Shown here: positions 1 to 64,000 of the stretch, in pieces
Numbering within the stretch: position 1 is the stretch's first letter
How the letters are laid out: each line of letters begins with the position of its first letter
From: Streptomyces antibioticus
Lineage (GTDB): Bacteria; Actinomycetota; Actinomycetes; Streptomycetales; Streptomycetaceae
DNA: 64,000 nt
Reading direction: 5' to 3'
Assembly (NCBI RefSeq): GCF_001514065.1
Contig: NZ_KQ948424.1
Span: forward strand, 965,568-1,029,567
The notes under the pieces: generated by a model
Databases searched by the model: none
What the model was told of the DNA's origin: nothing
Seen by the model: the letters and a program-made list of their open reading frames with translations, nothing else
Program-made: the position numbers and the translations under genes

Positions 1-1
1 G

Positions 2-751
2 GCGGCGAGCCGGGCCCAGCACAGGCCGCTGGCTTGGGTGGCCGGACTACTGCTGGTAGTAGGCGCGGTCTGGGCCGTCGTGGCGGTGGACGTCCCGTCG
101 TTGGGCCCGAAGAAGGCACTGGCGGCAGTCCCTGTCTTCCTCCTCGCGATCGCCATGCTCGTACTGGTCCGGAAGGGGTGGAAGCGGGAGCTGATGCACC
201 CCGCGCTGGCCGGCTACCGCGAGCTGCTGGGCGTGGCCGTGGCCCACGGCATGCCGCTGGCGCATGTGCCGCCGTGGCTGGAGGGGCGGTCGGAACTGCC
301 GTCCGGGGCCGCTCACGAGCCGGGGAAAGGGGCGACGCCGATCCCGTCGTTCCGGAAGGTGGATCCGCCCACCGCACCCACCTCCGCCGCACGCGTCCCC
401 ACCTCCGTCCCCGTCCCCCCGAAGCCCCCCGCCGTCGCCGAGTACGAGCGCATCGCCGACGCCGGCGGCTGGCACGACGAGGCGGGCTGTCTGCTGATCT
501 TCGCGGGCGCCATCGGCGCAGGGTGGGCCTGGCAGGAGACCGAGCCGCTCGGTTACGGCGCCCTGGCCCTGGTCCCGCTGGCGATCATCGTCTGGCTGGT
601 CGGCAGCAGGCAGGGCGACGAGAAGACCCGGCTGCGGGCGGAGGCGACGGAGTACGTCAGGGCGATCGCGGCGGCACAGGCGGCGGGGGCACAGGTGCCT
701 GAACTGTCGCCGCAGCTCAGGAAGTTGCTGCACGGCACGTACGCCCCGTGA
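2..751 (+). CDS. Membrane protein, 5' end outside window
   Basis: The reading frame is open to the left edge, so the true start probably lies outside. The first in-window start is GTG at 38, but it sits inside the first hydrophobic helix and would cut it short. The product has a pair of membrane segments near the N-terminus, a Pro/Thr/Val-rich linker around 360-430 and a second hydrophobic pair (about 490-610), then a short hydrophilic tail. I recognise no family. It precedes the TPM-like membrane proteins on the same strand and may share their transcript, although a palindromic site lies between them (775-788). Function unknown. Confidence 0.65.
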   Translation, partial: AASRAQHRPLAWVAGLLLVVGAVWAVVAVDVPSLGPKKALAAVPVFLLAIAMLVLVRKGWKRELMHPALAGYRELLGVAVAHGMPLAHVPPWLEGRSELPSGAAHEPGKGATPIPSFRKVDPPTAPTSAARVPTSVPVPPKPPAVAEYERIADAGGWHDEAGCLLIFAGAIGAGWAWQETEPLGYGALALVPLAIIVWLVGSRQGDEKTRLRAEATEYVRAIAAAQAAGAQVPELSPQLRKLLHGTYAP

Positions 752-774
752 GCGCGGCAGGCCACCCCGAAGGT

Positions 775-788
775 TTCGCACTAGCGAA
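775..788. promoter_or_regulatory. Palindrome TTCGC-ACTA-GCGAA (site 1 of 3)
   Basis: A perfect inverted repeat with 5-bp arms and a 4-bp centre lies 56 bp upstream of the ATG at 844. The same arms and spacing recur at 5025-5038 and 10564-10577, each ahead of a gene set in this locus. The position suits a regulator-binding site. The cognate protein is not identifiable from the window. Confidence 0.5.
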
Positions 789-843
789 CCACCCCAGTAG
801 AGTGCCGCGCGGGAAATCAGGCGAGGAGCAGGGGGACTCGGCG

Positions 844-2868
844 ATGCGGACGGCACCGAAGAAGGCGGACGGAACCACCCGTACGGAACTCCTCGCGGTC
901 CTCGCGATCCTCGCCTTCCTCGTCACCCTCTTCGCGACCGCCACGCCAACGGCCCAGGCATCACCTTCTTCCCCCGACACCCAAGCCGCCTACCTCGCGG
1001 AGCAACTCCGCGCCAACCCGGTCTACGTCACCGACCAACTCCCCCGCGAGATCCCGAAGTCCACCACCCCCGCCTTCACCAAGCTCGCGAAGCGCACCGG
1101 CGTCCCGACCTACGTCCTCGTCCTCCCCATGGAGGCCACCGACGGCGAGGCCCTCCTCGGCACGGTCCACGACCGTCTCGGCAAGGACGGCCTCTACGTC
1201 CTCATCGACGACTCGTCGGTCACGGACGCCACCGCGTACGGCGTGAGCGCCCCGGCAGACGACGCGGTCACCACCGCCCAGTACGAACTCCCCTTCGACG
1301 CAGGCCCGTTGCGCAGCTTCGAGCGCTTCGTCGACGTCATCGCGGAGGGCGGCGAGAAGGCCGCCGCACGTGCGGAGGCGGCCCGCGAGAAGTACGACTC
1401 CGACGGCGAACCGGCCGACATGTACATCGGGCCGAGCGACCGCGACAACCAGTCGTTCCTCACGGGCATGGCGATCACGGGCGTACCGCTGGCGATGCTG
1501 CTCCTGATCCCGTACGTACGACGCTGGTGGCGCCGCAGGCCGGGAGCGCCGGTGTCCCTCAACAAGAGGGCGCAGCACCGACGTTGGCGCCGCTGGCTGC
1601 TTCCAGCCGCCGCCGTCGCCACCGCCGCCGCGATCGCCGCGGCCGCCCCCCAGGTCTTCGACCAGACGACGTCGAGCGCCTCCCCACGCCCCCGCGCGAT
1701 CGACCTGAACGCCCGTCTCGACCGGGTCGCCGAGGGCCTGTCCCAGGACCCGATCTACCAGGACCCGGAGAGCCCGCGCGCCCTCGACAAGACGCAACTG
1801 GGGCAACTCCACGCCCGCATCGCGAAGTTCAAGACCTCGGAGGGCGGCGGCCCGGTCTTCATGGCCCTCGTCCCGCAGCTGTACGAGGACGAGTCCGGCA
1901 ACGACGAGGAGTACTTCGCGTACGCCGTCCACGACAAGCTGGGCAAGGACGGCGTGTACATCGTCGCGGACCCGCTGGACGGCTACATCGACGTCTTCAA
2001 CTACGGCCTGGGCCTGGACTCCTACAGCACCCTCTACGACCTCCCGGACTCCGTCACCTACGGCGACGAGAAGTCGGACGAGGCCGCCGACCACCTCCTC
2101 GGCGAACGCCTCACCACCGTCATGACCGCCCTGGACGAGGCGGAGCGCACGGACGACCCGACGACGCCGGGCGATCCGTACCCCCTCACCGACCCGATCA
2201 CCGAGGACGAGCTCAACCCCCTCTTCTACGGCGACTTCTGGCCGGGCCTGACCATCGGCGCCCTGGCCGCAGGCGCGCTGTTCGCGCTGGTGGCGGCGGC
2301 GTTGGGCATGGCTCGCAAGTCACTCCTGCGCCGCAACCCGGACCCGTTGCAGACCGCGGACCTCCCCACCGTCTCTCCGGCGATGCCGACGAAGCCGTAC
2401 CTCCGCGATACGGCCCGCGCCGAACTCCAGGCGATGGCACGCGAGTTCGGCGCCGGCGAGACGGCCGACACCCGCGCCCGCAACCGCTACGACGCGACGA
2501 TGCTCCTGGCTCCGCAGGGCGAGAACGTGGACGACCTGCCCCCGTCCACCCTCACCGCGATCATCATCCTGGCCCGAGCGACCCGGGCCGCCCTCGCCGG
2601 CGACGACAGCACCCTGTGCTGCGGCGTGAACCCGTTGCACGGCCCGGCGAAGACGAGCCGTCACGTCCGGACATCAACTGTGGAGACCCGAAGGCGGATG
2701 CTCCCGGTGTGCGAGGCCTGCCTCGACGACCCGCACAAGATCCCGGCCCGCCTGCTGAAGCTGCCACCGAACGGACGGCCGTACTACGAAGACGAGTTGC
2801 TGTCCGAGGCCCCCAAGGGCTTCACCAAGCTGGGCATGAAGGTACGGGAGGCGGCGCATGTCCAGTAG
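844..2868 (+). CDS. Four-TM protein with two TPM-like extracellular repeats
   Basis: 674 aa. ATG at 844 is chosen because AGGAGCAGGGGG lies just upstream and a signal-anchor (15-35) follows; the frame extends to GTG 748 but that adds a non-membrane leader. Order: anchor, extracellular repeat 1 (about 40-170), TM 205-225, short Arg-rich cytosolic loop, TM 251-272, extracellular repeat 2 (about 290-450), TM 465-489, cytosolic tail. Both repeats carry an H-D-[RK]-L-G-K-D-G motif followed by a hydrophobic strand, as in TPM (TLP18.3/Psb32/MOLO-1) domains; that family call is by eye. The tail has C592-C593, NPLHG (596-600) and CEAC (623-626), a possible metal site shared with the next gene, which overlaps by 11 bp. 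Function unknown. Confidence 0.8.
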   Translation: MRTAPKKADGTTRTELLAVLAILAFLVTLFATATPTAQASPSSPDTQAAYLAEQLRANPVYVTDQLPREIPKSTTPAFTKLAKRTGVPTYVLVLPMEATDGEALLGTVHDRLGKDGLYVLIDDSSVTDATAYGVSAPADDAVTTAQYELPFDAGPLRSFERFVDVIAEGGEKAAARAEAAREKYDSDGEPADMYIGPSDRDNQSFLTGMAITGVPLAMLLLIPYVRRWWRRRPGAPVSLNKRAQHRRWRRWLLPAAAVATAAAIAAAAPQVFDQTTSSASPRPRAIDLNARLDRVAEGLSQDPIYQDPESPRALDKTQLGQLHARIAKFKTSEGGGPVFMALVPQLYEDESGNDEEYFAYAVHDKLGKDGVYIVADPLDGYIDVFNYGLGLDSYSTLYDLPDSVTYGDEKSDEAADHLLGERLTTVMTALDEAERTDDPTTPGDPYPLTDPITEDELNPLFYGDFWPGLTIGALAAGALFALVAAALGMARKSLLRRNPDPLQTADLPTVSPAMPTKPYLRDTARAELQAMAREFGAGETADTRARNRYDATMLLAPQGENVDDLPPSTLTAIIILARATRAALAGDDSTLCCGVNPLHGPAKTSRHVRTSTVETRRRMLPVCEACLDDPHKIPARLLKLPPNGRPYYEDELLSEAPKGFTKLGMKVREAAHVQ

Positions 2869-4150
2869 GAGTGTGAGGGCCGCCCTGGCAGCCGCGCTCA
2901 TGACAGTGCTGCTCCCGACCGCCCCCTCCTGGGCAGCCGAGTCCCCAGGCGAACACATCGCGAACGCCCTGCAAGACTCCCCCGTCTACGTAGCTGATGC
3001 GTACGCGGATGCCGTACCCCCCTCCCGGCAACGGCAGTTGACCCAACAGATCGCGGCAACCGGCCTCCCCATCAAGGTGGTCCTGACCCCCCTCACGAAG
3101 GGCGACGCCTTCGACGGCGAGGCGAAGACCCTGGCCTCGGTGGTCCACGACCGCCTGGACCTCCGCAAGTTCATCCTCATCACTACGGACGGCGACTTCA
3201 CCGACTCCCTGAACGGCTACGAATGGCCGTCCGACACCCACCAGACGCGGCATGCCGTGGCGGCGGCCGGTTTCCTGGACGAGATGCGGGACGCGGGGCT
3301 GGCGGACCTGACGTCGAAGGCGGTGGAGCTGGTGGCGGAGGGGGACGGGACGCGGGTGTACGAGGAGGCGGTGGAGCACTTGGGAGACTCGGCCGCCGCC
3401 TCACCCACCCCCAACCCGAGCCCGGAGAAGGAGCCGGGGGCGGCCTGGCCACGACCGGCAATCGCCGCGCTGACGCTGCTGCCGCTGCTCGGGCTGCTCG
3501 GGCTGCTGACGCTGGGCGCCCTGCTCCTCGTACGAAAGCGTCGCAGGACATCCGGCCCCCAGCCCTCCCCCTTCGCGCACCCCCAGGCGGTGTTCGCGGC
3601 GGCCAGGGCGGCCGACGAGAGCGCCCTGCGCCGCCGGGTGGAGGCAGAGGTCATCGCACTCGGCGAAGCGGTCGCACGGGCCGAAACACCCTCATTGCAG
3701 AGGGCGTTGGATGCATATGCCGCCGCAGGCACGGTCCTCGACTCCGCACGCGGCCTGCCGGACCTGGCGGGCGTGCTGGCACTGGTGGCGGAGGGCCGCG
3801 ACGCCCTGACCGCCACGTCTACCGCGGCTCTCCCCCTCTGCTTCTTCAACCCCCTGCACGGCCGCGCCACCCGCCGCAGCACCTGGCGCCCCCTGGGCCG
3901 CCAGGACCGCGCCCGGGTAGCCACGTGCGCCGCCTGCACCGGCGCCCTGCGCCACCACCGCGCCCCCGAAGTCCTCACCGACACCACGGCGGACGGCCGC
4001 GAGGTCCCGTACTTCGAGGTGCCGGCCGAGTCGAGCGTGTGGGCGGCTACGGGGTACGGGTCGCTGCTGCGGGGCGGGGATTCGCTGACGGAGAGGGTGA
4101 CACCGGGCCAATTCACGCGAACCCAGGACGGGCGGTTGGACCCGCGTTGA
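2858..4150 (+). CDS. Single-repeat paralogue of the upstream TPM-like protein
   Basis: 430 aa, starting inside the upstream gene's last codons, so translational coupling is likely. Cleavable signal peptide (1-26, ending AW-A), one extracellular TPM-like repeat (about 30-150) with the V-H-D-R-L motif, a Pro-rich linker, a Leu-rich membrane helix (about 201-226) and a cytosolic tail. The tail repeats the upstream pattern: C328, NPLHG 331-335, then CAAC 357-360, followed by a PYFEVP stretch like the PYYE of its neighbour. The two proteins therefore share topology with a duplicated and a single ectodomain. They could pair as a surface sensor or an accessory to the secretion locus, which is inference only. 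Confidence 0.8.
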   Translation: MSSRSVRAALAAALMTVLLPTAPSWAAESPGEHIANALQDSPVYVADAYADAVPPSRQRQLTQQIAATGLPIKVVLTPLTKGDAFDGEAKTLASVVHDRLDLRKFILITTDGDFTDSLNGYEWPSDTHQTRHAVAAAGFLDEMRDAGLADLTSKAVELVAEGDGTRVYEEAVEHLGDSAAASPTPNPSPEKEPGAAWPRPAIAALTLLPLLGLLGLLTLGALLLVRKRRRTSGPQPSPFAHPQAVFAAARAADESALRRRVEAEVIALGEAVARAETPSLQRALDAYAAAGTVLDSARGLPDLAGVLALVAEGRDALTATSTAALPLCFFNPLHGRATRRSTWRPLGRQDRARVATCAACTGALRHHRAPEVLTDTTADGREVPYFEVPAESSVWAATGYGSLLRGGDSLTERVTPGQFTRTQDGRLDPR

Positions 4151-4161
4151 TTTCGCCGACA

Positions 4162-4184
4162 GGGGCCGCGGCACCCACGGCCCC
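4162..4184 (+). terminator. Weak hairpin after the TPM-like pair
   Basis: Arms GGGGCCG and CGGCCCC form a 7-bp stem in the 84-bp gap before the first lipoprotein gene. There is no T-tract, so it may only slow or partly stop transcription. Confidence 0.3.
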
Positions 4185-4234
4185 ATCGCTCCCGAATTCC
4201 CCCACAGATTTCATGTCTCACAGGAAGTGCACCC

Positions 4235-4897
4235 GTGAAGCCCCACCGTTTGCCCATTGCCGCTGCGCTCGCTACCACAGCGACCCTGCTCCTCACCGCC
4301 TGCGGCAACGGGGACACCGAAACCTCCGGACCCACCCAGGCAGCAGAGACACCGAGGGAGTCGGCACCGCGGGCGGTTGAATCCTCTGAGCCCGCTGAGG
4401 ACAAGCCGGACGGCGTGGACGTCTCCCTCCCCGAGGACATCAACCTGGTGTTCGACTGGACCAAGCCGAAGGACAGGAACGAAGCGGCGGCGATGGGCGG
4501 CGCCGCGAACTTCCTCCGAGCCATCTTTCGGGGCGTTGACAAGGGCACTACTGAGGACGCGACTGTCACTGCATACGCAACCGGCGGCGGCCTGAAGTAC
4601 GCGACCACGCAGATCAACGCCTATATCGACGGCGGCTGGACTGTCACCGGCACCCGGCGCCATTACGGCGCCACCACACGGTCCACCTCGAACGGCAGGT
4701 CGGTGGAGGTGGCGTTCTGCTCGGACTCGACCAAGTTCTACGGCAAGGAGACCAAGACGGGGAAAGTCCTCAAGACCGAGCCCAGCATCAAGGATTTCAG
4801 CCACTTCGACATCATCATGGTCAAGTACCCGACGGGTACGGATCTGTGGCAGGCGTCGAAGGTGTACGTCGAGACGGAGTCGGCGAGGTGCCGATAA
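4235..4897 (+). CDS. Secreted lipoprotein (tandem copy 1)
   Basis: 220 aa. GTG start with AGGAAG upstream. The N-terminus is a lipoprotein signal with lipobox LTAC and acylated Cys at 23, then an Ala/Pro/Glu-rich linker, then a compact domain (about 65-220) containing F-D-W-T-K-P-K-D, two later cysteines and K-V-Y-V near the end. The mature domain is closely matched by the next gene, so this is a tandem duplication. It should sit on the outer face of the membrane. No enzyme motif is visible. Its place upstream of the secreted protein and WXG-like genes suggests a surface accessory of that locus. Confidence 0.85.
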   Translation: MKPHRLPIAAALATTATLLLTACGNGDTETSGPTQAAETPRESAPRAVESSEPAEDKPDGVDVSLPEDINLVFDWTKPKDRNEAAAMGGAANFLRAIFRGVDKGTTEDATVTAYATGGGLKYATTQINAYIDGGWTVTGTRRHYGATTRSTSNGRSVEVAFCSDSTKFYGKETKTGKVLKTEPSIKDFSHFDIIMVKYPTGTDLWQASKVYVETESARCR

Positions 4898-4898
4898 C

Positions 4899-5135
4899 CG
4901 GACCCCGCGGGCTCGGACGGCTCGCCGGCACGTCCAGGGCTGTCGCCCGTTCGGGCACGATCAGGACACAGCTCACACCCACAGGCGCCCCATATGGCCG
5001 GTATTGATCCCGTTCGCAGGGAACTTCGCTCTGGCGAAAGCGGGAACCTCACCGATAGCGTCGGACCTCTTGACTGAACTTATTTCTCACGGGGAGTTCA
5101 CTGTGAAGCGCCGCACTTTGCCCGTTGCCGCCGCG
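4899..5135 (+). repeat. Promoter-region repeat, copy A
   Basis: This intergenic stretch plus the first codons of the second lipoprotein gene is recognisably repeated at 10433-10668. Long identical blocks include GATCAGGACACAGCTCACAC, TTCGCTCTGGCGAAA and CTCTTGACTGAACT. Two palindromes are conserved: TTCGC-N4-GCGAA (5025-5038) and CCGA-N5-TCGG (5052-5064). In the latter the centre differs between copies while the arms are kept, which suggests a selected binding site. TTGACT in the last shared block could be a -35 element. Confidence 0.75.
5025..5038. promoter_or_regulatory. Palindrome TTCGC-TCTG-GCGAA (site 2 of 3)
   Basis: Same 5-bp arms and 4-bp gap as at 775-788, located 65 bp upstream of the GTG at 5103. 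It lies in copy A of the duplicated promoter region. Confidence 0.5.
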
Positions 5136-5774
5136 CTGGTGGCGACGGCTTCACTGCTGCTGACGGCCTGCGGCAGCGGGGACGACGGCTCGAAGGGCAA
5201 CGACAAGATCGCAGGCGCGGGCCAGGGGGCGGAGACGCCTGGCGCGTCGGCGTCGGCCTCCGGAGCGCCGGCGGAGGACAAGCCTGATGGTGTGGATCTG
5301 TCGCTCCCCAAAGACCTGACCATGGTCTTCGACTGGACCAAGCCGAAGGACGAGAACGAGGCAGCGGCGATGGACGACGCCGCGAACTTCCTCCGGGCCA
5401 TCTACCGAGGCATCGACAAGCGCACGACCAAGGACGCGGCCTTGTCCACGTACGCCACCGGCGACGGACTCCACTACGGAGAGGTGCAGATCAACGCCTG
5501 GATCAAGGGTGGCTGGACGGCAACCGGCACAGAACGCCACTACGACGTCAGCACCCGGTCCACCACGAACGACCAGGCCGTGGAAGTGGCCTTCTGCGTT
5601 GACTCGACCAAGTTCTACGGCAAGGAGATCAAGACCGGAAAGGTCCTGAAGACCGAGCCCAGCATCAAGGACTTCGACTACTTCAAGATCATCATGACCA
5701 AGTACCCCACAGCTGACGACCTGTGGCAGGCGTCCAAGGTCTACGTCCAGACCAAGGCGGCGAAGTGCCAGTGA
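5103..5774 (+). CDS. Secreted lipoprotein (tandem copy 2)
   Basis: 223 aa. GTG 5103 is used because GGGGAG precedes it and the signal then matches copy 1 exactly in layout (lipobox LTAC, Cys 23); the frame extends to 5004 but that would bury the signal sequence. The mature domain (about 65-223) aligns end to end with copy 1, including F-D-W-T-K-P-K-D and the closing W-Q-A-S-K-V-Y-V. The stop overlaps the next gene's start in GTGA, tying it to the secreted protein as an operon. The start of this gene is the part that survives as a remnant at 10640. Confidence 0.88.
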   Translation: MKRRTLPVAAALVATASLLLTACGSGDDGSKGNDKIAGAGQGAETPGASASASGAPAEDKPDGVDLSLPKDLTMVFDWTKPKDENEAAAMDDAANFLRAIYRGIDKRTTKDAALSTYATGDGLHYGEVQINAWIKGGWTATGTERHYDVSTRSTTNDQAVEVAFCVDSTKFYGKEIKTGKVLKTEPSIKDFDYFKIIMTKYPTADDLWQASKVYVQTKAAKCQ

Positions 5775-6850
5775 GCGGACCACAGCGCATACTGATCGGC
5801 ACCGCAGCCCTGACTCTGGCTCTCAGCGTCCTCGTCCTCGCGCAGCCCGCCTACGCGGCAGGGCCGGCAGGCAAGGACGAGGGGGCCAGCACGGAGCAGT
5901 CCGGCGGAGGAGATTCGACCGGCATCCACGCGACCGCCAAAATCCAGTACTCCGGCTCCGTCACCAAAAACGGCAGCACCGGCAACGTGACATCGTCGGA
6001 CGTCAACTGGACGCCCCCGCCCTGCTGGTACGCCCCCTACCTCGGCGCCAAGGACTTCAAGAAGAAGATGTCCGAGGAGATCGAGCAGGCCAAGAACACT
6101 CCCGGCATGGGCGGCACCGCCGGAACGGCGATCGGCCAGGTGCAGCAGCACTACGAGGACGACTACGGCTGGACCGACCACCCCGGCTACAAGGACTACA
6201 ACGTCGACAAGGACGGCGAGGGGATGTTCTGGGCCGGCGTGGAGAACCCCAACGAGCCCGACGTCCTCAAGCGCAACTCCTGCAACGAACTCCCTTTCTG
6301 GGTGGAGAACGGCGACACCCCGCCACCCCAGTACGAAGAGGCGATCAAGCCGGAGATCCTCGCGGCCCTGGCGTACCAGCACATGACGCTCCCGGACACC
6401 AAGGTCACCCTCGCCCCCGCGGCCACGACCAAGGTGAACCTCCCGACCTGGGCCTGGCTCGACAAGGCCGTCTTCGACGAGGTCCAGGCGACGGCGGCCG
6501 TCAATGTCCCCGGTTTCAACATCCAGGCGACGACCACGGCCAAGCCGGTGTCCCTGAAGCTGGAGCCGGGCACGGACGACGCCCAGACCTACCCGGCTTC
6601 GGGCGAATGCACGATCAACGCCGACGGCTCGATCGGCGAACCGTACGCGAAGGGCAAGTCGGACGAGACCCCGCCCTGCGGCCTCAAGTACCTGCGCTCT
6701 TCGGGCGACGGAACGTACAAACTCCGCGCCACGATCACCTGGCAAATCTCCTGGACCGGCACGGGCGGCGCCGGCGGCGACCTGCCCGACGGCACCTTCG
6801 GCAACGAGCAGGCAGTGACCGTCCAGGAAATCCAGGCCGTCAACCGCTGA
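5771..6850 (+). CDS. Secreted protein with four cysteines
   Basis: 359 aa. GTG start inside the upstream stop. Signal peptide of about 31 residues ending A-Y-A-A, then a soluble exported chain rich in Trp, Tyr and Pro. Four cysteines remain in the mature part (in PPCWYAP, NSCNELP, GECTI and PPCGLKY), suggesting two disulfides. The C-terminus has an alternating polar/hydrophobic pattern (ITWQISWTG) typical of beta strands. I recognise no enzyme family. It sits between the lipoproteins and the WXG100-like gene; a degraded copy of its last 48 bp lies at 10728-10775. Confidence 0.82.
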   Translation: MSGPQRILIGTAALTLALSVLVLAQPAYAAGPAGKDEGASTEQSGGGDSTGIHATAKIQYSGSVTKNGSTGNVTSSDVNWTPPPCWYAPYLGAKDFKKKMSEEIEQAKNTPGMGGTAGTAIGQVQQHYEDDYGWTDHPGYKDYNVDKDGEGMFWAGVENPNEPDVLKRNSCNELPFWVENGDTPPPQYEEAIKPEILAALAYQHMTLPDTKVTLAPAATTKVNLPTWAWLDKAVFDEVQATAAVNVPGFNIQATTTAKPVSLKLEPGTDDAQTYPASGECTINADGSIGEPYAKGKSDETPPCGLKYLRSSGDGTYKLRATITWQISWTGTGGAGGDLPDGTFGNEQAVTVQEIQAVNR

Positions 6851-6885
6851 CAACGGAACCGTCACACGCAGGGGGAGGGTACTGA

Positions 6886-7182
6886 GTGTCCGACTCAGAC
6901 CTTATTGTCGACTATGAGTTTCTCGCCGAGTCGGAGAAAAAACTCGGCCAGCTGAAGAAGACGTTCGAGGACATCGAGAACCGTCGCGACGACATGCGCG
7001 AGCACTGGGGTTCCGGAAAAATCGCCGACGTCATGAATGACTTCGTCGACAACTGGGACGACTACCGCGCGAAGCTCATCGACAACCTCGAAACCGTCGG
7101 CCAGATGGTGGCCGGCACCAAGAAGGCATTCGAGGATCTCGACAACCAGTTGGCCAAGCGCGACAAGAAGAAGCAGAAGTGA
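6886..7182 (+). CDS. WXG100-like small protein, module 1
   Basis: 98 aa, GTG start behind a strong AGGGGGAGGG. Two amphipathic helices separated by a turn with H-W-G-S-G, the position of the WXG motif in ESAT-6-like secreted proteins, then a Lys-rich C-terminus. No signal peptide, as expected for type VII substrates. The length is typical of WXG100 proteins. The stop overlaps the next start, so it likely pairs with the product of 7179-8537. Its paralogue is at 10836-11135. Confidence 0.78.
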   Translation: MSDSDLIVDYEFLAESEKKLGQLKKTFEDIENRRDDMREHWGSGKIADVMNDFVDNWDDYRAKLIDNLETVGQMVAGTKKAFEDLDNQLAKRDKKKQK

Positions 7183-8537
7183 CGCCGAAATCCAAGCGCC
7201 GCCCACTCGACTGGCAGCCGCTCCGCGATTCCGACCCGGTACCCGGAGACCCGGAGGAGATCCGCGCCGAGGTCACCCACATGGTGTCGGTCGCCGAGAA
7301 GCTGAGGGAACAGGCCAAGAACCTCCAGACGATCAGCAACGAGGAAAAGCTCAAGGGCAAGTACGCCAAGAGCCTTCGTGAGGAGTCCTCCACGCTGGAG
7401 AAGCACATGCGGGAGGTGGCCAGTCGTTACGAGCGCGTCCACACCCATCTCACGACGTGGTCCAACGAGTTGGAGGACTTCCAGACCGAGGCCGACAAGG
7501 TTCTGCACCGGGCCAAGGAAAGACAGGACGAGCTTGAGGCCGAAAAGGCCAAGGAGGCCAAGGAGGCCGACTCCGGCGACAAGAGCACTCCCAAGCCCTC
7601 CGTCAGCGGGACCGACCACGATCCGTATGTGACGTACCGGAATCAGCTGAACGCGATCACTGATGCCCGCGACGGCCGCGCCGAACACCACGAGGGCAAG
7701 ATCCGGGCGGAGATCGAGGACATCATCGAGGACTCCTGGTGGGACAACGTAAAAGGCTGGGTCCATGAGCATGCGGACGCGATCAAGGCCTTCATGGATG
7801 TCCTCGGCTGGGTCGCGACGGTGGCAGGCTTCCTGGCGCTCGCCATTCCCGGCTTGAACATGCTCGTCCTTGGCATCGCGCTGCTCACCATCGGGCTCAG
7901 ACTCCTATTGGTGGCATCCGGCGACGCCACCTGGACAGATGTCATCTTCGATGTCGTAGGTGGGCTGCTGGTCGTGGGTGGGCTCGGGGCGGCCGCGAAG
8001 CTCGCCAGTGGCGCCAAGGCTACGGTTGGTGCCGCCCAGGCCGCCCGGACCGCCGGCCTGAGCCGAGGGCTCAGCGGTGTCAAGGGCATCCTGGACGACA
8101 CAGGGCGGCTGATGACCAAACTGCCGCAAGGGTCAGGGCGACAGGCCCTCGGAGCGGCCCGCAACGCGATGCGCAAGTCCATCTCCCAGAATGTCGGCCT
8201 GGTGGCCAAAGGGCCGCTGCGGGTCAGCCCCTTGTCGACGCTGGTACACCTCGGCGACAAGGAGATGGCCGGCATGGCGAAGATGTTGCAGGCAAACAAA
8301 GCCACCTTCCCTGCGGCCGCGGGCGCTGCGGCGGACAAGGCGTACAAGTCCTATCAGGCGGGTCTCGGAATCGCCTGGACCGGCATGGGGATGGACGTCA
8401 TGGACAAGACGCTCGGAAAGAGCGACCTGACAAGCTGGACCCACGAAAACTTCGGTACCGGCGAGAAGCCGTACAACGCGGCGTACTCGGACTGGAAGGA
8501 CAACACCCTGAAGCCCGCCCCCGACACCCACTGGTGA
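7179..8537 (+). CDS. Large WXG-like protein with membrane hairpin, module 1
   Basis: 452 aa. N-terminal helical hairpin (about 25-125) resembling an extended WXG/LXG domain, but the expected Trp of the turn is replaced (E-K-L-K-G-K-Y), followed by T-W-S-N-E-L-E-D-F-Q. A charged Glu/Lys linker follows, then a hydrophobic hairpin (about 207-246), an Ala/Gly-rich segment and a short C-terminal tail. The paralogue at 11137 has the same order and retains W-K-G. I cannot assign the C-terminal part to any toxin family. Cotranslated with the small partner upstream, it is a plausible type VII substrate. Confidence 0.78.
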   Translation: MTPKSKRRPLDWQPLRDSDPVPGDPEEIRAEVTHMVSVAEKLREQAKNLQTISNEEKLKGKYAKSLREESSTLEKHMREVASRYERVHTHLTTWSNELEDFQTEADKVLHRAKERQDELEAEKAKEAKEADSGDKSTPKPSVSGTDHDPYVTYRNQLNAITDARDGRAEHHEGKIRAEIEDIIEDSWWDNVKGWVHEHADAIKAFMDVLGWVATVAGFLALAIPGLNMLVLGIALLTIGLRLLLVASGDATWTDVIFDVVGGLLVVGGLGAAAKLASGAKATVGAAQAARTAGLSRGLSGVKGILDDTGRLMTKLPQGSGRQALGAARNAMRKSISQNVGLVAKGPLRVSPLSTLVHLGDKEMAGMAKMLQANKATFPAAAGAAADKAYKSYQAGLGIAWTGMGMDVMDKTLGKSDLTSWTHENFGTGEKPYNAAYSDWKDNTLKPAPDTHW

Positions 8538-8546
8538 GGAATGACC

Positions 8547-8960
8547 ATGGACCTGAACTCGGCGCACCGCATCGCCGAGGCCGAAGCCGGCCGCACCGGG
8601 CTCGGCACCGGCCCTAACCGGCGGCTCCGGCTGACATTGATCATCGGGATGCCGCTGTTTCTGCCGGTACTGGGAATCTTGATCCTGGTGCCGAAGTCCC
8701 TGCGGAATGAGGTCCTCTACGTCTACGAGGCCGGGATCATCGGCTGCCTTCTGCACTATGTCTGGGTCTTCGTGAAGTACCCCCGGTACGCGGATCGTCC
8801 GCCCTACCTCACCCGCGACCTCGCCATGGGCGGCGGTTTCTACCTGCCCTCGCTGTTCTTCGGCTTCTGGCCGGGGATGATCGCCGCCCCGGCGTGGGCG
8901 CTCTTCGTAGGCATTGCCTACGCTGCGGACGTAAGACGGGGGCGCAATGACCACCGCTGA
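8547..8960 (+). CDS. Small integral membrane protein
   Basis: 137 aa with four hydrophobic stretches (about 30-50, 57-75, 90-108 and 110-127) and an Arg-rich end. ATG 8547 is preferred over ATG 8541 because GAGGA ends at 8540, giving a 6-bp gap to 8547 and none to 8541. Overlaps the next gene by 14 bp. There is no equivalent in module 2. A role such as immunity or anchoring is guesswork from position only. Confidence 0.72.
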   Translation: MDLNSAHRIAEAEAGRTGLGTGPNRRLRLTLIIGMPLFLPVLGILILVPKSLRNEVLYVYEAGIIGCLLHYVWVFVKYPRYADRPPYLTRDLAMGGGFYLPSLFFGFWPGMIAAPAWALFVGIAYAADVRRGRNDHR

Positions 8961-9579
8961 GCAGCGCCGGTCCCCGAACGGTTTCAACCTGGTGCCGCCG
9001 CCCGGCTGGGACGTGATTCCGCTACGCACGGGCACCAGGGAAGCGATGGACCGCATCATCCGGAAGGCCGTCGCACAGTTGCCCGTCGGCTTTCCCAAGG
9101 ACGACATTCCGAAGGCCCGACTGAAGCTCGCCCAGGAGATGAAGAAGGTCGTCCGCAGGGCCAGGGCCAAGGGGGGTATGACCCTCTACCTCCCCACCGA
9201 ACGCCTTCACGGCATCGCGCTGCCCGTTTCGTTCGTGGCTTCGGAACCGATCGAGATCCCCCGAGTCAGGCCCGACAGCGGCCCGGAAGCGGTTATGGCC
9301 GCGCTCGCTTCCGAGATCCCTGGTGCCGAGACGCGGGAACTCGACGACACTGCGGCCCTACGCTCGGAGAGAGACGTGCCTGCCGACCCGGCTCAGGGCG
9401 TCGACGTCGCCCACCGCCAAGTCGAGTACCTCGTTCCCGTTCCGGACAGCGTCCCCGACCAGTACCTTGCCTTCTCCTTCAGCGCCCTGATCGCGCCCGG
9501 CTCGGATCCCGTCTTCTACGACACCCTGGTGGAGTTGTTCGATGCCGTGATGGGCACCTTCCGCTGGAGCTACGCCTGA
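8947..9579 (+). CDS. Soluble partner protein of the T7-like module (first)
   Basis: 210 aa, no signal or membrane segment. It starts P-N-G-F-N-L-V-P-P-P-G-W, has an N-terminal helical part (about 25-75), a beta-rich middle and a C-terminal strand-helix unit with a repeated strand/T-F-R-W ending. The last 50 residues follow the same pattern as the products of 9621 and 12366. That layout, strands then a final amphipathic helix, resembles Mog1/PsbP-type folds, but this is only a guess. Position directly after a candidate type VII substrate suggests a chaperone or immunity partner. Confidence 0.72.
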   Translation: MTTAEQRRSPNGFNLVPPPGWDVIPLRTGTREAMDRIIRKAVAQLPVGFPKDDIPKARLKLAQEMKKVVRRARAKGGMTLYLPTERLHGIALPVSFVASEPIEIPRVRPDSGPEAVMAALASEIPGAETRELDDTAALRSERDVPADPAQGVDVAHRQVEYLVPVPDSVPDQYLAFSFSALIAPGSDPVFYDTLVELFDAVMGTFRWSYA

Positions 9580-9620
9580 AGGTTCCCTTCCGTCGCGCCC
9601 CCTGAAGAAAGAGACCACGC

Positions 9621-10262
9621 ATGTCCGAAGGCACCCTGTGGAGCATCGACCTTGGCGCCCCGCTCCCCATCGATACGGATGCCAACCCAGACCTCTGGGG
9701 CTATCTTCACCTTCAGATCGACAAGAAGACCTTCAAGGAATGGCTGGACCTGCACCTGACCGGCCTGGCCGCCGTCCATGACGTCGAACTCACCCGCAAA
9801 CTGCGGCGTTTCCACAAGAGCTTCTACGAGCAGACGATCGTCACACTCAGGGACAAGCTCCAAGCCGACGAGGCGTTCATCTACCACCCTGTTCCACTGA
9901 CGTACATGCCGCTGGTGATGCACGCCACCCTCATCCACTGCGGGGCCCCTGACGCGGCTTCCTGCGAGGGAATCACCGCGCTCACGGTGCCGCACCCGGA
10001 AATCCCCGAGTGGCAGCAGCGAACCGGCAGCGAGCCGTTCGCCTCTCCGTATCTGGGCGGAGACGGGGTACGGGTCACTCGCTCCTACCCTGCGGACAGC
10101 ACCATCATGATGACCTCGGTGACGTACCACTGGCACACCTCGCCCGGCCTCCCCGACGTCCTGCTCCGCGGCCACCATGACGATCCGGAAGTGATCGCCG
10201 CCGCGATGGAGGCACTGGACGACTTCGCACGGACGCTCCGCCTTCCCGCGAAAGCCCATTGA
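9621..10262 (+). CDS. Soluble partner protein of the T7-like module (second)
   Basis: 213 aa, cytosolic, with a GAAAGAGA ribosome site. The N-terminus reads L-W-S-I-D-L-G-A-P-L-P-I-D, then a helical stretch (about 32-80), a strand-rich middle and a final strand (S-V-T-Y-H-W-H) followed by a helix ending in R-T-L-R-L. The closing strand-helix matches the ends of the proteins at 8947 and 12366 in layout. It is the last intact gene of module 1. No family recognised. Confidence 0.72.
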   Translation: MSEGTLWSIDLGAPLPIDTDANPDLWGYLHLQIDKKTFKEWLDLHLTGLAAVHDVELTRKLRRFHKSFYEQTIVTLRDKLQADEAFIYHPVPLTYMPLVMHATLIHCGAPDAASCEGITALTVPHPEIPEWQQRTGSEPFASPYLGGDGVRVTRSYPADSTIMMTSVTYHWHTSPGLPDVLLRGHHDDPEVIAAAMEALDDFARTLRLPAKAH

Positions 10263-10639
10263 GGAGTCTCGACGTTGCCGGTCCGCCAGGATCGGCACCC
10301 CTTCGGCATACACAGCCTCTGATGCTCAGGTCGGTATGGGCAGGCATGCCCACAGCGAGCCCCCGCCCCATGCCGACGTTTCTCCTGCTGCTCATGCCAG
10401 ACATGCAGGGCGCTGCGAACATACAGCGAACCGTCTGACCGCGGGCGGCCTCGGACACCGCTCGCCGACACGTCTGTGACCGTCGCCCGTTTGAGAACGA
10501 TCAGGACACAGCTCACACCCGCGAGAACCCCATACGCCCGACTTGCCCTCGTTCACAGGCAAGTTCGCTCTGGCGAAACAGGGAACGTCACCGATACCTT
10601 CGGATCTCTTGACTGAACTGATGTCACACGGGAGTCACT
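10263..10639. other. Intergenic decay zone before module 2
   Basis: No convincing gene lies in this stretch. The first 170 bp hold nothing recognisable beyond short inverted repeats such as GGGCAGGCATGCCC. The rest is promoter-repeat copy B. Composition is less third-position biased than the flanking genes, as expected for non-coding DNA. Confidence 0.55.
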
Positions 10640-10668
10640 GTGAAGCGCCGCACCTTGCCCACTGGGGT
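10433..10668 (+). repeat. Promoter-region repeat, copy B
   Basis: Degenerate direct copy of 4899-5135. It keeps GATCAGGACACAGCTCACAC, TTCGCTCTGGCGAAA, the CCGA-N5-TCGG palindrome (10591-10603) with a changed centre, CTCTTGACTGAACT and the GTG start with the first seven codons of the lipoprotein gene. Similarity breaks off just after 10660, where the lipoprotein coding sequence is lost. Confidence 0.75.
10564..10577. promoter_or_regulatory. Palindrome TTCGC-TCTG-GCGAA (site 3 of 3)
   Basis: Identical 14-mer to site 2, kept although the gene that followed it in copy A has been lost here. Retention suggests it now serves the module 2 genes starting at 10836. Confidence 0.5.
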
Positions 10669-10775
10669 TGATGCGACGCGGAAACGCCGGCGTCCCCGAG
10701 TCCAGGCGCTGACGACTCGGCGGCGTCGACAGACAAGCCGTGAGGATCCAGGAAAGCCAAGCCGCCAACCGCTGA
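10640..10775 (+). pseudogene. Fused remnant of lipoprotein and secreted-protein genes
   Basis: The first codons (GTG, then K-R-R-T-L-P) match the start of the lipoprotein gene at 5103. The last 48 bp (10728-10775), ending CCAACCGCTGA, match the end of the secreted-protein gene (6803-6850) at roughly three quarters of positions by eye. Everything between, about 1.5 kb in module 1, is missing or scrambled. The residual open frame is an Arg-rich nonsense peptide with no signal sequence. This indicates an ancestral duplication followed by internal deletion. Confidence 0.7.
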
Positions 10776-10835
10776 TCTCACAGATGAGCGGCCGACTGGC
10801 TCCGAGTCGCGCCGTAAGAGAAATCCGGACAGGAC

Positions 10836-11135
10836 ATGAGTGATCTGCGGCTCGAAGACACCATCTTCGAGCACCTGAAGAAGACCTTCTCCTCCATCAG
10901 CGACCGCATGGAGGACGCCCGCCGCGACCTCAAGGGCACCGATGCCACGGCCGTGGGCGAGAGCAAACTCGTCGAGGACGTGCAGGACTTCGCCGACGAC
11001 TGGGGCTACGGCATCAAGCAGCTCGGCAAGCACACCCACGGCGCGGTGAAGATGATCAACAAGATCAGCGAGACCTTCGACAAGCTCGACCTGGAGCTGG
11101 CCGAGTCTCTCAAGGTCAAGAAGAAGGGCAAGTGA
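10836..11135 (+). CDS. WXG100-like small protein, module 2
   Basis: 99 aa, ATG behind GGACAGGA. Paralogue of the product at 6886: same helix-turn-helix length, Lys-rich tail and the pattern V-Q-D-F-A-D-D-W after the turn. At the WXG position it has A-V-G-E-S, so the Trp has been replaced. No signal peptide. The next gene starts one base after the stop, so the two are co-translated and likely form a heterodimer-like pair. Confidence 0.78.
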   Translation: MSDLRLEDTIFEHLKKTFSSISDRMEDARRDLKGTDATAVGESKLVEDVQDFADDWGYGIKQLGKHTHGAVKMINKISETFDKLDLELAESLKVKKKGK

Positions 11136-11136
11136 C

Positions 11137-12312
11137 GTGGCGGGCCAGCGGACCTTCCCGCACATAGGCTGGGACCCCACTCCCGGGAATGTCGAGGACA
11201 CACGCGAACTGGCCAAGCGCCTCGGCAGGTTGGCCGGCGAGCTGGGTACGGCGGTACGCGAGCTGGAGCGGATCGAGTGCGGCGCCTGGAAAGGCAAGAC
11301 CGCCATCGCCTTCACCGAGTACATAGGCGAGGACGTCACGCCTCTCATCCGCAAGAGCCACGAGTCCTTCGACAAGGCCTCCCGCGCCCTGCACCGTTGG
11401 GCGAACGAACTCCAGGACTTCCAGGACGAGGCGGACCGGCTGGAGAAATCGGCGGGCGAGAAGCTCGAAGCCAAGGGCCAGGCCAAGGAGGGCACTGAGG
11501 AATACGGCAAGGCCTCCGGCGACGTCAACGAGGTCACCAACAAGGTCCACGACCTCGAGGACCGCTACAAGCTGGCAGCCGGCAAGATCGGCAAGGAGCT
11601 GGACAAGGCCGCCGACATCGCCCCGGACGAGCCCGGCTTCTGGGACAAGCTCGGCAAGGGCATCGCGGACGCCTGGGACGCCACCGGCGACTGGCTGAAG
11701 GAACACGCCGATCTGATCAAGGAGATCGGTGATGTACTGAGTCTGGTGAGCGGCGCCTTGGGTCTTCTCGCGATCATCACCGCACCCTTTGAACCGGTCG
11801 GCGCCTTCTTCGCTGCTGCGGCGATGATCGCAAGCGGCGCGGCCCTCCTGACCCATGTGGTCGCCAAAGCAGCTGGCGCGGACGTCAGTTGGGCCGATAT
11901 TGGGCTCGATGCCCTCGGCATCCTTCCTGGTGTCAAGGGCCTACTCGGCACCGCCGAACTCGCCAAGGGCACAAACGCCGCAGCACGCGCCGCGAAGCTC
12001 GGCGCAGGCTACGAAGGAGCCATGGAATCTAAGAAATTGTTCATCCTTTTCGGTCCGGTGAAGGAAGTCCCGGTGGTCAAGCTTGCCCAAGGCGGCAGCC
12101 GCATGAAGCTCGCCGTCGAGAGCGGGCTGCAGAATTTCCGCCAAGGCCAGTGGATGGGCACTCAGGGAGCGAACCTAATCGCCTCCAAACTGCCCTTCGT
12201 GAAGAGCGCCGAGGCAATCGCACCCATGGGAAATCTGGGTCGCGGCTTGGATGCCGCCATCAAGGCAGGTCTCGTCGGACACAAAGCAAACACCATCGCC
12301 ACTGCGAACTGA
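11137..12312 (+). CDS. Large WXG-like protein with membrane hairpin, module 2
   Basis: 391 aa. The N-terminal domain (about 15-110) has a canonical A-W-K-G-K turn and the L-H-R-W-A-N-E-L-Q-D-F-Q helix shared with the module 1 paralogue. A charged linker and a W-L-K-E-H-A-D motif precede a hydrophobic hairpin (about 200-240), then an Ala/Gly-rich segment. The C-terminus is shorter than and unlike that of its paralogue, the way polymorphic substrates keep a common N-terminus with variable ends. Probable type VII substrate; activity unknown. Confidence 0.78.
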   Translation: MAGQRTFPHIGWDPTPGNVEDTRELAKRLGRLAGELGTAVRELERIECGAWKGKTAIAFTEYIGEDVTPLIRKSHESFDKASRALHRWANELQDFQDEADRLEKSAGEKLEAKGQAKEGTEEYGKASGDVNEVTNKVHDLEDRYKLAAGKIGKELDKAADIAPDEPGFWDKLGKGIADAWDATGDWLKEHADLIKEIGDVLSLVSGALGLLAIITAPFEPVGAFFAAAAMIASGAALLTHVVAKAAGADVSWADIGLDALGILPGVKGLLGTAELAKGTNAAARAAKLGAGYEGAMESKKLFILFGPVKEVPVVKLAQGGSRMKLAVESGLQNFRQGQWMGTQGANLIASKLPFVKSAEAIAPMGNLGRGLDAAIKAGLVGHKANTIATAN

Positions 12313-12365
12313 GCACGTCCGTACGTTCGTGATCGCCGCGGAGTCTCAAGAAGAAGAGTCACAGT

Positions 12366-13031
12366 ATGGACAGTGCCGAACAGCCCCAGGTGCTCAGTGT
12401 GGAAGGCATGGCCCTGCCACCCATGGCCATCCGCCTCCCCGAAGGCCTACACGCGATCGAGGTCTCACTGGACGAGGCCGAACGGACCGCAGCCGTGGAA
12501 CAACTGGTCCGGGACATCTATCCACAAGGCGAGGTGCCCTTGTGGCAAGCCATGAGCGCCTTGTACAGCGCAAGTGCTCTGGAGATGTTGTCGGCCGGCG
12601 TCTCCTTCTTCGGCATCGGCCTCTACGACATCGAGGACGGCGGCGGCGTAGCACACTGTTCGCTGACTGTGGCGGTGTTCGAGTCCGGCGAAGCGGAACA
12701 GGACACCGTCGCTCACGGCATCTTCGCCCTTCTGAGCCCCGACCCCATGCGTGACGTGACATGGCTGGACCTGCCTTGTGGTCCCGCGGTTTCGGCGATC
12801 TCCTTCCGTAAGCTCGTGATCGACGGCCAGTACACGAAAAGCGGCAAGGACGAGGAGCTGTCGATGGGGCAGATGCAGGTGCACATCCCCTTCTCGACCG
12901 GCCCGTACACGGCCGTGGTCACCTTGGACACAGCCTCGGTCGAGCAGTGGGAGGAATTCACCCACGCCATGGCCGGGATCGTTGGTTCGTTGGAGTTTCC
13001 GATGGATGACTCAGAAAAGGTGACACTCTGA
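12366..13031 (+). CDS. Soluble partner protein, module 2
   Basis: 221 aa, cytosolic. N-terminal strand, helical segment (D-E-A-E-R-T-A-A-V-E-Q-L), a glycine-rich middle (S-F-F-G-I-G-L-Y), then strands ending in M-Q-V-H-I-P-F and a last helix closing I-V-G-S-L-E-F. The layout and the final strand-helix agree with the proteins at 8947 and 9621, so all three probably belong to one family used as cognate partners of the WXG-like substrates. Its stop overlaps the next start (TGATG). Confidence 0.7.
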   Translation: MDSAEQPQVLSVEGMALPPMAIRLPEGLHAIEVSLDEAERTAAVEQLVRDIYPQGEVPLWQAMSALYSASALEMLSAGVSFFGIGLYDIEDGGGVAHCSLTVAVFESGEAEQDTVAHGIFALLSPDPMRDVTWLDLPCGPAVSAISFRKLVIDGQYTKSGKDEELSMGQMQVHIPFSTGPYTAVVTLDTASVEQWEEFTHAMAGIVGSLEFPMDDSEKVTL

Positions 13032-13921
13032 TGGGATGGCACCCCGGGGCCGACGAGGAACCCCTCTTCCGGATCACCGTCACGTTCGCCACCGGCGTGG
13101 CACCCGCGGTGGCGGACAGCAGGTGGTTCCGCGACCCTCAACGCAACGACATCCAGGACGAGTTGGATGGCTGGCCCGCCGGGCCAGTGTTCACGCCGCA
13201 TACGACGGGCGATCAGGCTGCTCGTCGCACCGGTCGCGGCCTCCTCGGCGCCGTCCAGGTCATCGCGAACCTCGTTGCCAATGTCGGCGGTGCCGCTGGT
13301 TCGCCCTTCGGCAGTGCTGCCGGTGGTGAAAAGCCCGAAGAACCCGAGAACGAGGTTCAAGATTTCCCGGTGATGTGGGCAGCTCCCCGCGCTCTCGCCC
13401 GTACCGTCCCTTGGCAGCTGGATCCTGGGCGACAGCCGGATGGCTACCGCACTGATCTTGTCCTGACCACTCGACGACTGCTGTTCCTCGGCGTCCGAGA
13501 CACCAAAATCGACGAGGAGGAAGTGCTCGCCGAATTTCCTCGTGAGGCGATCTCGGGTGCTCAGAGAATGAAGTTCAGCAGGGTCAGCGCGGATGTGCGC
13601 ATGACCTTCTCCGACCGATCCTGGGTCCGACTCTTCACTGGCAATTCGAATTGCGCCGATCGAATCGTCGGCATCCTCTCCGGGAACGATCAGGTCGTGC
13701 CCGAGAGCGTCCTTTCGGAAGGGCAGCGCCGACGGGTTAACCAATTTATGTCAGGCCATCGCGACGCAACACAAGGCCCGGTGTACATCAAGCTGAACAG
13801 TGGAATCGTCTTCGTGGAGACCTACGTTCCATCAAAGGCAGGAAAGGGTCTCGTCAATGCGGTCGGAATTCTGATGGACGAGGCAGGCGAGCCGGCGCAG
13901 CCGCGTCCAGGCGACCTGTAA
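13031..13921 (+). CDS. Protein with PH-like domain, end of module 2
   Basis: 296 aa, coupled to the previous gene. The first 75 residues are a mixed region; 70-105 is Ala/Gly-rich and could touch the membrane. Around 145-215 the pattern L-V-L-T-T-R-R-L-L-F-L-G, then alternating strands and F-S-D-R-S-W-V-R-L-F resembles bacterial PH-like domains, by eye only. The C-terminus is hydrophilic. Function unknown; transcription likely ends at the hairpin 13968-14005. Confidence 0.68.
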   Translation: MGWHPGADEEPLFRITVTFATGVAPAVADSRWFRDPQRNDIQDELDGWPAGPVFTPHTTGDQAARRTGRGLLGAVQVIANLVANVGGAAGSPFGSAAGGEKPEEPENEVQDFPVMWAAPRALARTVPWQLDPGRQPDGYRTDLVLTTRRLLFLGVRDTKIDEEEVLAEFPREAISGAQRMKFSRVSADVRMTFSDRSWVRLFTGNSNCADRIVGILSGNDQVVPESVLSEGQRRRVNQFMSGHRDATQGPVYIKLNSGIVFVETYVPSKAGKGLVNAVGILMDEAGEPAQPRPGDL

Positions 13922-13967
13922 GAGATCGACGCCTTCGCCCGCTGCCTCAGCCTCTCACCGACAGAAA

Positions 13968-14005
13968 ACGGTGCGGCAGAGCGCCCAGTGGCCCCACCGC
14001 ACCGT
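13968..14005. terminator. Bidirectional terminator between convergent genes
   Basis: Perfect 9-bp arms ACGGTGCGG and CCGCACCGT around a 20-base loop, preceded by AAAA and followed by CTCGT. It lies between the ends of the 13031 and 14027 genes, which face each other. Confidence 0.7.
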
Positions 14006-14026
14006 CTCGTGGCCGTCAGTCAGACG

Positions 14027-14326
14027 TCACTTACGAGCCGACTTCGCCAGCTCCTCATCGATCTGCTCGAACTTGTCCGCCGCGGTCGTCAGGTAGTCCC
14101 CCATCCCGTCCAGACCATCCAGCGTGTCCTTCGTGCCCCGCACGAACTCGTCGAAGTTCTCGTCGAAGGCCTTGGACGAGCTCTTCGTCACGTAGCCGGA
14201 CTGGACGAGGTTGTTGATGTACTTCTTCAGCCCGTCGAGCTTCTCCTGGAGCTTTTCCTTCTCCTTGACGACGTGCTTCGCAGCGTCGCGCATGTCCTGA
14301 TATGTGACATCAAGGTCCTTGGCCAT
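14027..14326 (-). CDS. WXG100 family protein, divergent from the ATPase
   Basis: 99 aa, starting M-A-K-D-L-D-V-T-Y with GGGAG upstream. Helix-turn-helix of WXG100 type: the turn reads S-G-Y-V-T-K-S-S-S-K-A-F, in which the Trp is replaced by Tyr, and the second helix ends in a Lys/Arg tail. It is transcribed away from the EccC-like ATPase gene across a 390-bp shared region, the usual setting of a type VII substrate beside its motor. It is not coupled to a second small WXG gene, so it may act as a homodimer. Confidence 0.85.
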   Translation of the reverse strand: MAKDLDVTYQDMRDAAKHVVKEKEKLQEKLDGLKKYINNLVQSGYVTKSSSKAFDENFDEFVRGTKDTLDGLDGMGDYLTTAADKFEQIDEELAKSARK

Positions 14327-14716
14327 GTGGCCGCTCCCATCAAAACGCCGCAGGGCCAACCCCCGTGGCTCCCTGTTTGCAGAGCGATCGGCAGCCGGGC
14401 CCGCCCTGGGTGCCCCGGAGGCAACCGTGGCAGCCGGTGTGATCGTCCGCTCTTGGTGCAGCAGCTTACGGGTGGGGCCTCAGGTGTCACATCCCCGGTT
14501 GTGAACAAGGCGTCGTGAAGACGTCACGAACTCGTGCACACCGACGTTGCCATCGGGAAGTTGCGGGAGGTTGTCGGAAGTTATCAACATCACCGCGCCT
14601 CGCCCCCGCCTCCCCGCTCCCCAGTTGTCACACCCACCCGATATCGTCGATTCCTGCCGTGGCCTGCGTTGCAGAAGCAGCCATGGGGGCCACAGTGGCC
14701 GTGGGGAGGACATAGC
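14327..14716. promoter_or_regulatory. Divergent promoter region of WXG100 and eccC
   Basis: 390 bp without a gene. It holds an inverted repeat TCACA-N8-TGTGA (14487-14504) and TCGTGA-N5-TCACGA (14513-14529), plus two GGAAGTT direct repeats around 14555-14580. These lie between the divergent starts and are candidate operators. No promoter hexamers could be assigned with confidence. Confidence 0.5.
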
Positions 14717-17700
14717 GTGCGCCTGACTCTGACCGTCGTCGACCCGTTCGGTGGCGGCACCGCCGATGTCGTGCTCGATGCCGATCCCGAGTCCAGCGTC
14801 GGGGACATCGCAGCAGAGCTGGCCAAGCAGGTCGGGGTCCACGGAGGCGCTCAGGTCATCCCGCTCGGGCAGCCCCAGCACCACATCCCCGCCAACAACG
14901 CCCCTCTCCTATACGTCGACGGGTATGGGGTCGATCCCTCCGCCACCGTCGTCAACTCCCCCCTCCGCGACGGCGCGGTCGTCTCCCTCCAGGACCCCGC
15001 CGGGTGCCTTCCCGGCGAACCCACCGGCCTCGTCGAGCTCCGTGTCGTGGGCGGGCCCGTCGCCGGGTTCGTGCACCGGCTCGGGGTCGGGCGGTACGAC
15101 ATCGGCAGCGGGCCGGCCTCGTACATCCGTATCGACGACCCCGAACTCGACGCCCGCGCCCTCACCTTGTCCGTCACCACCGACGGCACCTGCCAAGTCG
15201 CCGTCCACACCAAGGCCGAGAGCGACGACGACCCCGCGCCCGTCACTCTCGACGGCGAACCCATCAAGAAGGAAGAGGGCGAAAAGACCGACTGGCCCCT
15301 CGGCGCGCAGATCGCCGTCGGCAACACCCTTCTGGAGCTGGCGCGTTACTCGCCGCCCAACGCCGCCCTCAAGTGGTCCGACGACGGCATCGGCCTGGAC
15401 TACAACCGGCCCCCGCGGCTCCGGCCACCGGACCGGCAGACCAAGTTCCGGCTGCCGTCGCCTCCCCGCGAGTACGAAGCCCGGCCGCTGCCCTGGCTGA
15501 TGGCGCTCACGCCCCTCGTCGGCGCCATCGTCTCCGTGCTGATCTTCCAGCGCTGGTACTACCTGATCATGGCGGCCCTGAGCCCCCTCCTCCTCTTCGC
15601 CAACTACTTCAACGACAAGAAACACGGCCGCAAGTCCCACGCGAAGCAGGTCAAGGAGTACGAAGAGCAGAAGGAAAAGGTCGAGAAGGACGCCCAGGAC
15701 GCCCTCGTCGCCGAGCGCACCGACCGGCGGCACGCCATTCCCGACCCCGCCACCGTCCTCTCCCTCGGCACCGGGCCCCGTACCCGCCTCTGGGAGCGGC
15801 GGCGGACGGACCGTGACCATCTCCTCATTCGCGTCGGCACCGGGCAGATGGATTCGGAGGTCGTCCTCGACGATCCCGAGCAGCTCGACCACAAGCGTCA
15901 GGTCACGTGGAAGATCGAGGACGCTCCGGTCGCGCTGTCGCTGCGGTCCCTCGGGGTCATCGGCATGGCCGGGCCCGGCGATTCCGCCCGGGCGATGGGG
16001 CGTTGGGCCGTCGCGCAGACCGCGGCCCTGCACAGCCCGATGGACGTCCAGTTCTACGTCCTGAGCGAGAACAGCGCGCAGGAGTCCTGGGACTGGACCC
16101 GGTGGCTGCCGCACGCCAAGCCCGGCTCCGGGCAGGACGTCAACGTCCTCATCGGCACCGACGCCGAGACCGTCGGCGCCCGCATCGGCGAGCTGACCCA
16201 GCTCCTCGACGCCCGCAAGAAGGCCGCCGAGCAGAACAAGGGGCAGGGCGTCGGGTTCAGCGACCCGGACATCGTCGTCGTATGGGACGGGTCGCGGCGG
16301 CTTCGCTCCCTTCCCGGTGTCGTCCGGATTCTGCGCGAGGGGCCCGCCGTCAACCTCTACGCCCTCTGCCTCGACGCCGAGGAGCGGTTCCTGCCGGGTG
16401 AGTGCCAGGCGTACGTCGTCGCCGAGCCGCCCGCGCAGGAGTACGACCACCTTCAGCAGGCCCAGACTCAGCAGCAGGTCGCCGGCGGCGGCTTCCCCGG
16501 TTTCCCCTCCTTCCAGGCCTGGCATCAGAACACCACCGAGGAACCCGGGCAGAGCGCAGTCCCCGACAAGCTGCGGCTGCGTGTCGAGGAGGCCGGCGTC
16601 GAGCGGATCAAGGACGTGCGGCCCGACTTCGTGTCGCCGGCGTGGTGTCTGCGGCTCGCCCGCGCCCTCTCCCCGCTCCGCGACATCAGCGGGGAGACCG
16701 AGGACTCGGCGCTCCCCTCCGCCTCGCGGCTGCTCGACGTCCTTCAGCTCGAACCGCCCACCAGCGATGCCATCGTGGCCCGTTGGCGGATGGGCGGACA
16801 GTCGACGATGGCCGTGATCGGTGAGTCGTACGACGGGCCCTTCGGCATCGACATCCGCAAGGACGGTCCGCACGGCCTCATCGCCGGTACCACCGGTTCG
16901 GGTAAGTCCGAGCTGCTCCAGACCATCGTGGCCGCGCTCGCCGTGGCGAACACGCCCGAGAACATGACGTTCGTGCTCGTCGACTACAAGGGCGGCGCGG
17001 CGTTCAAGGACTGTGTCCATCTCCCGCACACCGTCGGCATGGTGACCGACCTCGACGCCCATCTCGTCGAGCGGGCCCTGGAGTCCCTCGGCGCCGAGCT
17101 GCACCGCCGCGAGCACATCCTCGCCGCCGCCGACGCCAAGGACATCGAGGACTATCAGGATCTGGTGCGGCGCGATCCGTCCCATCCGCCCGTGCCCCGA
17201 CTGCTCATCGTCATCGACGAGTTCGCGTCCATGGTCCGTGACCTGCCGGACTTCGTGACCGGTCTCGTCAACATCGCCCAGCGAGGGCGTTCCCTCGGTA
17301 TCCATCTCCTCCTCGCCACGCAGCGGCCCTCCGGTGTCGTGTCCCCCGAGATCCGCGCCAACACCAACCTCCGTATCGCGCTGCGCGTGACCGACGGCGG
17401 CGAGTCGTCGGACGTCATCGACTCCCCCGAGGCCGGGCACATCAGCAAGAGCACGCCGGGTCGGGCGTATGTCCGGCTCGGGCATGCCTCGCTGGTGCCG
17501 TTCCAGTCGGGTCGGGTGGGTGGCCGGCGGCCCGGTGCCGCCGACCCTGCCGTGCTCATGCCGTGGGTGGGGCCGCTGTCCTGGGAGGATCTCGGGCGGG
17601 CCGCGCTGGTCAAGCCCAAGGCCGAGTCGCGTGAGGACGAGGAGATCACCGACCTCAAGGTCCTCGTCGACACCATCCGGGACGCCAACCGCTCGCTCGG

Positions 17701-19318
17701 CATCCCGCCGCAGCACAGCCCGTGGCTGCCGGCGCTCGACGAGCAGCTGCTGCTCGACGACATCCAGGTGCACGTCTTCGCCGGCGGACCGGGCAAGCTG
17801 GCGCCCGCGCCGTACGGTGTCGAGGACCTGCCGGCCCTCCAGGCCCGCCGCCCGGTCGTGGTCGACTTCGCCTCCTTCGGGCATCTGATGATCGGCGGTG
17901 CGCCGCGCAGCGGCCGTTCGCAGGTGCTGCGCACGCTCGCGGGCTCGATCGCGCGGACGCACTCCGTCGCCGACGTGCACATGTACGGCATCGACTGCGG
18001 CAACGGCGCGCTCAACGCGCTGACCCGGCTGCCGCACGTCGGCGCGGTCGTCGGCCGTAACCAGACCGAGCGGGTCGTACGGCTCGTCAACCGCCTCAAG
18101 GGCGAGATGGACCGCCGCCAGAACCTCCTGGCCGACAAGGGATTCGCGGACATCGGGGAGCAGCGCGCCTCGGTCACCGAGGACGAGCGGCTGCCGCACA
18201 TCGTGGTGCTCCTGGACCGCTGGGAGGGCTGGGTGCCCACGCTCGGCGAGGTCGACCACGGCTCGCTGACCGACGAGTTGCAGACGATGATGCGCGAGGG
18301 CGCCTCGGTCGGCATCCACCTCGTCCTCACCGGTGACCGCACCCTCCTGGTGGGCCGGATCGCGACGCTCACCGAGGACAAGTACGGTCTGCGGCTCGCC
18401 GACCGCAGCGACTTCTCGGCGCTCGGCATCCCGGCCCGCAAGGTGCCGGAGGAGATTCCGCCGGGCCGCGGTTTCCGCAACGAGTTCGGTACGGAGACGC
18501 AGTTCGCGCTGCTCTCCGAGGACACCACCGGTCAGGGGCAGGCAGCCGCCCTGGCGGCGATCGGCGAGGCGGCGGCCGCGCGCGACGCGGCCGTCCCCCG
18601 CTCGCACCGCCCCTTCCGTGTCGACAGCCTGCCGAGCCGGGTCTCCTTCCCGGAGGCCTGGGAGATGCGCGACCCGGACGCGTCCCGCGCCCGGCTGTGG
18701 GGTCTGGTCGGCATCGGCGGCGACGAGATCGTGGGCTTCGGCCCGGACCTGTCGCAGGGCGTCCCGACGTTCGTGGTCGCGGGCCCCGCCAAGTCCGGCC
18801 GCTCGACGGTGCTGATGAACTTCGCGCAGTCGTACCTGACGCAGGGCGTACGCCTGGTCATCGCGGCCCCCCGTCAGTCCCCGCTCCGTCAACTCGACGG
18901 CACGGAAGGCGTCTTGAAGGTCTTCACCGGTGACGACATCGACGAGGACGAGTTCGAGGAGCTGATGGACGAGGCGAGCCCGGAGGAGCCGATCGTCGTC
19001 CTCGTCGACGACGGCGAGATCCTGGAGGACTGCGACGCCGCGAGCCAGTTCAAGAAGCTCGTCTCGCGCGGCGCCGAGCGCGGCCTCGCCATGGTCATCG
19101 CCGGTGACGAGGAGGACGTCTGCTCCGGCTTCTCCGGCTGGCAGGTCGACGCCAAGAAGGCCCGCCGCGGCATCCTCCTCTCCCCCCAGGAGACCTCCTC
19201 CGGCGACCTCATCGGCGTCCGCCTCAACCGCGGCCTGGTCGGCGGCCAGATCACCCCGGGCAAGGGCATGCTGCATCTCGGCGACGGGGAGCTGCGGACG
19301 GTTGTGGTGCCGGGGTGA
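14717..19318 (+). CDS. eccC: EccC/EssC-type FtsK/SpoIIIE ATPase of a type VII system
   Basis: 1533 aa membrane-anchored motor that would bind WXG100 substrates and drive export. GTG 14717 follows GGGGAGGA; an in-frame ATG at 14534 would add 61 Pro-rich residues. Order: ubiquitin-like/FHA-type N-terminal domains (1-205), two membrane helices (about 256-300), a coiled segment, then three ATPase domains. The first has Walker A GTTGSGKS (724-731) and Walker B LLIVIDEF (829-836). The second (GAPRSGRS, 1061-1068) and third (GPAKSGRS, 1356-1363) have Arg in place of the Walker Lys and are probably regulatory or substrate-binding. The FHA-type N-terminus recalls Firmicute EssC. No eccB/D/E or mycosin is nearby. 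The next gene starts within its stop. Confidence 0.9.
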   Translation: MRLTLTVVDPFGGGTADVVLDADPESSVGDIAAELAKQVGVHGGAQVIPLGQPQHHIPANNAPLLYVDGYGVDPSATVVNSPLRDGAVVSLQDPAGCLPGEPTGLVELRVVGGPVAGFVHRLGVGRYDIGSGPASYIRIDDPELDARALTLSVTTDGTCQVAVHTKAESDDDPAPVTLDGEPIKKEEGEKTDWPLGAQIAVGNTLLELARYSPPNAALKWSDDGIGLDYNRPPRLRPPDRQTKFRLPSPPREYEARPLPWLMALTPLVGAIVSVLIFQRWYYLIMAALSPLLLFANYFNDKKHGRKSHAKQVKEYEEQKEKVEKDAQDALVAERTDRRHAIPDPATVLSLGTGPRTRLWERRRTDRDHLLIRVGTGQMDSEVVLDDPEQLDHKRQVTWKIEDAPVALSLRSLGVIGMAGPGDSARAMGRWAVAQTAALHSPMDVQFYVLSENSAQESWDWTRWLPHAKPGSGQDVNVLIGTDAETVGARIGELTQLLDARKKAAEQNKGQGVGFSDPDIVVVWDGSRRLRSLPGVVRILREGPAVNLYALCLDAEERFLPGECQAYVVAEPPAQEYDHLQQAQTQQQVAGGGFPGFPSFQAWHQNTTEEPGQSAVPDKLRLRVEEAGVERIKDVRPDFVSPAWCLRLARALSPLRDISGETEDSALPSASRLLDVLQLEPPTSDAIVARWRMGGQSTMAVIGESYDGPFGIDIRKDGPHGLIAGTTGSGKSELLQTIVAALAVANTPENMTFVLVDYKGGAAFKDCVHLPHTVGMVTDLDAHLVERALESLGAELHRREHILAAADAKDIEDYQDLVRRDPSHPPVPRLLIVIDEFASMVRDLPDFVTGLVNIAQRGRSLGIHLLLATQRPSGVVSPEIRANTNLRIALRVTDGGESSDVIDSPEAGHISKSTPGRAYVRLGHASLVPFQSGRVGGRRPGAADPAVLMPWVGPLSWEDLGRAALVKPKAESREDEEITDLKVLVDTIRDANRSLGIPPQHSPWLPALDEQLLLDDIQVHVFAGGPGKLAPAPYGVEDLPALQARRPVVVDFASFGHLMIGGAPRSGRSQVLRTLAGSIARTHSVADVHMYGIDCGNGALNALTRLPHVGAVVGRNQTERVVRLVNRLKGEMDRRQNLLADKGFADIGEQRASVTEDERLPHIVVLLDRWEGWVPTLGEVDHGSLTDELQTMMREGASVGIHLVLTGDRTLLVGRIATLTEDKYGLRLADRSDFSALGIPARKVPEEIPPGRGFRNEFGTETQFALLSEDTTGQGQAAALAAIGEAAAARDAAVPRSHRPFRVDSLPSRVSFPEAWEMRDPDASRARLWGLVGIGGDEIVGFGPDLSQGVPTFVVAGPAKSGRSTVLMNFAQSYLTQGVRLVIAAPRQSPLRQLDGTEGVLKVFTGDDIDEDEFEELMDEASPEEPIVVLVDDGEILEDCDAASQFKKLVSRGAERGLAMVIAGDEEDVCSGFSGWQVDAKKARRGILLSPQETSSGDLIGVRLNRGLVGGQITPGKGMLHLGDGELRTVVVPG

Positions 19319-19811
19319 GTCGCAAGGCCGCCCGGCCCTCACTCCGGTACGAGCACGGCAGGGAGCGGCCCCCTTCCCCCCAGCAGCGGGAGAAGCCGGA
19401 GCGGTCCCGGGAGCCGCGGGAACGGCCGGGGCTGGTGGCCCTGGTCGGGGTGCCGGTGTCACCCCAGGGGTGCTCATGGCCGCCGCAGCGGCGGCGTTCA
19501 TCGCCCCGCTGACGCGCGGGAGGCGCGCCGGCAGCAAGCCGCGTTCGGTGGCCTGGGCCGCCGCCTCGCTGCCCGGCCTGGCGGCGCTGGGCGCGCTGCT
19601 GCCGCTGTACCTGGCGAGCATGCGCCCCAAGCCCCGCCGCAGGAGCCACGGCTGCTACGGCGAGGGCCACCCCTGCTGGGTGCACGAGCAGTATCCGTAC
19701 GCCTGGCTCGTCGGCCTCGTCGCGTTCGCCGCCGTAGGTCTCGCCCTGCTCTTCACGATCGGCCTCCGCGCCCACCGGCGCCGCAAGTCCCCCGACCCCG
19801 CCCCTACTTGA
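19315..19811 (+). pseudogene. Small membrane protein with apparent frameshift
   Basis: GTG 19315 overlaps the ATPase stop in GTGA, and the first 45 codons give a hydrophilic Arg/Pro/Glu-rich head. After about 19450 the coding signal moves to another frame, running to 19811 with hydrophobic segments and a Cys pair. One extra G in the run 19447-19450 would join them into G-L-V-A-L-V-G-G-A-G-V-T, giving a continuous first membrane helix. As it stands, only a shorter product from ATG 19476 (111 aa, AGGGG upstream) could be made. Either a real frameshift, a sequencing error, or two separate starts. Confidence 0.55.
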
Positions 19812-21519
19812 CCTTCGACAACCGCGCCTCGGGTTTCCCCTCCGCCTCGCTCTCCGAGACGTACGTCAGGTCGTCGCCGACCGGGGTCAACCGGACCGTG
19901 TGGGCGGCCGGGTTGCAGCCCTCGTGGTTGGTCTTCGCGCCGACGGACGTCGCGATGAGCTCGGTCTTCGTGACCTGCTTCAGGGTCAGTACGTCGTTGC
20001 AGACACCGCCGAGGATGTCGGTCTGCTTGAGCTTGCCCAGCTGCTCGCCCACGGTCGCCTCCTTGACGGTCAGCCGGAAGGTGCCCATCGGGATGCCGGA
20101 GCCGGTGGCCTGCCCCTCCCAGGTGCCGAGGTAGCGGGCGGGGACGACCCCGGGGGCCGTGGCACTCGCTTCGGCGCCGGCGCTCGGCGCCGAACTCGAC
20201 GTCGGCTGCGGCGAGTACGCGTCGGAGCTGCCGGCGCTGGTGTCCTTGTCGTCGTCGGGCAGCAGGTCGAACACGAACACCGACCCCACCGTCACCGCCG
20301 CCAGCGCACCGGCGACCGCGAGCGCCACCGTGCAGCTGAGCCGCCGACCGCGCCCGTCCGCCCCCGGCACGGAGGTGGCCGCCACGGAGACGGAGAGCTT
20401 TCCAGGCGCGTGAGGCGTGTCAGACGCGTCAGACGTGCCGGAGACCCCCGGCACCGCGTCACGCGGCTCAGGAAGCACCGGCACGGCAGGCGCGCCCGCC
20501 GGCATCACCGGCGGCGGCCCGAACTCCCCCACCGTAGGCAGCACCGCAGGCATCCCGAGCGAGGGACTGCTGAACCCCACCACCCCCGAGGCCGCGGCCT
20601 CCGGAGCCCCCGAAGTCCCCCCGGCCACCTCCAGGTTCAGCAACTGCACAGCACTGCGACTCACCCGCTCCACCAACGCACCCGGCAGCCATCCACCCGC
20701 CACCAGCCGAGCCGCCCCCTGCGGAGCGAGCCGCCGTGCCACCTCCCCCGGGCTCGGCCGCGCCCCCGGCTCCTTGGCCAGGCACTCGGCGACCAGCTCC
20801 CGCACATCACCGCGGAGCGCCCCGAGTTCGGGCTCCTCGTGGACGACCTTGTAGAGCAGCGCGGCCGAGGAGTCCCCGGGGAACGGCGAGGCCCCGTTCG
20901 CCGCATACGCCAGCACCGCCCCGAGCGAGAAGACGTCCGCAGCTCCCGAGACGCCCTTGCCCAGGATCTGCTCCGGCGACATGTATCCGGGCGAGCCGAT
21001 GGAGACACCGGTCGACGTCAGCGAGGCCGTGCCGTCCGTGGCGCGCGCGATGCCGAAGTCGATGAGCAGCGGTCCGTCCAGGGTCAGGAGCACGTTGGAC
21101 GGCTTCACGTCCCGGTGGACGAGACCGAGTTCATGTACGGCCGTCAGCGCCTCCGCGAGCCCCGCCCCCAGCGCCCGTACCGAGTGCGCGGGCAGCGGGC
21201 CGTCGTCGGCGACCGCCGACGTCAGCGACGGGCCCGCCGCGTACGCCGTGGCCACCCACGGCACCGCCGCGTCCGGGTCGGCGTCCAGCACCGGGGCGGT
21301 CCAGGCTCCGCCCACCCGCCGCGCCGCCTCGACCTCGCGCCGGAAGCGGGCGCGGAACTCCTCGTCGAGCGCGAAGTGCGGGTGCACGATCTTGACGGCG
21401 ACCGTACGGCCCCCGGCGCTGCGCCCCAGATAGACCCGGCCCATGCCGCCGGAGCCGAGCCGGCCGAGCAGCCGGTAGGGCCCGACGGAGGTCGGCTCGT
21501 CGACTCCGAGCGGCTGCAT
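19804..21519 (-). CDS. Transmembrane Ser/Thr protein kinase
   Basis: 571 aa. Hanks-type kinase domain (about 14-275): Gly loop GSGGMGRVY (22-30), catalytic Lys 43 in V-A-V-K, HRDVKPSN (135-142), DFG (154-156) and G-S-P-G-Y-M-S-P-E-Q in the activation segment. A Pro/Ala linker leads to a single membrane helix (about 393-420) and an extracellular domain with two cysteines; no PASTA repeats. The tail could sense an outside signal. Its 3' end overlaps the convergent gene at 19811 by 8 bp. Target proteins are unknown; nearness to the type VII motor, whose FHA-like domain might read phosphothreonine, is suggestive only. Confidence 0.92.
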   Translation of the reverse strand: MQPLGVDEPTSVGPYRLLGRLGSGGMGRVYLGRSAGGRTVAVKIVHPHFALDEEFRARFRREVEAARRVGGAWTAPVLDADPDAAVPWVATAYAAGPSLTSAVADDGPLPAHSVRALGAGLAEALTAVHELGLVHRDVKPSNVLLTLDGPLLIDFGIARATDGTASLTSTGVSIGSPGYMSPEQILGKGVSGAADVFSLGAVLAYAANGASPFPGDSSAALLYKVVHEEPELGALRGDVRELVAECLAKEPGARPSPGEVARRLAPQGAARLVAGGWLPGALVERVSRSAVQLLNLEVAGGTSGAPEAAASGVVGFSSPSLGMPAVLPTVGEFGPPPVMPAGAPAVPVLPEPRDAVPGVSGTSDASDTPHAPGKLSVSVAATSVPGADGRGRRLSCTVALAVAGALAAVTVGSVFVFDLLPDDDKDTSAGSSDAYSPQPTSSSAPSAGAEASATAPGVVPARYLGTWEGQATGSGIPMGTFRLTVKEATVGEQLGKLKQTDILGGVCNDVLTLKQVTKTELIATSVGAKTNHEGCNPAAHTVRLTPVGDDLTYVSESEAEGKPEARLSKVK

Positions 21520-21594
21520 GGCGTCACCCCTCCCCCGTATGGCCGTCGGGACCCCGTACGACGCGGTCGGGATCCCGTAAAGCTCAGATGCAGG

Positions 21595-22729
<1,135 letters not shown>

Positions 22730-22933
22730 ATGGCTACCGGAACCGTGAAGTGGTTCAACGCCGAAAAGGGCTTTGGCTTCATTGCCCAGGAGGGCGGCGG
22801 CCCGGACGTCTTCGTCCACTACTCCGCCATCAACGCGAGCGGCTTCCGTTCGCTGGAGGAGAACCAGCAGGTCTCCTTCGACGTGACCCAGGGCCCGAAG
22901 GGCCCGCAGGCGGAGAACGTCACCCCCGTCTGA
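22730..22933 (+). CDS. Cold-shock protein, CspA family
   Basis: 67 aa single-strand nucleic-acid-binding protein acting as RNA chaperone. It is a complete cold-shock domain with RNP1 K-G-F-G-F-I and RNP2 V-F-V-H-Y. ATG follows AAGGAGG. A strong terminator lies 45 bp after the stop, so it is monocistronic. Confidence 0.97.
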
Positions 22934-22977
22934 GACTTCATTTTGAGTCTCTGATCCGGACCTGAGAGCAGTACCCA

Positions 22978-23018
22978 AGGAGCCCCGCGCCGCAAGGCGA
23001 CGGGGCTCCTGCCTTTTC
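22978..23018 (+). terminator. Rho-independent terminator of the csp gene
   Basis: 10-bp perfect stem AGGAGCCCCG / CGGGGCTCCT (22978-22987 and 23001-23010) followed by GCCTTTTCTC. It also lies close to the 3' end of the opposing XRE gene. Confidence 0.88.
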
Positions 23019-23028
23019 TCCTGTGCGG

Positions 23029-23586
23029 TCACATGTGCTGCATGACCAGCACGAACGTCGTCCCGGGGGCGAGCGCCTCGTACGAGTGCGGCACATCCCC
23101 GCGATACGTCATGTAGTCCCCGGCATCCAGCTCCACCGTCTCCGCCGCCGGGCCGGCCCTGAGCCGCCCCGTGCTCACGATCAGATGCTCCACGCTGCCC
23201 GGAATGTGCGGCTCCGACTCCCGTACGGTCCCCGGCTCGGCCCGCAGGTGGTAGATGTCCCGCCGCGCCCCGGGCGGGCTGGCGGACAGCAGCGTGGCCG
23301 CGTACTCGGCCTTCTCGGACGCCACCGTCGGCCCCTGCCCTGCCCTGATCACCTGTACGGACGGCACCGGCGGCTCCACCAGCGCGCTGAACGGCACGCC
23401 CAGCGCCACCCCCAGCGCCCACAGCGTCTCGACGCTCGGATTCCCGCCACCGGCCTCCAGCTGGGACAGCGTGGACTTCGCGATGCCGGCCCGCTTGGCC
23501 AGCTCCGAGAGCGACAGCCCGGTACGCGCGCGCTCGCGCCGCAACGAGGCGGCGATCCACTCCAACGGAAGACGGCTCTCGGCCAT
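23029..23586 (-). CDS. XRE-cupin transcriptional regulator
   Basis: 185 aa. N-terminal helix-turn-helix (about 10-65, with L-S-E-L-A-K-R-A-G-I-A-K-S-T-L-S-Q-L-E) and a C-terminal cupin (about 105-180) with P-H-I-P-G-S-V-E-H and the G-D-Y-M-T-Y-R-G-D-V-P-H motif. ATG 23586 is favoured because GGAG sits 5 bp upstream; ATG 23601 is the alternative. It is divergent from azlCD, and two identical-type inverted repeats lie between them. This is the standard arrangement for an autoregulated repressor of an amino-acid exporter. Confidence 0.92.
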   Translation of the reverse strand: MAESRLPLEWIAASLRRERARTGLSLSELAKRAGIAKSTLSQLEAGGGNPSVETLWALGVALGVPFSALVEPPVPSVQVIRAGQGPTVASEKAEYAATLLSASPPGARRDIYHLRAEPGTVRESEPHIPGSVEHLIVSTGRLRAGPAAETVELDAGDYMTYRGDVPHSYEALAPGTTFVLVMQHM

Positions 23587-23610
23587 GTTCGTTCGCTCCA
23601 TCGGTACGAC

Positions 23611-23656
23611 TGTTCGCCTTGACGAACAGAACCTTTCATGTTCATTGTAGAGAACA
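23611..23656. promoter_or_regulatory. Twin operators TGTTC-N8-GAACA
   Basis: Two 18-bp inverted repeats with identical arms and spacing: 23611-23628 and 23639-23656, starting 28 bp apart. The second ends on the A of the azlC ATG. Placement between the divergent XRE-cupin gene and azlCD suggests that regulator binds both and represses at least azlCD. Confidence 0.7.
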
Positions 23657-24333
23657 TGCGTACGGCAGAGCGAACATCTCATCTGGACCTGGTGCGGGAC
23701 GCCTCTCTGGTCTGGCTGGCCAGCGGTGTCGTCGGCGTCTCCTTCGGCGCGATCGCCGTCGCCGGAGGCCTGCCGGTCTGGGTGCCGGTGGTGATGTCCC
23801 TGGTCGTCTACGCCGGCTCCGCGCAGTTCAGCGCGGTCGGCGTCCTGCTGGCGGGCGGTGGCCCGCTCGCCGCCGCGACCACCGGCCTGCTCCTGAACAC
23901 CCGCACGGCCGCGTACAGCCTCGCCGTCGCGGAGACCCTCGGGCAGGGGCGGGTGGCTCGCTTGCTCGGGGCCCACCTCGTCACCGACGAGACGGTCGCC
24001 TTCGCCCTGGCCCAGCCCGATCCGGTACGACGCCGAACGGCGTTCTGGGTCTCCGGGCTCGGCCTGTACGCCGTCTGGAACACCGGCGTCCTGATCGGCG
24101 CCCTCGCCGGGGACGCGATCGGCGACACGGCCCGCTACGGCCTGGACGCGGCCTTCCCGGCGGTACTGGTGGCACTGGTCCTTCCGCCGCTACGCCAGGA
24201 CGCTCCCGTACGACGATCAGCCCTGCTCGGCGCATGCCTGGCCCTCGCCCTCACGCCGGTCGCCCCGGCGGGCGTGCCGGTCCTGCTGGCACTGGCCGGC
24301 CTCCTGGCCTTCGGAAAGGGGCGTACGGCATGA
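23656..24333 (+). CDS. azlC: AzlC family branched-chain amino acid exporter, large subunit
   Basis: 225 aa integral membrane protein, about six hydrophobic helices, with family features G-V-S-F-G-A-I-A near the start and Y-A-G-S-A-Q-F in the second segment. AzlC with AzlD exports branched-chain amino acids or analogues. ATG 23656 is preferred for homology length; ATG 23638 would add six residues across the operator. The stop overlaps azlD in ATGA. Confidence 0.92.
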   Translation: MRTAERTSHLDLVRDASLVWLASGVVGVSFGAIAVAGGLPVWVPVVMSLVVYAGSAQFSAVGVLLAGGGPLAAATTGLLLNTRTAAYSLAVAETLGQGRVARLLGAHLVTDETVAFALAQPDPVRRRTAFWVSGLGLYAVWNTGVLIGALAGDAIGDTARYGLDAAFPAVLVALVLPPLRQDAPVRRSALLGACLALALTPVAPAGVPVLLALAGLLAFGKGRTA

Positions 24334-24644
24334 GCGCGACGGTCGCCATGATCCTGGCGCTGGCGGTGGGAACGTACGCCTTCCGGCTGGTCGGCCCCGC
24401 ACTGCACGGCCGCATCGAACTCCCCGCCCGCATCCAGGAATTGCTCTCGGCGTCCGCGATCGTCCTCCTGACCGCACTCCTCGCGACCGGCGCGCTGACG
24501 GAGGACGGCGGCTTCGCGGGGTGGGCGCGGCCGACCGGGGTCCTGGTCGGGGCGGTACTGGCGTGGCGCAAGGCACCGTTCGTGGTCGTGGTGCTCGGGG
24601 CGGCGGGGACGGCGGCGGTGCTGCGGGCGGTGGGGGTGGCGTAG
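24330..24644 (+). CDS. azlD: AzlD family small subunit of amino acid exporter
   Basis: 104 aa with four hydrophobic segments, including the conserved early G-T-Y-A-F-R and P-A-R-I-Q-E-L-L. Coupled to azlC by a 4-bp overlap, as in most genomes. The two subunits act together in the membrane. Confidence 0.92.
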   Translation: MSATVAMILALAVGTYAFRLVGPALHGRIELPARIQELLSASAIVLLTALLATGALTEDGGFAGWARPTGVLVGAVLAWRKAPFVVVVLGAAGTAAVLRAVGVA

Positions 24645-24693
24645 GGCCAGGAACGGAGGGGAGTGTCAGTGGGGGCTTGTAGGGTCGCGCGCC

Positions 24694-25344
24694 ATGACCG
24701 ACTCCGATTTCCTGACCCGCGACTTCCTGACCAGGACCCGGGTGTTCTACGACGCCATCGCCGAGGACTATGCCGAGCGGTTCCGTGACTCCTTGGCGCA
24801 GACGCCGGTGGAGCGGGCGACGTTCGGCCTGTTCGCCGAACTCGTGGGGCGCGGCGGGGCGGTGGCCGATCTCGGCTGCGGGCCGGGACGGGTCACCGGC
24901 CTCCTGGCCTCCCTCGGGCTCGATGTGTTCGGGCTCGACCTCTCGTCGTCGATGCTCGAGATCGCACGGCGGGAGAATCCGGATCTGCTCTTCGTGCAGG
25001 GGTCCATGCTGGAGCTGGACGTGGCGGACGGTTCACTCGCGGGGGCGGTTTCCTGGTACTCGTCCATTCACACCCCTGTGGACGAACTGCCTTCTCTCTT
25101 CCGCGAGTTCCGGCGCGTACTGGCACCGGGCGGCCATCTGCTCCTCGGCTTCCAGGTCGGCGACGAGCCCAAGCGCCACGACCGGCCCTGGGGCCATGAC
25201 GTCGTCCTCGACTTCCAGCGCCGGCAGCCCGGGATGATCGGTGGGCTGCTGGAGACCGCCGGGTTCGAGCTCGTGTCGCAGACGGTACGGGCGCCCCAGA
25301 ACGAGGAGCAGGTGGCGCAGGCGTTCCTGATCGCCCGCGCGTAA
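24694..25344 (+). CDS. Class I SAM-dependent methyltransferase
   Basis: 216 aa. SAM-binding motif I D-L-G-C-G-P-G-R (59-66), acidic residue at the end of strand 2 (F-G-L-D-L-S), and the motif around G-S-M-L-E-L-D-V. The C-terminal part follows the usual methyltransferase type 11 layout. Substrate cannot be told. It stands alone between azlD and the convergent flavoprotein, with only 3 bp between the two 3' ends. Confidence 0.9.
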   Translation: MTDSDFLTRDFLTRTRVFYDAIAEDYAERFRDSLAQTPVERATFGLFAELVGRGGAVADLGCGPGRVTGLLASLGLDVFGLDLSSSMLEIARRENPDLLFVQGSMLELDVADGSLAGAVSWYSSIHTPVDELPSLFREFRRVLAPGGHLLLGFQVGDEPKRHDRPWGHDVVLDFQRRQPGMIGGLLETAGFELVSQTVRAPQNEEQVAQAFLIARA

Positions 25345-25347
25345 AGC

Positions 25348-27105
25348 TCAGAGGGTCCCCGCGATGTCCTTCGCCGCGATGTACCCGAACGTCATCGCCG
25401 GTCCGATCGTCGAGCCCGCGCCCGCGTAGCTGTGGCCCATGACGGCGGCGCTGGCGTTTCCGGCGGCGTACAGGCCGGGGATGGCCGTGCCGTCGTCGCG
25501 CAGGACGCGGGCGCGGGCGTCGGTGACGAGGCCGCCCTTGGTGCCGAGGTCGCCGGGGACGATGCGGAAGGCGTAGTACGGGGGCAGCCAGAGGGGGGCC
25601 AGGCAGGAGTTGGGGAGGACCGAGGGGTCCGTGTAGTAGTGGTCGTAGGCGCTGTCGCCGCGGTGGAAGTCGGGGTCCTTGCCTTGCAGGGCCTGGGAGT
25701 TGAACCGGGAGATCGTCGAGCGGAGAGCCGCGGGCGCGACGCCGATCGAGGTGGCGAGGGCGTCGACCGTCCACGCCTTGTGGGCGGCCCCCGAGCTGTA
25801 CCAGTCGTCGGGGAAGGTGAACGTCGGACTGACGTCCTTGAAGAGGTACCGGTTGCGGTAGTTCTGGTCGACGATCAGCCAGGCCGGGATGTCGGGGGCG
25901 GTCGGATTCCGGTCGTACATGACATGGACGACGTCGCTGTAGGGGGCGGCCTCGTTCACGAAGCGTCCGCCGGCCGCGTTGACCATCAGCCCGCCTGGGA
26001 GGGTGCGTTCGGCGAGGCAGAAGTAGGGCTGGTCGGGGAGCGGGATCGCGGGCCCCCACCAGGCGTCGTCCATCAGCCCGAGCGCGGCCCCGACCCGCTG
26101 CCCGGCGCGGATGCCGTCCCCGGTGTTCTCCTTGGCGCCCACGGTCCAGTCGGTCCCGATGGGCTGCCGCTGGTACTGCGTCCGCATGGCGAGGTTGTGC
26201 TCGAAGCCGCCGGAGCCGACGACGACGGCGCGCCGGGCGCGGTAGAGACCGGTGGGGGTGACGGCACCGGTGACGGTCCCGCTCTCGACGAGGAGGTCGG
26301 TGAGCGGGGTGTTGAGCCGGACCGGCACCCCGGCGTCCATCAGCCCCTTCCTGAGCCCGCCCGCGAGCGACTGCCCCATGGTGAGCGGCGCCTGCCCGAG
26401 GGTGAGGGCCTTCGTCCCGCGCGCCAGACACTCGGTGGCGACGGCGAGCCCCTTGATGCTCACGGCGGCGAGGGTGAGCCACTTGTAGTCGGCGGAGAAC
26501 ACCACCATGCCGGTCGGGACCGCCATGTACGACGGGTTCAGATGGGCGAGTTCGGCGCCGAGGATGTGGCCGTCCAGGTAGTCGGGCTCGATGGAACGCC
26601 CGTTGGGGAGGCCGCCCGGCAGCTCGGGGTAGTAGTCGCTGTACCCCTCCATCCACCGGAACCGCAGCGGGCTGTTGGCCATGACGAAGGAGATCATGGC
26701 GGGGCCGTGGGCGAGGAAGGCCTGTTGCCGGGCGACGGGGACGTCGGGGCCGACGACGGCGGCGAGGTAGGCGGCGGCCTTGGCGGGGGTGTCCGGGACG
26801 CCTGCGGCAAGCAGCACAGGGTTGTTGGGAATCCAGATCCCGGCACCGGAACGGGCGGCGGACCCGCCGAAGGTGGGCGCCTTCTCCAGCACGACGACGC
26901 TCAGCCCCTGCTTGGCGGCGGTGAGCGCGGCGGTCATCCCGGCCGCGCCGGAGCCGATGACGACGACGTCGTAGGTGCCGAGGAGGGGGAGGTCGGCGGC
27001 GCGCGCTGTCTGTGGGGCGACGGCGGCGACGGCGAGTCCGGCGGCCACCGAGGTGCCGAGTACCTGTCTGCGAGTCGGTCTTGCGGCGTCCGGGCTGCCC
27101 GTCAT
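25348..27105 (-). CDS. Tat-type FAD-binding dehydrogenase, KstD/fumarate reductase-like
   Basis: 585 aa. Begins with a probable twin-arginine signal (T-R-R-Q-V-L-G, 11-17, then a hydrophobic stretch to A37), followed by an FAD Rossmann site V-I-G-S-G-A-A-G-M (49-57) and V-L-E-K-A-P-T-F-G-G. The C-terminus has A-G-N-A-S-A-A-V-M-G and the final FAD contact. It resembles 3-ketosteroid delta-1-dehydrogenases and fumarate-reductase flavoproteins; the acceptor and substrate cannot be fixed by eye. Export via Tat would be unusual for KstD, so a periplasmic-side oxidoreductase is possible. Confidence 0.83.
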   Translation of the reverse strand: MTGSPDAARPTRRQVLGTSVAAGLAVAAVAPQTARAADLPLLGTYDVVVIGSGAAGMTAALTAAKQGLSVVVLEKAPTFGGSAARSGAGIWIPNNPVLLAAGVPDTPAKAAAYLAAVVGPDVPVARQQAFLAHGPAMISFVMANSPLRFRWMEGYSDYYPELPGGLPNGRSIEPDYLDGHILGAELAHLNPSYMAVPTGMVVFSADYKWLTLAAVSIKGLAVATECLARGTKALTLGQAPLTMGQSLAGGLRKGLMDAGVPVRLNTPLTDLLVESGTVTGAVTPTGLYRARRAVVVGSGGFEHNLAMRTQYQRQPIGTDWTVGAKENTGDGIRAGQRVGAALGLMDDAWWGPAIPLPDQPYFCLAERTLPGGLMVNAAGGRFVNEAAPYSDVVHVMYDRNPTAPDIPAWLIVDQNYRNRYLFKDVSPTFTFPDDWYSSGAAHKAWTVDALATSIGVAPAALRSTISRFNSQALQGKDPDFHRGDSAYDHYYTDPSVLPNSCLAPLWLPPYYAFRIVPGDLGTKGGLVTDARARVLRDDGTAIPGLYAAGNASAAVMGHSYAGAGSTIGPAMTFGYIAAKDIAGTL

Positions 27106-27227
27106 GGGTCCGTCCCCCTGTCTGATACTCCGTCAGATTCCGTGCCGGAAAGGGGAATGTGGCGCGGGGATGTTGTGAAGTCAAGGGCCGGGCCGGAGGG
27201 CCGTGCAGTCCTCCCAAGCCGCTCGGC

Positions 27228-27725
27228 TCAGCAGCGGGCGGAAGCGGGTGAAGAGCGCGAGGAGGGCGGGGCCGTGGCGGTCACGGAAGGCCGGGCCTCG
27301 GCGACGAGGTCGAGTTCGTTGGCGGCGGTGAGCTCGGCGAAGTCCTGGCGGTGGGCCGGGGCGGGGGTGTGGGTGCGGCCGGTGAAGCGGTCGCGGAACG
27401 GGGCGGTGGGGGTGGTGAGGGTCGGGTAGGACGTCGCGCGGTCGCAGCAGGCGTAGAGGTGGACGATCGCCTCCGCCTCTTCACCGATCGCTTCCCTGAG
27501 TTCGGGGCGGCGGTCGAGCGGGAGCAGGGGGTGGGGGAAGCCGTCGGTGCCGTAGAAGGCGTGGCAGAGGCCGGCGAGTTGAAGGGTGGGGCGGGCGTTC
27601 CAGGTGGCGAGGCGGGCGCGGACGCGGTGGAGATGGGTGAGGAGGGTGCCGCCGGGGTGGGGGGTGTGCTCGGCGCCCAACTCCCGCAGGAGTGCGTCGG
27701 CTTGGGCAAAGGGGTCGTAGGCCAT
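27228..27725 (-). CDS. DUF6817 domain protein
   Basis: 165 aa. ATG 27725 is chosen because GAGGACACCTC precedes it and homologues begin near the family core; the frame is open further upstream. The domain carries H-P-G-G-T-L-L-T-H-L-H-R-V, A-G-L-C-H-A-F-Y-G-T-D-G-F and an E-A-E-A-I-V-H-L-Y segment, with conserved His and Asp residues reminiscent of HD-type metal sites. Function unknown. Divergent from a LysR regulator, which probably controls it. Confidence 0.85.
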   Translation of the reverse strand: MAYDPFAQADALLRELGAEHTPHPGGTLLTHLHRVRARLATWNARPTLQLAGLCHAFYGTDGFPHPLLPLDRRPELREAIGEEAEAIVHLYACCDRATSYPTLTTPTAPFRDRFTGRTHTPAPAHRQDFAELTAANELDLVAEARPSVTATAPPSSRSSPASARC

Positions 27726-27853
27726 GAGGTGTCCTCTGCATGGGTGGGTCGGCACCCGCTCCGTCCCGGGTGGAGCGGGTTGCCGCCCGTTGGGCCCTGA
27801 AGAGATCGTCGTACGGGCCGAGAGTGCAGTCAATCCTTGGGATTTATGGGAGG

Positions 27854-27875
27854 AACCCAAGTGTTAGCTTGGGTT
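27854..27875. promoter_or_regulatory. Inverted repeat at the LysR start
   Basis: Perfect 8-bp arms AACCCAAG and CTTGGGTT with a 6-base centre end one base before the LysR ATG. The site also contains the only purine-rich ribosome site region. It is a likely autoregulatory operator in the divergent region. Confidence 0.6.
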
Positions 27876-27876
27876 C

Positions 27877-28770
27877 ATGACCCTCGATGACCTGCGGGTG
27901 TTCGTGGCGGTGTGCCGGGCCGGGAGCCTGAGCGCGGTGGCCCGGGAGCTCGGGTGCACGCAGTCCGCGGTGAGCCAGCACGTGAAGCGGCTGGAACGGG
28001 AGACGGGCGTCGCACTGGTGGAACGGCAGCCGCGGGGCGTCGTGCCGACGCAGGCGGGCCGGGTGCTGGAGGCGGCGGCCTCCGAGGGAATCTCCGGACT
28101 CGACCTCGCCGTACGGCAGTTGCGGGACCTGGTCGACGGGGCGAGCGGGTACGTGCGGGTGGCGACGGGCGCGACGACGGTACGGCACTTCATGGGGGAC
28201 GCGGTCGTGGAGTTCCGGCGCCGCCATCCGCGCGTGAACCTGGAGTTCCGGACGGTGAGTTCGGGCCGCGGCAGCTTCGACGCGCTCGCGGACGGTTCAC
28301 TGGACCTGGCGTGGATCACGCTCGGCCGACCGGTACGGGGAATCGAGCAGCGGTCGGTGGCGGAGCTGCCGTGGGTGCTGGCGGTACGGGCCGACGATCC
28401 GCTGGCGGAACGGGAGCGGTTGGGGATCGCCGAGTTGGCGGACGTACGGCTGATCCGGCTGCCGCCCAACTCGGCATCGGCCGCACAACTGGAGCAGTCA
28501 TGCGCCGAGTTGGGTGTGCAACTCGCCTACGACACCAACGTGGCCGACTGGGACACGGCCTTGCTGCTCGCCGAGTTGGGGGTGGGGCGGGCCGTCGTAC
28601 CGGAGCTGTCCGGGCTGGCGGCGACGGGGGACGATCTTCGACTGATCCCGGTGCCGGAGCTGCGCCCGTTGCCGGTGGGGTGGGCGGTACGGCGGTGGGA
28701 CGCGCTCAGTCCGCCGGCGCGGGCGTTCGCGGACACGGTGGAGAAGTTCCGGCGGACACCCGGGCGTTAG
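27877..28770 (+). CDS. LysR family transcriptional regulator
   Basis: 297 aa. Starts M-T-L-D-D-L-R-V-F with a winged helix (1-60, A-R-E-L-G-C-T-Q-S-A-V-S-Q-H-V) and a two-lobe effector domain (about 90-290). Its promoter carries a perfect inverted repeat (27854-27875), and the DUF6817 gene is divergent. Its last 65 bp overlap the convergent ATPase gene. Confidence 0.94.
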   Translation: MTLDDLRVFVAVCRAGSLSAVARELGCTQSAVSQHVKRLERETGVALVERQPRGVVPTQAGRVLEAAASEGISGLDLAVRQLRDLVDGASGYVRVATGATTVRHFMGDAVVEFRRRHPRVNLEFRTVSSGRGSFDALADGSLDLAWITLGRPVRGIEQRSVAELPWVLAVRADDPLAERERLGIAELADVRLIRLPPNSASAAQLEQSCAELGVQLAYDTNVADWDTALLLAELGVGRAVVPELSGLAATGDDLRLIPVPELRPLPVGWAVRRWDALSPPARAFADTVEKFRRTPGR

Positions 28771-29188
28771 CGGGCGGCGGCGTGGACTGCGGCTCCTTGA
28801 TGGAGATTTCCGCCCACACCGTCTTGCCGACGGTCCGCTCGGTGACACCCCACGCCCGCGCGAGCAGCGATACGAGGATGAGGCCGCGGCCGTTGTCGGC
28901 GTCCGGGTCGGTGACGTAACGGAGTCGGCGGTCGTGGCGGGCGTCGCTCACCTCGATACGGACCGTGTCCTCGGGCATGAGTCTCAGCCGGAGTTCGAAG
29001 TCACGGCCGGGGACTCTGCCGTGGGTGACGGCGTTGACGGCGAACTCGGCGACGATCTGCTGGGCGGTGTGGTTGACCTCGCTGTCGTAGGGGTGACCCC
29101 AGGTGTCCAGCTGCTGTGCGGTGAGACGTCGGGCGAGGCGGGCACCGCGGGGCGTCGCGCTGAGGCGGGTGGAGATTTCGGTGTTCAC
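28706..29188 (-). CDS. HATPase domain regulatory protein (anti-sigma/kinase-like)
   Basis: 160 aa. GHKL/HATPase_c_2 domain (about 10-130): N-box E-F-A-V-N-A-V-T-H-G, then D-A-R and G-R-G-L-I-L-V. Such short stand-alone ATPases in Streptomyces act as anti-sigma-like factors or regulators beside XRE-DUF5753/DUF397 genes. No membrane segment. The C-terminus is Pro/Thr-rich and lies antisense to the end of the LysR gene. Confidence 0.88.
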   Translation of the reverse strand: MNTEISTRLSATPRGARLARRLTAQQLDTWGHPYDSEVNHTAQQIVAEFAVNAVTHGRVPGRDFELRLRLMPEDTVRIEVSDARHDRRLRYVTDPDADNGRGLILVSLLARAWGVTERTVGKTVWAEISIKEPQSTPPPANARVSAGTSPPCPRTPAPAD

Positions 29189-29305
29189 GTGACTGAGCGT
29201 GGTGGGTCGTCTTTACGCTGACCAGGTGCGACCCGGCGACGCTGGGTAGTTGTACGGGTGCGGTGGGTTGTGTGTACGGGTTGTCGGGTGGGAGGGGTGA
29301 GACGG

Positions 29306-30160
29306 GTGAGCGAGAGGCGACCTGAGACGCCGGCGGAGGCGGAGGGGACGGCTGGGCTCTTCGTCGCGCTGGGCAAGATGCTGAGGTTCCTGCGGGAGCG
29401 GAAGGGGCTGACGCAGAAGGAGTTCGGGGAGGTGGTGGGGTACGGGCCGGATGCGATCTCGGCGATGGAGCGGGGGGTGCGGACGCTTCGGCCGGAGGTG
29501 CTCATCAAGGCGGATGACGTGCTGGATGCCGGTGGGTTGTTGCGGGAGGTGATTCCGGAGGTCGAGGCTGCGATGACGAAGGTTCGGACTCGGCATCCGG
29601 AGTGGTATCGGGATTATGCGGGGTTGGAGGCGGAGGCGGTTGAGCTGCACTTCTATGCCAACCATGGCGTGCCGGGCCTGTTGCAGACCGACGCCTACGC
29701 ACGGGCGGTGTTCACGAGGCGGCGGCCGTTCTTGGACGAGGAGACGATCGAGAGGCGTGTCGCGGACCGGCTCTCACGGCAGCAGGTCTTCGAGCGTCGG
29801 CCCGCGCCGATCGTGAGTTACGTCCTCGAAGAGATCGTGCTGGACCGGCCGATCGGTGGGCGGCGTGTGCACGCGGATCAGCTTCGGCGGCTGTTGAGCG
29901 TGGGGCAGATGCAGAACCTCGAAATCCAGGTGATGCCGTCCCAGGTGGAGGAACACCCCAACATGGACGGCGCGTTCAACCTACTGACACCCCGGGGGCA
30001 CGGGCAGGTGGCCTACACGGAGGTCCAGGGCTATCCCCGGTTGATCACCGACTCGGAGGAAGTCCGCAGGATCGTAGACCGCTATGGGATCATGCGGGCC
30101 ATGGCACTCTCCCCCGCGGAGTCCCGGAAGTTGATCGAGCAGAAGCTGGAGGAGCTATGA
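29306..30160 (+). CDS. XRE regulator with DUF5753 (Scr1-type)
   Basis: 284 aa. GTG 29306 is used because AGGGG lies 8 bp upstream and the length fits the family. N-terminal helix-turn-helix (about 20-80, L-T-Q-K-E-F-G-E-V-V-G-Y) and a C-terminal DUF5753 domain (about 100-280, Y-A-N-H-G-V-P-G-L-L-Q-T-D-A-Y-A). The stop overlaps the DUF397 start in ATGA, the classic pair in Streptomyces, often proposed to behave like an antitoxin and partner. Confidence 0.93.
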   Translation: MSERRPETPAEAEGTAGLFVALGKMLRFLRERKGLTQKEFGEVVGYGPDAISAMERGVRTLRPEVLIKADDVLDAGGLLREVIPEVEAAMTKVRTRHPEWYRDYAGLEAEAVELHFYANHGVPGLLQTDAYARAVFTRRRPFLDEETIERRVADRLSRQQVFERRPAPIVSYVLEEIVLDRPIGGRRVHADQLRRLLSVGQMQNLEIQVMPSQVEEHPNMDGAFNLLTPRGHGQVAYTEVQGYPRLITDSEEVRRIVDRYGIMRAMALSPAESRKLIEQKLEEL

Positions 30161-30351
30161 CCAACGAGCAGCTCACCTGGTTCAAGTCCAGCTACAGCGG
30201 CGGCGAGGGCGGCGAATGCCTGGAGGTCGCTGTCAGCTCCGGCACCGTTTACCTTCGCGACTCCAAGCAGCTCACCGGCCCGCGCCTTGCCGTCTCCCCC
30301 ACGACCTGGTCTGCGTTCCTCTCAGGGGAGCTGATCGGCGAGCGGGGCTAG
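30157..30351 (+). CDS. DUF397 domain protein
   Basis: 64 aa, family-typical length. Contains W-F-K-S-S-Y-S-G, E-C-L-E-V-A, V-Y-L-R-D-S-K and a final W-x-A-F-L. Coupled to the XRE-DUF5753 gene. Its last 30 bp overlap the 3' end of the NACHT gene on the other strand. Confidence 0.94.
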   Translation: MTNEQLTWFKSSYSGGEGGECLEVAVSSGTVYLRDSKQLTGPRLAVSPTTWSAFLSGELIGERG

Positions 30352-33300
30352 CGCCTCCGCCGCCGCCAGCATGCGGGCGGCCTCCGTGCGTACGTCTTCG
30401 TCCTCGTCCACCTCGGCACGTTCCCTTAGCAGCGGGACCGTCGCCGGGTGGGCGGGCCAGCCGAAGGTCAGGGACTGGAGGGCGGCGATGCGCGGCCAGG
30501 GGTGGGGGTCGGCGACGGCCCGGTCCCGGAGGAACGCTGCGCCGGTCTCGTCCGTCTCGTGCACGGCCCACCATTGCAGGACGTCGGCTCGGATCCTGGC
30601 GTCGGGGTCATCCACGGCCCGCGCCTGGAGGATCTCGCGGGTCGTGTCGTCGTCTCCCGACGTCGTGACCAACAGCGCCAGGGCCACCTCTCGCACCGAA
30701 GGGTGAGGGTCTTCGGCCACCCGGTTGCGGATCAGGGCGCGGATGTCGACGTCGCCTCGGTAGTACCTCGTCGCACGCAGTGCCTCCGCCCGGATGCCCT
30801 CTTCCGCGGCGTTCACCAGCCGCTCGAATGTCAGCTCCCAAGTGGTGGCCTCGTGGCTTCGGTATCCACACAGGGAGGTCAAGGCGGACTCGCGCACCTC
30901 CGGCCCAGGGTCATGCAGAAGATGCCTGCGGACGAGCTGCCAGGTCTCCCCTCTGTGTCTCCCCAGCTTCACGAGCCCGCTGAGCGCCGAGGCTCGAACC
31001 TGACTGCTGGCATCCTCGGCTAGCGGCTCGCGCAAGAACTCCCAGGTGGCAGGGTGAAAGCCCGTCGTCTGCGCCAGCACCGTGCATGCCGCCGACCGGA
31101 CCTGTGGGTGCGGATCATCGAGTGCCCGCTGACGGAGGAAATCCCACGTATCGGCGTCATCGCGGCCGAGCGTACGCAAGGCGTACAGGGCCTCGGTTCG
31201 GACGAACGAGTCGCCGTCCTCGACGGCGGCTCTGCGAGCGAACTGCCAGTCGCCCAACTGTTCAACCAGCGCCAGCATGGCCCTGCATCGGACGATCTCG
31301 CCCGGATCGTCGGTGGCCCGGCCGCGCACCAATGCTTCGATGTCATCGTCGTCGAGGAGGCTCTCCAGACCGGCGACCGCACGCCACCGGATAGTTTCCT
31401 TGGGTTCCTCAACGACCAGCCGACACAGCAGTGCCCTGACCGCCGGGTCCTGAATCCGGTACTCGGCGAGCAGTTCCACCGCTTCAATTCGGCTCTCCAG
31501 ATCACCGTCGGAACGGACGCATTCGAGGATGGGCTCCCAAAGGGCCTCAGCGTCATCCCGCAGCGACAGCGCAAAGGCACGCACGACCAGTGCGGGGTCC
31601 TCGGTGGACCGGTTCCTGATGAGTTCGCCGGTGTCGGCCGCGTCGAGCCCAGACAGAAGCTTCAGCGCCGATCTACGCACGTACTTGTCGGGTTCAGCCA
31701 CCGCTGCCTCTCGGAGCAGGCCCCGGACGTCCCGCTCCACACCCCAGCGCGCCGCCAGCATCTCCAGCAAGGCTCTGCGGGCCGGCGCCACATCGGCAAG
31801 CACAGCCATCACCTGCGGCAATGCCGGTGCTTGATAGAGGGCGGCTGCGAGCTCGCCGGGCTGTGGCATGGCCCTGAACTGGCCGCGCAGGTGGAACCAG
31901 CGCAGGAGTCTGGGCCGGCCAGTCCAGTGCGGCGGAAATGCCCTGAACGCGGCGGCGATGTCCTCGTACCCGGTGAACAGGCCGACCCTCGAATCAGCCG
32001 CCTCCAAGCCCATGATGATCGCGTCCACCGCGGCCCTGCTCTGCGTCGCCAGCGCTCCGATCCTGCGGACCTCGGCCAGGGCTCGCACCGCCAAAGCCAG
32101 CAGCCCGCCCTTCCAGAGAGACCCCACCCGCCGCCGATACAGCTCCAACAACCGATCAACCGCCGCCCCCGCCTCCCGCTCCCCCAACTGCCCGACCACC
32201 AGCAGCAACACCTCATGCCACGCCGGATCCTCCGCATGCCCCGCGAAGATCTCCTCGATGAACTCCTCCGGCGTCCACTCGCGCTCTCGCGCGTACCGAT
32301 GGTCGATGTCCACGGCCGCCAGGTACTCCAGGAAAGCCCGGTGGACAAAACCGTACACCCCGCCCCCGTAGTGGCTCAGGATGAAGTTGCGATCGCGAAA
32401 CTGCCGCACCATCACCCGCGCCGCCGAAACCGCCTGCGCCAAAGGGAGTTCGTACTGCTCCCTCAAGTAATCCCGGAACGTCTCCAGCAGCACGTCCTGA
32501 TGGATGTGGTTGCCCGCGATACCGCCCTCGCCCTCCTGCATCCGCCGCGCGACCAGGCGCAGCAGCTCATGCCGATCCTCATCACCCAGGTACGACAGAG
32601 CCTCGACGTCATCCGGGGCTCGCAGGTGCTTGGCGTGCTCGTCCCAGTGAGCCACCAAAACCGCGACAGCGTGCCGGTAGACACCCAGCCGGTCGCGGGG
32701 CAGTTCCCGGCGTCGGCCGACGATGGCAAGGATCGTCAACAGAAGCGGATTTCCAGCGAGTTCGGCGACAGAACGGGATTGGCCCACAGCATCCGTCAGC
32801 CGTCGACACAAGCGACCGGCGCGTTCCTCATCGTGCGGGTACGAGGTCGCGTACCACCGGCGCGCGAAGCACTCGATCTGCCGCGCGCTCAGGTCCTGGA
32901 CCATGTGGTGGGAGAACCCGGCGTGTTCCAGCACGCCTCGCCGATAGCCGATGACGCGCGAGGTCACGATCACGCGGACGCCACCCGTACCGCCGTACCG
33001 GCCCGCGAAGTCCGCGATGCGGTGGCTGACCTGTTCCCGGGCAGCGGGGTCGAAGAGTTCGTCCAGGCCGTCGAAGACGACCACGGCCCGCCCCTCGGTC
33101 AGGAGCCGTTCCACGACCGCCGGGGGCGGAGCCATGCCCTTCGTGCCGTGCAGGTAGGCGAGGAAGTCCTCGAACGTCCGCTCCCGCCACTCGCCCACTG
33201 CGTACTCGCGGAGCTCGACGACGAGGGGTACGCGGCCGGCGAGCGGTGCCAGCGGGGCGCCCGCCTCCATCACCTCCCGCGTGAGGGTGAGCGCAAGGTG

Positions 33301-33834
33301 CCGGGCCAGCGTCGACTTGCCCGCGCCCGGGTCACCGAGCAGGACGAGGCGGCTCTCGGCGGGGTCGGCGAGGACGTCCAGGGCGTCGCGTGCCGGGCGT
33401 TCCGCGTACGCCTGCCGAGCCCGCTCCAGCGCTTCCCTCTCCAGCCCGGGCGCCAGACTCGACGGCCACTCCCCCGCATCCACCAACCGCTGCCGAATGT
33501 CCCGCGGCAGCTCCACCGGCGGCGGGTCGGCCCGCACAGTGGGGGCCACGAACACCTCGTCCAGCCCGACCGGCGGATGCTCCCCCTCCTCCGTGGGGAT
33601 CAGCACCTCCAGGTCAAGCCGCCCGTAGGTCTCGCGGATGCGCCCCGCGTAGCGCCGTAACGCCTCGTCGATCTCCGCGTCCGTGAGGTCCGCCGGCTCC
33701 GGTGCCTGCTGCACGTACCGGTTCTCGATGATCGTCGCGCTGCTGTGGTCACCGGTCACCACGACCTTGGCATCGCCCCCGATCCCGACCGCCCGCACTC
33801 CACCCGCCGTGACCTGCTCCCCGTCGCGCCCCAT
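30322..33834 (-). CDS. NACHT STAND NTPase with C-terminal HEAT repeats
   Basis: 1170 aa. The short N-terminus (about 1-40) has G-G-V-R-A-V-G-I-G-G-D-A then V-V-V-T-G-D, a beta-type motif often found at the front of bacterial STAND proteins. Central NACHT: Walker A L-G-D-P-G-A-G-K-S-T (166-175), Walker B V-F-D-G-L-D-E (253-259) and a V-T-S-R sensor motif. Residues from about 640 to the end are tandem HEAT-like units, each with D-P-x-x-x-V-R-x-x-A and spacing near 31. Such bacterial NLR-like proteins include anti-phage sensors, but no effector domain is visible. ATG 33834 was chosen; TTG 33876 is possible. No strong ribosome site. Confidence 0.85.
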   Translation of the reverse strand: MGRDGEQVTAGGVRAVGIGGDAKVVVTGDHSSATIIENRYVQQAPEPADLTDAEIDEALRRYAGRIRETYGRLDLEVLIPTEEGEHPPVGLDEVFVAPTVRADPPPVELPRDIRQRLVDAGEWPSSLAPGLEREALERARQAYAERPARDALDVLADPAESRLVLLGDPGAGKSTLARHLALTLTREVMEAGAPLAPLAGRVPLVVELREYAVGEWRERTFEDFLAYLHGTKGMAPPPAVVERLLTEGRAVVVFDGLDELFDPAAREQVSHRIADFAGRYGGTGGVRVIVTSRVIGYRRGVLEHAGFSHHMVQDLSARQIECFARRWYATSYPHDEERAGRLCRRLTDAVGQSRSVAELAGNPLLLTILAIVGRRRELPRDRLGVYRHAVAVLVAHWDEHAKHLRAPDDVEALSYLGDEDRHELLRLVARRMQEGEGGIAGNHIHQDVLLETFRDYLREQYELPLAQAVSAARVMVRQFRDRNFILSHYGGGVYGFVHRAFLEYLAAVDIDHRYAREREWTPEEFIEEIFAGHAEDPAWHEVLLLVVGQLGEREAGAAVDRLLELYRRRVGSLWKGGLLALAVRALAEVRRIGALATQSRAAVDAIIMGLEAADSRVGLFTGYEDIAAAFRAFPPHWTGRPRLLRWFHLRGQFRAMPQPGELAAALYQAPALPQVMAVLADVAPARRALLEMLAARWGVERDVRGLLREAAVAEPDKYVRRSALKLLSGLDAADTGELIRNRSTEDPALVVRAFALSLRDDAEALWEPILECVRSDGDLESRIEAVELLAEYRIQDPAVRALLCRLVVEEPKETIRWRAVAGLESLLDDDDIEALVRGRATDDPGEIVRCRAMLALVEQLGDWQFARRAAVEDGDSFVRTEALYALRTLGRDDADTWDFLRQRALDDPHPQVRSAACTVLAQTTGFHPATWEFLREPLAEDASSQVRASALSGLVKLGRHRGETWQLVRRHLLHDPGPEVRESALTSLCGYRSHEATTWELTFERLVNAAEEGIRAEALRATRYYRGDVDIRALIRNRVAEDPHPSVREVALALLVTTSGDDDTTREILQARAVDDPDARIRADVLQWWAVHETDETGAAFLRDRAVADPHPWPRIAALQSLTFGWPAHPATVPLLRERAEVDEDEDVRTEAARMLAAAEALAPLADQLP

Positions 33835-33935
33835 GGCAGGACGGTAGCGGGCAGACTGCTGAGGGAAGCGCTTCAACGGTCAAAATGCGAACAAATCTCG
33901 ACGCTCACAGGAAATCGTCGCTACCCTCCACTCCC

Positions 33936-34691
33936 ATGTCTCTCCCCAGCCTTCTCGCCGTCTTCGCCCACCCCGACGACGAGTCCCTGTCGGCCGGTGG
34001 CGTCCTCGCCCAGCACGCCGTCTCCGGCGCCCGGACCGCCGTCGTCACCGCGACCTGGGCCGAAGGCACGCCCCGGGACGCGGAGTTGGCGGAGGCCCTC
34101 CGCATCCTCGGCGCCGGCAAACCACGCCTGCTGGAGTACGCCGACGCGCACGTCCCGCACTCCGCGCCCGACCGGCCTCGCCTCTGCGACGCGCCACTCG
34201 ACGACGTCGTACGGGAACTCGTCGGGCACATACGTGAGTTCCGGCCCGACGTCGTCATCACGCACGACGCCCACGGCGGGCTCACCGGGCACCCCGACCA
34301 CGTCTACACCCACCGCGTGACCGTCCTCGCGGTCCAGGCGGCCAACTGGCGGCACCTCTACCCCGAGGCGGGCGACCCCTGGCAGCCCCGGGATCTCTAC
34401 CTCGCCACCCACCCCGACTCCGCCTCCCGTGAGCTGAGCCCGCAGCTCATGCGGCCGGGGCTGCCCTCCTACAGCGTCCCTGACGAGTGGATAGCCGCGG
34501 CCGTCGACGTAGGTCCTTGGCTGGAGACGAAACTGCGCGCCATAGCCGCCCACCACACCGAGGTCGCACGCGGCGCGCTGCCCGGGCGGCTCGCCACGTA
34601 TTCGTACGCCGAGCAGGCCCGGTTGCTGTCCACCGAGTGGTTCATCCGCTACGGCGACACGAGCCCCGCGTCACCCAGATCGGCGTTGTGA
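33936..34691 (+). CDS. PIG-L family deacetylase
   Basis: 251 aa. Zn-dependent N-acetyl-sugar deacetylase family. Metal and catalytic motif A-H-P-D-D-E (11-16) near the N-terminus and H-G-G-L-T-G-H-P-D-H later. Start ATG 33936 fits the family; ATG 33885 would add 17 residues. No partner genes of a mycothiol pathway are adjacent. Its stop codon lies inside the first unit of a tandem repeat. Confidence 0.9.
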   Translation: MSLPSLLAVFAHPDDESLSAGGVLAQHAVSGARTAVVTATWAEGTPRDAELAEALRILGAGKPRLLEYADAHVPHSAPDRPRLCDAPLDDVVRELVGHIREFRPDVVITHDAHGGLTGHPDHVYTHRVTVLAVQAANWRHLYPEAGDPWQPRDLYLATHPDSASRELSPQLMRPGLPSYSVPDEWIAAAVDVGPWLETKLRAIAAHHTEVARGALPGRLATYSYAEQARLLSTEWFIRYGDTSPASPRSAL

Positions 34692-34807
34692 ACCCCGCCC
34701 TCAGCGCTCGATCGGCGTTGTGAACCCCGCCCTCAGCGCTCGATCGGCGTTGTGAACCCTGCCCCTCAGCGCTCGATCGGCATCGTGAACCCCGCCCTCA
34801 GCGCTCG
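34679..34807. repeat. Four-unit tandem repeat spanning two convergent stops
   Basis: Units of 32, 32, 33 and 32 bp (34679-34710, 34711-34742, 34743-34775, 34776-34807), each running ATCGGCGTTGTGAAC...CAGCGCTCG. Units 1 and 2 are identical; units 3 and 4 have a few changes. Each contains TGA on the plus strand and TCA for the minus strand, so the repeat supplies the stop of the PIG-L gene (unit 1) and of the acyl-CoA ligase (unit 4). It looks like a slippage or duplication product. Confidence 0.88.
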
Positions 34808-36717
34808 TACAACTCCTCGATCTCCTGCGCGAACTCCCGCATCACCGTCTCCCTTCGCAGCTTCATCGACGGCGTCAGGTGCCCCTCCGCCTCTGTGAAG
34901 TCCCTCGGCAGCACCTCGAAGCGGCGGATGGATTCCGGGCGGGAGACGAGCTTGTTCGCCTCGTCCACCGCGCGTTGGATGATCGCCTGCAACTCGGCGT
35001 CGCCCGCCAGGAGTTCGGCCGGCACGGGATGCTTGCCGTTCATCTGGCGCCAGTGGTTGATGCCGTCCATGTCCAGGGTGATCAGGGCCGCGACGTAGGG
35101 GCGGCGGTCGCCCACCACCATGCACTGGGAGATCAGGGGGTGTTGGCGCAGCCAGTTCTCCAGGGGGGCGGGGGCCACCGTCTTGCCGCCCGCTGTGATG
35201 AGGAGTTCCTTCTTCCGGCCCGTGATCGTCAGGTAGCCCTCGTCGTCCAGGCTGCCGATGTCGCCCGTCGCGAACCAGCCGTCCACCGACGCCGGGGTCA
35301 CCCCGCCCGCGTTCGGGTCCCAGTAGCCGCGGAACACCGGGCCGCCGGCCAACAGGATCTCGCCGTCCGCCGCTATGCGGACCCTCATGCCGGGCAGCGG
35401 CCAGCCCACCGTGCCCAGGCGCGGCTTCAGCGGTGGCGTCACCGTCGCCGCGCCCGTCGTCTCCGTCAGGCCGTACCCCTCGTAGATCTCCATGCCCGCC
35501 CCGGCGAAGAACGCCGCGATGTTGCGGCCGAGCGGTGAGCCGCCGGAGATGATGTGACGGACGCGGCCGCCCATGGCGTTGCGGATGCGGCGGTAGACCA
35601 GGGGGTCGTAGAAGGTGCGGGCCGCCTTCAGCGCCGTACTCGGGCCTCCGCCCGTGCCCGACGCCTTCTCCTCGATCGCCTCGCCGTAGCGGATCGCCAC
35701 GTTCGCCGCACGGTCGAAGGCCGAGACCCGGCCGCCGCTCTCCGCCTTGGCGCGCGCGTTGTTGAAGACCTTCTCCAGCATGTAGGGGATGACGAGGAGG
35801 AAGGTGGGCCGGAAGCTCGCGAGGTCGGCGAGCAGGTCGTCGGACTTCAGGCTCGGCGCGTGGCCCAGGCGGACTCTTGCCCGGATGCACGCCACCGCCA
35901 CCATGCGGCCGAAGACATGGGACATGGGGAGGAAGAGAAGGGTGGCCAGTTCCTCGTCCGAGCGGGACTTGAAGACCGGGTGGAGGATCTCGATCGCGTT
36001 GTCGACCTCGGAGAGGAAGTTGCCGTGCGAGATCGCGCAGCCCTTGGGGCGGCCGGTGGTTCCGGAGGTGTAGACGACCGTCGCGAGGGTGTCGGGGCCC
36101 AACATGCCGCGGCGTACGTCGATTTCGGCGTCGGGGACCTGGGTGCCGAGCTCGGCCAGGCGGTCGACGTGGCCCTTCTCGATGACCCACAGGTGGCGCA
36201 GATCGGGCAGGCGGTTCAACTCCGGGCCGAGGGCGGCGGCTTGGGCGACGGTCTCCGTCACCAGGGCCACCGCGCCCGAGTCCTGGAGGATCCAGCGGGT
36301 CTGGAAGACCGAGGACGTGGGATAGACGGGGACGGTGACCAGACCGGCCGCCCACGCGGCGAAGTCGAGGAGGGTCCACTCGTAGATCGTGCGGGCCATG
36401 ACGGCGATCCGGTCGCCGGGGACCAGGCCTTCCGATATCAGGCCCTTGGCCAGTGCCAGCACCTGTGCGGCGAAGTCGGCCGCCGTCAGGTCGGACCAAC
36501 TCCCGTCCGGCGTACGGCGGCTGAGCACCCGGTCCCCCGGGCCCGCCGCCGCGTTCTCGAACGGCAGGTCGGCGAGGGAGCCGTGCGTCACCGGCGGCAC
36601 GACCGGCGGGACGGACACCTCGCGGACCTCGCCGTCCAGCCGACGTATCTCCGGTGCCACGAGCACGGGCGCGCCGTCGTAGTCGGTGGCAGCGGCGTAG
36701 GGCAGGGACGACGACAT
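34798..36717 (-). CDS. Long-chain fatty acid-CoA ligase (FadD15-like)
   Basis: 639 aa AMP-forming ligase that activates fatty acids to acyl-CoA. ATP/AMP motif Y-T-S-G-T-T-G-R-P-K-G, then Y-G-L-T-E-T, the T-G-D-I-G-S-L-D hinge motif and a C-terminal S-M-K-L-R-R. ATG 36717 follows AGGAG. It is downstream of the thiolase gene on the same strand but separated by 264 bp, so it likely has its own promoter. The stop lies in the tandem repeat. Confidence 0.93.
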   Translation of the reverse strand: MSSSLPYAAATDYDGAPVLVAPEIRRLDGEVREVSVPPVVPPVTHGSLADLPFENAAAGPGDRVLSRRTPDGSWSDLTAADFAAQVLALAKGLISEGLVPGDRIAVMARTIYEWTLLDFAAWAAGLVTVPVYPTSSVFQTRWILQDSGAVALVTETVAQAAALGPELNRLPDLRHLWVIEKGHVDRLAELGTQVPDAEIDVRRGMLGPDTLATVVYTSGTTGRPKGCAISHGNFLSEVDNAIEILHPVFKSRSDEELATLLFLPMSHVFGRMVAVACIRARVRLGHAPSLKSDDLLADLASFRPTFLLVIPYMLEKVFNNARAKAESGGRVSAFDRAANVAIRYGEAIEEKASGTGGGPSTALKAARTFYDPLVYRRIRNAMGGRVRHIISGGSPLGRNIAAFFAGAGMEIYEGYGLTETTGAATVTPPLKPRLGTVGWPLPGMRVRIAADGEILLAGGPVFRGYWDPNAGGVTPASVDGWFATGDIGSLDDEGYLTITGRKKELLITAGGKTVAPAPLENWLRQHPLISQCMVVGDRRPYVAALITLDMDGINHWRQMNGKHPVPAELLAGDAELQAIIQRAVDEANKLVSRPESIRRFEVLPRDFTEAEGHLTPSMKLRRETVMREFAQEIEELYER

Positions 36718-36981
36718 GGGCAGCTCCTGGGGCACGCAGCTCAAAACCGCTCTGCTGCATAGGTACGCACCGGGCGTACCTGGACGTTCACCGGCGAGTG
36801 CGACTTGTGGGGTTACCGGCAGTACAGGTCTTGGGCACCCGGCGATCTTAGGAGGCCTACGTGGCGGGCTTGTGAGGGTTCGGGGAGGCTCCGGGGCCGG
36901 GTCTGTGCAACATCTGGCGCAAAGTGAGCCTTTGTCAGCTATGTGTGAACCAATGTCACGTCCGGGTGGCCGCTAAGGCCA
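36718..36981 (-). promoter_or_regulatory. Promoter region of the acyl-CoA ligase
   Basis: 264 bp without a gene. It contains GGTTACCGG (36811-36819), the exact 9-mer also present (reverse strand) in the operator region of the fatty-acid genes at 38305-38322. Sharing it suggests co-regulation. No clear hexamers seen. Confidence 0.4.
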
Positions 36982-38262
36982 CTACGGCCGCTCCAGCACG
37001 GCCGTCACCCCTTGCCCACCCGCAGCGCACACCGAGATCAGTCCCCGCCCCGGACCGCCCTGCTCGGCGAGCAGCTTGGCCAGTGTCGCCACGATGCGGG
37101 CGCCGGTCGCCGCGAAGGGGTGGCCGGTGGCGAGGGAGGAACCGGCCACGTTCAGGCGGGCGCGGTCGACGGGCGTCAGCCCGGCCTTCTCCCACGCCGC
37201 CAGCGTCGCCAGCACCTGGGACGCGAACGCCTCGTGGACCTCGACCAGGTCGAAGTCATCGATGACCAGCCCGGCCCGCTCCAGCATGCGCGGCACGGCA
37301 CGCGCCGGGGCCATCAGCAGACCGTCCCCGGCCGGGTCCCCGGCGACGAAGTCCACGGCCGCCGTCTCGTACGCCGTCAGATACGCCAGCGGTTCCAGCC
37401 CGCGCTCCGCCGCCCACTCCTCCGAGGCGAGCAGGACGACCGCGGCGCCATCGGTGAGCGGGGTCGAATTCCCGGCCGTCATGGTCGGGTCGGGGGCGTC
37501 CAGGCCGAACACCGGCTTCAGGGAGGCCAGTTTCTCGACCGTCGACCCCGGCCGCAGGTTCTGGTCCCGGTCCAGGCCGCGGAACGGCACCACCAAGTCC
37601 TCGAAGAAGCCCCGCTCGTACGCCGCCGCCAGCCGCTGGTGGCTCGTCGCCGCCAGCTCGTCCTGGGCCTCGCGCGGCACACCCCACGCGCGTGCCGTGA
37701 CGGCCGCGTGCTCGCCCATCGACAGGCCGGTGCGGGGTTCGGCGTTGCGCGGGATGTCGGGGATCAGATGCTTCGGGCGGATCCTCGCCAGCTCCTTCAG
37801 CCGGCCGCCCGCCGACTTCGCCCTGCGGGCCGCCAGCAGGATGCGCCGCAGGTCGTCGTTGACGCCGAGCGGCGCGTCACTCGCGGTGTCCGCGCCGCCC
37901 GCGATCGCGGACTCGGTCTGGCCGAGGGCGATCTTGTTGGCGGCGGCGATGACGGCCTGGAGGCCGGTGCCGCAGGCCTGCTGGATGTCGTACGCCGGGG
38001 TCGTCGGCGCCAGCTTCGAGCCGAGGACCGTCTCGCGGGCCAGGTTGAAGTCACGGGCGTGCTTGAGGACGGCTCCGGCGACGAACTCGCCGACCGCGCC
38101 CGGCTGTTGCAGCCCGAAGCGGTCCACCAGGCCGTCGACCACCGCCGTCAGCATCTCCTGGTTGGAGGCGGTGGCGTAGGGGCCGTCGGAGCGGGCGAAG
38201 GGGACGCGGCTGCCGCCGACGATCGCGACTCGGCGTGTCACCGGTGCGTGAAGAATGCTCAT
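36982..38262 (-). CDS. Acetyl-CoA C-acyltransferase (thiolase)
   Basis: 426 aa. Cleaves or forms 3-ketoacyl-CoA. Nucleophilic Cys 97 in Q-Q-A-C-G-T-G-L-Q, late motif S-S-L-A-T-G-H-P-F-A-A-T-G-A-R and the second Cys in C-A-A-G-G-Q-G. The layout matches fadA2 in Mycobacterium tuberculosis, which is divergent from fabG4-htdX. Here too it is divergent from a FabG4-like gene, so a shared role in lipid metabolism is likely. Confidence 0.94.
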   Translation of the reverse strand: MSILHAPVTRRVAIVGGSRVPFARSDGPYATASNQEMLTAVVDGLVDRFGLQQPGAVGEFVAGAVLKHARDFNLARETVLGSKLAPTTPAYDIQQACGTGLQAVIAAANKIALGQTESAIAGGADTASDAPLGVNDDLRRILLAARRAKSAGGRLKELARIRPKHLIPDIPRNAEPRTGLSMGEHAAVTARAWGVPREAQDELAATSHQRLAAAYERGFFEDLVVPFRGLDRDQNLRPGSTVEKLASLKPVFGLDAPDPTMTAGNSTPLTDGAAVVLLASEEWAAERGLEPLAYLTAYETAAVDFVAGDPAGDGLLMAPARAVPRMLERAGLVIDDFDLVEVHEAFASQVLATLAAWEKAGLTPVDRARLNVAGSSLATGHPFAATGARIVATLAKLLAEQGGPGRGLISVCAAGGQGVTAVLERP

Positions 38263-38304
38263 CCCGACCTGCTCCCCATACCTGACCTAGGCGTGTGTGA
38301 CATA

Positions 38305-38337
38305 GGATTACCTCCGGTAACCTTACTCCAGAGTAAG
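38305..38337. promoter_or_regulatory. Two inverted repeats between thiolase and FabG4-like gene
   Basis: CTTACTC-CA-GAGTAAG (38322-38337) has perfect 7-bp arms. Just before it, TTACC-TCC-GGTAA (within 38305-38322) has 5-bp arms. Both lie in the 103-bp divergent gap and are candidate sites for a fatty-acid regulator, for example the TetR gene at 40898, although that link is unproven. Confidence 0.62.
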
Positions 38338-38365
38338 CAAGAGAGCACCGAGTGGGGAGACGGCC

Positions 38366-39631
38366 ATGGCCGACCGTTATCTGCGCTTCACCGGCACCGC
38401 ACCGGGCCGTTTCCTGACCCGGCGGCTCGGGCTCCCGCAGCCCGCGGAACTGCACCGCTGGTCCGCCGAGCGGCCCGCACTGGACGGCGAGGTCCTCCAC
38501 CTCACCGCCGGGAAACCGGCCCCCGATCCCGCCGCATCCCCGGCAGCCGTCGTCCTCGACGCCACCCACGTCCGGGACGTCGAAGGCCTCGCCGACGTCC
38601 ACGCGGCCCTGCACCCGGTCGTCCGGTCGGTCGCGGCCGGCGGCCGGATCGTCGTCCTCGGCGCCCCCCTCGACCCCGCCGACCACCACCAGGCGGCCGC
38701 CCAGCAGGCCCTGGAGGGCTTCACGCGCTCGCTCGGCAAGGAGATCGGCCGGGGCAGGACGGTCAATCTCGTACGGCTCACCGACCGCGCCGCCGCCGAG
38801 TCCACCCTGCGCTTCCTGCTCTCCCCCAAGTCCGCCTATGTGAGCGGACAGGTGATCGCCGTGGGCGGGGGGACCGGGCCCGCCGACGTCGACTGGGAGC
38901 GGCCCCTCGCCGGGCGCACCGCCCTGGTGACGGGCGCCGCGCGCGGGATCGGCGCGGCCGTCGCCGAGACGCTCGCCAGGGACGGCGCCCGGGTCGTCGT
39001 ACTCGACGTACCGCAGGCCGAGGAGGACGCCCGGCGGCTCGCCGAACGCCTCGGCGGCGCGGCCCTCGCCCTCGACATCACGGCCGCCGACGCGGGCGAA
39101 CGGATCGCGGCGGCGCTGCCCGACGGCCTCGACGTCCTGGTCCACAACGCGGGGATTACGCGCGACCGCCGGCTGGTCAACATGCCCGCGGAGCGCTGGA
39201 GTTCGGTGCTGGAGGTGAACCTGGCGAGCGTGCTGCGCACGACCGACGCGCTGCTGTCGACGGGGACGCTCGGACCGGGCGGCCGGATCGTCGCCACGGC
39301 CTCCATCGCGGGGCTCGCGGGCAACGCCGGGCAGACCAACTACGGGGCGAGCAAGGCGGGCGTGGTCGGCCTCGTGCGCTCCCTGGCGCCGCGCGCGCTC
39401 GCCGAGCACGGGGTGACGGTCAACGCCGTGGCCCCCGGCTTCATCGAGACGAAGATGACGGCCGCGGTGCCGCTCCTCATCCGGGAGGCGGGGCGGCGCA
39501 TGAACTCCCTCGCGCAGGGCGGCCTTCCGGTCGACGTGGCCGAGACGACGGCATGGCTCGCGCACCCGGCGTCGGGTGCGGTGAACGGACAGGTCGTCCG
39601 GGTCTGCGGCCAGAGCCTGCTGGGGGCGTGA
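38366..39631 (+). CDS. 3-oxoacyl-ACP/CoA reductase, FabG4 type
   Basis: 421 aa, longer than ordinary FabG (about 245) because a degenerate Rossmann domain (1-170) precedes the active one. The active part has T-G-A-A-R-G-I-G (189-196), N-A-G (261-263) and Y326-x3-K330. This two-domain form, coupled with a MaoC gene, is the mycobacterial FabG4/HtdX arrangement, which acts on long acyl chains with NADH. The stop overlaps the next start by one base. Confidence 0.93.
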   Translation: MADRYLRFTGTAPGRFLTRRLGLPQPAELHRWSAERPALDGEVLHLTAGKPAPDPAASPAAVVLDATHVRDVEGLADVHAALHPVVRSVAAGGRIVVLGAPLDPADHHQAAAQQALEGFTRSLGKEIGRGRTVNLVRLTDRAAAESTLRFLLSPKSAYVSGQVIAVGGGTGPADVDWERPLAGRTALVTGAARGIGAAVAETLARDGARVVVLDVPQAEEDARRLAERLGGAALALDITAADAGERIAAALPDGLDVLVHNAGITRDRRLVNMPAERWSSVLEVNLASVLRTTDALLSTGTLGPGGRIVATASIAGLAGNAGQTNYGASKAGVVGLVRSLAPRALAEHGVTVNAVAPGFIETKMTAAVPLLIREAGRRMNSLAQGGLPVDVAETTAWLAHPASGAVNGQVVRVCGQSLLGA

Positions 39632-40491
39632 TGACGGACGTCGTCCTGCGCCGCTCCCCCGCCCTCGCGCCCGTCCTGGCCCGGGGCGCGCTGCTGTCCC
39701 CCTTCAAGCGGCCCCGCCCGGACGCCACTTTCCCTCGCACCCGGCTGGTCCTGCCCGCCCTCCGCGTCGACCTGGCCCGGCTCGCGGCCTACGAGCGGGT
39801 GTGCGGGTTCGCGACCGGCGACGACGCGCTGCCGGTGACGTATCCGCATGTGCTCGGCTTCCCGCTGGCCATGCGGCTGATGAGCGCCCGGGACTTCCCG
39901 CTGCCGCTGCTCGGTCTGGTCCACACGTCGATCGGGATCACCCAGCAGCGGCCGCTGCCCGCGACCGGGGAGTACGAACTGAGCGTGTACGTCGCCGGGT
40001 TGGCCCCGCACCGACGCGGCACCGAGGCGAAGGTCGTCACCGAGGTGCGGGTCGGGTCGGACGTCGGGTCGGACGTCGTATGGGAGTCGAGCAGCACGTA
40101 CCTGGCACGGCACCGCACGTCATCCGAGCCGGCGGCCGAGCGCGCCGAGCAGGCCCCCCTCCCCCCGCTCGCCGAGTGGCGGCTGGCCGGGGACATCGGC
40201 CGCCGGTACGCCACCGCGTCCGGCGACCGCAACCCCATCCACCTCCACCCGCTCACCGCCCGCCTCTTCGGCTTCCCACGGGCCATCGCACACGGCATGT
40301 GGACGGTGGCCCGCTGCCTCGCCGCGCACGGCACCCCGCAAGTGGGCGTGGTGCGCGCGGAGTTCAGGGCACCGGTGCTGCTGCCGGGGACGGTGACGTA
40401 CGGGTCGGAGGGCGACCGGTTCGAACTGCGCGGCGGGGACCGTCTGCATGTGACCGGAGTGGTGAACGGCAGTCTCAGCGCCGGACGTTGA
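39631..40491 (+). CDS. MaoC-like hydratase (HtdX type)
   Basis: 286 aa. (R)-hydratase/dehydratase of hot-dog fold. C-terminal hydratase motif S-G-D-R-N-P-I-H-L-H with G-F-P-R-A-I-A-H-G-M. The N-terminal half is a second, degenerate hot-dog. It is translated with the FabG4-like gene, so the pair likely performs reduction and dehydration of 3-oxoacyl groups. Its last 17 bp overlap the convergent SLIGG-repeat gene. Confidence 0.9.
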   Translation: MTDVVLRRSPALAPVLARGALLSPFKRPRPDATFPRTRLVLPALRVDLARLAAYERVCGFATGDDALPVTYPHVLGFPLAMRLMSARDFPLPLLGLVHTSIGITQQRPLPATGEYELSVYVAGLAPHRRGTEAKVVTEVRVGSDVGSDVVWESSSTYLARHRTSSEPAAERAEQAPLPPLAEWRLAGDIGRRYATASGDRNPIHLHPLTARLFGFPRAIAHGMWTVARCLAAHGTPQVGVVRAEFRAPVLLPGTVTYGSEGDRFELRGGDRLHVTGVVNGSLSAGR

Positions 40492-40828
40492 CCCCGCCGA
40501 TGAGCCCCCAGGCGTCGATCCGCACGGTCGGCCCACCCGGGGCGCTGGGGCCCTCGTCCCGCACCCCGCCCAGCCGGATTCCCCTGACCTCCACCCGCAC
40601 ATCCGGCCGCACCCGCAGGCTCACGCCGCCGATCAGGCTCAGCTTGGTGATGCGCAGTTCGGCGCCGTCCGGGATGTCGACGTCCGTGAGGTCGATGTCG
40701 GCGCCGCCGATGAGGGAGGCGGTCAGGGTGCGCTCGTGGAGGGTGGCACCGTCGAGGCGGTGACCGCCGATGAGGCTCACCCTGATGTCGGTCCTGCCCG
40801 GCCGCTGTTCCCCGTTTGTCTTCGTCAT
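40475..40828 (-). CDS. Small SLIGG-repeat beta protein (LiaF_C-like)
   Basis: 117 aa without signal or membrane segments. The motif S-L-I-G-G or a close variant occurs about every 20-30 residues (S-L-I-G-G three times, then R-L-G-G and G-L-I-G-G), alternating with charged strands, as in the beta-helical C-terminal domain of LiaF/DUF2154 proteins that normally follow membrane helices. Here only the soluble beta domain is present. A scaffold or sensor role is inference. Confidence 0.75.
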   Translation of the reverse strand: MTKTNGEQRPGRTDIRVSLIGGHRLDGATLHERTLTASLIGGADIDLTDVDIPDGAELRITKLSLIGGVSLRVRPDVRVEVRGIRLGGVRDEGPSAPGGPTVRIDAWGLIGGVNVRR

Positions 40829-40897
40829 GGGACGACCGTACGGCCGCAGGATCTCCCTCCCCCAGTGTCCGTCGTCCGCCTTACCGCATGACAGGTG

Positions 40898-41542
40898 TCA
40901 TGTCGCCGGCGGAGCCCACGGCCGCCCCTCCATCAGGTCCCCCAGCCCGGCCCAGGCGAAGTTCATGAGCGTGGCCGCGGCCTGCCGTGCCGTGACACCC
41001 GGCGTGGCGTTGGCCCACGCGGCGAGCGACTCGGCGGCCCCCACCAGCGCCTCGGCGAGCCCGGCGACCTCCCGCTCGGGCAGATCGGGGTCCCGGTGCG
41101 CCTCCCGCGCCGCGACGACGATCAGCTGCGTCACGAACGCGACGATCTCCTCCCGCATCGCCGCGACCTCGGCGGCGAACGCCTCGCCGTGGATCCGGGC
41201 CTGGAGATGCAGCACGGACCAGCCGTCGGGATTCTGGGCGGTGTGGGTGAAGAACGCCAGCAGCCCGTCCCAGAGCTGCCGGTCGGCGGGCTGGTCGGTG
41301 CGGACGCCGGAGCGCACGGCCTCGGTGAGCGCGTGCGCCTCACGGCGGATGCAGGCCGTGAAGAGGTCGTCCTTCGAGTTCAGGTACAGATAGACCAACG
41401 GCTTGGACACACCCGCGAGTTCGGCGATCTCGTCCATGGAGGCAGCCATGTACCCACGACGCCCGAAGGTCCGCACGGCGGCATCCAACATCTGCTGCTC
41501 ACGGACCGCACGCGGCATCCGCTTGGTCTTCACGGCACCCAT
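40898..41542 (-). CDS. TetR family transcriptional regulator
   Basis: 214 aa. N-terminal helix-turn-helix (about 15-60; M-D-E-I-A-E-L-A-G-V-S-K-P-L-V-Y-L-Y) and an all-helical ligand domain. Close to the fatty-acid genes, with which it may be linked. It has its own upstream region with a short palindrome at 41624-41634. Confidence 0.93.
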   Translation of the reverse strand: MGAVKTKRMPRAVREQQMLDAAVRTFGRRGYMAASMDEIAELAGVSKPLVYLYLNSKDDLFTACIRREAHALTEAVRSGVRTDQPADRQLWDGLLAFFTHTAQNPDGWSVLHLQARIHGEAFAAEVAAMREEIVAFVTQLIVVAAREAHRDPDLPEREVAGLAEALVGAAESLAAWANATPGVTARQAAATLMNFAWAGLGDLMEGRPWAPPAT

Positions 41543-41783
41543 GGGGCAAGCCTACGGGCGGATTCCACAGAAACTTCCCGTCGCGGCGGCGGACTCCCGC
41601 ATCGGCGTCGTATAACCCAGTGAGCACACTGTGCGCCCGGACTCCCGTCCGGTGGACCGGGTCAGCCGGTCCTACTGCCAGGACCCCGATCGAAGGGGTA
41701 GGCATGCTCCAGGTCTGCTCTCTTCCCAGCAAGTTACATATTCCAACGAGCAGTTCGGTTCTGCTGAAGATCGGAGAGGTCCG
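41543..41783. promoter_or_regulatory. Divergent region between tetR and sigma factor
   Basis: 241 bp without a gene. It holds the palindrome GCACA-C-TGTGC (41624-41634), a possible TetR site, and GGAGAGG (41773-41779) ahead of the sigma-factor GTG. Nothing else recognised. Confidence 0.4.
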
Positions 41784-42326
41784 GTGAGTCCGGACGACAC
41801 CGAGCGGACTTTCACCGAGTTCGTCAGGTCGTACAGCACCAGGCTGTACGCGATCGCCTACCGCCGCTGCGGCAACAGGCAACTCGCGGACGACATACTT
41901 CAGACCGCCTTCGTCAGAGTGTGGAAGGCGTGGCCGAACTTGATGCACCTGATGGATCAGGAAGCGGTTCCTCTCGGATACGTGCACACCGCGATCCGCA
42001 ACCTCGTGGTGGATCACCACCGTGCGGCCGAACGCCGCCCGGAATCACCATGGGAGGACGAGAGGGACAGCCAGTCACCGGCTGCGTGCGATGTCGCGGA
42101 GGAAGCCGTCTTCCGCGCCATGGGGCATGAGCTGTGGGCTGCCGTGGCGACGCTGGACGAGACCCAGCAGGGCCTGATCGATCTCATCTACGTCGGACAG
42201 TCGTCGACCGCCGCCGCGGGCCGCGCACTCGGGCTCACGGAGACGACCGCCCGCAGATATCACGAAGCCGCATTGTCCCGCCTCCGCGAGATGATCGGCT
42301 GTGACACCGAGGAGGACCAGGTTTGA
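41784..42326 (+). CDS. ECF-type RNA polymerase sigma factor
   Basis: 180 aa. Region 2 (about 10-75: Y-S-T-R-L-Y-A-I-A-Y-R-R and D-D-I-L-Q-T-A-F-V-R-V-W) and region 4 helix-turn-helix (about 120-170: S-S-T-A-A-A-G-R-A-L-G-L-T-E-T-T-A). GTG 41784 is chosen for the GGAGAGG in front; the frame is open to 41631. The following gene overlaps by one base and may be its regulator, but it has no membrane segment as many anti-sigma factors do. Confidence 0.9.
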   Translation: MSPDDTERTFTEFVRSYSTRLYAIAYRRCGNRQLADDILQTAFVRVWKAWPNLMHLMDQEAVPLGYVHTAIRNLVVDHHRAAERRPESPWEDERDSQSPAACDVAEEAVFRAMGHELWAAVATLDETQQGLIDLIYVGQSSTAAAGRALGLTETTARRYHEAALSRLREMIGCDTEEDQV

Positions 42327-42796
42327 TGGACGCCGAGAAGCGTCTGCGCCTGGCCGCCGAATCCCTGAACAGGGAAGCCCTGGGGTTCGATGCCGAAGCC
42401 TTCACGCACCGCGTGCTGCGAAGGCTCGGCATCAAACCCTCCGACGAGGGCTGCGCTGGGGATTCCGCGCTCCGGACCGGTCACACACCAGTGGCCGGCC
42501 CGGAGAAGGGCGGAAGGCGCAGAAAGAGTGACGCGGACGCATCGCGTCACACGGAGTTCTTCGAACTGGAGCTGGAAGAACTCCGGAGCAACACCACTCT
42601 GCACACGGACCCGCGGGTTCTCCGCCGCATTGCCGAACTCACCGAGCTTCTTCACGGGGATGGCGAAGCTCGGACCTGGTGGAACCAGGCCGCGCAAGCG
42701 GGGGATCGACTCGCGGTGCTGACGGTCGCGGAGTGGACGAGGGATCAGGCGGAGGGAAGGCAGACCCGCCGCCAGTTGGATCACGGCTCCTCCTGA
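42326..42796 (+). CDS. Unknown protein coupled to the ECF sigma factor
   Basis: 156 aa. ATG overlaps the sigma-factor stop (TGATG) with GGAGGA before it. Soluble, charged; an N-terminal helix (1-35), an Arg/Lys/Gly-rich linker (60-70), then helical segments with L-L-H-G-D-G-E-A-R-T-W-W-N-Q-A-A reminiscent of a TPR-like helix pair. Probably modulates the sigma factor. No family recognised. Confidence 0.72.
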   Translation: MDAEKRLRLAAESLNREALGFDAEAFTHRVLRRLGIKPSDEGCAGDSALRTGHTPVAGPEKGGRRRKSDADASRHTEFFELELEELRSNTTLHTDPRVLRRIAELTELLHGDGEARTWWNQAAQAGDRLAVLTVAEWTRDQAEGRQTRRQLDHGSS

Positions 42797-42914
42797 GAGG
42801 GAGCCGTACACCGGCACACGCTGTGCGTGAGCCATGAGGGGCGCGGTCCCGGTCCGGGGGTGGCGGGGCCGCGCCCATCGTTCACCCACTCATCCCGAAG
42901 GGAGTGAAACCTCT

Positions 42915-43355
42915 GTGTTCGTGGGCCTGTTGAGCGCCGCCGTCGCCATCACCCTCACCACCGTCGGCTGGGAACTGGCCCGTCGGCTGCGCCGCCGCGA
43001 CCAGGAGCGCGCCGATCTCACCGAAGTGGACCGCCTGCTGCGCCGCCTCGGCGTCCGGATCCGGCTCCTCGACGACCAGGACGACGTCCTCACCACCGCC
43101 TCCGAGGACTGCCAGGCCCTGCGCTCCCTGAAGTACGAGCTGAGCGGGGTCGACCTGCACGCGCTGCCGGAGGTGGGCACGGCCCTGGCGGCCGTCGTGC
43201 ACCGCCTGGACGCCTTCCTCGGTACGGCCCTGCCGCCCCACCCCGTCGGCACCGGAACCCTCACGCAGGCGAGGCAGCAGGGGCGGGCCGCTCAGGAGGT
43301 CCTGTCGGCGGTCCGCGACGCTCAGGACGTGGTGGGACGACTCCGCGTCCGCTGA
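42915..43355 (+). CDS. Small protein with N-terminal membrane anchor
   Basis: 146 aa. One hydrophobic helix (about 2-20) followed by a long helical, Arg/Asp/Leu-rich cytosolic part, mostly heptad-like. GTG 42915 is preferred because AAGGGAG lies upstream and the anchor then sits at the very N-terminus. No family recognised. Confidence 0.68.
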   Translation: MFVGLLSAAVAITLTTVGWELARRLRRRDQERADLTEVDRLLRRLGVRIRLLDDQDDVLTTASEDCQALRSLKYELSGVDLHALPEVGTALAAVVHRLDAFLGTALPPHPVGTGTLTQARQQGRAAQEVLSAVRDAQDVVGRLRVR

Positions 43356-43388
43356 CAGAGCCGAAAGAACCGCGAGCGACGAAGAGGC

Positions 43389-43700
43389 TCAGGAAGCCTG
43401 CGGAGCCTGGTCGCCCTGCGCCCGCGCCGCGTCGTCCGCGATGTCCTCCTGGTTGCGGTTGGCCTCCAGGTTGGACTTCATGCGGTCGACGCGTTCGGCG
43501 ACCTGGATGGAGGCACGGTCGCGCTCCTTGCGCAGGACGACGAAGCTGATCGGGGCCGAGATCACCAGGGAGAGCAGGACGATCCACATGCCGTTGGAGT
43601 CGCCGAGGCCGCGCGGGGCGACACCGGCGTAGACGAGGCCCCAGACGACCACGAGGCAGCCCACGAAGATCCCGAGGCGCATCAGTGTGTAGCGGAGCAT
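43389..43700 (-). CDS. DUF4229 membrane protein
   Basis: 103 aa. Two membrane helices (about 8-28 and 38-56), then R-K-E-R-D-R and a long polar helix, the pattern of actinobacterial DUF4229 proteins. Located before the menaquinone genes in other Streptomyces too. Function unknown. Confidence 0.83.
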   Translation of the reverse strand: MLRYTLMRLGIFVGCLVVVWGLVYAGVAPRGLGDSNGMWIVLLSLVISAPISFVVLRKERDRASIQVAERVDRMKSNLEANRNQEDIADDAARAQGDQAPQAS

Positions 43701-43815
43701 CTCAATCCACTCTTCCGTTCCGGCTGAAAGTTCCCCTGAAAGTTCCCAAAGGGTGCCTTCCAGTGAAGCACGCCCGCTCCCCGATCTTGCAGGGGGTCCG
43801 CGGACGACGGCGGCC

Positions 43816-44337
43816 TCAGCCCAGCGGGAGCCACATCATGATGTCGTCGCGGTAGTCGTCCGCCGACATCCGCAGCCCGTCCGGCACCCGGCCGACCTCC
43901 TTGTACCCGGCGGCCGCGTAGAAGCGCTCCAGCCCCAGCCCGCCCCGGCAGGTCAGCTTCAACGCCTCCAGGCCGAAGGCACGCGCGTGCTTCTCCGCCT
44001 CCGCGAGCAGCGCCCGCCCGTGCCCGCCGCCCTGCAACTCCGGGTCGATCATGACGGTGCAGAGCCAGGCGTAGTGGCTCTGGAGGCGGTGCGCGTTGAA
44101 CCCGAAGAAGGCCGTCGCCCGCAGCCGCCCCTCCGGGTCCAGCCCGGCCAGCAGTCGGTGCCGCCCCGCCGCGATCGACTCCGCGTAGCCGTCCACGCCC
44201 GGCCGTACGTCCTCGTACGTCGTCGTCCCGACGAACCCGACCGCCCCACCCGCGTTGTTCACGTCCACCCACAGCCGGGTCAGCTGGTCGAGGAGGGCGG
44301 GGGTGGGCTCGGGGTCGAGGCGGTACGTCAGGTCCAT
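43816..44337 (-). CDS. GNAT family N-acetyltransferase
   Basis: 173 aa. Acetyl-CoA motif G-G-G-H-G-R-A-L-L (about 100-108), preceded by strand 4 with L-C-T-V-M-I-D-P-E-L-Q and followed by F-G-L-E-A-L-K-L-T. Substrate unknown. Not overlapping its neighbours. Confidence 0.9.
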   Translation of the reverse strand: MDLTYRLDPEPTPALLDQLTRLWVDVNNAGGAVGFVGTTTYEDVRPGVDGYAESIAAGRHRLLAGLDPEGRLRATAFFGFNAHRLQSHYAWLCTVMIDPELQGGGHGRALLAEAEKHARAFGLEALKLTCRGGLGLERFYAAAGYKEVGRVPDGLRMSADDYRDDIMMWLPLG

Positions 44338-44365
44338 GATCCCCGAGTCTAGGCAGGTCCCCCGC

Positions 44366-45016
44366 TCACCCCAGGGCCCGGGCCGCCACCTCCAGATCGG
44401 CCACCAGTCCCCGGTACGCGGCCTCCCGGTCGTCCGACCTCAGCACGGCGGACGGGTGCACCGTCGGCACCAGCCGCTCGGCCCGGCCGTGGATCTCCTC
44501 CTCCAGCACGGTCCCCCGCACCTGCGTCACCCGGAACGACGACCCGAGCAACGCCTTCCCGGCGGTGGCCCCGAGCACCACGATCAACTCCGGCTCCACG
44601 ACCGCCAGTTCCGCCGCCAGCCACGGCCCGCAGGCGGTCATCTCCCGCAGGCTGGGCGCCTTGTGAATACGCCGCTTACGGGGCTCGGCCTGCGTGAACT
44701 TGAAGTGCTTCACGGCGTTGGTGACGTAGGCGTCCGCGGGGTCGATCCCGGCTTCGGCGAGCGCCCGGTCGAGGAGTTTCCCGGCGGGCCCGACGAAGGG
44801 TTTCCCCTGCCGGTCCTCCTGATCCCCGGGTTGCTCGCCGACGAGCATCACACGCGCGTGGGCGTCACCGGAGCCGAAGACGGTCTGAGTGGCGTCGCGA
44901 TGGAGCGGGCAGCCACGGCAGTCGGCGGCGGCCCGGCGAAGGGCGGGGAGCCCACCACGGTCAGGAACGAAAGGTTCGGCGCTATAGGCATCCTCAGGAG
45001 CCTTGGTACTGACCAT
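44366..45016 (-). CDS. udgX: UdgX-type uracil-DNA glycosylase
   Basis: 216 aa. Uracil-DNA glycosylase superfamily with the UdgX hallmarks: G-E-Q-P-G-D-Q-E-D (60-68), the R-loop K-R-R-I-H (114-118), and H-P-S in the last motif. In mycobacterial UdgX the R-loop histidine (here H118) bonds covalently to the sugar after excision, trapping the protein on DNA. Three cysteines (C33, C36, C128 region) fit the iron-sulfur site known there. It is 25 bp upstream of mqnE's 3' end; link by function is not evident. Confidence 0.92.
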   Translation of the reverse strand: MVSTKAPEDAYSAEPFVPDRGGLPALRRAAADCRGCPLHRDATQTVFGSGDAHARVMLVGEQPGDQEDRQGKPFVGPAGKLLDRALAEAGIDPADAYVTNAVKHFKFTQAEPRKRRIHKAPSLREMTACGPWLAAELAVVEPELIVVLGATAGKALLGSSFRVTQVRGTVLEEEIHGRAERLVPTVHPSAVLRSDDREAAYRGLVADLEVAARALG

Positions 45017-45041
45017 GTCGAACGGGTACCCCGCCCAGCTG

Positions 45042-46205
45042 TCAAACCCTCATCGGCTGAGGCGACTCCCGCCGCCCCGCGTCAGGCCCCTCGTACTCCC
45101 GGATCACCTCGTACCGAGTGTTCCGCTCCACCGGCCGGAACCCGGCGTCCCGGATCAGATCCAGCAGATCGTCCCGGGTCAGCTTGTTCGGCGTGCCGAA
45201 ATTGTCCGCGTCGTGGGTGATCTTGTACTCGACGACCGACCCGTCCATGTCATCGGCGCCGTGCAGCAACGCCAGCTGCGCGGTCTGGACGCCGTGCATG
45301 ACCCAGAAGACCTTGACGTGCGGGACGTTGTCGAACAGCAGACGAGACACCGCGAACGTCTTCAGCGCCTCCGCACCCGTCGCCATCTGGGTACGCGCCT
45401 GGAGCCGGTTGCGTACCTTCCCGTCCTTCATGTCGACGAAGTCGTGCTGGTAGCGCAGCGGGATGAAGACCTGGAAGCCGCCGGTCTCGTCCTGGAGCTC
45501 ACGCAGCCGCAGGACATGGTCGACGCGGTGCCTCGGCTCCTCGATGTGGCCGTACAGCATGGTGCTCGGGGTCTTCAGACCCTTCTCGTGCGCCAGCCGG
45601 TGGATCCGGGACCAGTCCTCCCAGTGCGTCTTGTGGTCCACGATGTGCTGGCGGACCTCCCAGTCGAAGATCTCGGCGCCACCACCGGTCAACGACTCGA
45701 GACCCGCGTCGATCAGCTCGTCGAGGATCTCGCTCGCGCTCAGCCCGCTGATCGTCTCGAAGTGGTGGATCTCCGTGGCCGTGAACGCCTTCAGCGAGAC
45801 GTCCGGCAGCGCGGCCTTCAGCTCGCGCAGCGACCTCGGGTAGTAGCGCCACGGCAGGTTCGGGTGCAGGCCGTTGACGATGTGCAGCTCGGTGAGGTTC
45901 TCGCCCTCCATCGCCTTGGCGAGCTTCACCGCCTCCTCGATGCGCATCGTGTACGCGTCCTTCTCCCCCGGCTTGCGCTGGAAGGAGCAGTAGGCGCAGG
46001 AGGCGGTGCACACGTTGGTCATGTTGAGGTGCCGGTTGACGTTGAAGTGGACCACGTCACCGTTCTTGCGCGTCCGCACCTCGTGCGCGAGACCGCCGAG
46101 CCAGGCCAGGTCGTCCGACTCGTACAGCGCGATGCCGTCCTCGCGGGTCAGCCGCTCACCGGCCCTGACCTTCTGCTCCAGTTCGCGCTTGAGCCCGACG
46201 TCCAT
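45042..46205 (-). CDS. mqnE: Aminofutalosine synthase MqnE
   Basis: 387 aa radical SAM enzyme that joins 3-enolpyruvylbenzoate (made by MqnA) to SAM-derived adenosine. Cluster motif C66-x3-C70-x2-C73 and typical H-F-N-V-N-R-H-L-N-M-T-N-V-C. ATG 46205 is favoured, with AAGGG upstream; the frame runs on to 46295. It is followed on the same strand upstream by an Lrp/AsnC gene and the UbiX, MqnP and UbiD genes, which complete the pathway. Confidence 0.95.
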   Translation of the reverse strand: MDVGLKRELEQKVRAGERLTREDGIALYESDDLAWLGGLAHEVRTRKNGDVVHFNVNRHLNMTNVCTASCAYCSFQRKPGEKDAYTMRIEEAVKLAKAMEGENLTELHIVNGLHPNLPWRYYPRSLRELKAALPDVSLKAFTATEIHHFETISGLSASEILDELIDAGLESLTGGGAEIFDWEVRQHIVDHKTHWEDWSRIHRLAHEKGLKTPSTMLYGHIEEPRHRVDHVLRLRELQDETGGFQVFIPLRYQHDFVDMKDGKVRNRLQARTQMATGAEALKTFAVSRLLFDNVPHVKVFWVMHGVQTAQLALLHGADDMDGSVVEYKITHDADNFGTPNKLTRDDLLDLIRDAGFRPVERNTRYEVIREYEGPDAGRRESPQPMRV

Positions 46206-46255
46206 GGGGGTCACACCCTTCTCCGACAACTGCGACGACTTCGACAACCGTACGT

Positions 46256-46711
46256 CTACTGCTCTTCCGGCAGCTCTCCGACCCGGTTCTCCCACTTCGT
46301 GGACAGCACGATGGTGGTACGGGTCCGGGACACACCCTTCGTCCCGCTGAGCCGCCGGATGATCTTCTCCAGGCCGTCGACGTCGCTGGCCCGCACCTTG
46401 AGCATGAACGAGTCGTCGCCCGCGATGAACCAGCAGTCCTCGATCTCCGGCAGGTCCTTCATCCGGCGGGCCACGTCCTCGTGGTCGGCGGCGTCGGAGA
46501 GGGAGATGCCGATGAGGGCGGTGACACCGAGACCGAGGGAGGCGGCGTCGACGGTGGCGCGGTAGCCGGTGATGACACCGGCCGCCTCCAGCCGGTTGAT
46601 GCGGTCGGTGACGCTGGGTCCCGACAGACCGACGAGGCGGCCCAGCTCCGCGTAGGAGGCCCGGCCGTTCTCCCTCAGGGCCTGGATGAGCTGCCTGTCC
46701 ACCGCGTCCAT
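46256..46711 (-). CDS. Lrp/AsnC family transcriptional regulator
   Basis: 151 aa. Helix-turn-helix (1-60; S-Y-A-E-L-G-R-L-V-G-L-S-G-P-S-V-T-D-R) plus the RAM ligand domain (about 70-140). It lies between mqnE and ubiX in the menaquinone block, so it may regulate it, perhaps in response to an amino acid. Confidence 0.94.
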   Translation of the reverse strand: MDAVDRQLIQALRENGRASYAELGRLVGLSGPSVTDRINRLEAAGVITGYRATVDAASLGLGVTALIGISLSDAADHEDVARRMKDLPEIEDCWFIAGDDSFMLKVRASDVDGLEKIIRRLSGTKGVSRTRTTIVLSTKWENRVGELPEEQ

Positions 46712-46791
46712 TGCGATCGAAGCCTTCCGCTGAAGAGGATCCCGAAAGTTCCCGAAGAGATGAGAGGTACTGCGACTTGCTCAGATGGCGC

Positions 46792-47472
46792 CTAGGTCGG
46801 GCGGGTTCCGGACCCGCCGCCGAGTTCGCCCTTCCACCGCCGGTACAGCCGGTGCTCGACCCCCGCCGCGTCGAGGACCCGTCCGGCGACGAAGTCGACG
46901 AGGTCCTGGATGTGGGTGGCGCCGGCGTAGAAGGCGGGTGAGGCGGGGACGACGGTGGCGCCGAGATCGTCGAGGGTGACGAGGTGCCGCAGCGTCTGGC
47001 CGTTCAAGGGGGTCTCCCGTACGGCGACGACGAGCTTGCGGCGCTCCTTGAGGGTCACGCTCGCGGCGCGCTGGAGCAGGTCCTTGGAGAGCCCGAGGGC
47101 GACTCCGGCGACGCAGGCGGTGGAGGCCGGCACGATCAGCATGCCCTTGACGGGATACGACCCCGAGGACGGCCCCGCGGCGAGGTCACCGGCGTTCCAG
47201 TACCGCACGCGCGCGATGTCGACGTCGAAGCTCCCCGGCTTCCCGTCGGCCCCCCTGGCCAGCCATTCCCGCAGGTCCTCCTGCCAGTGCGCGTCCCGGA
47301 AGGCGATCTGCGTCTCGTCGAGCAGCGTCAGCCGCGAGGCCCTGCTGACGACCAGGTCGACGCTCTCCCCCGCCTCCAGCAGCGCCCGCAGCACCGCCGC
47401 CGCATACGGCGTCCCGGAGGCTCCGGACACCCCCACGATCCAAGGCACGCGCTGCGTTTCTCCTGCGTTCAC
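46792..47472 (-). CDS. UbiX family flavin prenyltransferase
   Basis: 226 aa. Makes prenylated FMN, the cofactor of UbiD decarboxylases. FMN site G-V-S-G-A-S-G (14-20), S-S-G-S-Y-P-V-K-G and P-A-S-T-A. The UbiD-like gene lies two genes upstream in the same cluster, matching the enzyme pair needed in the futalosine route. 102 bp separate it from mqnP. Confidence 0.92.
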   Translation of the reverse strand: MNAGETQRVPWIVGVSGASGTPYAAAVLRALLEAGESVDLVVSRASRLTLLDETQIAFRDAHWQEDLREWLARGADGKPGSFDVDIARVRYWNAGDLAAGPSSGSYPVKGMLIVPASTACVAGVALGLSKDLLQRAASVTLKERRKLVVAVRETPLNGQTLRHLVTLDDLGATVVPASPAFYAGATHIQDLVDFVAGRVLDAAGVEHRLYRRWKGELGGGSGTRPT

Positions 47473-47574
47473 CCTCCCGAGCCTACCGGCGGGGCAGGGA
47501 GACTTCAGGACCGGTGGGGCGCTTTCGGGGCGACGGGATGCCCGTGCGGGACCCGGTGCCGGTGCGGACCGGGG

Positions 47575-48477
47575 TCAGACCGTCAGACCCCGCACCAGCA
47601 GGTCCAGCAGGGCACACACGAACAGGGCGATCCCGATGAACCCGTTGACGCTGAAGAACGCCCTGTTCAGGCGGGACAGGTCGTGCGGGCGGACGATGTT
47701 GTGCTCGTAGACGAAGGCCGCCGCGACGATCATCAGGCCGACCCAGAAGAACCCGCCCGCGTCGGTGGCGACGGCGTACCAGACCAGCAGGCCCATGGTC
47801 AGGAAGTGGCAGACCCGCGAGCCCCAGATCGCGGCCGGGATGCCGAAGCGGGCCGGGACCGACATGACGCCGACCTCGCGGTCGGTCTCGACGTCCTGGC
47901 AGGCGTAGATCAGGTCGAAGCCGCCGATCCAGATGCCGACCGCGAGGCCGAGGAGCACCGCGTCCCAGGACCACTCGCCGGTGATCGCCAGCCAGCCGCC
48001 GACCGGGCCCATCGCCTGGGCGAGACCGAGGATGGCCTGCGGGAAGTTCGTGAACCGCTTGCCGTAGGGGTAGACCACCATCGGGATCACGGCGACCGGG
48101 GCGAGGGCCAGGCACAGGGGGTTCAGGAGCGCCGCCGAGCCCAGGAAGATCACGACCGCGACCAGCGCGCCCGTCCACGCGTGCTTGACCGACATCGCAC
48201 CGGTCACCAGCTCGCGGTGGGCGGTGCGTGGGTTCCGCGCGTCGATCTCCCGGTCGATGATCCGGTTGACCGCCATGGCGAAGGTGCGCAGGCCGACCAT
48301 GCAGATGGTGACCAGCAGCAGCCTGCCCCAGTGGATGTTCTTGTCCCACTCGAACATCGCGGTGAGCGCCGCGATGTAGGCGAAGGGCAGCGCGAACACC
48401 GAGTGCTCGATCATGACCAGGCGGAGGAAGGCCTTGGTGCGTCCCGGCTGGGGGATCGCGGCAGACGCTGAACTCAC
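47575..48477 (-). CDS. mqnP: UbiA family prenyltransferase MqnP
   Basis: 300 aa integral membrane enzyme that attaches the polyprenyl chain to the naphthoate intermediate. Asp-rich motifs N-R-I-I-D-R-E-I-D (71-79) and D-V-E-T-D-R-E in the second half. GTG 48477 overlaps the stop of the UbiD gene in GTGA. About eight hydrophobic segments. Confidence 0.92.
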
Positions 48478-49925
48478 AGTCCGTATTCCTTCCACCGGCG
48501 GTCCACCTTTGCCGCCGTCTCCGGGTCCGACACCACCATGTCGGGCCAGCCGCCGTCCCGCGTGTAGCCCTCCTCGGGCCACTTCTTCGTCGCGTCGATC
48601 CCCGCCTTACCGCCCCAGAACTGCTGGTAGGAGGCGTGGTCGAGGTGGTCGACCGGTCCTTCGACGACCGACAGGTCGCGCGCGTAGTCCGTGTTGCCGA
48701 GGGCCCGCCAGGCGACCTCGTGGAGGTCGTGGACGTCGCAGTCCGAGTCGACGACCACGATCAGCTTCGTCAGGGACATCATGTGGGCGCCCCACACAGC
48801 GTGCATCACCTTTTGGGCGTGCTTGGGGTACTTCTTGTCGATCGAGATGATCGCGCAGTTGTGGAATCCGCCCGCTTCGGGCAGGTGGTAGTCCACGATG
48901 TCCGGCACGATGATCTTCAGCAGGGGGAGGAAGAAGCGCTCCGTCGCACGACCCAGCGGACCGTCCTCCGTCGGGGGGCGGCCTACGACGATCGACTGAA
49001 GCAGCGGCCGCTTCCGCATGGTCACGCAGTCGATCTTCAGCGCCGGGAACGGCTCCTGCGGGGTGTAGAACCCGGTGTGGTCGCCGAAGGGCCCCTCGGG
49101 CAGCATCTCGCCCGGCTCCAGCCAGCCCTCGATCACCACTTCGGCCTGCGCCGGGACCTGGAGCGGCACCGTCTTGCAGTCGACCATCTCGATCCGCTTG
49201 CCGGCGATGAACCCGGCGAACAGGTACTCGTCGATGTCACCGGGGAGCGGCGCGGTGGACGCGTAGGTCACGGCCGGCGGGCAGCCGAAGGCGATCGCGA
49301 CCGGCAGGCGCTCACCCCGGCGGGCCGCCACCTGGTAGTGGTTCCGGCTGTCCTTGTGGATCTGCCAGTGCATGCCGATCGTGCGCTTGTCGTGGCGCTG
49401 GAGGCGGTACAGACCGAGGTTGCGGATGCCGGTTTCCGGGTCCTTGGTGTGGGTCAGGCCCAGGTTGAAGAAGGAGCCGCCGTCCTGCGGCCAGGTGAAC
49501 AGCGCCGGGAGCTGGTCGAGGTCGACGTCGTCGCCGGTGAGGACGACCTCCTGCACCGGAGCCTCTTTCACCTTCTTCGGCGGTACGTGCGTCATCGCGC
49601 CGAGCTTGCCGAAGGCCTCCCGCACGCCCACGAAGCCGTGCGGCAGTTCGGGGCGCAGCAGCCCGCCGATCTTGTCGGAGATGTCCTCGTACGACTTCAG
49701 GCCCAGCGACTTCAGCAGCCGCCGGTCGGTTCCGAAGACGTTCATCGCGAGGGGCATCGAGGAGCCCTTCACGTTCTCGAAGAGGAGCGCGGGGCCGCCT
49801 GCCTTGTTGACCCGGTCGACGATCTCCCCGACCTCCAGATACGGGTCGACCTCGGCCTTGACGCGCTTGAGGTCGCCCTCGCGTTCCAGGGCCCTGAGCA
49901 GCGAGCGAAGATCGTCGTAAGCCAT
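48474..49925 (-). CDS. UbiD family decarboxylase (menaquinone)
   Basis: 483 aa. Prenyl-FMN-dependent decarboxylase acting on the prenylated 1,4-dihydroxy-6-naphthoate. Family motifs include [20 protein letters not shown] and the late H-D-L-H-E-V-A-W-R. First gene of the run, coupled to mqnP. Together with UbiX this pair converts the prenylated product to demethylmenaquinone. Confidence 0.93.
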
Positions 49926-50012
49926 GCGTCCCAGTATCCGGTACGGGCTACCCTGGCCCTGTACCTGGGGGCTGTGATCGCGGCCCCGACGACCGTCCCG
50001 TGGGAGGGCCCC

Positions 50013-50324
50013 ATGCTCCGGGTGCTGATGTTCCTCGTGCCGCTGGCGCTGAGCATCTACGCGTTCATCGACTGCATCAGCACGCAGGACGAGGACGTCC
50101 GCCACATGCCCAAGCCACTGTGGGCGATCCTCGTGCTGCTGTTCCCGATCGTGGGCTCGATCTCCTGGATGATCGCGGGCAAGAAGCGCAGCCTGGCCGC
50201 CGAGGGCTGGGCCGGTGCCCGGGCCGGCCACTCGCAGCGCTGGGTCGCCCCCGACGACAACCCCGAGTTCCTGAAGTCCCTCGACGAGGACGACCGCGAC
50301 CGGAAGAAGCGGGACGAGCCCTGA
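50013..50324 (+). CDS. Small PLDc_N-type membrane protein
   Basis: 103 aa. Two helices (about 4-20, 38-54) around D-C-I-S-T-Q-D-E-D, the phospholipase D N-terminal (PLDc_N) signature, then a charged tail. GGGAGG precedes the ATG. Divergent from ubiD. The family's role is unclear. Confidence 0.85.
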
Positions 50325-50325
50325 C

Positions 50326-51210
50326 GTGGAGCTGCGGCTGCTGGTCACCTTCGAGAAGGTCGCCGGGGTGCTCAGCTTCACCCGGGCGGCGGCCGAGCTG
50401 AACTACGCCCAGTCCAGCGTCACCAGCCAGATCCGCGCCCTGGAGGACTCGCTCGGCGTGGAGCTGTTCGACCGGCTCGGCAGCCGCATCCGGCTCACGG
50501 AGGCCGGGGAGCGGCTGCTGCCGTACGCCCGGCAGATCATCGAGCTGAGCGAGGAGGCGCGGGCGGCCGTCACCGACGCCGAGGAGCCCTCCGGCACGCT
50601 CGCCGTCGGCACCATGGAGTCGCTGACCTCGTACCGGCTGCCGCCGCTCCTGGAACTCTTCCACCACCGCTATCCGAAGGTGCGGCTGTCGCTGCGCACC
50701 ACCCTCGGTGACGAGACCCGGCAGGCACTGCGGCAGGGCACGTACGACGTGGGCTTCCTGATGGAGGCGGAGACCGCGCATCCGGGCCTGGAGAGCGAGG
50801 TGCTGGCGGTGGAGCCGCTGGCGCTGGTGGCGGCGCCGGAACACACGCTCAAGGGGCGGGAGTTGGCGACCGCCGACCTCCTGGGCCAACCCCTGCTGGC
50901 CACCGAACCGGGCTGCGCCTACCGGGACTTGTTCGAGCGGGAGCTCAACTCCCTGGGCGGCCCGGCTGTCTTCATGGAGTTCGGCACGATCGAGGCCACC
51001 AAACGCGCGGCGGCGGCCGGTCTCGGCATCGCGCTGCTGCCGGAGATCACGGTCGCCGCCGAACTCGCGGAGGGCTCTCTCGTACGACTGGACTGGGAGC
51101 CGCCGTTCACGCTTCGGACGCAGCTCGCGTGGCGGTCCGGGAAGCGGCTTCCGGCGCATGTGCGGCTGTTCGCGGAGCAGGCGCGGAAGCTGGTGTCCGA
51201 GCAAGGGTGA
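50326..51210 (+). CDS. LysR family transcriptional regulator
   Basis: 294 aa. Winged helix (1-60, S-F-T-R-A-A-A-E-L-N-Y-A-Q-S-S-V-T-S) and effector domain. GTG two bases after the previous stop. The 3' end overlaps the convergent EamA transporter by 104 bp, so transcripts of the two would be antisense. Confidence 0.94.
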   Translation: MELRLLVTFEKVAGVLSFTRAAAELNYAQSSVTSQIRALEDSLGVELFDRLGSRIRLTEAGERLLPYARQIIELSEEARAAVTDAEEPSGTLAVGTMESLTSYRLPPLLELFHHRYPKVRLSLRTTLGDETRQALRQGTYDVGFLMEAETAHPGLESEVLAVEPLALVAAPEHTLKGRELATADLLGQPLLATEPGCAYRDLFERELNSLGGPAVFMEFGTIEATKRAAAAGLGIALLPEITVAAELAEGSLVRLDWEPPFTLRTQLAWRSGKRLPAHVRLFAEQARKLVSEQG

Positions 51211-52057
51211 CCTTGAGGCTCGCGAGGACGATCAGCGGGACGCCCAGCGCCTGGACGAGGCCGATGTGGTGGCCGTACACCGCCCAGTCCATGCCCATCG
51301 CGACGGCCGGGTAGACGAAGGCCAGGACGGCGATCTTCGACAGCGGCAGCTGGGCGTAGGCGGCGTACATCAGGACGTACATCAGGCCGGTGTGGATGAA
51401 GCCGAGCCCCACCAGCCAGCCCCAGTCGCCCGCGCTCGTGCCGCTCATCGCGCCGAGGTCGGCGAAGGGCAGCAGCAGCGGGATGCCGACGACGACCTGG
51501 ACGAGGGCGATGAGGTGCGGGCGGACGCCGGTGATGCGCTTGGTGACGAGGGTGGACAGACCGTAGAGGAGCGCCGCGAGGAGGGCCTGGCCGACGCCCG
51601 TCAGATAGGTTCCGCCGCTGGTGAAGTCGGAGGGCGTGACGCCCGAGACGAGGACCAGTCCCGCGAAGGCCAGCGCGATCCAGCCCGCCTTCGCCGCCGT
51701 CAGGCGCTCGCGGAAGAGGAGGGCGCCCAGCAGCACGACGTAGAACGGCTGCGTGTGGTAGACGACCGTCGCCACGGAGATCGAGGTGTTCTCGTACGAC
51801 TCGAAGAGGAACACCCAGTTGAAGACGATGAACACGCCGCCCAGGACGGCGAGTCCGAGGGTGCGCGGGGTGAAGCCGTGGTCGCGGAGCCAGCCGCGGG
51901 CCACCACGTACGCGCCCAGTGCGAGGGCACCGAAGACGACGCGGAAGAAGACCACGTCGAAGGGGGAGGCGCCCGACTCGACGACGAAGACGCCGAGGGT
52001 GCCGGAGAGGATCATGGCGGTCGTGAGTTGGGCGATGCCCTTGCTGTCGGAGGTCAT
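51107..52057 (-). CDS. EamA/DMT family transporter
   Basis: 316 aa with ten hydrophobic segments in two halves, as in EamA drug/metabolite exporters. ATG 52057 is preferred; ATG 52081 is in frame but lacks the AGGGA ribosome site. The C-terminus is Ala/Thr-rich and lies antisense to the LysR gene, which could regulate it. Confidence 0.9.
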   Translation of the reverse strand: MTSDSKGIAQLTTAMILSGTLGVFVVESGASPFDVVFFRVVFGALALGAYVVARGWLRDHGFTPRTLGLAVLGGVFIVFNWVFLFESYENTSISVATVVYHTQPFYVVLLGALLFRERLTAAKAGWIALAFAGLVLVSGVTPSDFTSGGTYLTGVGQALLAALLYGLSTLVTKRITGVRPHLIALVQVVVGIPLLLPFADLGAMSGTSAGDWGWLVGLGFIHTGLMYVLMYAAYAQLPLSKIAVLAFVYPAVAMGMDWAVYGHHIGLVQALGVPLIVLASLKVTLARTPASAPAPRTAAHAPEAASRTATRAASEA

Positions 52058-52226
52058 GTCCCTGACGGTAGGAGCGGGCATCGGTGCAGGTCCACGCGCC
52101 AGTGGGGGGTCCTGCCGATGGGGTCATCGGCTCCGCCGATGCGTGCAGGTTGTACGCCGGTGAGGCTTCCGAAGCGGACAATGCGCCCCTGTGCCCGGAC
52201 CGGTCGGAACCGGACACTTACCTCGC

Positions 52227-53633
52227 ATGACGACTGCTCCCGCCGACTCCTCCGGCACCCTCGCCCCCGCGTACGGTGACAAGGTCATCGCCGTCGAGAC
52301 GGCGGGCTCCGAGCCCATCCCGGACGCCGAACGCCATGGCTCACCGCTCCAGCTGCTGTGGACCTGGGCCTCCCCGAACATCGAGTTCGCGACCGTCTTC
52401 ATCGGTGTGATCTCGGTGCTGTTCTTCGGCCTGAGCTTCTGGCAGGCCACCGCGGCCATCGTCCTGGGCACGGCCGTCGGCGCGATCACCCAGGGCTTCC
52501 TCTCCCTGGACGGTCCGCGCTTCGGCGTCCCGCAGATGGTGATCGGCCGGTTCTCCTTCGGCTACTTCGGCAACATCCTGCCGTCCGCGGCCAACGGCCT
52601 GATCGCGGGCGTGGGCTGGTTCGCGGTGAACAGCGTGAGCGCGGCCTTCGCCCTGAACACGCTGACCGGGCTGCGTCCGCTGCCTTCCCTGCTGCTCGTG
52701 GTCGTGGCCGAGATCGTGATCGGCTTCATCGGCCACAACTTCGTGCACACCTTCGAGAAGTACGCGTTCCCGGCACTCGCCGTGATCTTCCTTCTCGCCG
52801 GCGTGTGGACCTTCAAGGACGCGGACCTCGGCGGTGGCGGCACGGGCGGCGGCATCGGCGGGTTCCTGCTCGCGTTCAGCGCGGCCTGGGGCTACGCGGC
52901 CGGCTGGAACCCGTACGCCTCGGACTACTCCCGCTACCTGCCGCGCACCGCGAACAAGCTGAGGACGATCGTCTACCCGGCGGTCGGTCTGTTCGTGTCC
53001 GTCGCCCTGGTGGCGGTCATCGGCGCGGCCTCGGCGACGATCGTGGCGCCGAAGGACGCCACCCCGACGGCGGCCTTCACCGGTCATCTCCCGGGCTGGC
53101 TGGGTGACTTGGTGCTCCTCGCCATCATCCTCGGCGCCATCTCGGCGAACGCGCTCAACATCTACTCGGGCGCGATCTCCATCGCCTCCTTCGGCCTGAA
53201 GCTCCCGACGTGGCTGAGCCGCAGCGTGCTGGTCGTGGTGTCCGGTGTGGCCGGTACGGCGGCGGCGTGGGCCTCGCTCGACGACGCGGGGTCGGCGTAC
53301 GAGGCGTTCCTGCTGGTGATCGCGTACTGGGTGGCGCCGTGGCTGGGCGTCGTCCTGGTGGAGCGGTGGCTCCAGTCCCGCACGGCCACGGACGAGGAGC
53401 TCACCGCCCGCCTGAGCGACCGTTCCGTCACCAACTGGCCGGGGCTGGCGGCTCTGTTGATCGGCGTCGCGGTGTCCGTGCCGCTCTTCTCCAACCAGGA
53501 GGACTTCGTCGGCTACGTCCCGAAGCACTGGCCGTCCTTCGGCGACATCACGCCGGTGGTCGGGTTCGTGGTGAGCGCGGGGCTGTACGCGGTGCTCCGG
53601 CGGGCGAAGGCGCCTCAGCCCTCGGCCGGGTAG
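52227..53633 (+). CDS. NCS1 permease (cytosine/purine/allantoin family)
   Basis: 468 aa with about twelve membrane helices; family features F-G-V-P-Q-M-V near the second segment and N-P-Y-A-S-D-Y-S-R-Y. Imports nucleobases or related compounds. It lies 6 kb from a cytosine deaminase gene (59594), so cytosine uptake is a fair guess. Its last 19 bp overlap the convergent gene. Confidence 0.92.
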   Translation: MTTAPADSSGTLAPAYGDKVIAVETAGSEPIPDAERHGSPLQLLWTWASPNIEFATVFIGVISVLFFGLSFWQATAAIVLGTAVGAITQGFLSLDGPRFGVPQMVIGRFSFGYFGNILPSAANGLIAGVGWFAVNSVSAAFALNTLTGLRPLPSLLLVVVAEIVIGFIGHNFVHTFEKYAFPALAVIFLLAGVWTFKDADLGGGGTGGGIGGFLLAFSAAWGYAAGWNPYASDYSRYLPRTANKLRTIVYPAVGLFVSVALVAVIGAASATIVAPKDATPTAAFTGHLPGWLGDLVLLAIILGAISANALNIYSGAISIASFGLKLPTWLSRSVLVVVSGVAGTAAAWASLDDAGSAYEAFLLVIAYWVAPWLGVVLVERWLQSRTATDEELTARLSDRSVTNWPGLAALLIGVAVSVPLFSNQEDFVGYVPKHWPSFGDITPVVGFVVSAGLYAVLRRAKAPQPSAG

Positions 53634-54262
53634 AACTGGTCGACGTACTCCACCTTGATGTACCGGGGGCCGAACTCCTTCTCGATGAGGGGTTCGGCCT
53701 TCTTCGGGTCGTCGACCCCGACATGCACGAACCCCCGCTCGTCGACCCCGACTTGCCGCATCACGAAGGTGCCGTCCCAGCGGGTCATGTCCTCGCTGAT
53801 CCGCTCGGCGAGGGTGTCGAGGGTCCGGAAATCGACATCAGCGGGGTGCAGCCGCAGCTTCACGCCCTTCTCGGCGGCGTCGCAGGCGGCCGCGTCGAAG
53901 CCGTCGGAGGGGATGCGCCAGACATCGGCGGCGTTCGCGTCCTCGTCGGCGGCCATGCCGGTGTAGACGTCGGCGAACCTGCCCGCGGCGAGCTTGTCGA
54001 TGCGGGCGAGGGTGCGGTTGAGGGGGCTGTCGTCGGGGGCGCCGCCGTCCGGGGCGCCCGACCGGGTGCCGACGCACCAGTCCTCGGCCGGGGGCGACGG
54101 GGAGGTGCTCGCGGCGACGTCCACTGCCGGGAGTGACGGCGAGGTGCTCGCGGCGACGTACACGTCCGCGTGCCCGGTGTCCGACGCGTCCACGTGCAGG
54201 GCCGCCCCCACCACCACACCGGCGGTGGCCACGGCCGCCAGGATCCAGCTCCGGTTCCTCAT
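53615..54262 (-). CDS. Exported or anchored protein of unknown function
   Basis: 215 aa. Signal-anchor (about 5-24), then a linker with V-A-A-S-T-S-P-S twice, and a C-terminal domain from about 65 that includes W-C-V-G-T-R and G-F-V-H-V-G-V-D-D-P-K-K. No family recognised. A ribosome site is not clear; ATG 54262 is chosen because the anchor follows it. Confidence 0.7.
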   Translation of the reverse strand: MRNRSWILAAVATAGVVVGAALHVDASDTGHADVYVAASTSPSLPAVDVAASTSPSPPAEDWCVGTRSGAPDGGAPDDSPLNRTLARIDKLAAGRFADVYTGMAADEDANAADVWRIPSDGFDAAACDAAEKGVKLRLHPADVDFRTLDTLAERISEDMTRWDGTFVMRQVGVDERGFVHVGVDDPKKAEPLIEKEFGPRYIKVEYVDQFYPAEG

Positions 54263-54315
54263 ACGACTGTGACGCGGGAGCGGGCGCGGAGGTTCACCCT
54301 CGGCCGGGTTCGCTC

Positions 54316-54642
54316 TCAATCGCCCCGCAGCACCAGCTCCAGCAGCCCCGGGAACCGGGCGTCGAACTCCTCCCGCCGCAGCCGGTTGACCCGCCTGGGC
54401 CCCTCGTCCCGCTGCTCCACGAGCCCGGCCGCGCGCAGCACCGCGAAGTGGTGGCTCTTGGCCGCCTTGCCGACCGGCACGTCGAAGGTGCCGCAGCTGC
54501 GCGACCAGTCCTCGGAGGCGGCCAACTCCCTCACCAGCTGGACCCGTACGGGATCGGCGAGCGCGGCGAGCGCGGTGAGCACCGGGACGTCGTCGGGGTG
54601 GGTGTGCTCGGGGGCGGCCCGATGACTGGTACCGGTGGCCAT
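54316..54642 (-). CDS. ArsR-type helix-turn-helix regulator
   Basis: 108 aa. Winged helix with L-A-D-P-V-R-V-Q-L-V-R-E-L and a recognition helix G-K-A-A-K-S-H-H-F-A-V-L-R-A-A-G-L-V. ATG 54642 follows GGGAGG. No metal-binding Cys motif of classic ArsR sensors, so it probably senses oxidants or organic molecules. Divergent from a quinone oxidoreductase gene. Confidence 0.9.
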   Translation of the reverse strand: MATGTSHRAAPEHTHPDDVPVLTALAALADPVRVQLVRELAASEDWSRSCGTFDVPVGKAAKSHHFAVLRAAGLVEQRDEGPRRVNRLRREEFDARFPGLLELVLRGD

Positions 54643-54664
54643 GTCGTCCTCCCGATGGCGCTTG

Positions 54665-54716
54665 CGAGTGTTCGATGAAAACCATACAGTCACGAGTGTT
54701 CGCTTCTCATTGAACA
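54665..54716. promoter_or_regulatory. Repeated operator between arsR-type and oxidoreductase genes
   Basis: CGAGTGTTCG occurs twice (54665-54674, 54693-54702), 28 bp apart on the same helix face, and the second overlaps an inverted repeat TGTTC-N10-GAACA (54697-54716). Fits binding by the neighbouring regulator. Confidence 0.55.
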
Positions 54717-54746
54717 GTCCGAGCGGTCCAGAACGGGGTGTGCGGC

Positions 54747-55718
54747 ATGCGCGCGATCGAGTTCCAGGAGTACGGCGATCCCGAGGTCCTCAAGGTCGTC
54801 GAGGCGGAGGTCCCCGAGCCCGGCCCGGGGCAGGTGAGCGTCGACGTGGCCTACGCCGGGATCAACTTCGCCGACCTCAAGGCACGGGAGACGGGATACC
54901 GGGTGCCGCGGCTGCCGTTCGTGCCCGGTCTGGAGGTCTCCGGGCGGGTCCGGGCACTGGGCGCGGGGGTCAGCGGCCTGACCGTCGGCCAGGAGGTCAC
55001 CGCGCTGACCGAGGGCGGCGCCTACGCGGACGTGGCCGTGGCGGAGGCGGCGCGGGTCTTCCCGGTCCCGTCCGGCGTCGACCTGCGCACCGCCGCCACC
55101 CTCCCCACCGTCCTGCCGACGGCGTACGCCCTCATCCACTCCGTGGGCCGGCTCCAGCCCGGCGAGACCGTACTCGTGCAGGGCGCGGCGGGCGGTGTCG
55201 GCACGGCGCTCGGGCAGCTGGCGAAGGCCGCGGGCGGCACGGTGTACGGCGTGGTGTCGAGCGCCGCGAAGGCCGACTACGCGCGGGAGTACGGGTACGA
55301 CGAGGTCTTCGTCGGCGACTTCGAGAAGCCGGTGCGGGCGGCGACGGACGGCCGCGGGGTCGACCTCGTCCTGGACCCGGTCGGCGGCGACACCCTGCGC
55401 GCCGGCCTCGCCTCGCTCGCCGTCTTCGGACGCCTGGTCTCCTTCGGCAACGCGAGCGGGGCCGATGCGTGGAGCGTGGGGCAGCCCGAGCTGTATCCGC
55501 ACGGCGTCACGGTCGGCGGCTTCTCCATCCTCACCCTGGCCCAGACCGCCCCGGACGAGCTGCGGACGCTGGCCGAGCGGGCGTTCACGAAGGTCGTCGA
55601 CGGCACGGTCGGCCTGCCGGTCACCGCCGAGTTCGCCCTGGAGGAGGCGGCGGAGGCCCACCGGCTGATGGGGGCCCGGACGAGCACGGGGAAGCTGCTG
55701 CTGAGGATCGGCGGCTAG
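54747..55718 (+). CDS. Zinc-type alcohol dehydrogenase-like NADPH:quinone oxidoreductase
   Basis: 323 aa MDR protein: N-terminal GroES-like domain with G-I-N-F-A-D-L-K-A-R, and a nucleotide-binding motif G-A-A-G-G-V-G-T-A (about 150-158). No zinc ligands visible, as in quinone reductases. Divergent from the ArsR-type gene, an arrangement typical of electrophile or quinone response. Confidence 0.92.
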   Translation: MRAIEFQEYGDPEVLKVVEAEVPEPGPGQVSVDVAYAGINFADLKARETGYRVPRLPFVPGLEVSGRVRALGAGVSGLTVGQEVTALTEGGAYADVAVAEAARVFPVPSGVDLRTAATLPTVLPTAYALIHSVGRLQPGETVLVQGAAGGVGTALGQLAKAAGGTVYGVVSSAAKADYAREYGYDEVFVGDFEKPVRAATDGRGVDLVLDPVGGDTLRAGLASLAVFGRLVSFGNASGADAWSVGQPELYPHGVTVGGFSILTLAQTAPDELRTLAERAFTKVVDGTVGLPVTAEFALEEAAEAHRLMGARTSTGKLLLRIGG

Positions 55719-55730
55719 GACCGTCCGGCG

Positions 55731-56474
55731 TCACCGGGCGTACGACCCCAGGCCGACGAGGCAGTACACGTACTCGTTGATGGCCGTCCCGTTGAGGGTG
55801 TAGCGGTACGAGAAGGCGTACTCCGTCCGCGGGTTGGCGTTGCACCGGCTCATGTCGGAGCTGAAGGGGATCGTCTGGATCACCTGGTAGTGCGCGTCCG
55901 ACGCCGAGCAGTCGACCTCCTCGACGCCGTAGACCTCCTGGGCGGTCGTGGAGTCGGGGAGCGTGCCGTTGAGGCAGGTGCCGGAGGTGTAGGGGTCGGG
56001 GGCCTCGGTCTCGGTCGCCTCGGCGTACGGGTCGTCCGTGCCGTAGTCGTACGGGTCCTCGGAGTAGGGGTCGGCGGTGTAGGGGTCTGCGGAGTACGGG
56101 GCCTGTGTGTACGGCTCGTACGTCCCCGAGTACGAGGACAACGGCGAGCTGTACGCGCTGTACGAGCTGTACGGCGACGCGTCGTCCGCACTGTCCTCGC
56201 CGCTCCCGTCGGCGAGGACGGCGACGAGCACCACGAGTGCCGCGACCGCGAGGACCGCCACCCACTTCCCCGCGCCGCTGCCGCCCGACGCGCCCGCGGT
56301 GACCCGGACGCGCAGCAGCACCTCCTGCTGCCCGATCCACAGCCGTACGAGATCGCCGTCCCGCGCGGGCGGGATGCGGACCCGGACGGCACCCGAGGAC
56401 AGCGGCACGGTGACGATGGCACCGACTGCGGCCTGCTGCGGGGTCAGCGATATCGAGATCTCCTGTTGCGGCAC
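55731..56474 (-). CDS. Membrane protein with DnaJ_C-like N-terminal segment
   Basis: 247 aa. The first 55 residues (I-S-L-T-P-Q-Q-A-A-V-G, T-V-P-L-S-S-G-A-V-R-V-R-I-P-P, D-G-D-L-V-R-L) follow the strand pattern of the DnaJ C-terminal substrate-binding domain. A membrane helix (about 75-95) leads to a Ser/Tyr/Asp/Pro-rich spacer with repeated Y-[ST]-x-D-P units (about 100-155), then a Cys-containing end. GTG 56474 chosen for homology; the frame is open further. Function unknown. Confidence 0.7.
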   Translation of the reverse strand: MPQQEISISLTPQQAAVGAIVTVPLSSGAVRVRIPPARDGDLVRLWIGQQEVLLRVRVTAGASGGSGAGKWVAVLAVAALVVLVAVLADGSGEDSADDASPYSSYSAYSSPLSSYSGTYEPYTQAPYSADPYTADPYSEDPYDYGTDDPYAEATETEAPDPYTSGTCLNGTLPDSTTAQEVYGVEEVDCSASDAHYQVIQTIPFSSDMSRCNANPRTEYAFSYRYTLNGTAINEYVYCLVGLGSYAR

Positions 56475-56593
56475 AGGACGAGTGTGGAGGGCGCACCCGA
56501 GCGCGCGTGGCCGAATGGGAGATTCTGCGCAGCCGGGCGAGCGGGCCCGAGGCCGGTCGCGGGAGAGTGACGGGGGCCACTCCAGCACGGGGT

Positions 56594-58083
<1,490 letters not shown>

Positions 58084-58131
58084 CGCGGTCGCTCGAAGGC
58101 CTTGCAGGCCTTGAACGCCTTGAACGCCTTG

Positions 58132-58163
58132 AGGCCGGTCTCCGAAAGGGGGCCGGCCTTTTC
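58132..58163 (+). terminator. Terminator after argG
   Basis: AGGCCGG pairs with CCGGCCT across an A-rich loop, followed by TTTTC. It lies 49 bp after the argG stop, before the convergent PucR gene. A run of three imperfect GCCTTGAAC units precedes it. Confidence 0.75.
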
Positions 58164-58185
58164 GGCGTCCGCAGCCCGTGCGCTG

Positions 58186-59475
58186 CTACGCCCCCTTCAG
58201 CGGCCCGAGCGCCGTCACCCTGCGCTGGACCACGGCCACCGGCCGCTCCCCCGCCCTGCCCCGGACCACCCGGTGCGCACACGCCGCCGCCAGCAACTCG
58301 CCCAGCAGATCCGGGTCGCCGACCTCAAGCCCCAGCAACGACTCGATCCGCTCCAGGCGTTGGTAGAGGGACTGCCGGCCGATGTGCAGCAGGGCCGCGG
58401 TGCGGGTCGGGGAGCAGCCGTTGCGGAGGTGGACCTCCAACGTCCGTACCAGGTCGCTGGCATGGACCGCCTCCCACTCCAGGAGCGGGCCCAGGGCGGC
58501 CTGGACCATCCCCGCGAGGCGTTCCCGGTTGGCGTCCACACCGCCCCGGGTCAGCTCCCGCTCCAGGGCCAGGGCCCGCGACGAAGTCACCGACGGGCCG
58601 TCGGGGGCGGCCGGTTCGGCGGGCGGCACGGTCAGCGCCAGCTCCAGCGTCGTACGGGCCGCCCGCAGCGTGTCGCTCCAGCGCAGCCAGCCGCCGCCCG
58701 CGGCGACCGCGTGCCCCACGGCGACCGTGGACCCGGGTTCGGCGACGGCCCGGAAGGCGTCCTGGACGGCCCGTACCGGGTCGCCGGACCGGGTGCCGGG
58801 CAACGCCAGCAGCGCCAGGAGGTCCGCCGGGAACACCGCGCGCAACACCCCGGCCCCGCCGAGCTGCCGTACCGCCCGGTCCACCACGGCCGTGTCCCGG
58901 GCCCCGTGCACGGACACCCCGAGCAGCCGCGCGCCGGGGCCGGGGTGGAAGCCCGCGAGGGCGGCCCGCGCCTCGACCTCGGGCTGGTTCAGCGCCGCCC
59001 GGTCGGCGAGGTCGGCGAGCAGGGCGGCGGTGTGGTCGTCGCCCCAGGGCCGGACGACCGTGCGCCCCGACAGTCCACGGGCCACGATGGCCCGGTTGGC
59101 GGCCTCCGTGATCCGTACGAAGGGCACGACCCGGCGCAGGGCGAGCAGCGGCAGGCCGAGGCGGCGGGCCTCGTCGGTGACCTCGGCGGGCATGGCGGGC
59201 AGCGACCGCCCGACCTCCACCGCGAGCCCGGCCGCGCCCCGCGCCGCGAGCTCCCGGACGTACCGGCGGCGTACCTCCTCGTCGGCGTCCGTGAGCCCGA
59301 AGCCGTTGGTGAGCAGCAGTTCACCGCCGTCGAGGAAGTTGGCGCCCTCGTAGACCTCGCTGGAGTGCACCCAGCGCACCGGCCGGTCCAGCCCCCCGGC
59401 GCCCGCGAGCAGCTCGGGTTCGCTGGCGCGGACGGGGTCGAGGGCCAGGATCTCGCGGAGGGTGAGTGCGGGCAT
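58186..59475 (-). CDS. PucR family transcriptional regulator
   Basis: 429 aa. N-terminal PucR domain (about 5-125), a GGDEF-like middle and a C-terminal helix-turn-helix (about 360-415, N-G-C-S-P-T-R-T-A-A-L-L-H-I-G-R). ATG 59475 follows GGAGG. Divergent from the deaminase/dioxygenase operon, which it likely controls; PucR regulates purine catabolism in Bacillus. Confidence 0.92.
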   Translation of the reverse strand: MPALTLREILALDPVRASEPELLAGAGGLDRPVRWVHSSEVYEGANFLDGGELLLTNGFGLTDADEEVRRRYVRELAARGAAGLAVEVGRSLPAMPAEVTDEARRLGLPLLALRRVVPFVRITEAANRAIVARGLSGRTVVRPWGDDHTAALLADLADRAALNQPEVEARAALAGFHPGPGARLLGVSVHGARDTAVVDRAVRQLGGAGVLRAVFPADLLALLALPGTRSGDPVRAVQDAFRAVAEPGSTVAVGHAVAAGGGWLRWSDTLRAARTTLELALTVPPAEPAAPDGPSVTSSRALALERELTRGGVDANRERLAGMVQAALGPLLEWEAVHASDLVRTLEVHLRNGCSPTRTAALLHIGRQSLYQRLERIESLLGLEVGDPDLLGELLAAACAHRVVRGRAGERPVAVVQRRVTALGPLKGA

Positions 59476-59593
59476 GCGCGCCTCCCGACGGTTGTCCGGC
59501 TGTGGGCCGCCCGACAGTTCGTCCGGCCACGGGCTGCCCGGAGAGTACTTTCCGCACGTTGCCCTCGTGTTTCGGCCACAGCAGAGTGGACGC

Positions 59594-60043
59594 ATGGATC
59601 AGGTTCAGGCACATACCTGGCTGGCGGCCGCCGTCGCCGAGGCCCGCGCCGGTCTCGCCGAGGGCGGCATCCCGATCGGCGCCGCACTCTACGGCGCCGA
59701 CGGCACCCTCCTCGGCCGGGGCCACAATCTCCGCGTCCAGGACGACGACCCGTCGATGCACGCGGAGACGGCGGCGTTCCGCGCGGCGGGCAGACAGCGC
59801 ACCTACCGGGGCACGACGATGGTCACGACCCTCTCTCCCTGCTGGTACTGCTCCGGCCTGGTCCGGCAGTTCGGCATCTCGCGGGTGGTGGTCGGCGAGG
59901 CGGCCACCTTCCACGGCGGACACGACTGGCTGGCCGAGCACGGCGTGGAGATCGTGCTCCTGGACGACCCCGAGTGCATCGCGATGATGCGCGACTTCAT
60001 CGACAAGAACCCGGCTCTCTGGAACGAGGACATCGGTGTCTGA
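59594..60043 (+). CDS. Fungal-type cytosine deaminase
   Basis: 149 aa, zinc hydrolase of the CDA fold. H56-A-E58 and P-C83-x2-C86 bind zinc and catalyse. The whole C-terminal half (V-V-V-G-E-x-x-x-F, D-F-I-D-K-N-P-x-x-W-x-E-D-I-G) matches yeast Fcy1 rather than bacterial CodA, so the likely reaction is cytosine to uracil. Overlaps the dioxygenase gene by 8 bp. Confidence 0.88.
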   Translation: MDQVQAHTWLAAAVAEARAGLAEGGIPIGAALYGADGTLLGRGHNLRVQDDDPSMHAETAAFRAAGRQRTYRGTTMVTTLSPCWYCSGLVRQFGISRVVVGEAATFHGGHDWLAEHGVEIVLLDDPECIAMMRDFIDKNPALWNEDIGV

Positions 60044-61001
60044 CCCCCGTATCCCCACGATCGACCTCAGGCCCTGGCTCGACGGCGACCCCGAGACCCG
60101 CGCCGCGATCGCCCGCACCGTGGACGAGGCCCTCCAGACGGCCGGCTTCCTGCTCGTCACGGGCCATGGCGTGGACCCCGCCCTGCGGGCCGCCATCCGC
60201 GAGGCCGCGCGCACCTTCTTCCGGCTTCCCGCCGACGTCAAGCAGGCGTACGAGGCGAAGGTCGGCGGCCGCGGCTGGCTCGGCCCCGGAGCGGAGGCCA
60301 ACGGCTACTCCGAGGGCACCGAGACCCCGCCGGACCTGAAGGAGTCCCTCACCTTCGCGACCCACGAGCCCTTCGAGGACCCGGTGGTCAACGCGGAGTG
60401 GTACGCGCCGAACGTCTGGCCCGAGGAGGTGCCGGAGCTGCGGACGCTGTGCGAGGAGTACCTGGGGAAGATGGCCGACCTGGAGAAGGAGCTGCTCTCG
60501 CTGCTCGGCGAGGCCCTCGGCCTGGAGGCGGACTTCTTCTCCCGGCACATGGACCACCCGACCTACGGCTTCAACATCAACTGGTACCCGGGGACCGAGG
60601 TCCTCGGCGAGCCGGAGCCCGGCCAGTTCCGCATCGGCCCGCACACCGACTTCGGCACGGTGACGATCCTCGACCGGCAGGCGGGCAAGGGCGGACTTCA
60701 GGTCTGGACGGACGCCGGCGGCTGGGAGGACGCGCCCTTCGACCCGGCCGCCTTCACCATCAACATCGGTGACCTGATGGCCCGCTGGACGGGCGACCGC
60801 TGGCGCTCCGGCCGGCACCGCGTCCTGCCGCCGCCCGCGGACGCGCCCGCCGAGGAGCTCATGTCCCTGGTCTACTTCGGCGAGTGCACCCCGGGCACCC
60901 GGGTGGAGTCGGTCCCGGCGCCGATCGGACGGGTGGCGTACGAACCGGTGGACTCGCATGTGTACCTGCGGGCCCAGCTGGACTCGATCACGGTCGACTG
61001 A
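60036..61001 (+). CDS. Fe(II)/2-oxoglutarate dioxygenase, IPNS-like
   Basis: 321 aa of the isopenicillin N synthase/flavanone hydroxylase family. Iron triad H203-x-D205 and H261, followed by R-V-L-P-P, inside the jelly-roll; N-terminal G-F-L-L-V-T-G-H-G motif. GTG start within the deaminase gene. It presumably oxidises a nucleobase or related molecule in the same pathway; substrate unknown. Confidence 0.92.
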   Translation: MSDPRIPTIDLRPWLDGDPETRAAIARTVDEALQTAGFLLVTGHGVDPALRAAIREAARTFFRLPADVKQAYEAKVGGRGWLGPGAEANGYSEGTETPPDLKESLTFATHEPFEDPVVNAEWYAPNVWPEEVPELRTLCEEYLGKMADLEKELLSLLGEALGLEADFFSRHMDHPTYGFNINWYPGTEVLGEPEPGQFRIGPHTDFGTVTILDRQAGKGGLQVWTDAGGWEDAPFDPAAFTINIGDLMARWTGDRWRSGRHRVLPPPADAPAEELMSLVYFGECTPGTRVESVPAPIGRVAYEPVDSHVYLRAQLDSITVD

Positions 61002-61019
61002 GCTCGCGTCACCAAGCCC

Positions 61020-61061
61020 GAGGGCCGGTTCCCATGACCTGAGTCACGGGAACCGGCCCTC
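61020..61061. terminator. Bidirectional terminator between convergent genes
   Basis: Perfect 14-bp arms GAGGGCCGGTTCCC and GGGAACCGGCCCTC with a 14-base loop, between the dioxygenase and ccsB ends. Confidence 0.9.
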
Positions 61062-61073
61062 GGTGCAGGCAGG

Positions 61074-62171
61074 TCACACGCCGGCGTACGAGTGCTTGCC
61101 GGAGACGAAGATGTTCACGCCGTAGTAGTTGAACAGCCAGCAGCCGAAGGCGATCAGGGCCAGGTAGGCGGCCTTGCGGCCCTTCCAGCCGGCCGTGGCG
61201 CGGGCGTGCAGGTAGCAGGCGTAGGCGACCCAGGTGATGAAGGCCCAGGTCTCCTTGGGGTCCCAGCCCCAGTAGCGGCCCCACGCGTCGCCGGCCCAGA
61301 TGGCGCCCGCGATGATCGTGAACGTCCACAGCGGGAAGACGGCCGCGTTGACGCGGTAGGAGAACTTGTCGAGCGAGGACGAGGCGGGCAGCCGCTCCAG
61401 GAAGGACGTGGCGAACTTGCCGGGCTTGCCGCCGGCCGCGAGCTTGCTCTCGTAGGAGTCCTTGAACAGGTACAGGATCGTGGTGACCGCGCCCACGTAG
61501 AAGACCGCGCCGCACAGGATCGCCGTGGAGACGTGGATGTACAGCCAGTACGAGTGGAGGGCGGGAACCAACTGGTCGCTGGCGGTGTACAAGACGGTGA
61601 CGGCGATACCGAGATCGAGGAGGACCGAGGTGATGAGGAACAGGCCCATCCAGCGCACGTTCTTCTTCAGCGCCAGCAGCGAGAGGTACACGCCGACGGC
61701 CACCGTGGAGAAGGTGATGTTGAACTCGTACATGTTGCCCCAGGGCGCCCGCTCCACCGAGGCCGCGCGGGCGATGACCCCGGCGAGCTCGATGAGGAAG
61801 GCGAGCACCGTGAGGGACACGGCGATACGCCCGTAGAGGTCACCCTGCTCGTCCCCACCGTGCGCCCCGGGCCCGTCCGGCACGTCGCGCTGCCCGGCGG
61901 CCGCCCGGACGACGACCTTCGGCCGCTCCAGTACGGCGGTGGAGCCGCCCTTCTTCACCGTGACCGCCGGCGCCTTGCGCTCCGCCGGGTCGGCCGTCAG
62001 CGCGGCGGCCGTGCGGCCGATCTTGCTGCGGCTGCCGAAGATCCATTCGGTGATGTAGGCGAAGAAGGCCAGCGTGTAGACGGCCATCGCGGAGTAGATC
62101 AGCGTGTTGCTGAGGTTCGCGAGATGTTCGTTGGTGGCGGCGGCCAGATCCGTCGCGGCGGCGAGAGTCAC
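61074..62171 (-). CDS. ccsB: Cytochrome c biogenesis protein CcsB
   Basis: 365 aa. Membrane heme-handling subunit of system II. Heme-binding WWD segment W-G-R-Y-W-G-W-D-P-K-E-T-W-A-F near the C-terminus, several conserved His-bearing helices. GTG 62171 overlaps the resB stop (GTGA). Confidence 0.94.
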   Translation of the reverse strand: MTLAAATDLAAATNEHLANLSNTLIYSAMAVYTLAFFAYITEWIFGSRSKIGRTAAALTADPAERKAPAVTVKKGGSTAVLERPKVVVRAAAGQRDVPDGPGAHGGDEQGDLYGRIAVSLTVLAFLIELAGVIARAASVERAPWGNMYEFNITFSTVAVGVYLSLLALKKNVRWMGLFLITSVLLDLGIAVTVLYTASDQLVPALHSYWLYIHVSTAILCGAVFYVGAVTTILYLFKDSYESKLAAGGKPGKFATSFLERLPASSSLDKFSYRVNAAVFPLWTFTIIAGAIWAGDAWGRYWGWDPKETWAFITWVAYACYLHARATAGWKGRKAAYLALIAFGCWLFNYYGVNIFVSGKHSYAGV

Positions 62172-63877
62172 TTCTCCAGCCTTTCGGCAGGTACGGCTTG
62201 GGGGTCGGGGGTGTCGGTGGGGTCTTCGTCCGGTTCGGGGGCCCCGGGAGCCTGGTCGTAAAGGGTGTCGGCGAGCGCCCCGAGTTCCTCGGGTACCTTC
62301 GCGGACTCGCTGCGGCCGAGGCCGGCCATCTCGACGACCGTGATGCCGTCGTCGCCCTTGACCGCCCGCACCCAGACGCGGCGGCGCTGGATGAACAGCG
62401 AGCCGGCGAGGCCGAAGATCGCGGCGATGGCACCGGCCAGCGCCCAGCCGCTGCCGGGCTGGCGGGTGACCTGGAAGTTGGCCCACTCCTCGGTGGACTC
62501 GTAGGTGATCGAGCCGGCGCCGTTCGGCAGCTTCATGGTCTCGCCGGGCCGCAGGTTCTCCCGCTGCTGGCCCTTGCCGTTCTTGAACGGCTTCAGGTGC
62601 GTCTTGTCGAGCTGGTACACGCTCTGCGGGACACCGGCGTCGACGCCCAGGTCGCCGTAGTAGCCGGCCAGGTTCAGCACCGGGTTGCCCAGCGCCGGGA
62701 AGGTGGAGGACACCTCGTTGCCCGGCGTGTAGGTGGGCAGGAAGAAGGCCTCGAAGCCCAGCTGCTGCCGCGCGCCCTTGGGGTCGCGGTAGCCGTCCAT
62801 GACCTTGACGACACCGGAGGAGGTGATGTTGGCGTCCAGCGGCAGCAGCGGCACGGCGTCGTGGTAGACGACGTTGCCCTTGCCGTCGCGGACCGTGATG
62901 ACGGGCGCGTAGCCGTGGGCGGTGAGGTAGACCTTCGAGTCGCCGATCTCCAGCGGCTCGTTGACCTTGATGATCGTCTTCTTGCTCTTGCCGTACGCGC
63001 CCAGGCTGTAGGTGACGTCGGCCTGGAAGGTGCGCGCGGTGCCGCGGTTGGGGCCGGACTTCTCGTAGGTGCCCTGGAAGTCCTTGAGGTTGAAGCTGAA
63101 CGGGTCCAGGTCGTCCGCGGTGAAGAGGCTGCCGGACTTGAAGTCGTCGTACTGGGTGAGCGTGTTGGAGAACCCGCCGCCCTCGACGATCAGCTTGTTG
63201 CCCTCCATCTTGAACAGCTGACCCCAGGCGAAGGCGATCAGCAGCACGATGAGGGCGATGTGGAAGGCGAGGTTACCGACCTCCCGCAGATAGCCCTTCT
63301 CGGCGGCGACGGCGTCTCCGGCGAGGTGAGCGCGGAAGCGGCGTTTCTTGAGGAGGGCGAGGGCGGCCTCGCGGACCTGCTCGGGTTCGGTCTCGGTGCG
63401 CCAGGTGGTGTAGGCGGGCAGCCGCGTCAGCCGCTTGGGCGCGCCCGGCGGGCGGCCGCGGAGCTGGCCGACGAACTGCCAGGTGCGCGGGATGATGCAG
63501 CCGATGAGGGAGACGAACAGCAGGATGTAGATCGCGGAGAACCACACCGAGCTGTAGACGTGGAAGAGGCCGAGCTTGTCGTAGAGGTCGCCGAGGGTGG
63601 GGTTGTTCTTGCGGAAGTCGGCGACCTTCGTCTCGTCGGTCCCGGACTGCGGGATCAGCGAGCCGGGGATCGCGCCGAGCGACAGCAGCAGGAGCAGCAG
63701 CAGCGCGACCCGCATGGAGGTCAGCTGCCGCCAGAACCAGCGGGCCCAGCCGATGACGCCCAGCGAGGGCATGTTCAGGGTGTCCTCGGGCGCGGTGGAC
63801 AGCTGGGAGCCGGCGGCGCCGAGATCCTCGTCACCGGCGGGCGGGGTCCGGGTCGCGTCGGGTGTCGTCTTGCTCAT
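62168..63877 (-). CDS. resB: Cytochrome c biogenesis protein ResB/Ccs1
   Basis: 569 aa. Four membrane helices with a large extracytoplasmic domain between the third and fourth. Works with CcsB to deliver heme to apocytochrome c. ATG lies 3 bp after the ccdA stop, so the three form one operon. The C-terminus is Asp/Pro-rich. Confidence 0.93.
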   Translation of the reverse strand: MSKTTPDATRTPPAGDEDLGAAGSQLSTAPEDTLNMPSLGVIGWARWFWRQLTSMRVALLLLLLLSLGAIPGSLIPQSGTDETKVADFRKNNPTLGDLYDKLGLFHVYSSVWFSAIYILLFVSLIGCIIPRTWQFVGQLRGRPPGAPKRLTRLPAYTTWRTETEPEQVREAALALLKKRRFRAHLAGDAVAAEKGYLREVGNLAFHIALIVLLIAFAWGQLFKMEGNKLIVEGGGFSNTLTQYDDFKSGSLFTADDLDPFSFNLKDFQGTYEKSGPNRGTARTFQADVTYSLGAYGKSKKTIIKVNEPLEIGDSKVYLTAHGYAPVITVRDGKGNVVYHDAVPLLPLDANITSSGVVKVMDGYRDPKGARQQLGFEAFFLPTYTPGNEVSSTFPALGNPVLNLAGYYGDLGVDAGVPQSVYQLDKTHLKPFKNGKGQQRENLRPGETMKLPNGAGSITYESTEEWANFQVTRQPGSGWALAGAIAAIFGLAGSLFIQRRRVWVRAVKGDDGITVVEMAGLGRSESAKVPEELGALADTLYDQAPGAPEPDEDPTDTPDPQAVPAERLEK

Positions 63878-63880
63878 CGA

Positions 63881-64000
63881 TCAGATCCCCACAGTGAAGC
63901 CGTTGGACCAGGCCTGCATCTCCTGCACGATGCTGTCCCATGCGCCGGTCAGCAGCAGGACACCGGTCAGGATCATCATCGTGCCGCCGATGCGCATCAC
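63881..64000 (-). CDS. ccdA: CcdA, C-terminal part (window edge)
   Basis: Only 39 residues are inside: a last membrane helix R-I-G-G-T-M-M-I-L-T-G-V-L-L-L-T-G and an end W-S-N-G-F-T-V-G-I, typical of actinobacterial CcdA. It transfers reducing power across the membrane for cytochrome c maturation. The gene continues past the right edge. Confidence 0.82.
   Translation of the reverse strand: MMRIGGTMMILTGVLLLTGAWDSIVQEMQAWSNGFTVGI

Follow-up and report, generated by a model that had tools for sequence, protein, structure and literature searches.

The LXG loci of type VIIb secretion systems encode small helical partner proteins. In Firmicutes, such loci are outlined as polymorphic toxin loci (PMC9600955, PMC5555719). 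The window (the whole 64,000-nucleotide stretch of Streptomyces antibioticus DNA analyzed here) contains two modules of similar appearance: a small helical protein (W) adjoins a large protein (L), whose N-terminal part is conserved and C-terminal part is more variable. Unlike in LXG loci, no known toxin domain was found in L, the LXG and WXG100 scores fall below the curated cut-offs, the pair is often preceded by a front cassette of a lipoprotein gene (LP) and a secreted-protein gene (SEC), and the host is Streptomyces. As outlined for esaG and tipC, T7SS immunity genes that recombine (PMC9484751), common sequence blocks lie at gene ends, and paralogues seem to be gained and lost through recombination. 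In contrast to esaG/tipC, the exchanged part here would be the operon front (leader, lipoprotein, and secreted protein), and the SEC 3' end is conserved due to protein constraint. Finally, as in the outline of polymorphic toxin systems (PMC3482391), the C-terminal part appears to be swapped together with neighboring genes; however, the two C-terminal types are still about 41% identical, which looks more like a single fold that has diverged than like the replacement of one toxin by another. The literature surveyed, mostly abstracts and including PMC9484751, PMC12691689, and PMC3482391, yielded no description of this module.

Gene content of the two modules

Table 1. Features of modules 1 and 2, in coordinates of the window.
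Feature	Positions	Strand	Evidence
Module 1 leader (conserved, predicted promoter region, ribosome site, first seven LP codons)	4899..5123	+	81% identity to 10445-10660; leader-model match at 4999-5125, 122 bits
LP, module 1 lipoprotein gene, subtype A, 223 aa, LLTAC lipobox-like motif by eye	5103..5774	+	No Pfam/NCBIfam model above cut-off
SEC, module 1 secreted-protein gene, 359 aa, N-terminal signal-like segment by eye	5771..6850	+	No family; 3' end 6809-6850 repeated at 10734-10775
W type 1, small WXG100-like protein	6886..7182	+	Pfam WXG100 E 1.9e-5, 25.2 bits, below cut-off 27.3
L type 1, large LXG-like partner	7179..8537	+	28-31% identity to type 2 large protein
Module 1 downstream genes M (8541-8960), N (8947-9579), O (9621-10262)	8541..10262	+	84-90% identical after type 1 pairs in L031, L058, L064
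Module 2 leader, retained though LP and SEC are lost	10445..10660	+	Inverted repeat TTCGC-TCTG-GCGAA and TAnnnT
Probable decayed LP-linker remnant	10661..10733	+	Orthology with S. justiciae; own stretch not significant
SEC 3'-end remnant	10734..10775	+	81% to 6809-6850, E 7e-7, 0/300 shuffles
W type 2, small protein	10836..11135	+	Relatives at 34 loci of named Streptomyces records
L type 2, large partner	11137..12312	+	Pfam T7SS_signal E 7e-6, 26.5 bits vs cut-off 27
P, module 2 downstream gene	12366..13031	+	P/Q order goes with L type
Q, module 2 downstream gene	13031..13921	+	P/Q order goes with L type

The module family looks linked to type VII secretion, with matches below the family cut-offs. 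In addition to its WXG100 match (PF06013), W6886 scored 19.3 against NCBIfam TIGR03930 (cut-off 44.85), and W10836 had no Pfam WXG100 match at E 0.1. Apart from T7SS_signal (PF21725), L11137 scored 17.4 against LXG (PF04740, cut-off 26.5), while L7179 matched neither model at E 0.1. The search of PDB sequences with the type 2 L profile returned nothing credible (best E 0.04). The single EccB match in the genome lies on contig 1 and the window on contig 3; the module may rely on this EccB at a distance.

The earlier note had regarded the second W/L pair as a paralogue of the first. This holds, but the relationship is distant, as the table shows for the large proteins. The two pairs are old paralogues, each having orthologues of its own, and both types occur together in L031, L038, L072, and L099.

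Like the LP, the SEC of the window matched no Pfam or NCBIfam model above cut-off; LP4235 scored 24.2 bits against NF053527 (cut-off 105) and LP5103 scored 14.1 against DUF3558 (34.1). Among 50 SEC relatives the best family-model E-value was 0.0068, and among 55 LP relatives it was 7.8e-4, with a viral model matched by three of them. SEC and LP profiles had no credible match to sequences of solved structures (best E 0.38 and 0.063, respectively).

The C-terminal part of L is associated with the downstream genes. All nine modules with the P-Q order have L 70-100% identical to that of the window, and all 31 with the Q-P order, 56-64%. In four of eight compared pairs, L is 77-85% identical over residues 1-250 and 41-42% from residue 260 to the end, each time with a switch of the P/Q order. 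L072 and L074 are a counterexample, with L 97% and then 55% identical and the order unchanged. A conserved N-terminal part, a variable C-terminal part, and matching downstream genes are thus present, as expected of polymorphic toxins; a recognizable toxin domain is not, as no toxin model scored above cut-off for L7179 or L11137, the scan giving one weak coiled-coil match to the LegC2/C7 effector model (19.1 bits vs 350). We suggest that L is an effector-like substrate, and P and Q may be its cognate partners (immunity or chaperone).

The leader repeat and remnants of lost genes

The leader of module 1 is repeated before module 2: positions 4907-5123 match 10445-10660 with 81.3% identity across 219 aligned columns (E 9e-54 when the initial 16 kb of the window is searched, 1.8e-50 for the whole 10.1-Mb genome), and the repeat was also recovered as repeat families D3, D5, and D10. 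It takes in the LP start codon and the first seven codons (5103-5123 vs 10640-10660). The end of SEC is repeated as well, with 34 of 42 positions identical (16 kb searched) and a score reached by none of the dinucleotide shuffles. Both repeats, and the absence of intact LP and SEC coding regions between them, had been pointed out in the earlier note and are borne out, although its outer boundaries (10433-10668, 6803, and 10728) were 6 to 12 nt too wide.

The stretch between the two repeats, 10661-10733, has no significant match to the LP and SEC genes of the window (129 and 45 of 300 shuffles were as good) or, above chance, to 66 LP genes (61 of 200). Two weak matches to it in the genus (L025 and L026) are in loci that lack any module protein. 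The stretch can be aligned with the corresponding one in S. justiciae (L068), which matches the linker of subtype B LP, codons about 38-53 (0/200 shuffles), and whose open frame consists of the LP start joined in frame to this linker. Via this orthologue, 10661-10733 is probably a further LP remnant. The six LP genes scoring highest, among the 66, against the S. justiciae remnant are all 34-36% like the LP of the window. As the S. justiciae remnant is a type B linker, the LP lost from module 2 would not have been a copy of the type A gene of module 1. The leader, the remnant, and the pair all recur in S. justiciae as in the window, which disfavors an assembly error. The remnants uphold the earlier proposal that module 2 once had LP and SEC and lost them, retaining the leader and the small/large pair.

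We also considered whether the SEC 3' end is a recombination arm at the DNA level and rejected this, as protein conservation explains it: across 51 genes, codon identity was 0.69 at conserved residues (16 columns) vs 0.64 elsewhere (105 columns), and 0.68 vs 0.66 when matched by residue.

The earlier note had explained the repeats by a single segmental duplication of about 5 kb, in which module 1 was copied in this lineage and one copy then suffered an internal deletion. The identical order of leader, SEC end, and W/L pair in both copies is in line with this, as is the leader identity, which is 79% between the two window leaders vs 77% when the module 2 leader is compared, over that span, with its orthologue in S. 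justiciae. However, the divergence of the large proteins, the joint occurrence of both pair types in the four cases named above, and the difference between the subtype B remnant and the subtype A gene of module 1 speak against it, and so does the leader tree, in which a single clade of type 2 leaders is rejected (AU p 3e-70), although they are clustered beyond chance (5 label changes, compared with 7.4 in shuffles, of which 7 in 500 were as low) and the bootstrap had not converged. We therefore consider this explanation improbable. While a recent event is disfavored, an ancient duplication of the whole module followed by later exchange of the front cassette may have occurred.

The leader matched no known RNA element in Rfam (gathering threshold, 4200-11200). 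The pattern of inverted repeat and TAnnnT occurs with at most one mismatch only in the two leaders in the genome, and three mismatches add one further site. TAnnnT is present in all 12 aligned leader copies before W (11 of the 12 direct-leader modules described below plus L075, with L073 left out). In six of six pairs, which have members in common, the leader core is better conserved than both the fourfold sites of L and the preceding 100 nt, but it exceeds W fourfold sites in just three, and remnant DNA is itself 0.75-0.84 alike in the four pairs possessing a remnant; hence, it is unproved that selection has acted on the leader since the loss. Leaders also stand directly before W/L pairs just 25-29% like those of the window (L037, L093) and before N-like genes (L056, L077). 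The retained leader is a predicted promoter that would now drive W-L-P-Q directly.

Presence and loss of the front cassette in Streptomyces

Second modules that carry the genes, to which the earlier note had looked for confirmation, do exist in related Streptomyces. Among 40 orthologous type 2 modules, 21 have a near-full SEC directly upstream of the pair and two have a near-full SEC and an extra leader. In 12, including that of the window, the leader directly precedes the pair and LP and SEC are gone; the remaining five are truncated or empty. By contrast, all 40 contain W and L together with P, Q, or both. At least eight changes between presence and absence were counted on the W/L tree (two mixed modules left out); parsimony cannot tell loss from gain, and loss is shown just where a module has remnants. 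In particular, L084 and L094 align closely on both flanks, with about 1.6 kb missing, and in L084 LP codons 1-8 run in frame into the last SEC codons. Among 11 type 1 modules, six are intact, one is intact with a weak leader, two have a weak leader (16 and 19 bits) directly before W, and two are other; thus, the losses are not restricted to type 2. Together, these observations support recurrent gene loss with the leader retained.

Alternatively, promoter capture could have copied the leader alone before module 2, LP and SEC never having been present in the lineage. Six modules (L078, L080, L087, L090, L091, and L092) have a leader before W with no SEC end found, and in two of them (L090 and L091) it directly adjoins the start of W. 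Still, the SEC end in the window, the LP linker in S. justiciae, and the near-full SEC directly upstream in 23 of 40 modules make this very unlikely. Least credible of all is a retained small gene, for instance one for a fused peptide, which would measure 24 aa in L084, 37 aa in S. justiciae, and 67 aa in the window. In L084, the SEC end does continue the reading frame of the LP start, and the open frame of the window extends from the LP start into the W start. However, the three frames are unlike in content and end, that of the window is shifted away from the LP frame, and the SEC end was not found in six of the 12 aligned direct-leader modules.

All 16 searched genomes without an intact cassette beside the type 2 module (11 direct-leader and five other) have two to nine SEC matches, including one or more of near-full length; the genome of the window, counted apart, has three. 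This does not imply complementation, because genomes with an intact cassette often also hold several LP-SEC copies. LP and SEC may be surface accessories that a module does not need in cis, with other copies perhaps providing them.

Proposed exchangeable blocks and their significance

The demonstrated points are the remnants, the orthologues that carry LP and SEC, the recurrence of the loss, and the conflict between the ancestry of the leaders and the type of pair they precede. We believe that the modules probably form a family built of exchangeable blocks, and that the front cassette of module 2, with a subtype B LP, was mostly lost in the lineage to which the window and S. justiciae belong. 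The blocks would be three: the front cassette (leader, LP, and SEC), a conserved core (W plus roughly residues 1-250 of L), and a back block (the C-terminal part of L with P and Q). They would shift by recombination, the front cassette reassorting among pre-existing old modules. In L082 and L085, the W genes are 98% alike, while LP and SEC are near background. In the lineage that includes the window and S. justiciae, module 2 would have lost LP codons about 9-37, which encode the signal peptide and lipobox, along with the whole segment between the LP linker and the final SEC codons.

More tentatively, the leader could be the portable promoter of a private regulon and a recombination anchor plugging different W/L effector modules into one circuit, with LP-SEC acting in trans as a common surface accessory, which individual modules are free to lose; we regard this as possible but rather doubtful.

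The 40 modules constitute a natural deletion series, with several separate losses, in gene families of no known function. The series separates the part that can be shed (LP and SEC) from the part that every module retains, and thereby indicates candidate effector and partner genes, candidate surface accessories, and a candidate promoter.

Remnants of a front cassette in module 2

The window spans positions 965568-1029567 on contig 3 of the 10.1-Mb genome and carries two related secretion-linked modules with a small WXG100-like gene (W) and its large partner (L), forming type 1 and type 2 pairs, respectively. In module 1, these are preceded by a front cassette composed of the leader (a putative promoter region, ribosome site and first lipoprotein codons), the lipoprotein gene (LP) and the gene for a secreted protein (SEC).

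Features of the two modules (window positions)
Feature	Module 1	Module 2
Leader	4899-5123	10445-10660
LP	5103-5774	
LP-linker remnant		10661-10733
SEC	5771-6850	
SEC-end remnant		10734-10775
W	6886-7182	10836-11135
L	7179-8537	11137-12312
Genes M, N, O	8541-10262	
P and Q		12366-13921

The earlier note had the leader and SEC end of module 1 recurring in module 2, and this was confirmed: the two leaders share 81.3% identity across 219 alignment columns (E 9e-54), and the SEC ends agree at 34 of 42 positions (E 7e-7; search space in both cases the window's first 16 kb), a score reached by none of 300 dinucleotide shuffles. Positions 10440-10800, searched against the whole genome at E 0.001, matched only themselves and the module 1 leader.

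The 73 nt between leader and SEC end in the window gave no match to LP or SEC better than chance (129 and 45 of 300 shuffles as good), nor to 66 LP genes (61 of 200 shuffles). S. justiciae (L068) has an orthologous stretch, alignable with these 73 nt, that matches LP genes of the related loci L086 (81%, 48 nt, E 7e-7), L093, L060 and L073, with 0 of 200 shuffles equalling the match. Its frame, VMRRALPAGADTGDTETSASPSPG, begins as LP and passes in frame into the linker, which reads AGADTGNTKTSASPSPS in L093; this indicates that in S. justiciae ∼29 LP codons, comprising the signal peptide and lipobox, are gone, and a second break leads to the SEC end. As the six top-scoring LP genes for this stretch all belong to a subtype 34-36% similar to the window's LP, the cassette lost from module 2 was of another subtype than that of module 1. 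In the window, a 67-codon open frame (10640-10843) runs from the old LP start into the first codons of W; at the same place S. justiciae has a different frame of 37 codons.

Elsewhere in the window, LP is tandemly duplicated (LP4235 and LP5103, 4390-4904 and 5267-5781; protein identity about 66%, DNA 78-80%), the upstream copy keeping just the last part of the leader (4204-4256, 16.6 bits). Two adjacent genes, 748-2868 and 2858-4150, share a region (31% similar) and have homologues near modules in L045, L050, L053, L097, L098 and L101. Contig 3 has two further SEC genes, 417338-418333 (56%) and 945885-946895 (45%); a search for an adjacent leader found none.

Recurrent loss and the origin of module 2

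Among 150 genus genomes including the window's, 26 gave matches, within the leader in 24; in G037 and G045 the match was confined to the stretch 10685-10730. The small type 2 protein as query yielded 34 loci in Streptomyces records, and with five from other genomes and the window these make a census of 40 type 2 modules, for which the leader model was built from 56 leaders preceding LP. The earlier note proposed checking the same locus in related Streptomyces; near-full SEC is indeed kept directly upstream in 23 of the 40. In 21 modules the SEC match covers 260 aa or more (281 aa in L095), with a leader found in all except L096, and two (L070, L075) combine such a match with an additional leader. 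In twelve, the leader stands directly before W (window, L068, L072, L073, L074, L078, L080, L084, L087, L090, L091, L092). Of the other five, L031 retains the final 112 SEC residues and L081 SEC fragments; L061, L098 and L100 have neither. On the W/L tree, presence and absence require at least eight changes of state.

Remnants mark losses in the window, L068, L084, L031 and L081. L072 keeps a SEC end (96% over 23 nt), and what is left in L080 and L087 is a remnant of the LP start. Between Streptomyces sp. Ag109_O5-1 (L084) and S. shenzhenensis DSM 42034 (L094), the match is close through LP codon 8 and resumes at the last SEC codons, extending as far as W; ∼1.6 kb is missing, with an in-frame junction leaving 24 codons. 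Of 11 type 1 modules, six are intact, one is intact and has an additional weak leader, and four are not intact. Orphan or near-orphan SEC 3' ends (L054:7246-7281, L055:13265-13327, L082:13708-13777, L094:12396-12468) possibly represent more lost cassettes.

The earlier note explained module 2 by a single segmental duplication of ∼5 kb, followed by loss of LP and SEC. A single duplication is contradicted by the low identity of the two L proteins (28-31%) and by the leader tree, in which one clade of all 30 leaders before type 2 pairs was rejected (AU p 3e-70). Orthologues of both pair types exist outside the window, and the two types co-occur in L031, L038, L072 and L099. Between the window's two leaders, identity is 79% across the aligned span, rising to 86% within the 95-nt core; the corresponding values for the module 2 leader and its S. 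justiciae orthologue, which pair firmly (support 100/97), are 77% and 94%. Type 2 leaders still cluster more than under shuffled labels (5 changes vs 7.4; 7 of 500 shuffles as low), and the leader alignment behind the clade test is short, with an unsettled bootstrap.

Exchange of cassettes and back blocks

In L082 and L085, W genes are 98% and L 92-95% identical, while LP and SEC are at 64-65% nucleotide identity, near the shuffled control (61%), and SEC proteins at 41%, which indicates that front cassettes have been exchanged between modules. LP-SEC subtype changes at least four times on the W/L tree (23 modules), as does P/Q order (40 modules). In four of eight pairs compared, L is 77-85% identical over residues 1-250 and 41-42% beyond 260, each time with a P/Q switch; in L072/L074 it drops from 97% to 55%, and the switch is absent. 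The close relatives L077/L101 and L084/L094 differ by exchange of the C-terminal part of L together with P and Q. All nine modules with L 70-100% like the window's have the order P-Q, and all 31 with L at 56-64% have Q-P. Both genes are present in 38 of 40 modules; in L071 and L083 one was found, and the contig ends soon after.

The retained leader and possible functions

The core consensus of 70 leaders, GTTCgCtcTGGCGAAACC...CcGATAcCGTC...CACGGGGaGtcCACtGTGAAGCGCCGC, contains an inverted repeat (TTCGC/GCGAA), TAnnnT and the ribosome site. TAnnnT is a putative -10 element, by the consensus of the main Streptomyces sigma factor; it is present in all 12 aligned leader copies before W (11 of the 12 direct-leader modules, L073 being left out, and L075). 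In this genome, the repeat plus TAnnnT pattern hits both leaders at one mismatch and one further site at three; the reversed control has no matches. In six pairs of deleted modules, some sharing members, the core is more conserved than L fourfold sites and the 100 nt upstream in 6 of 6 cases each, and than W fourfold sites in only 3 of 6. Selection on the leader has likely, though not provably, continued after the loss. Leaders are also found immediately upstream of distantly related W/L pairs (25-29% identity; L037:11042, L093:13181) or in front of N-like genes (L056:1564, L077:13100).

The window's LP and SEC had no family-model match above cut-off. Of 150 genus genomes, 59 have SEC matches, a number of them weak or partial. 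Across 296 genomes of the phylum the count is 17, and the 12 from other genera show weak similarity confined to residues 160-359. Since W and L score slightly below the WXG100 and T7SS_signal cut-offs, a link of the modules to type VII secretion is likely but falls short of family membership. A minus-strand WXG100 protein adjoining module 2 (14027-14323) has a clear Pfam match (E 1.3e-17), far stronger than either W. As L persists where LP and SEC are lost, it is unlikely that L depends on these two for immunity in cis. The better candidates for that role would be P and Q, since they vary together with the type of L.
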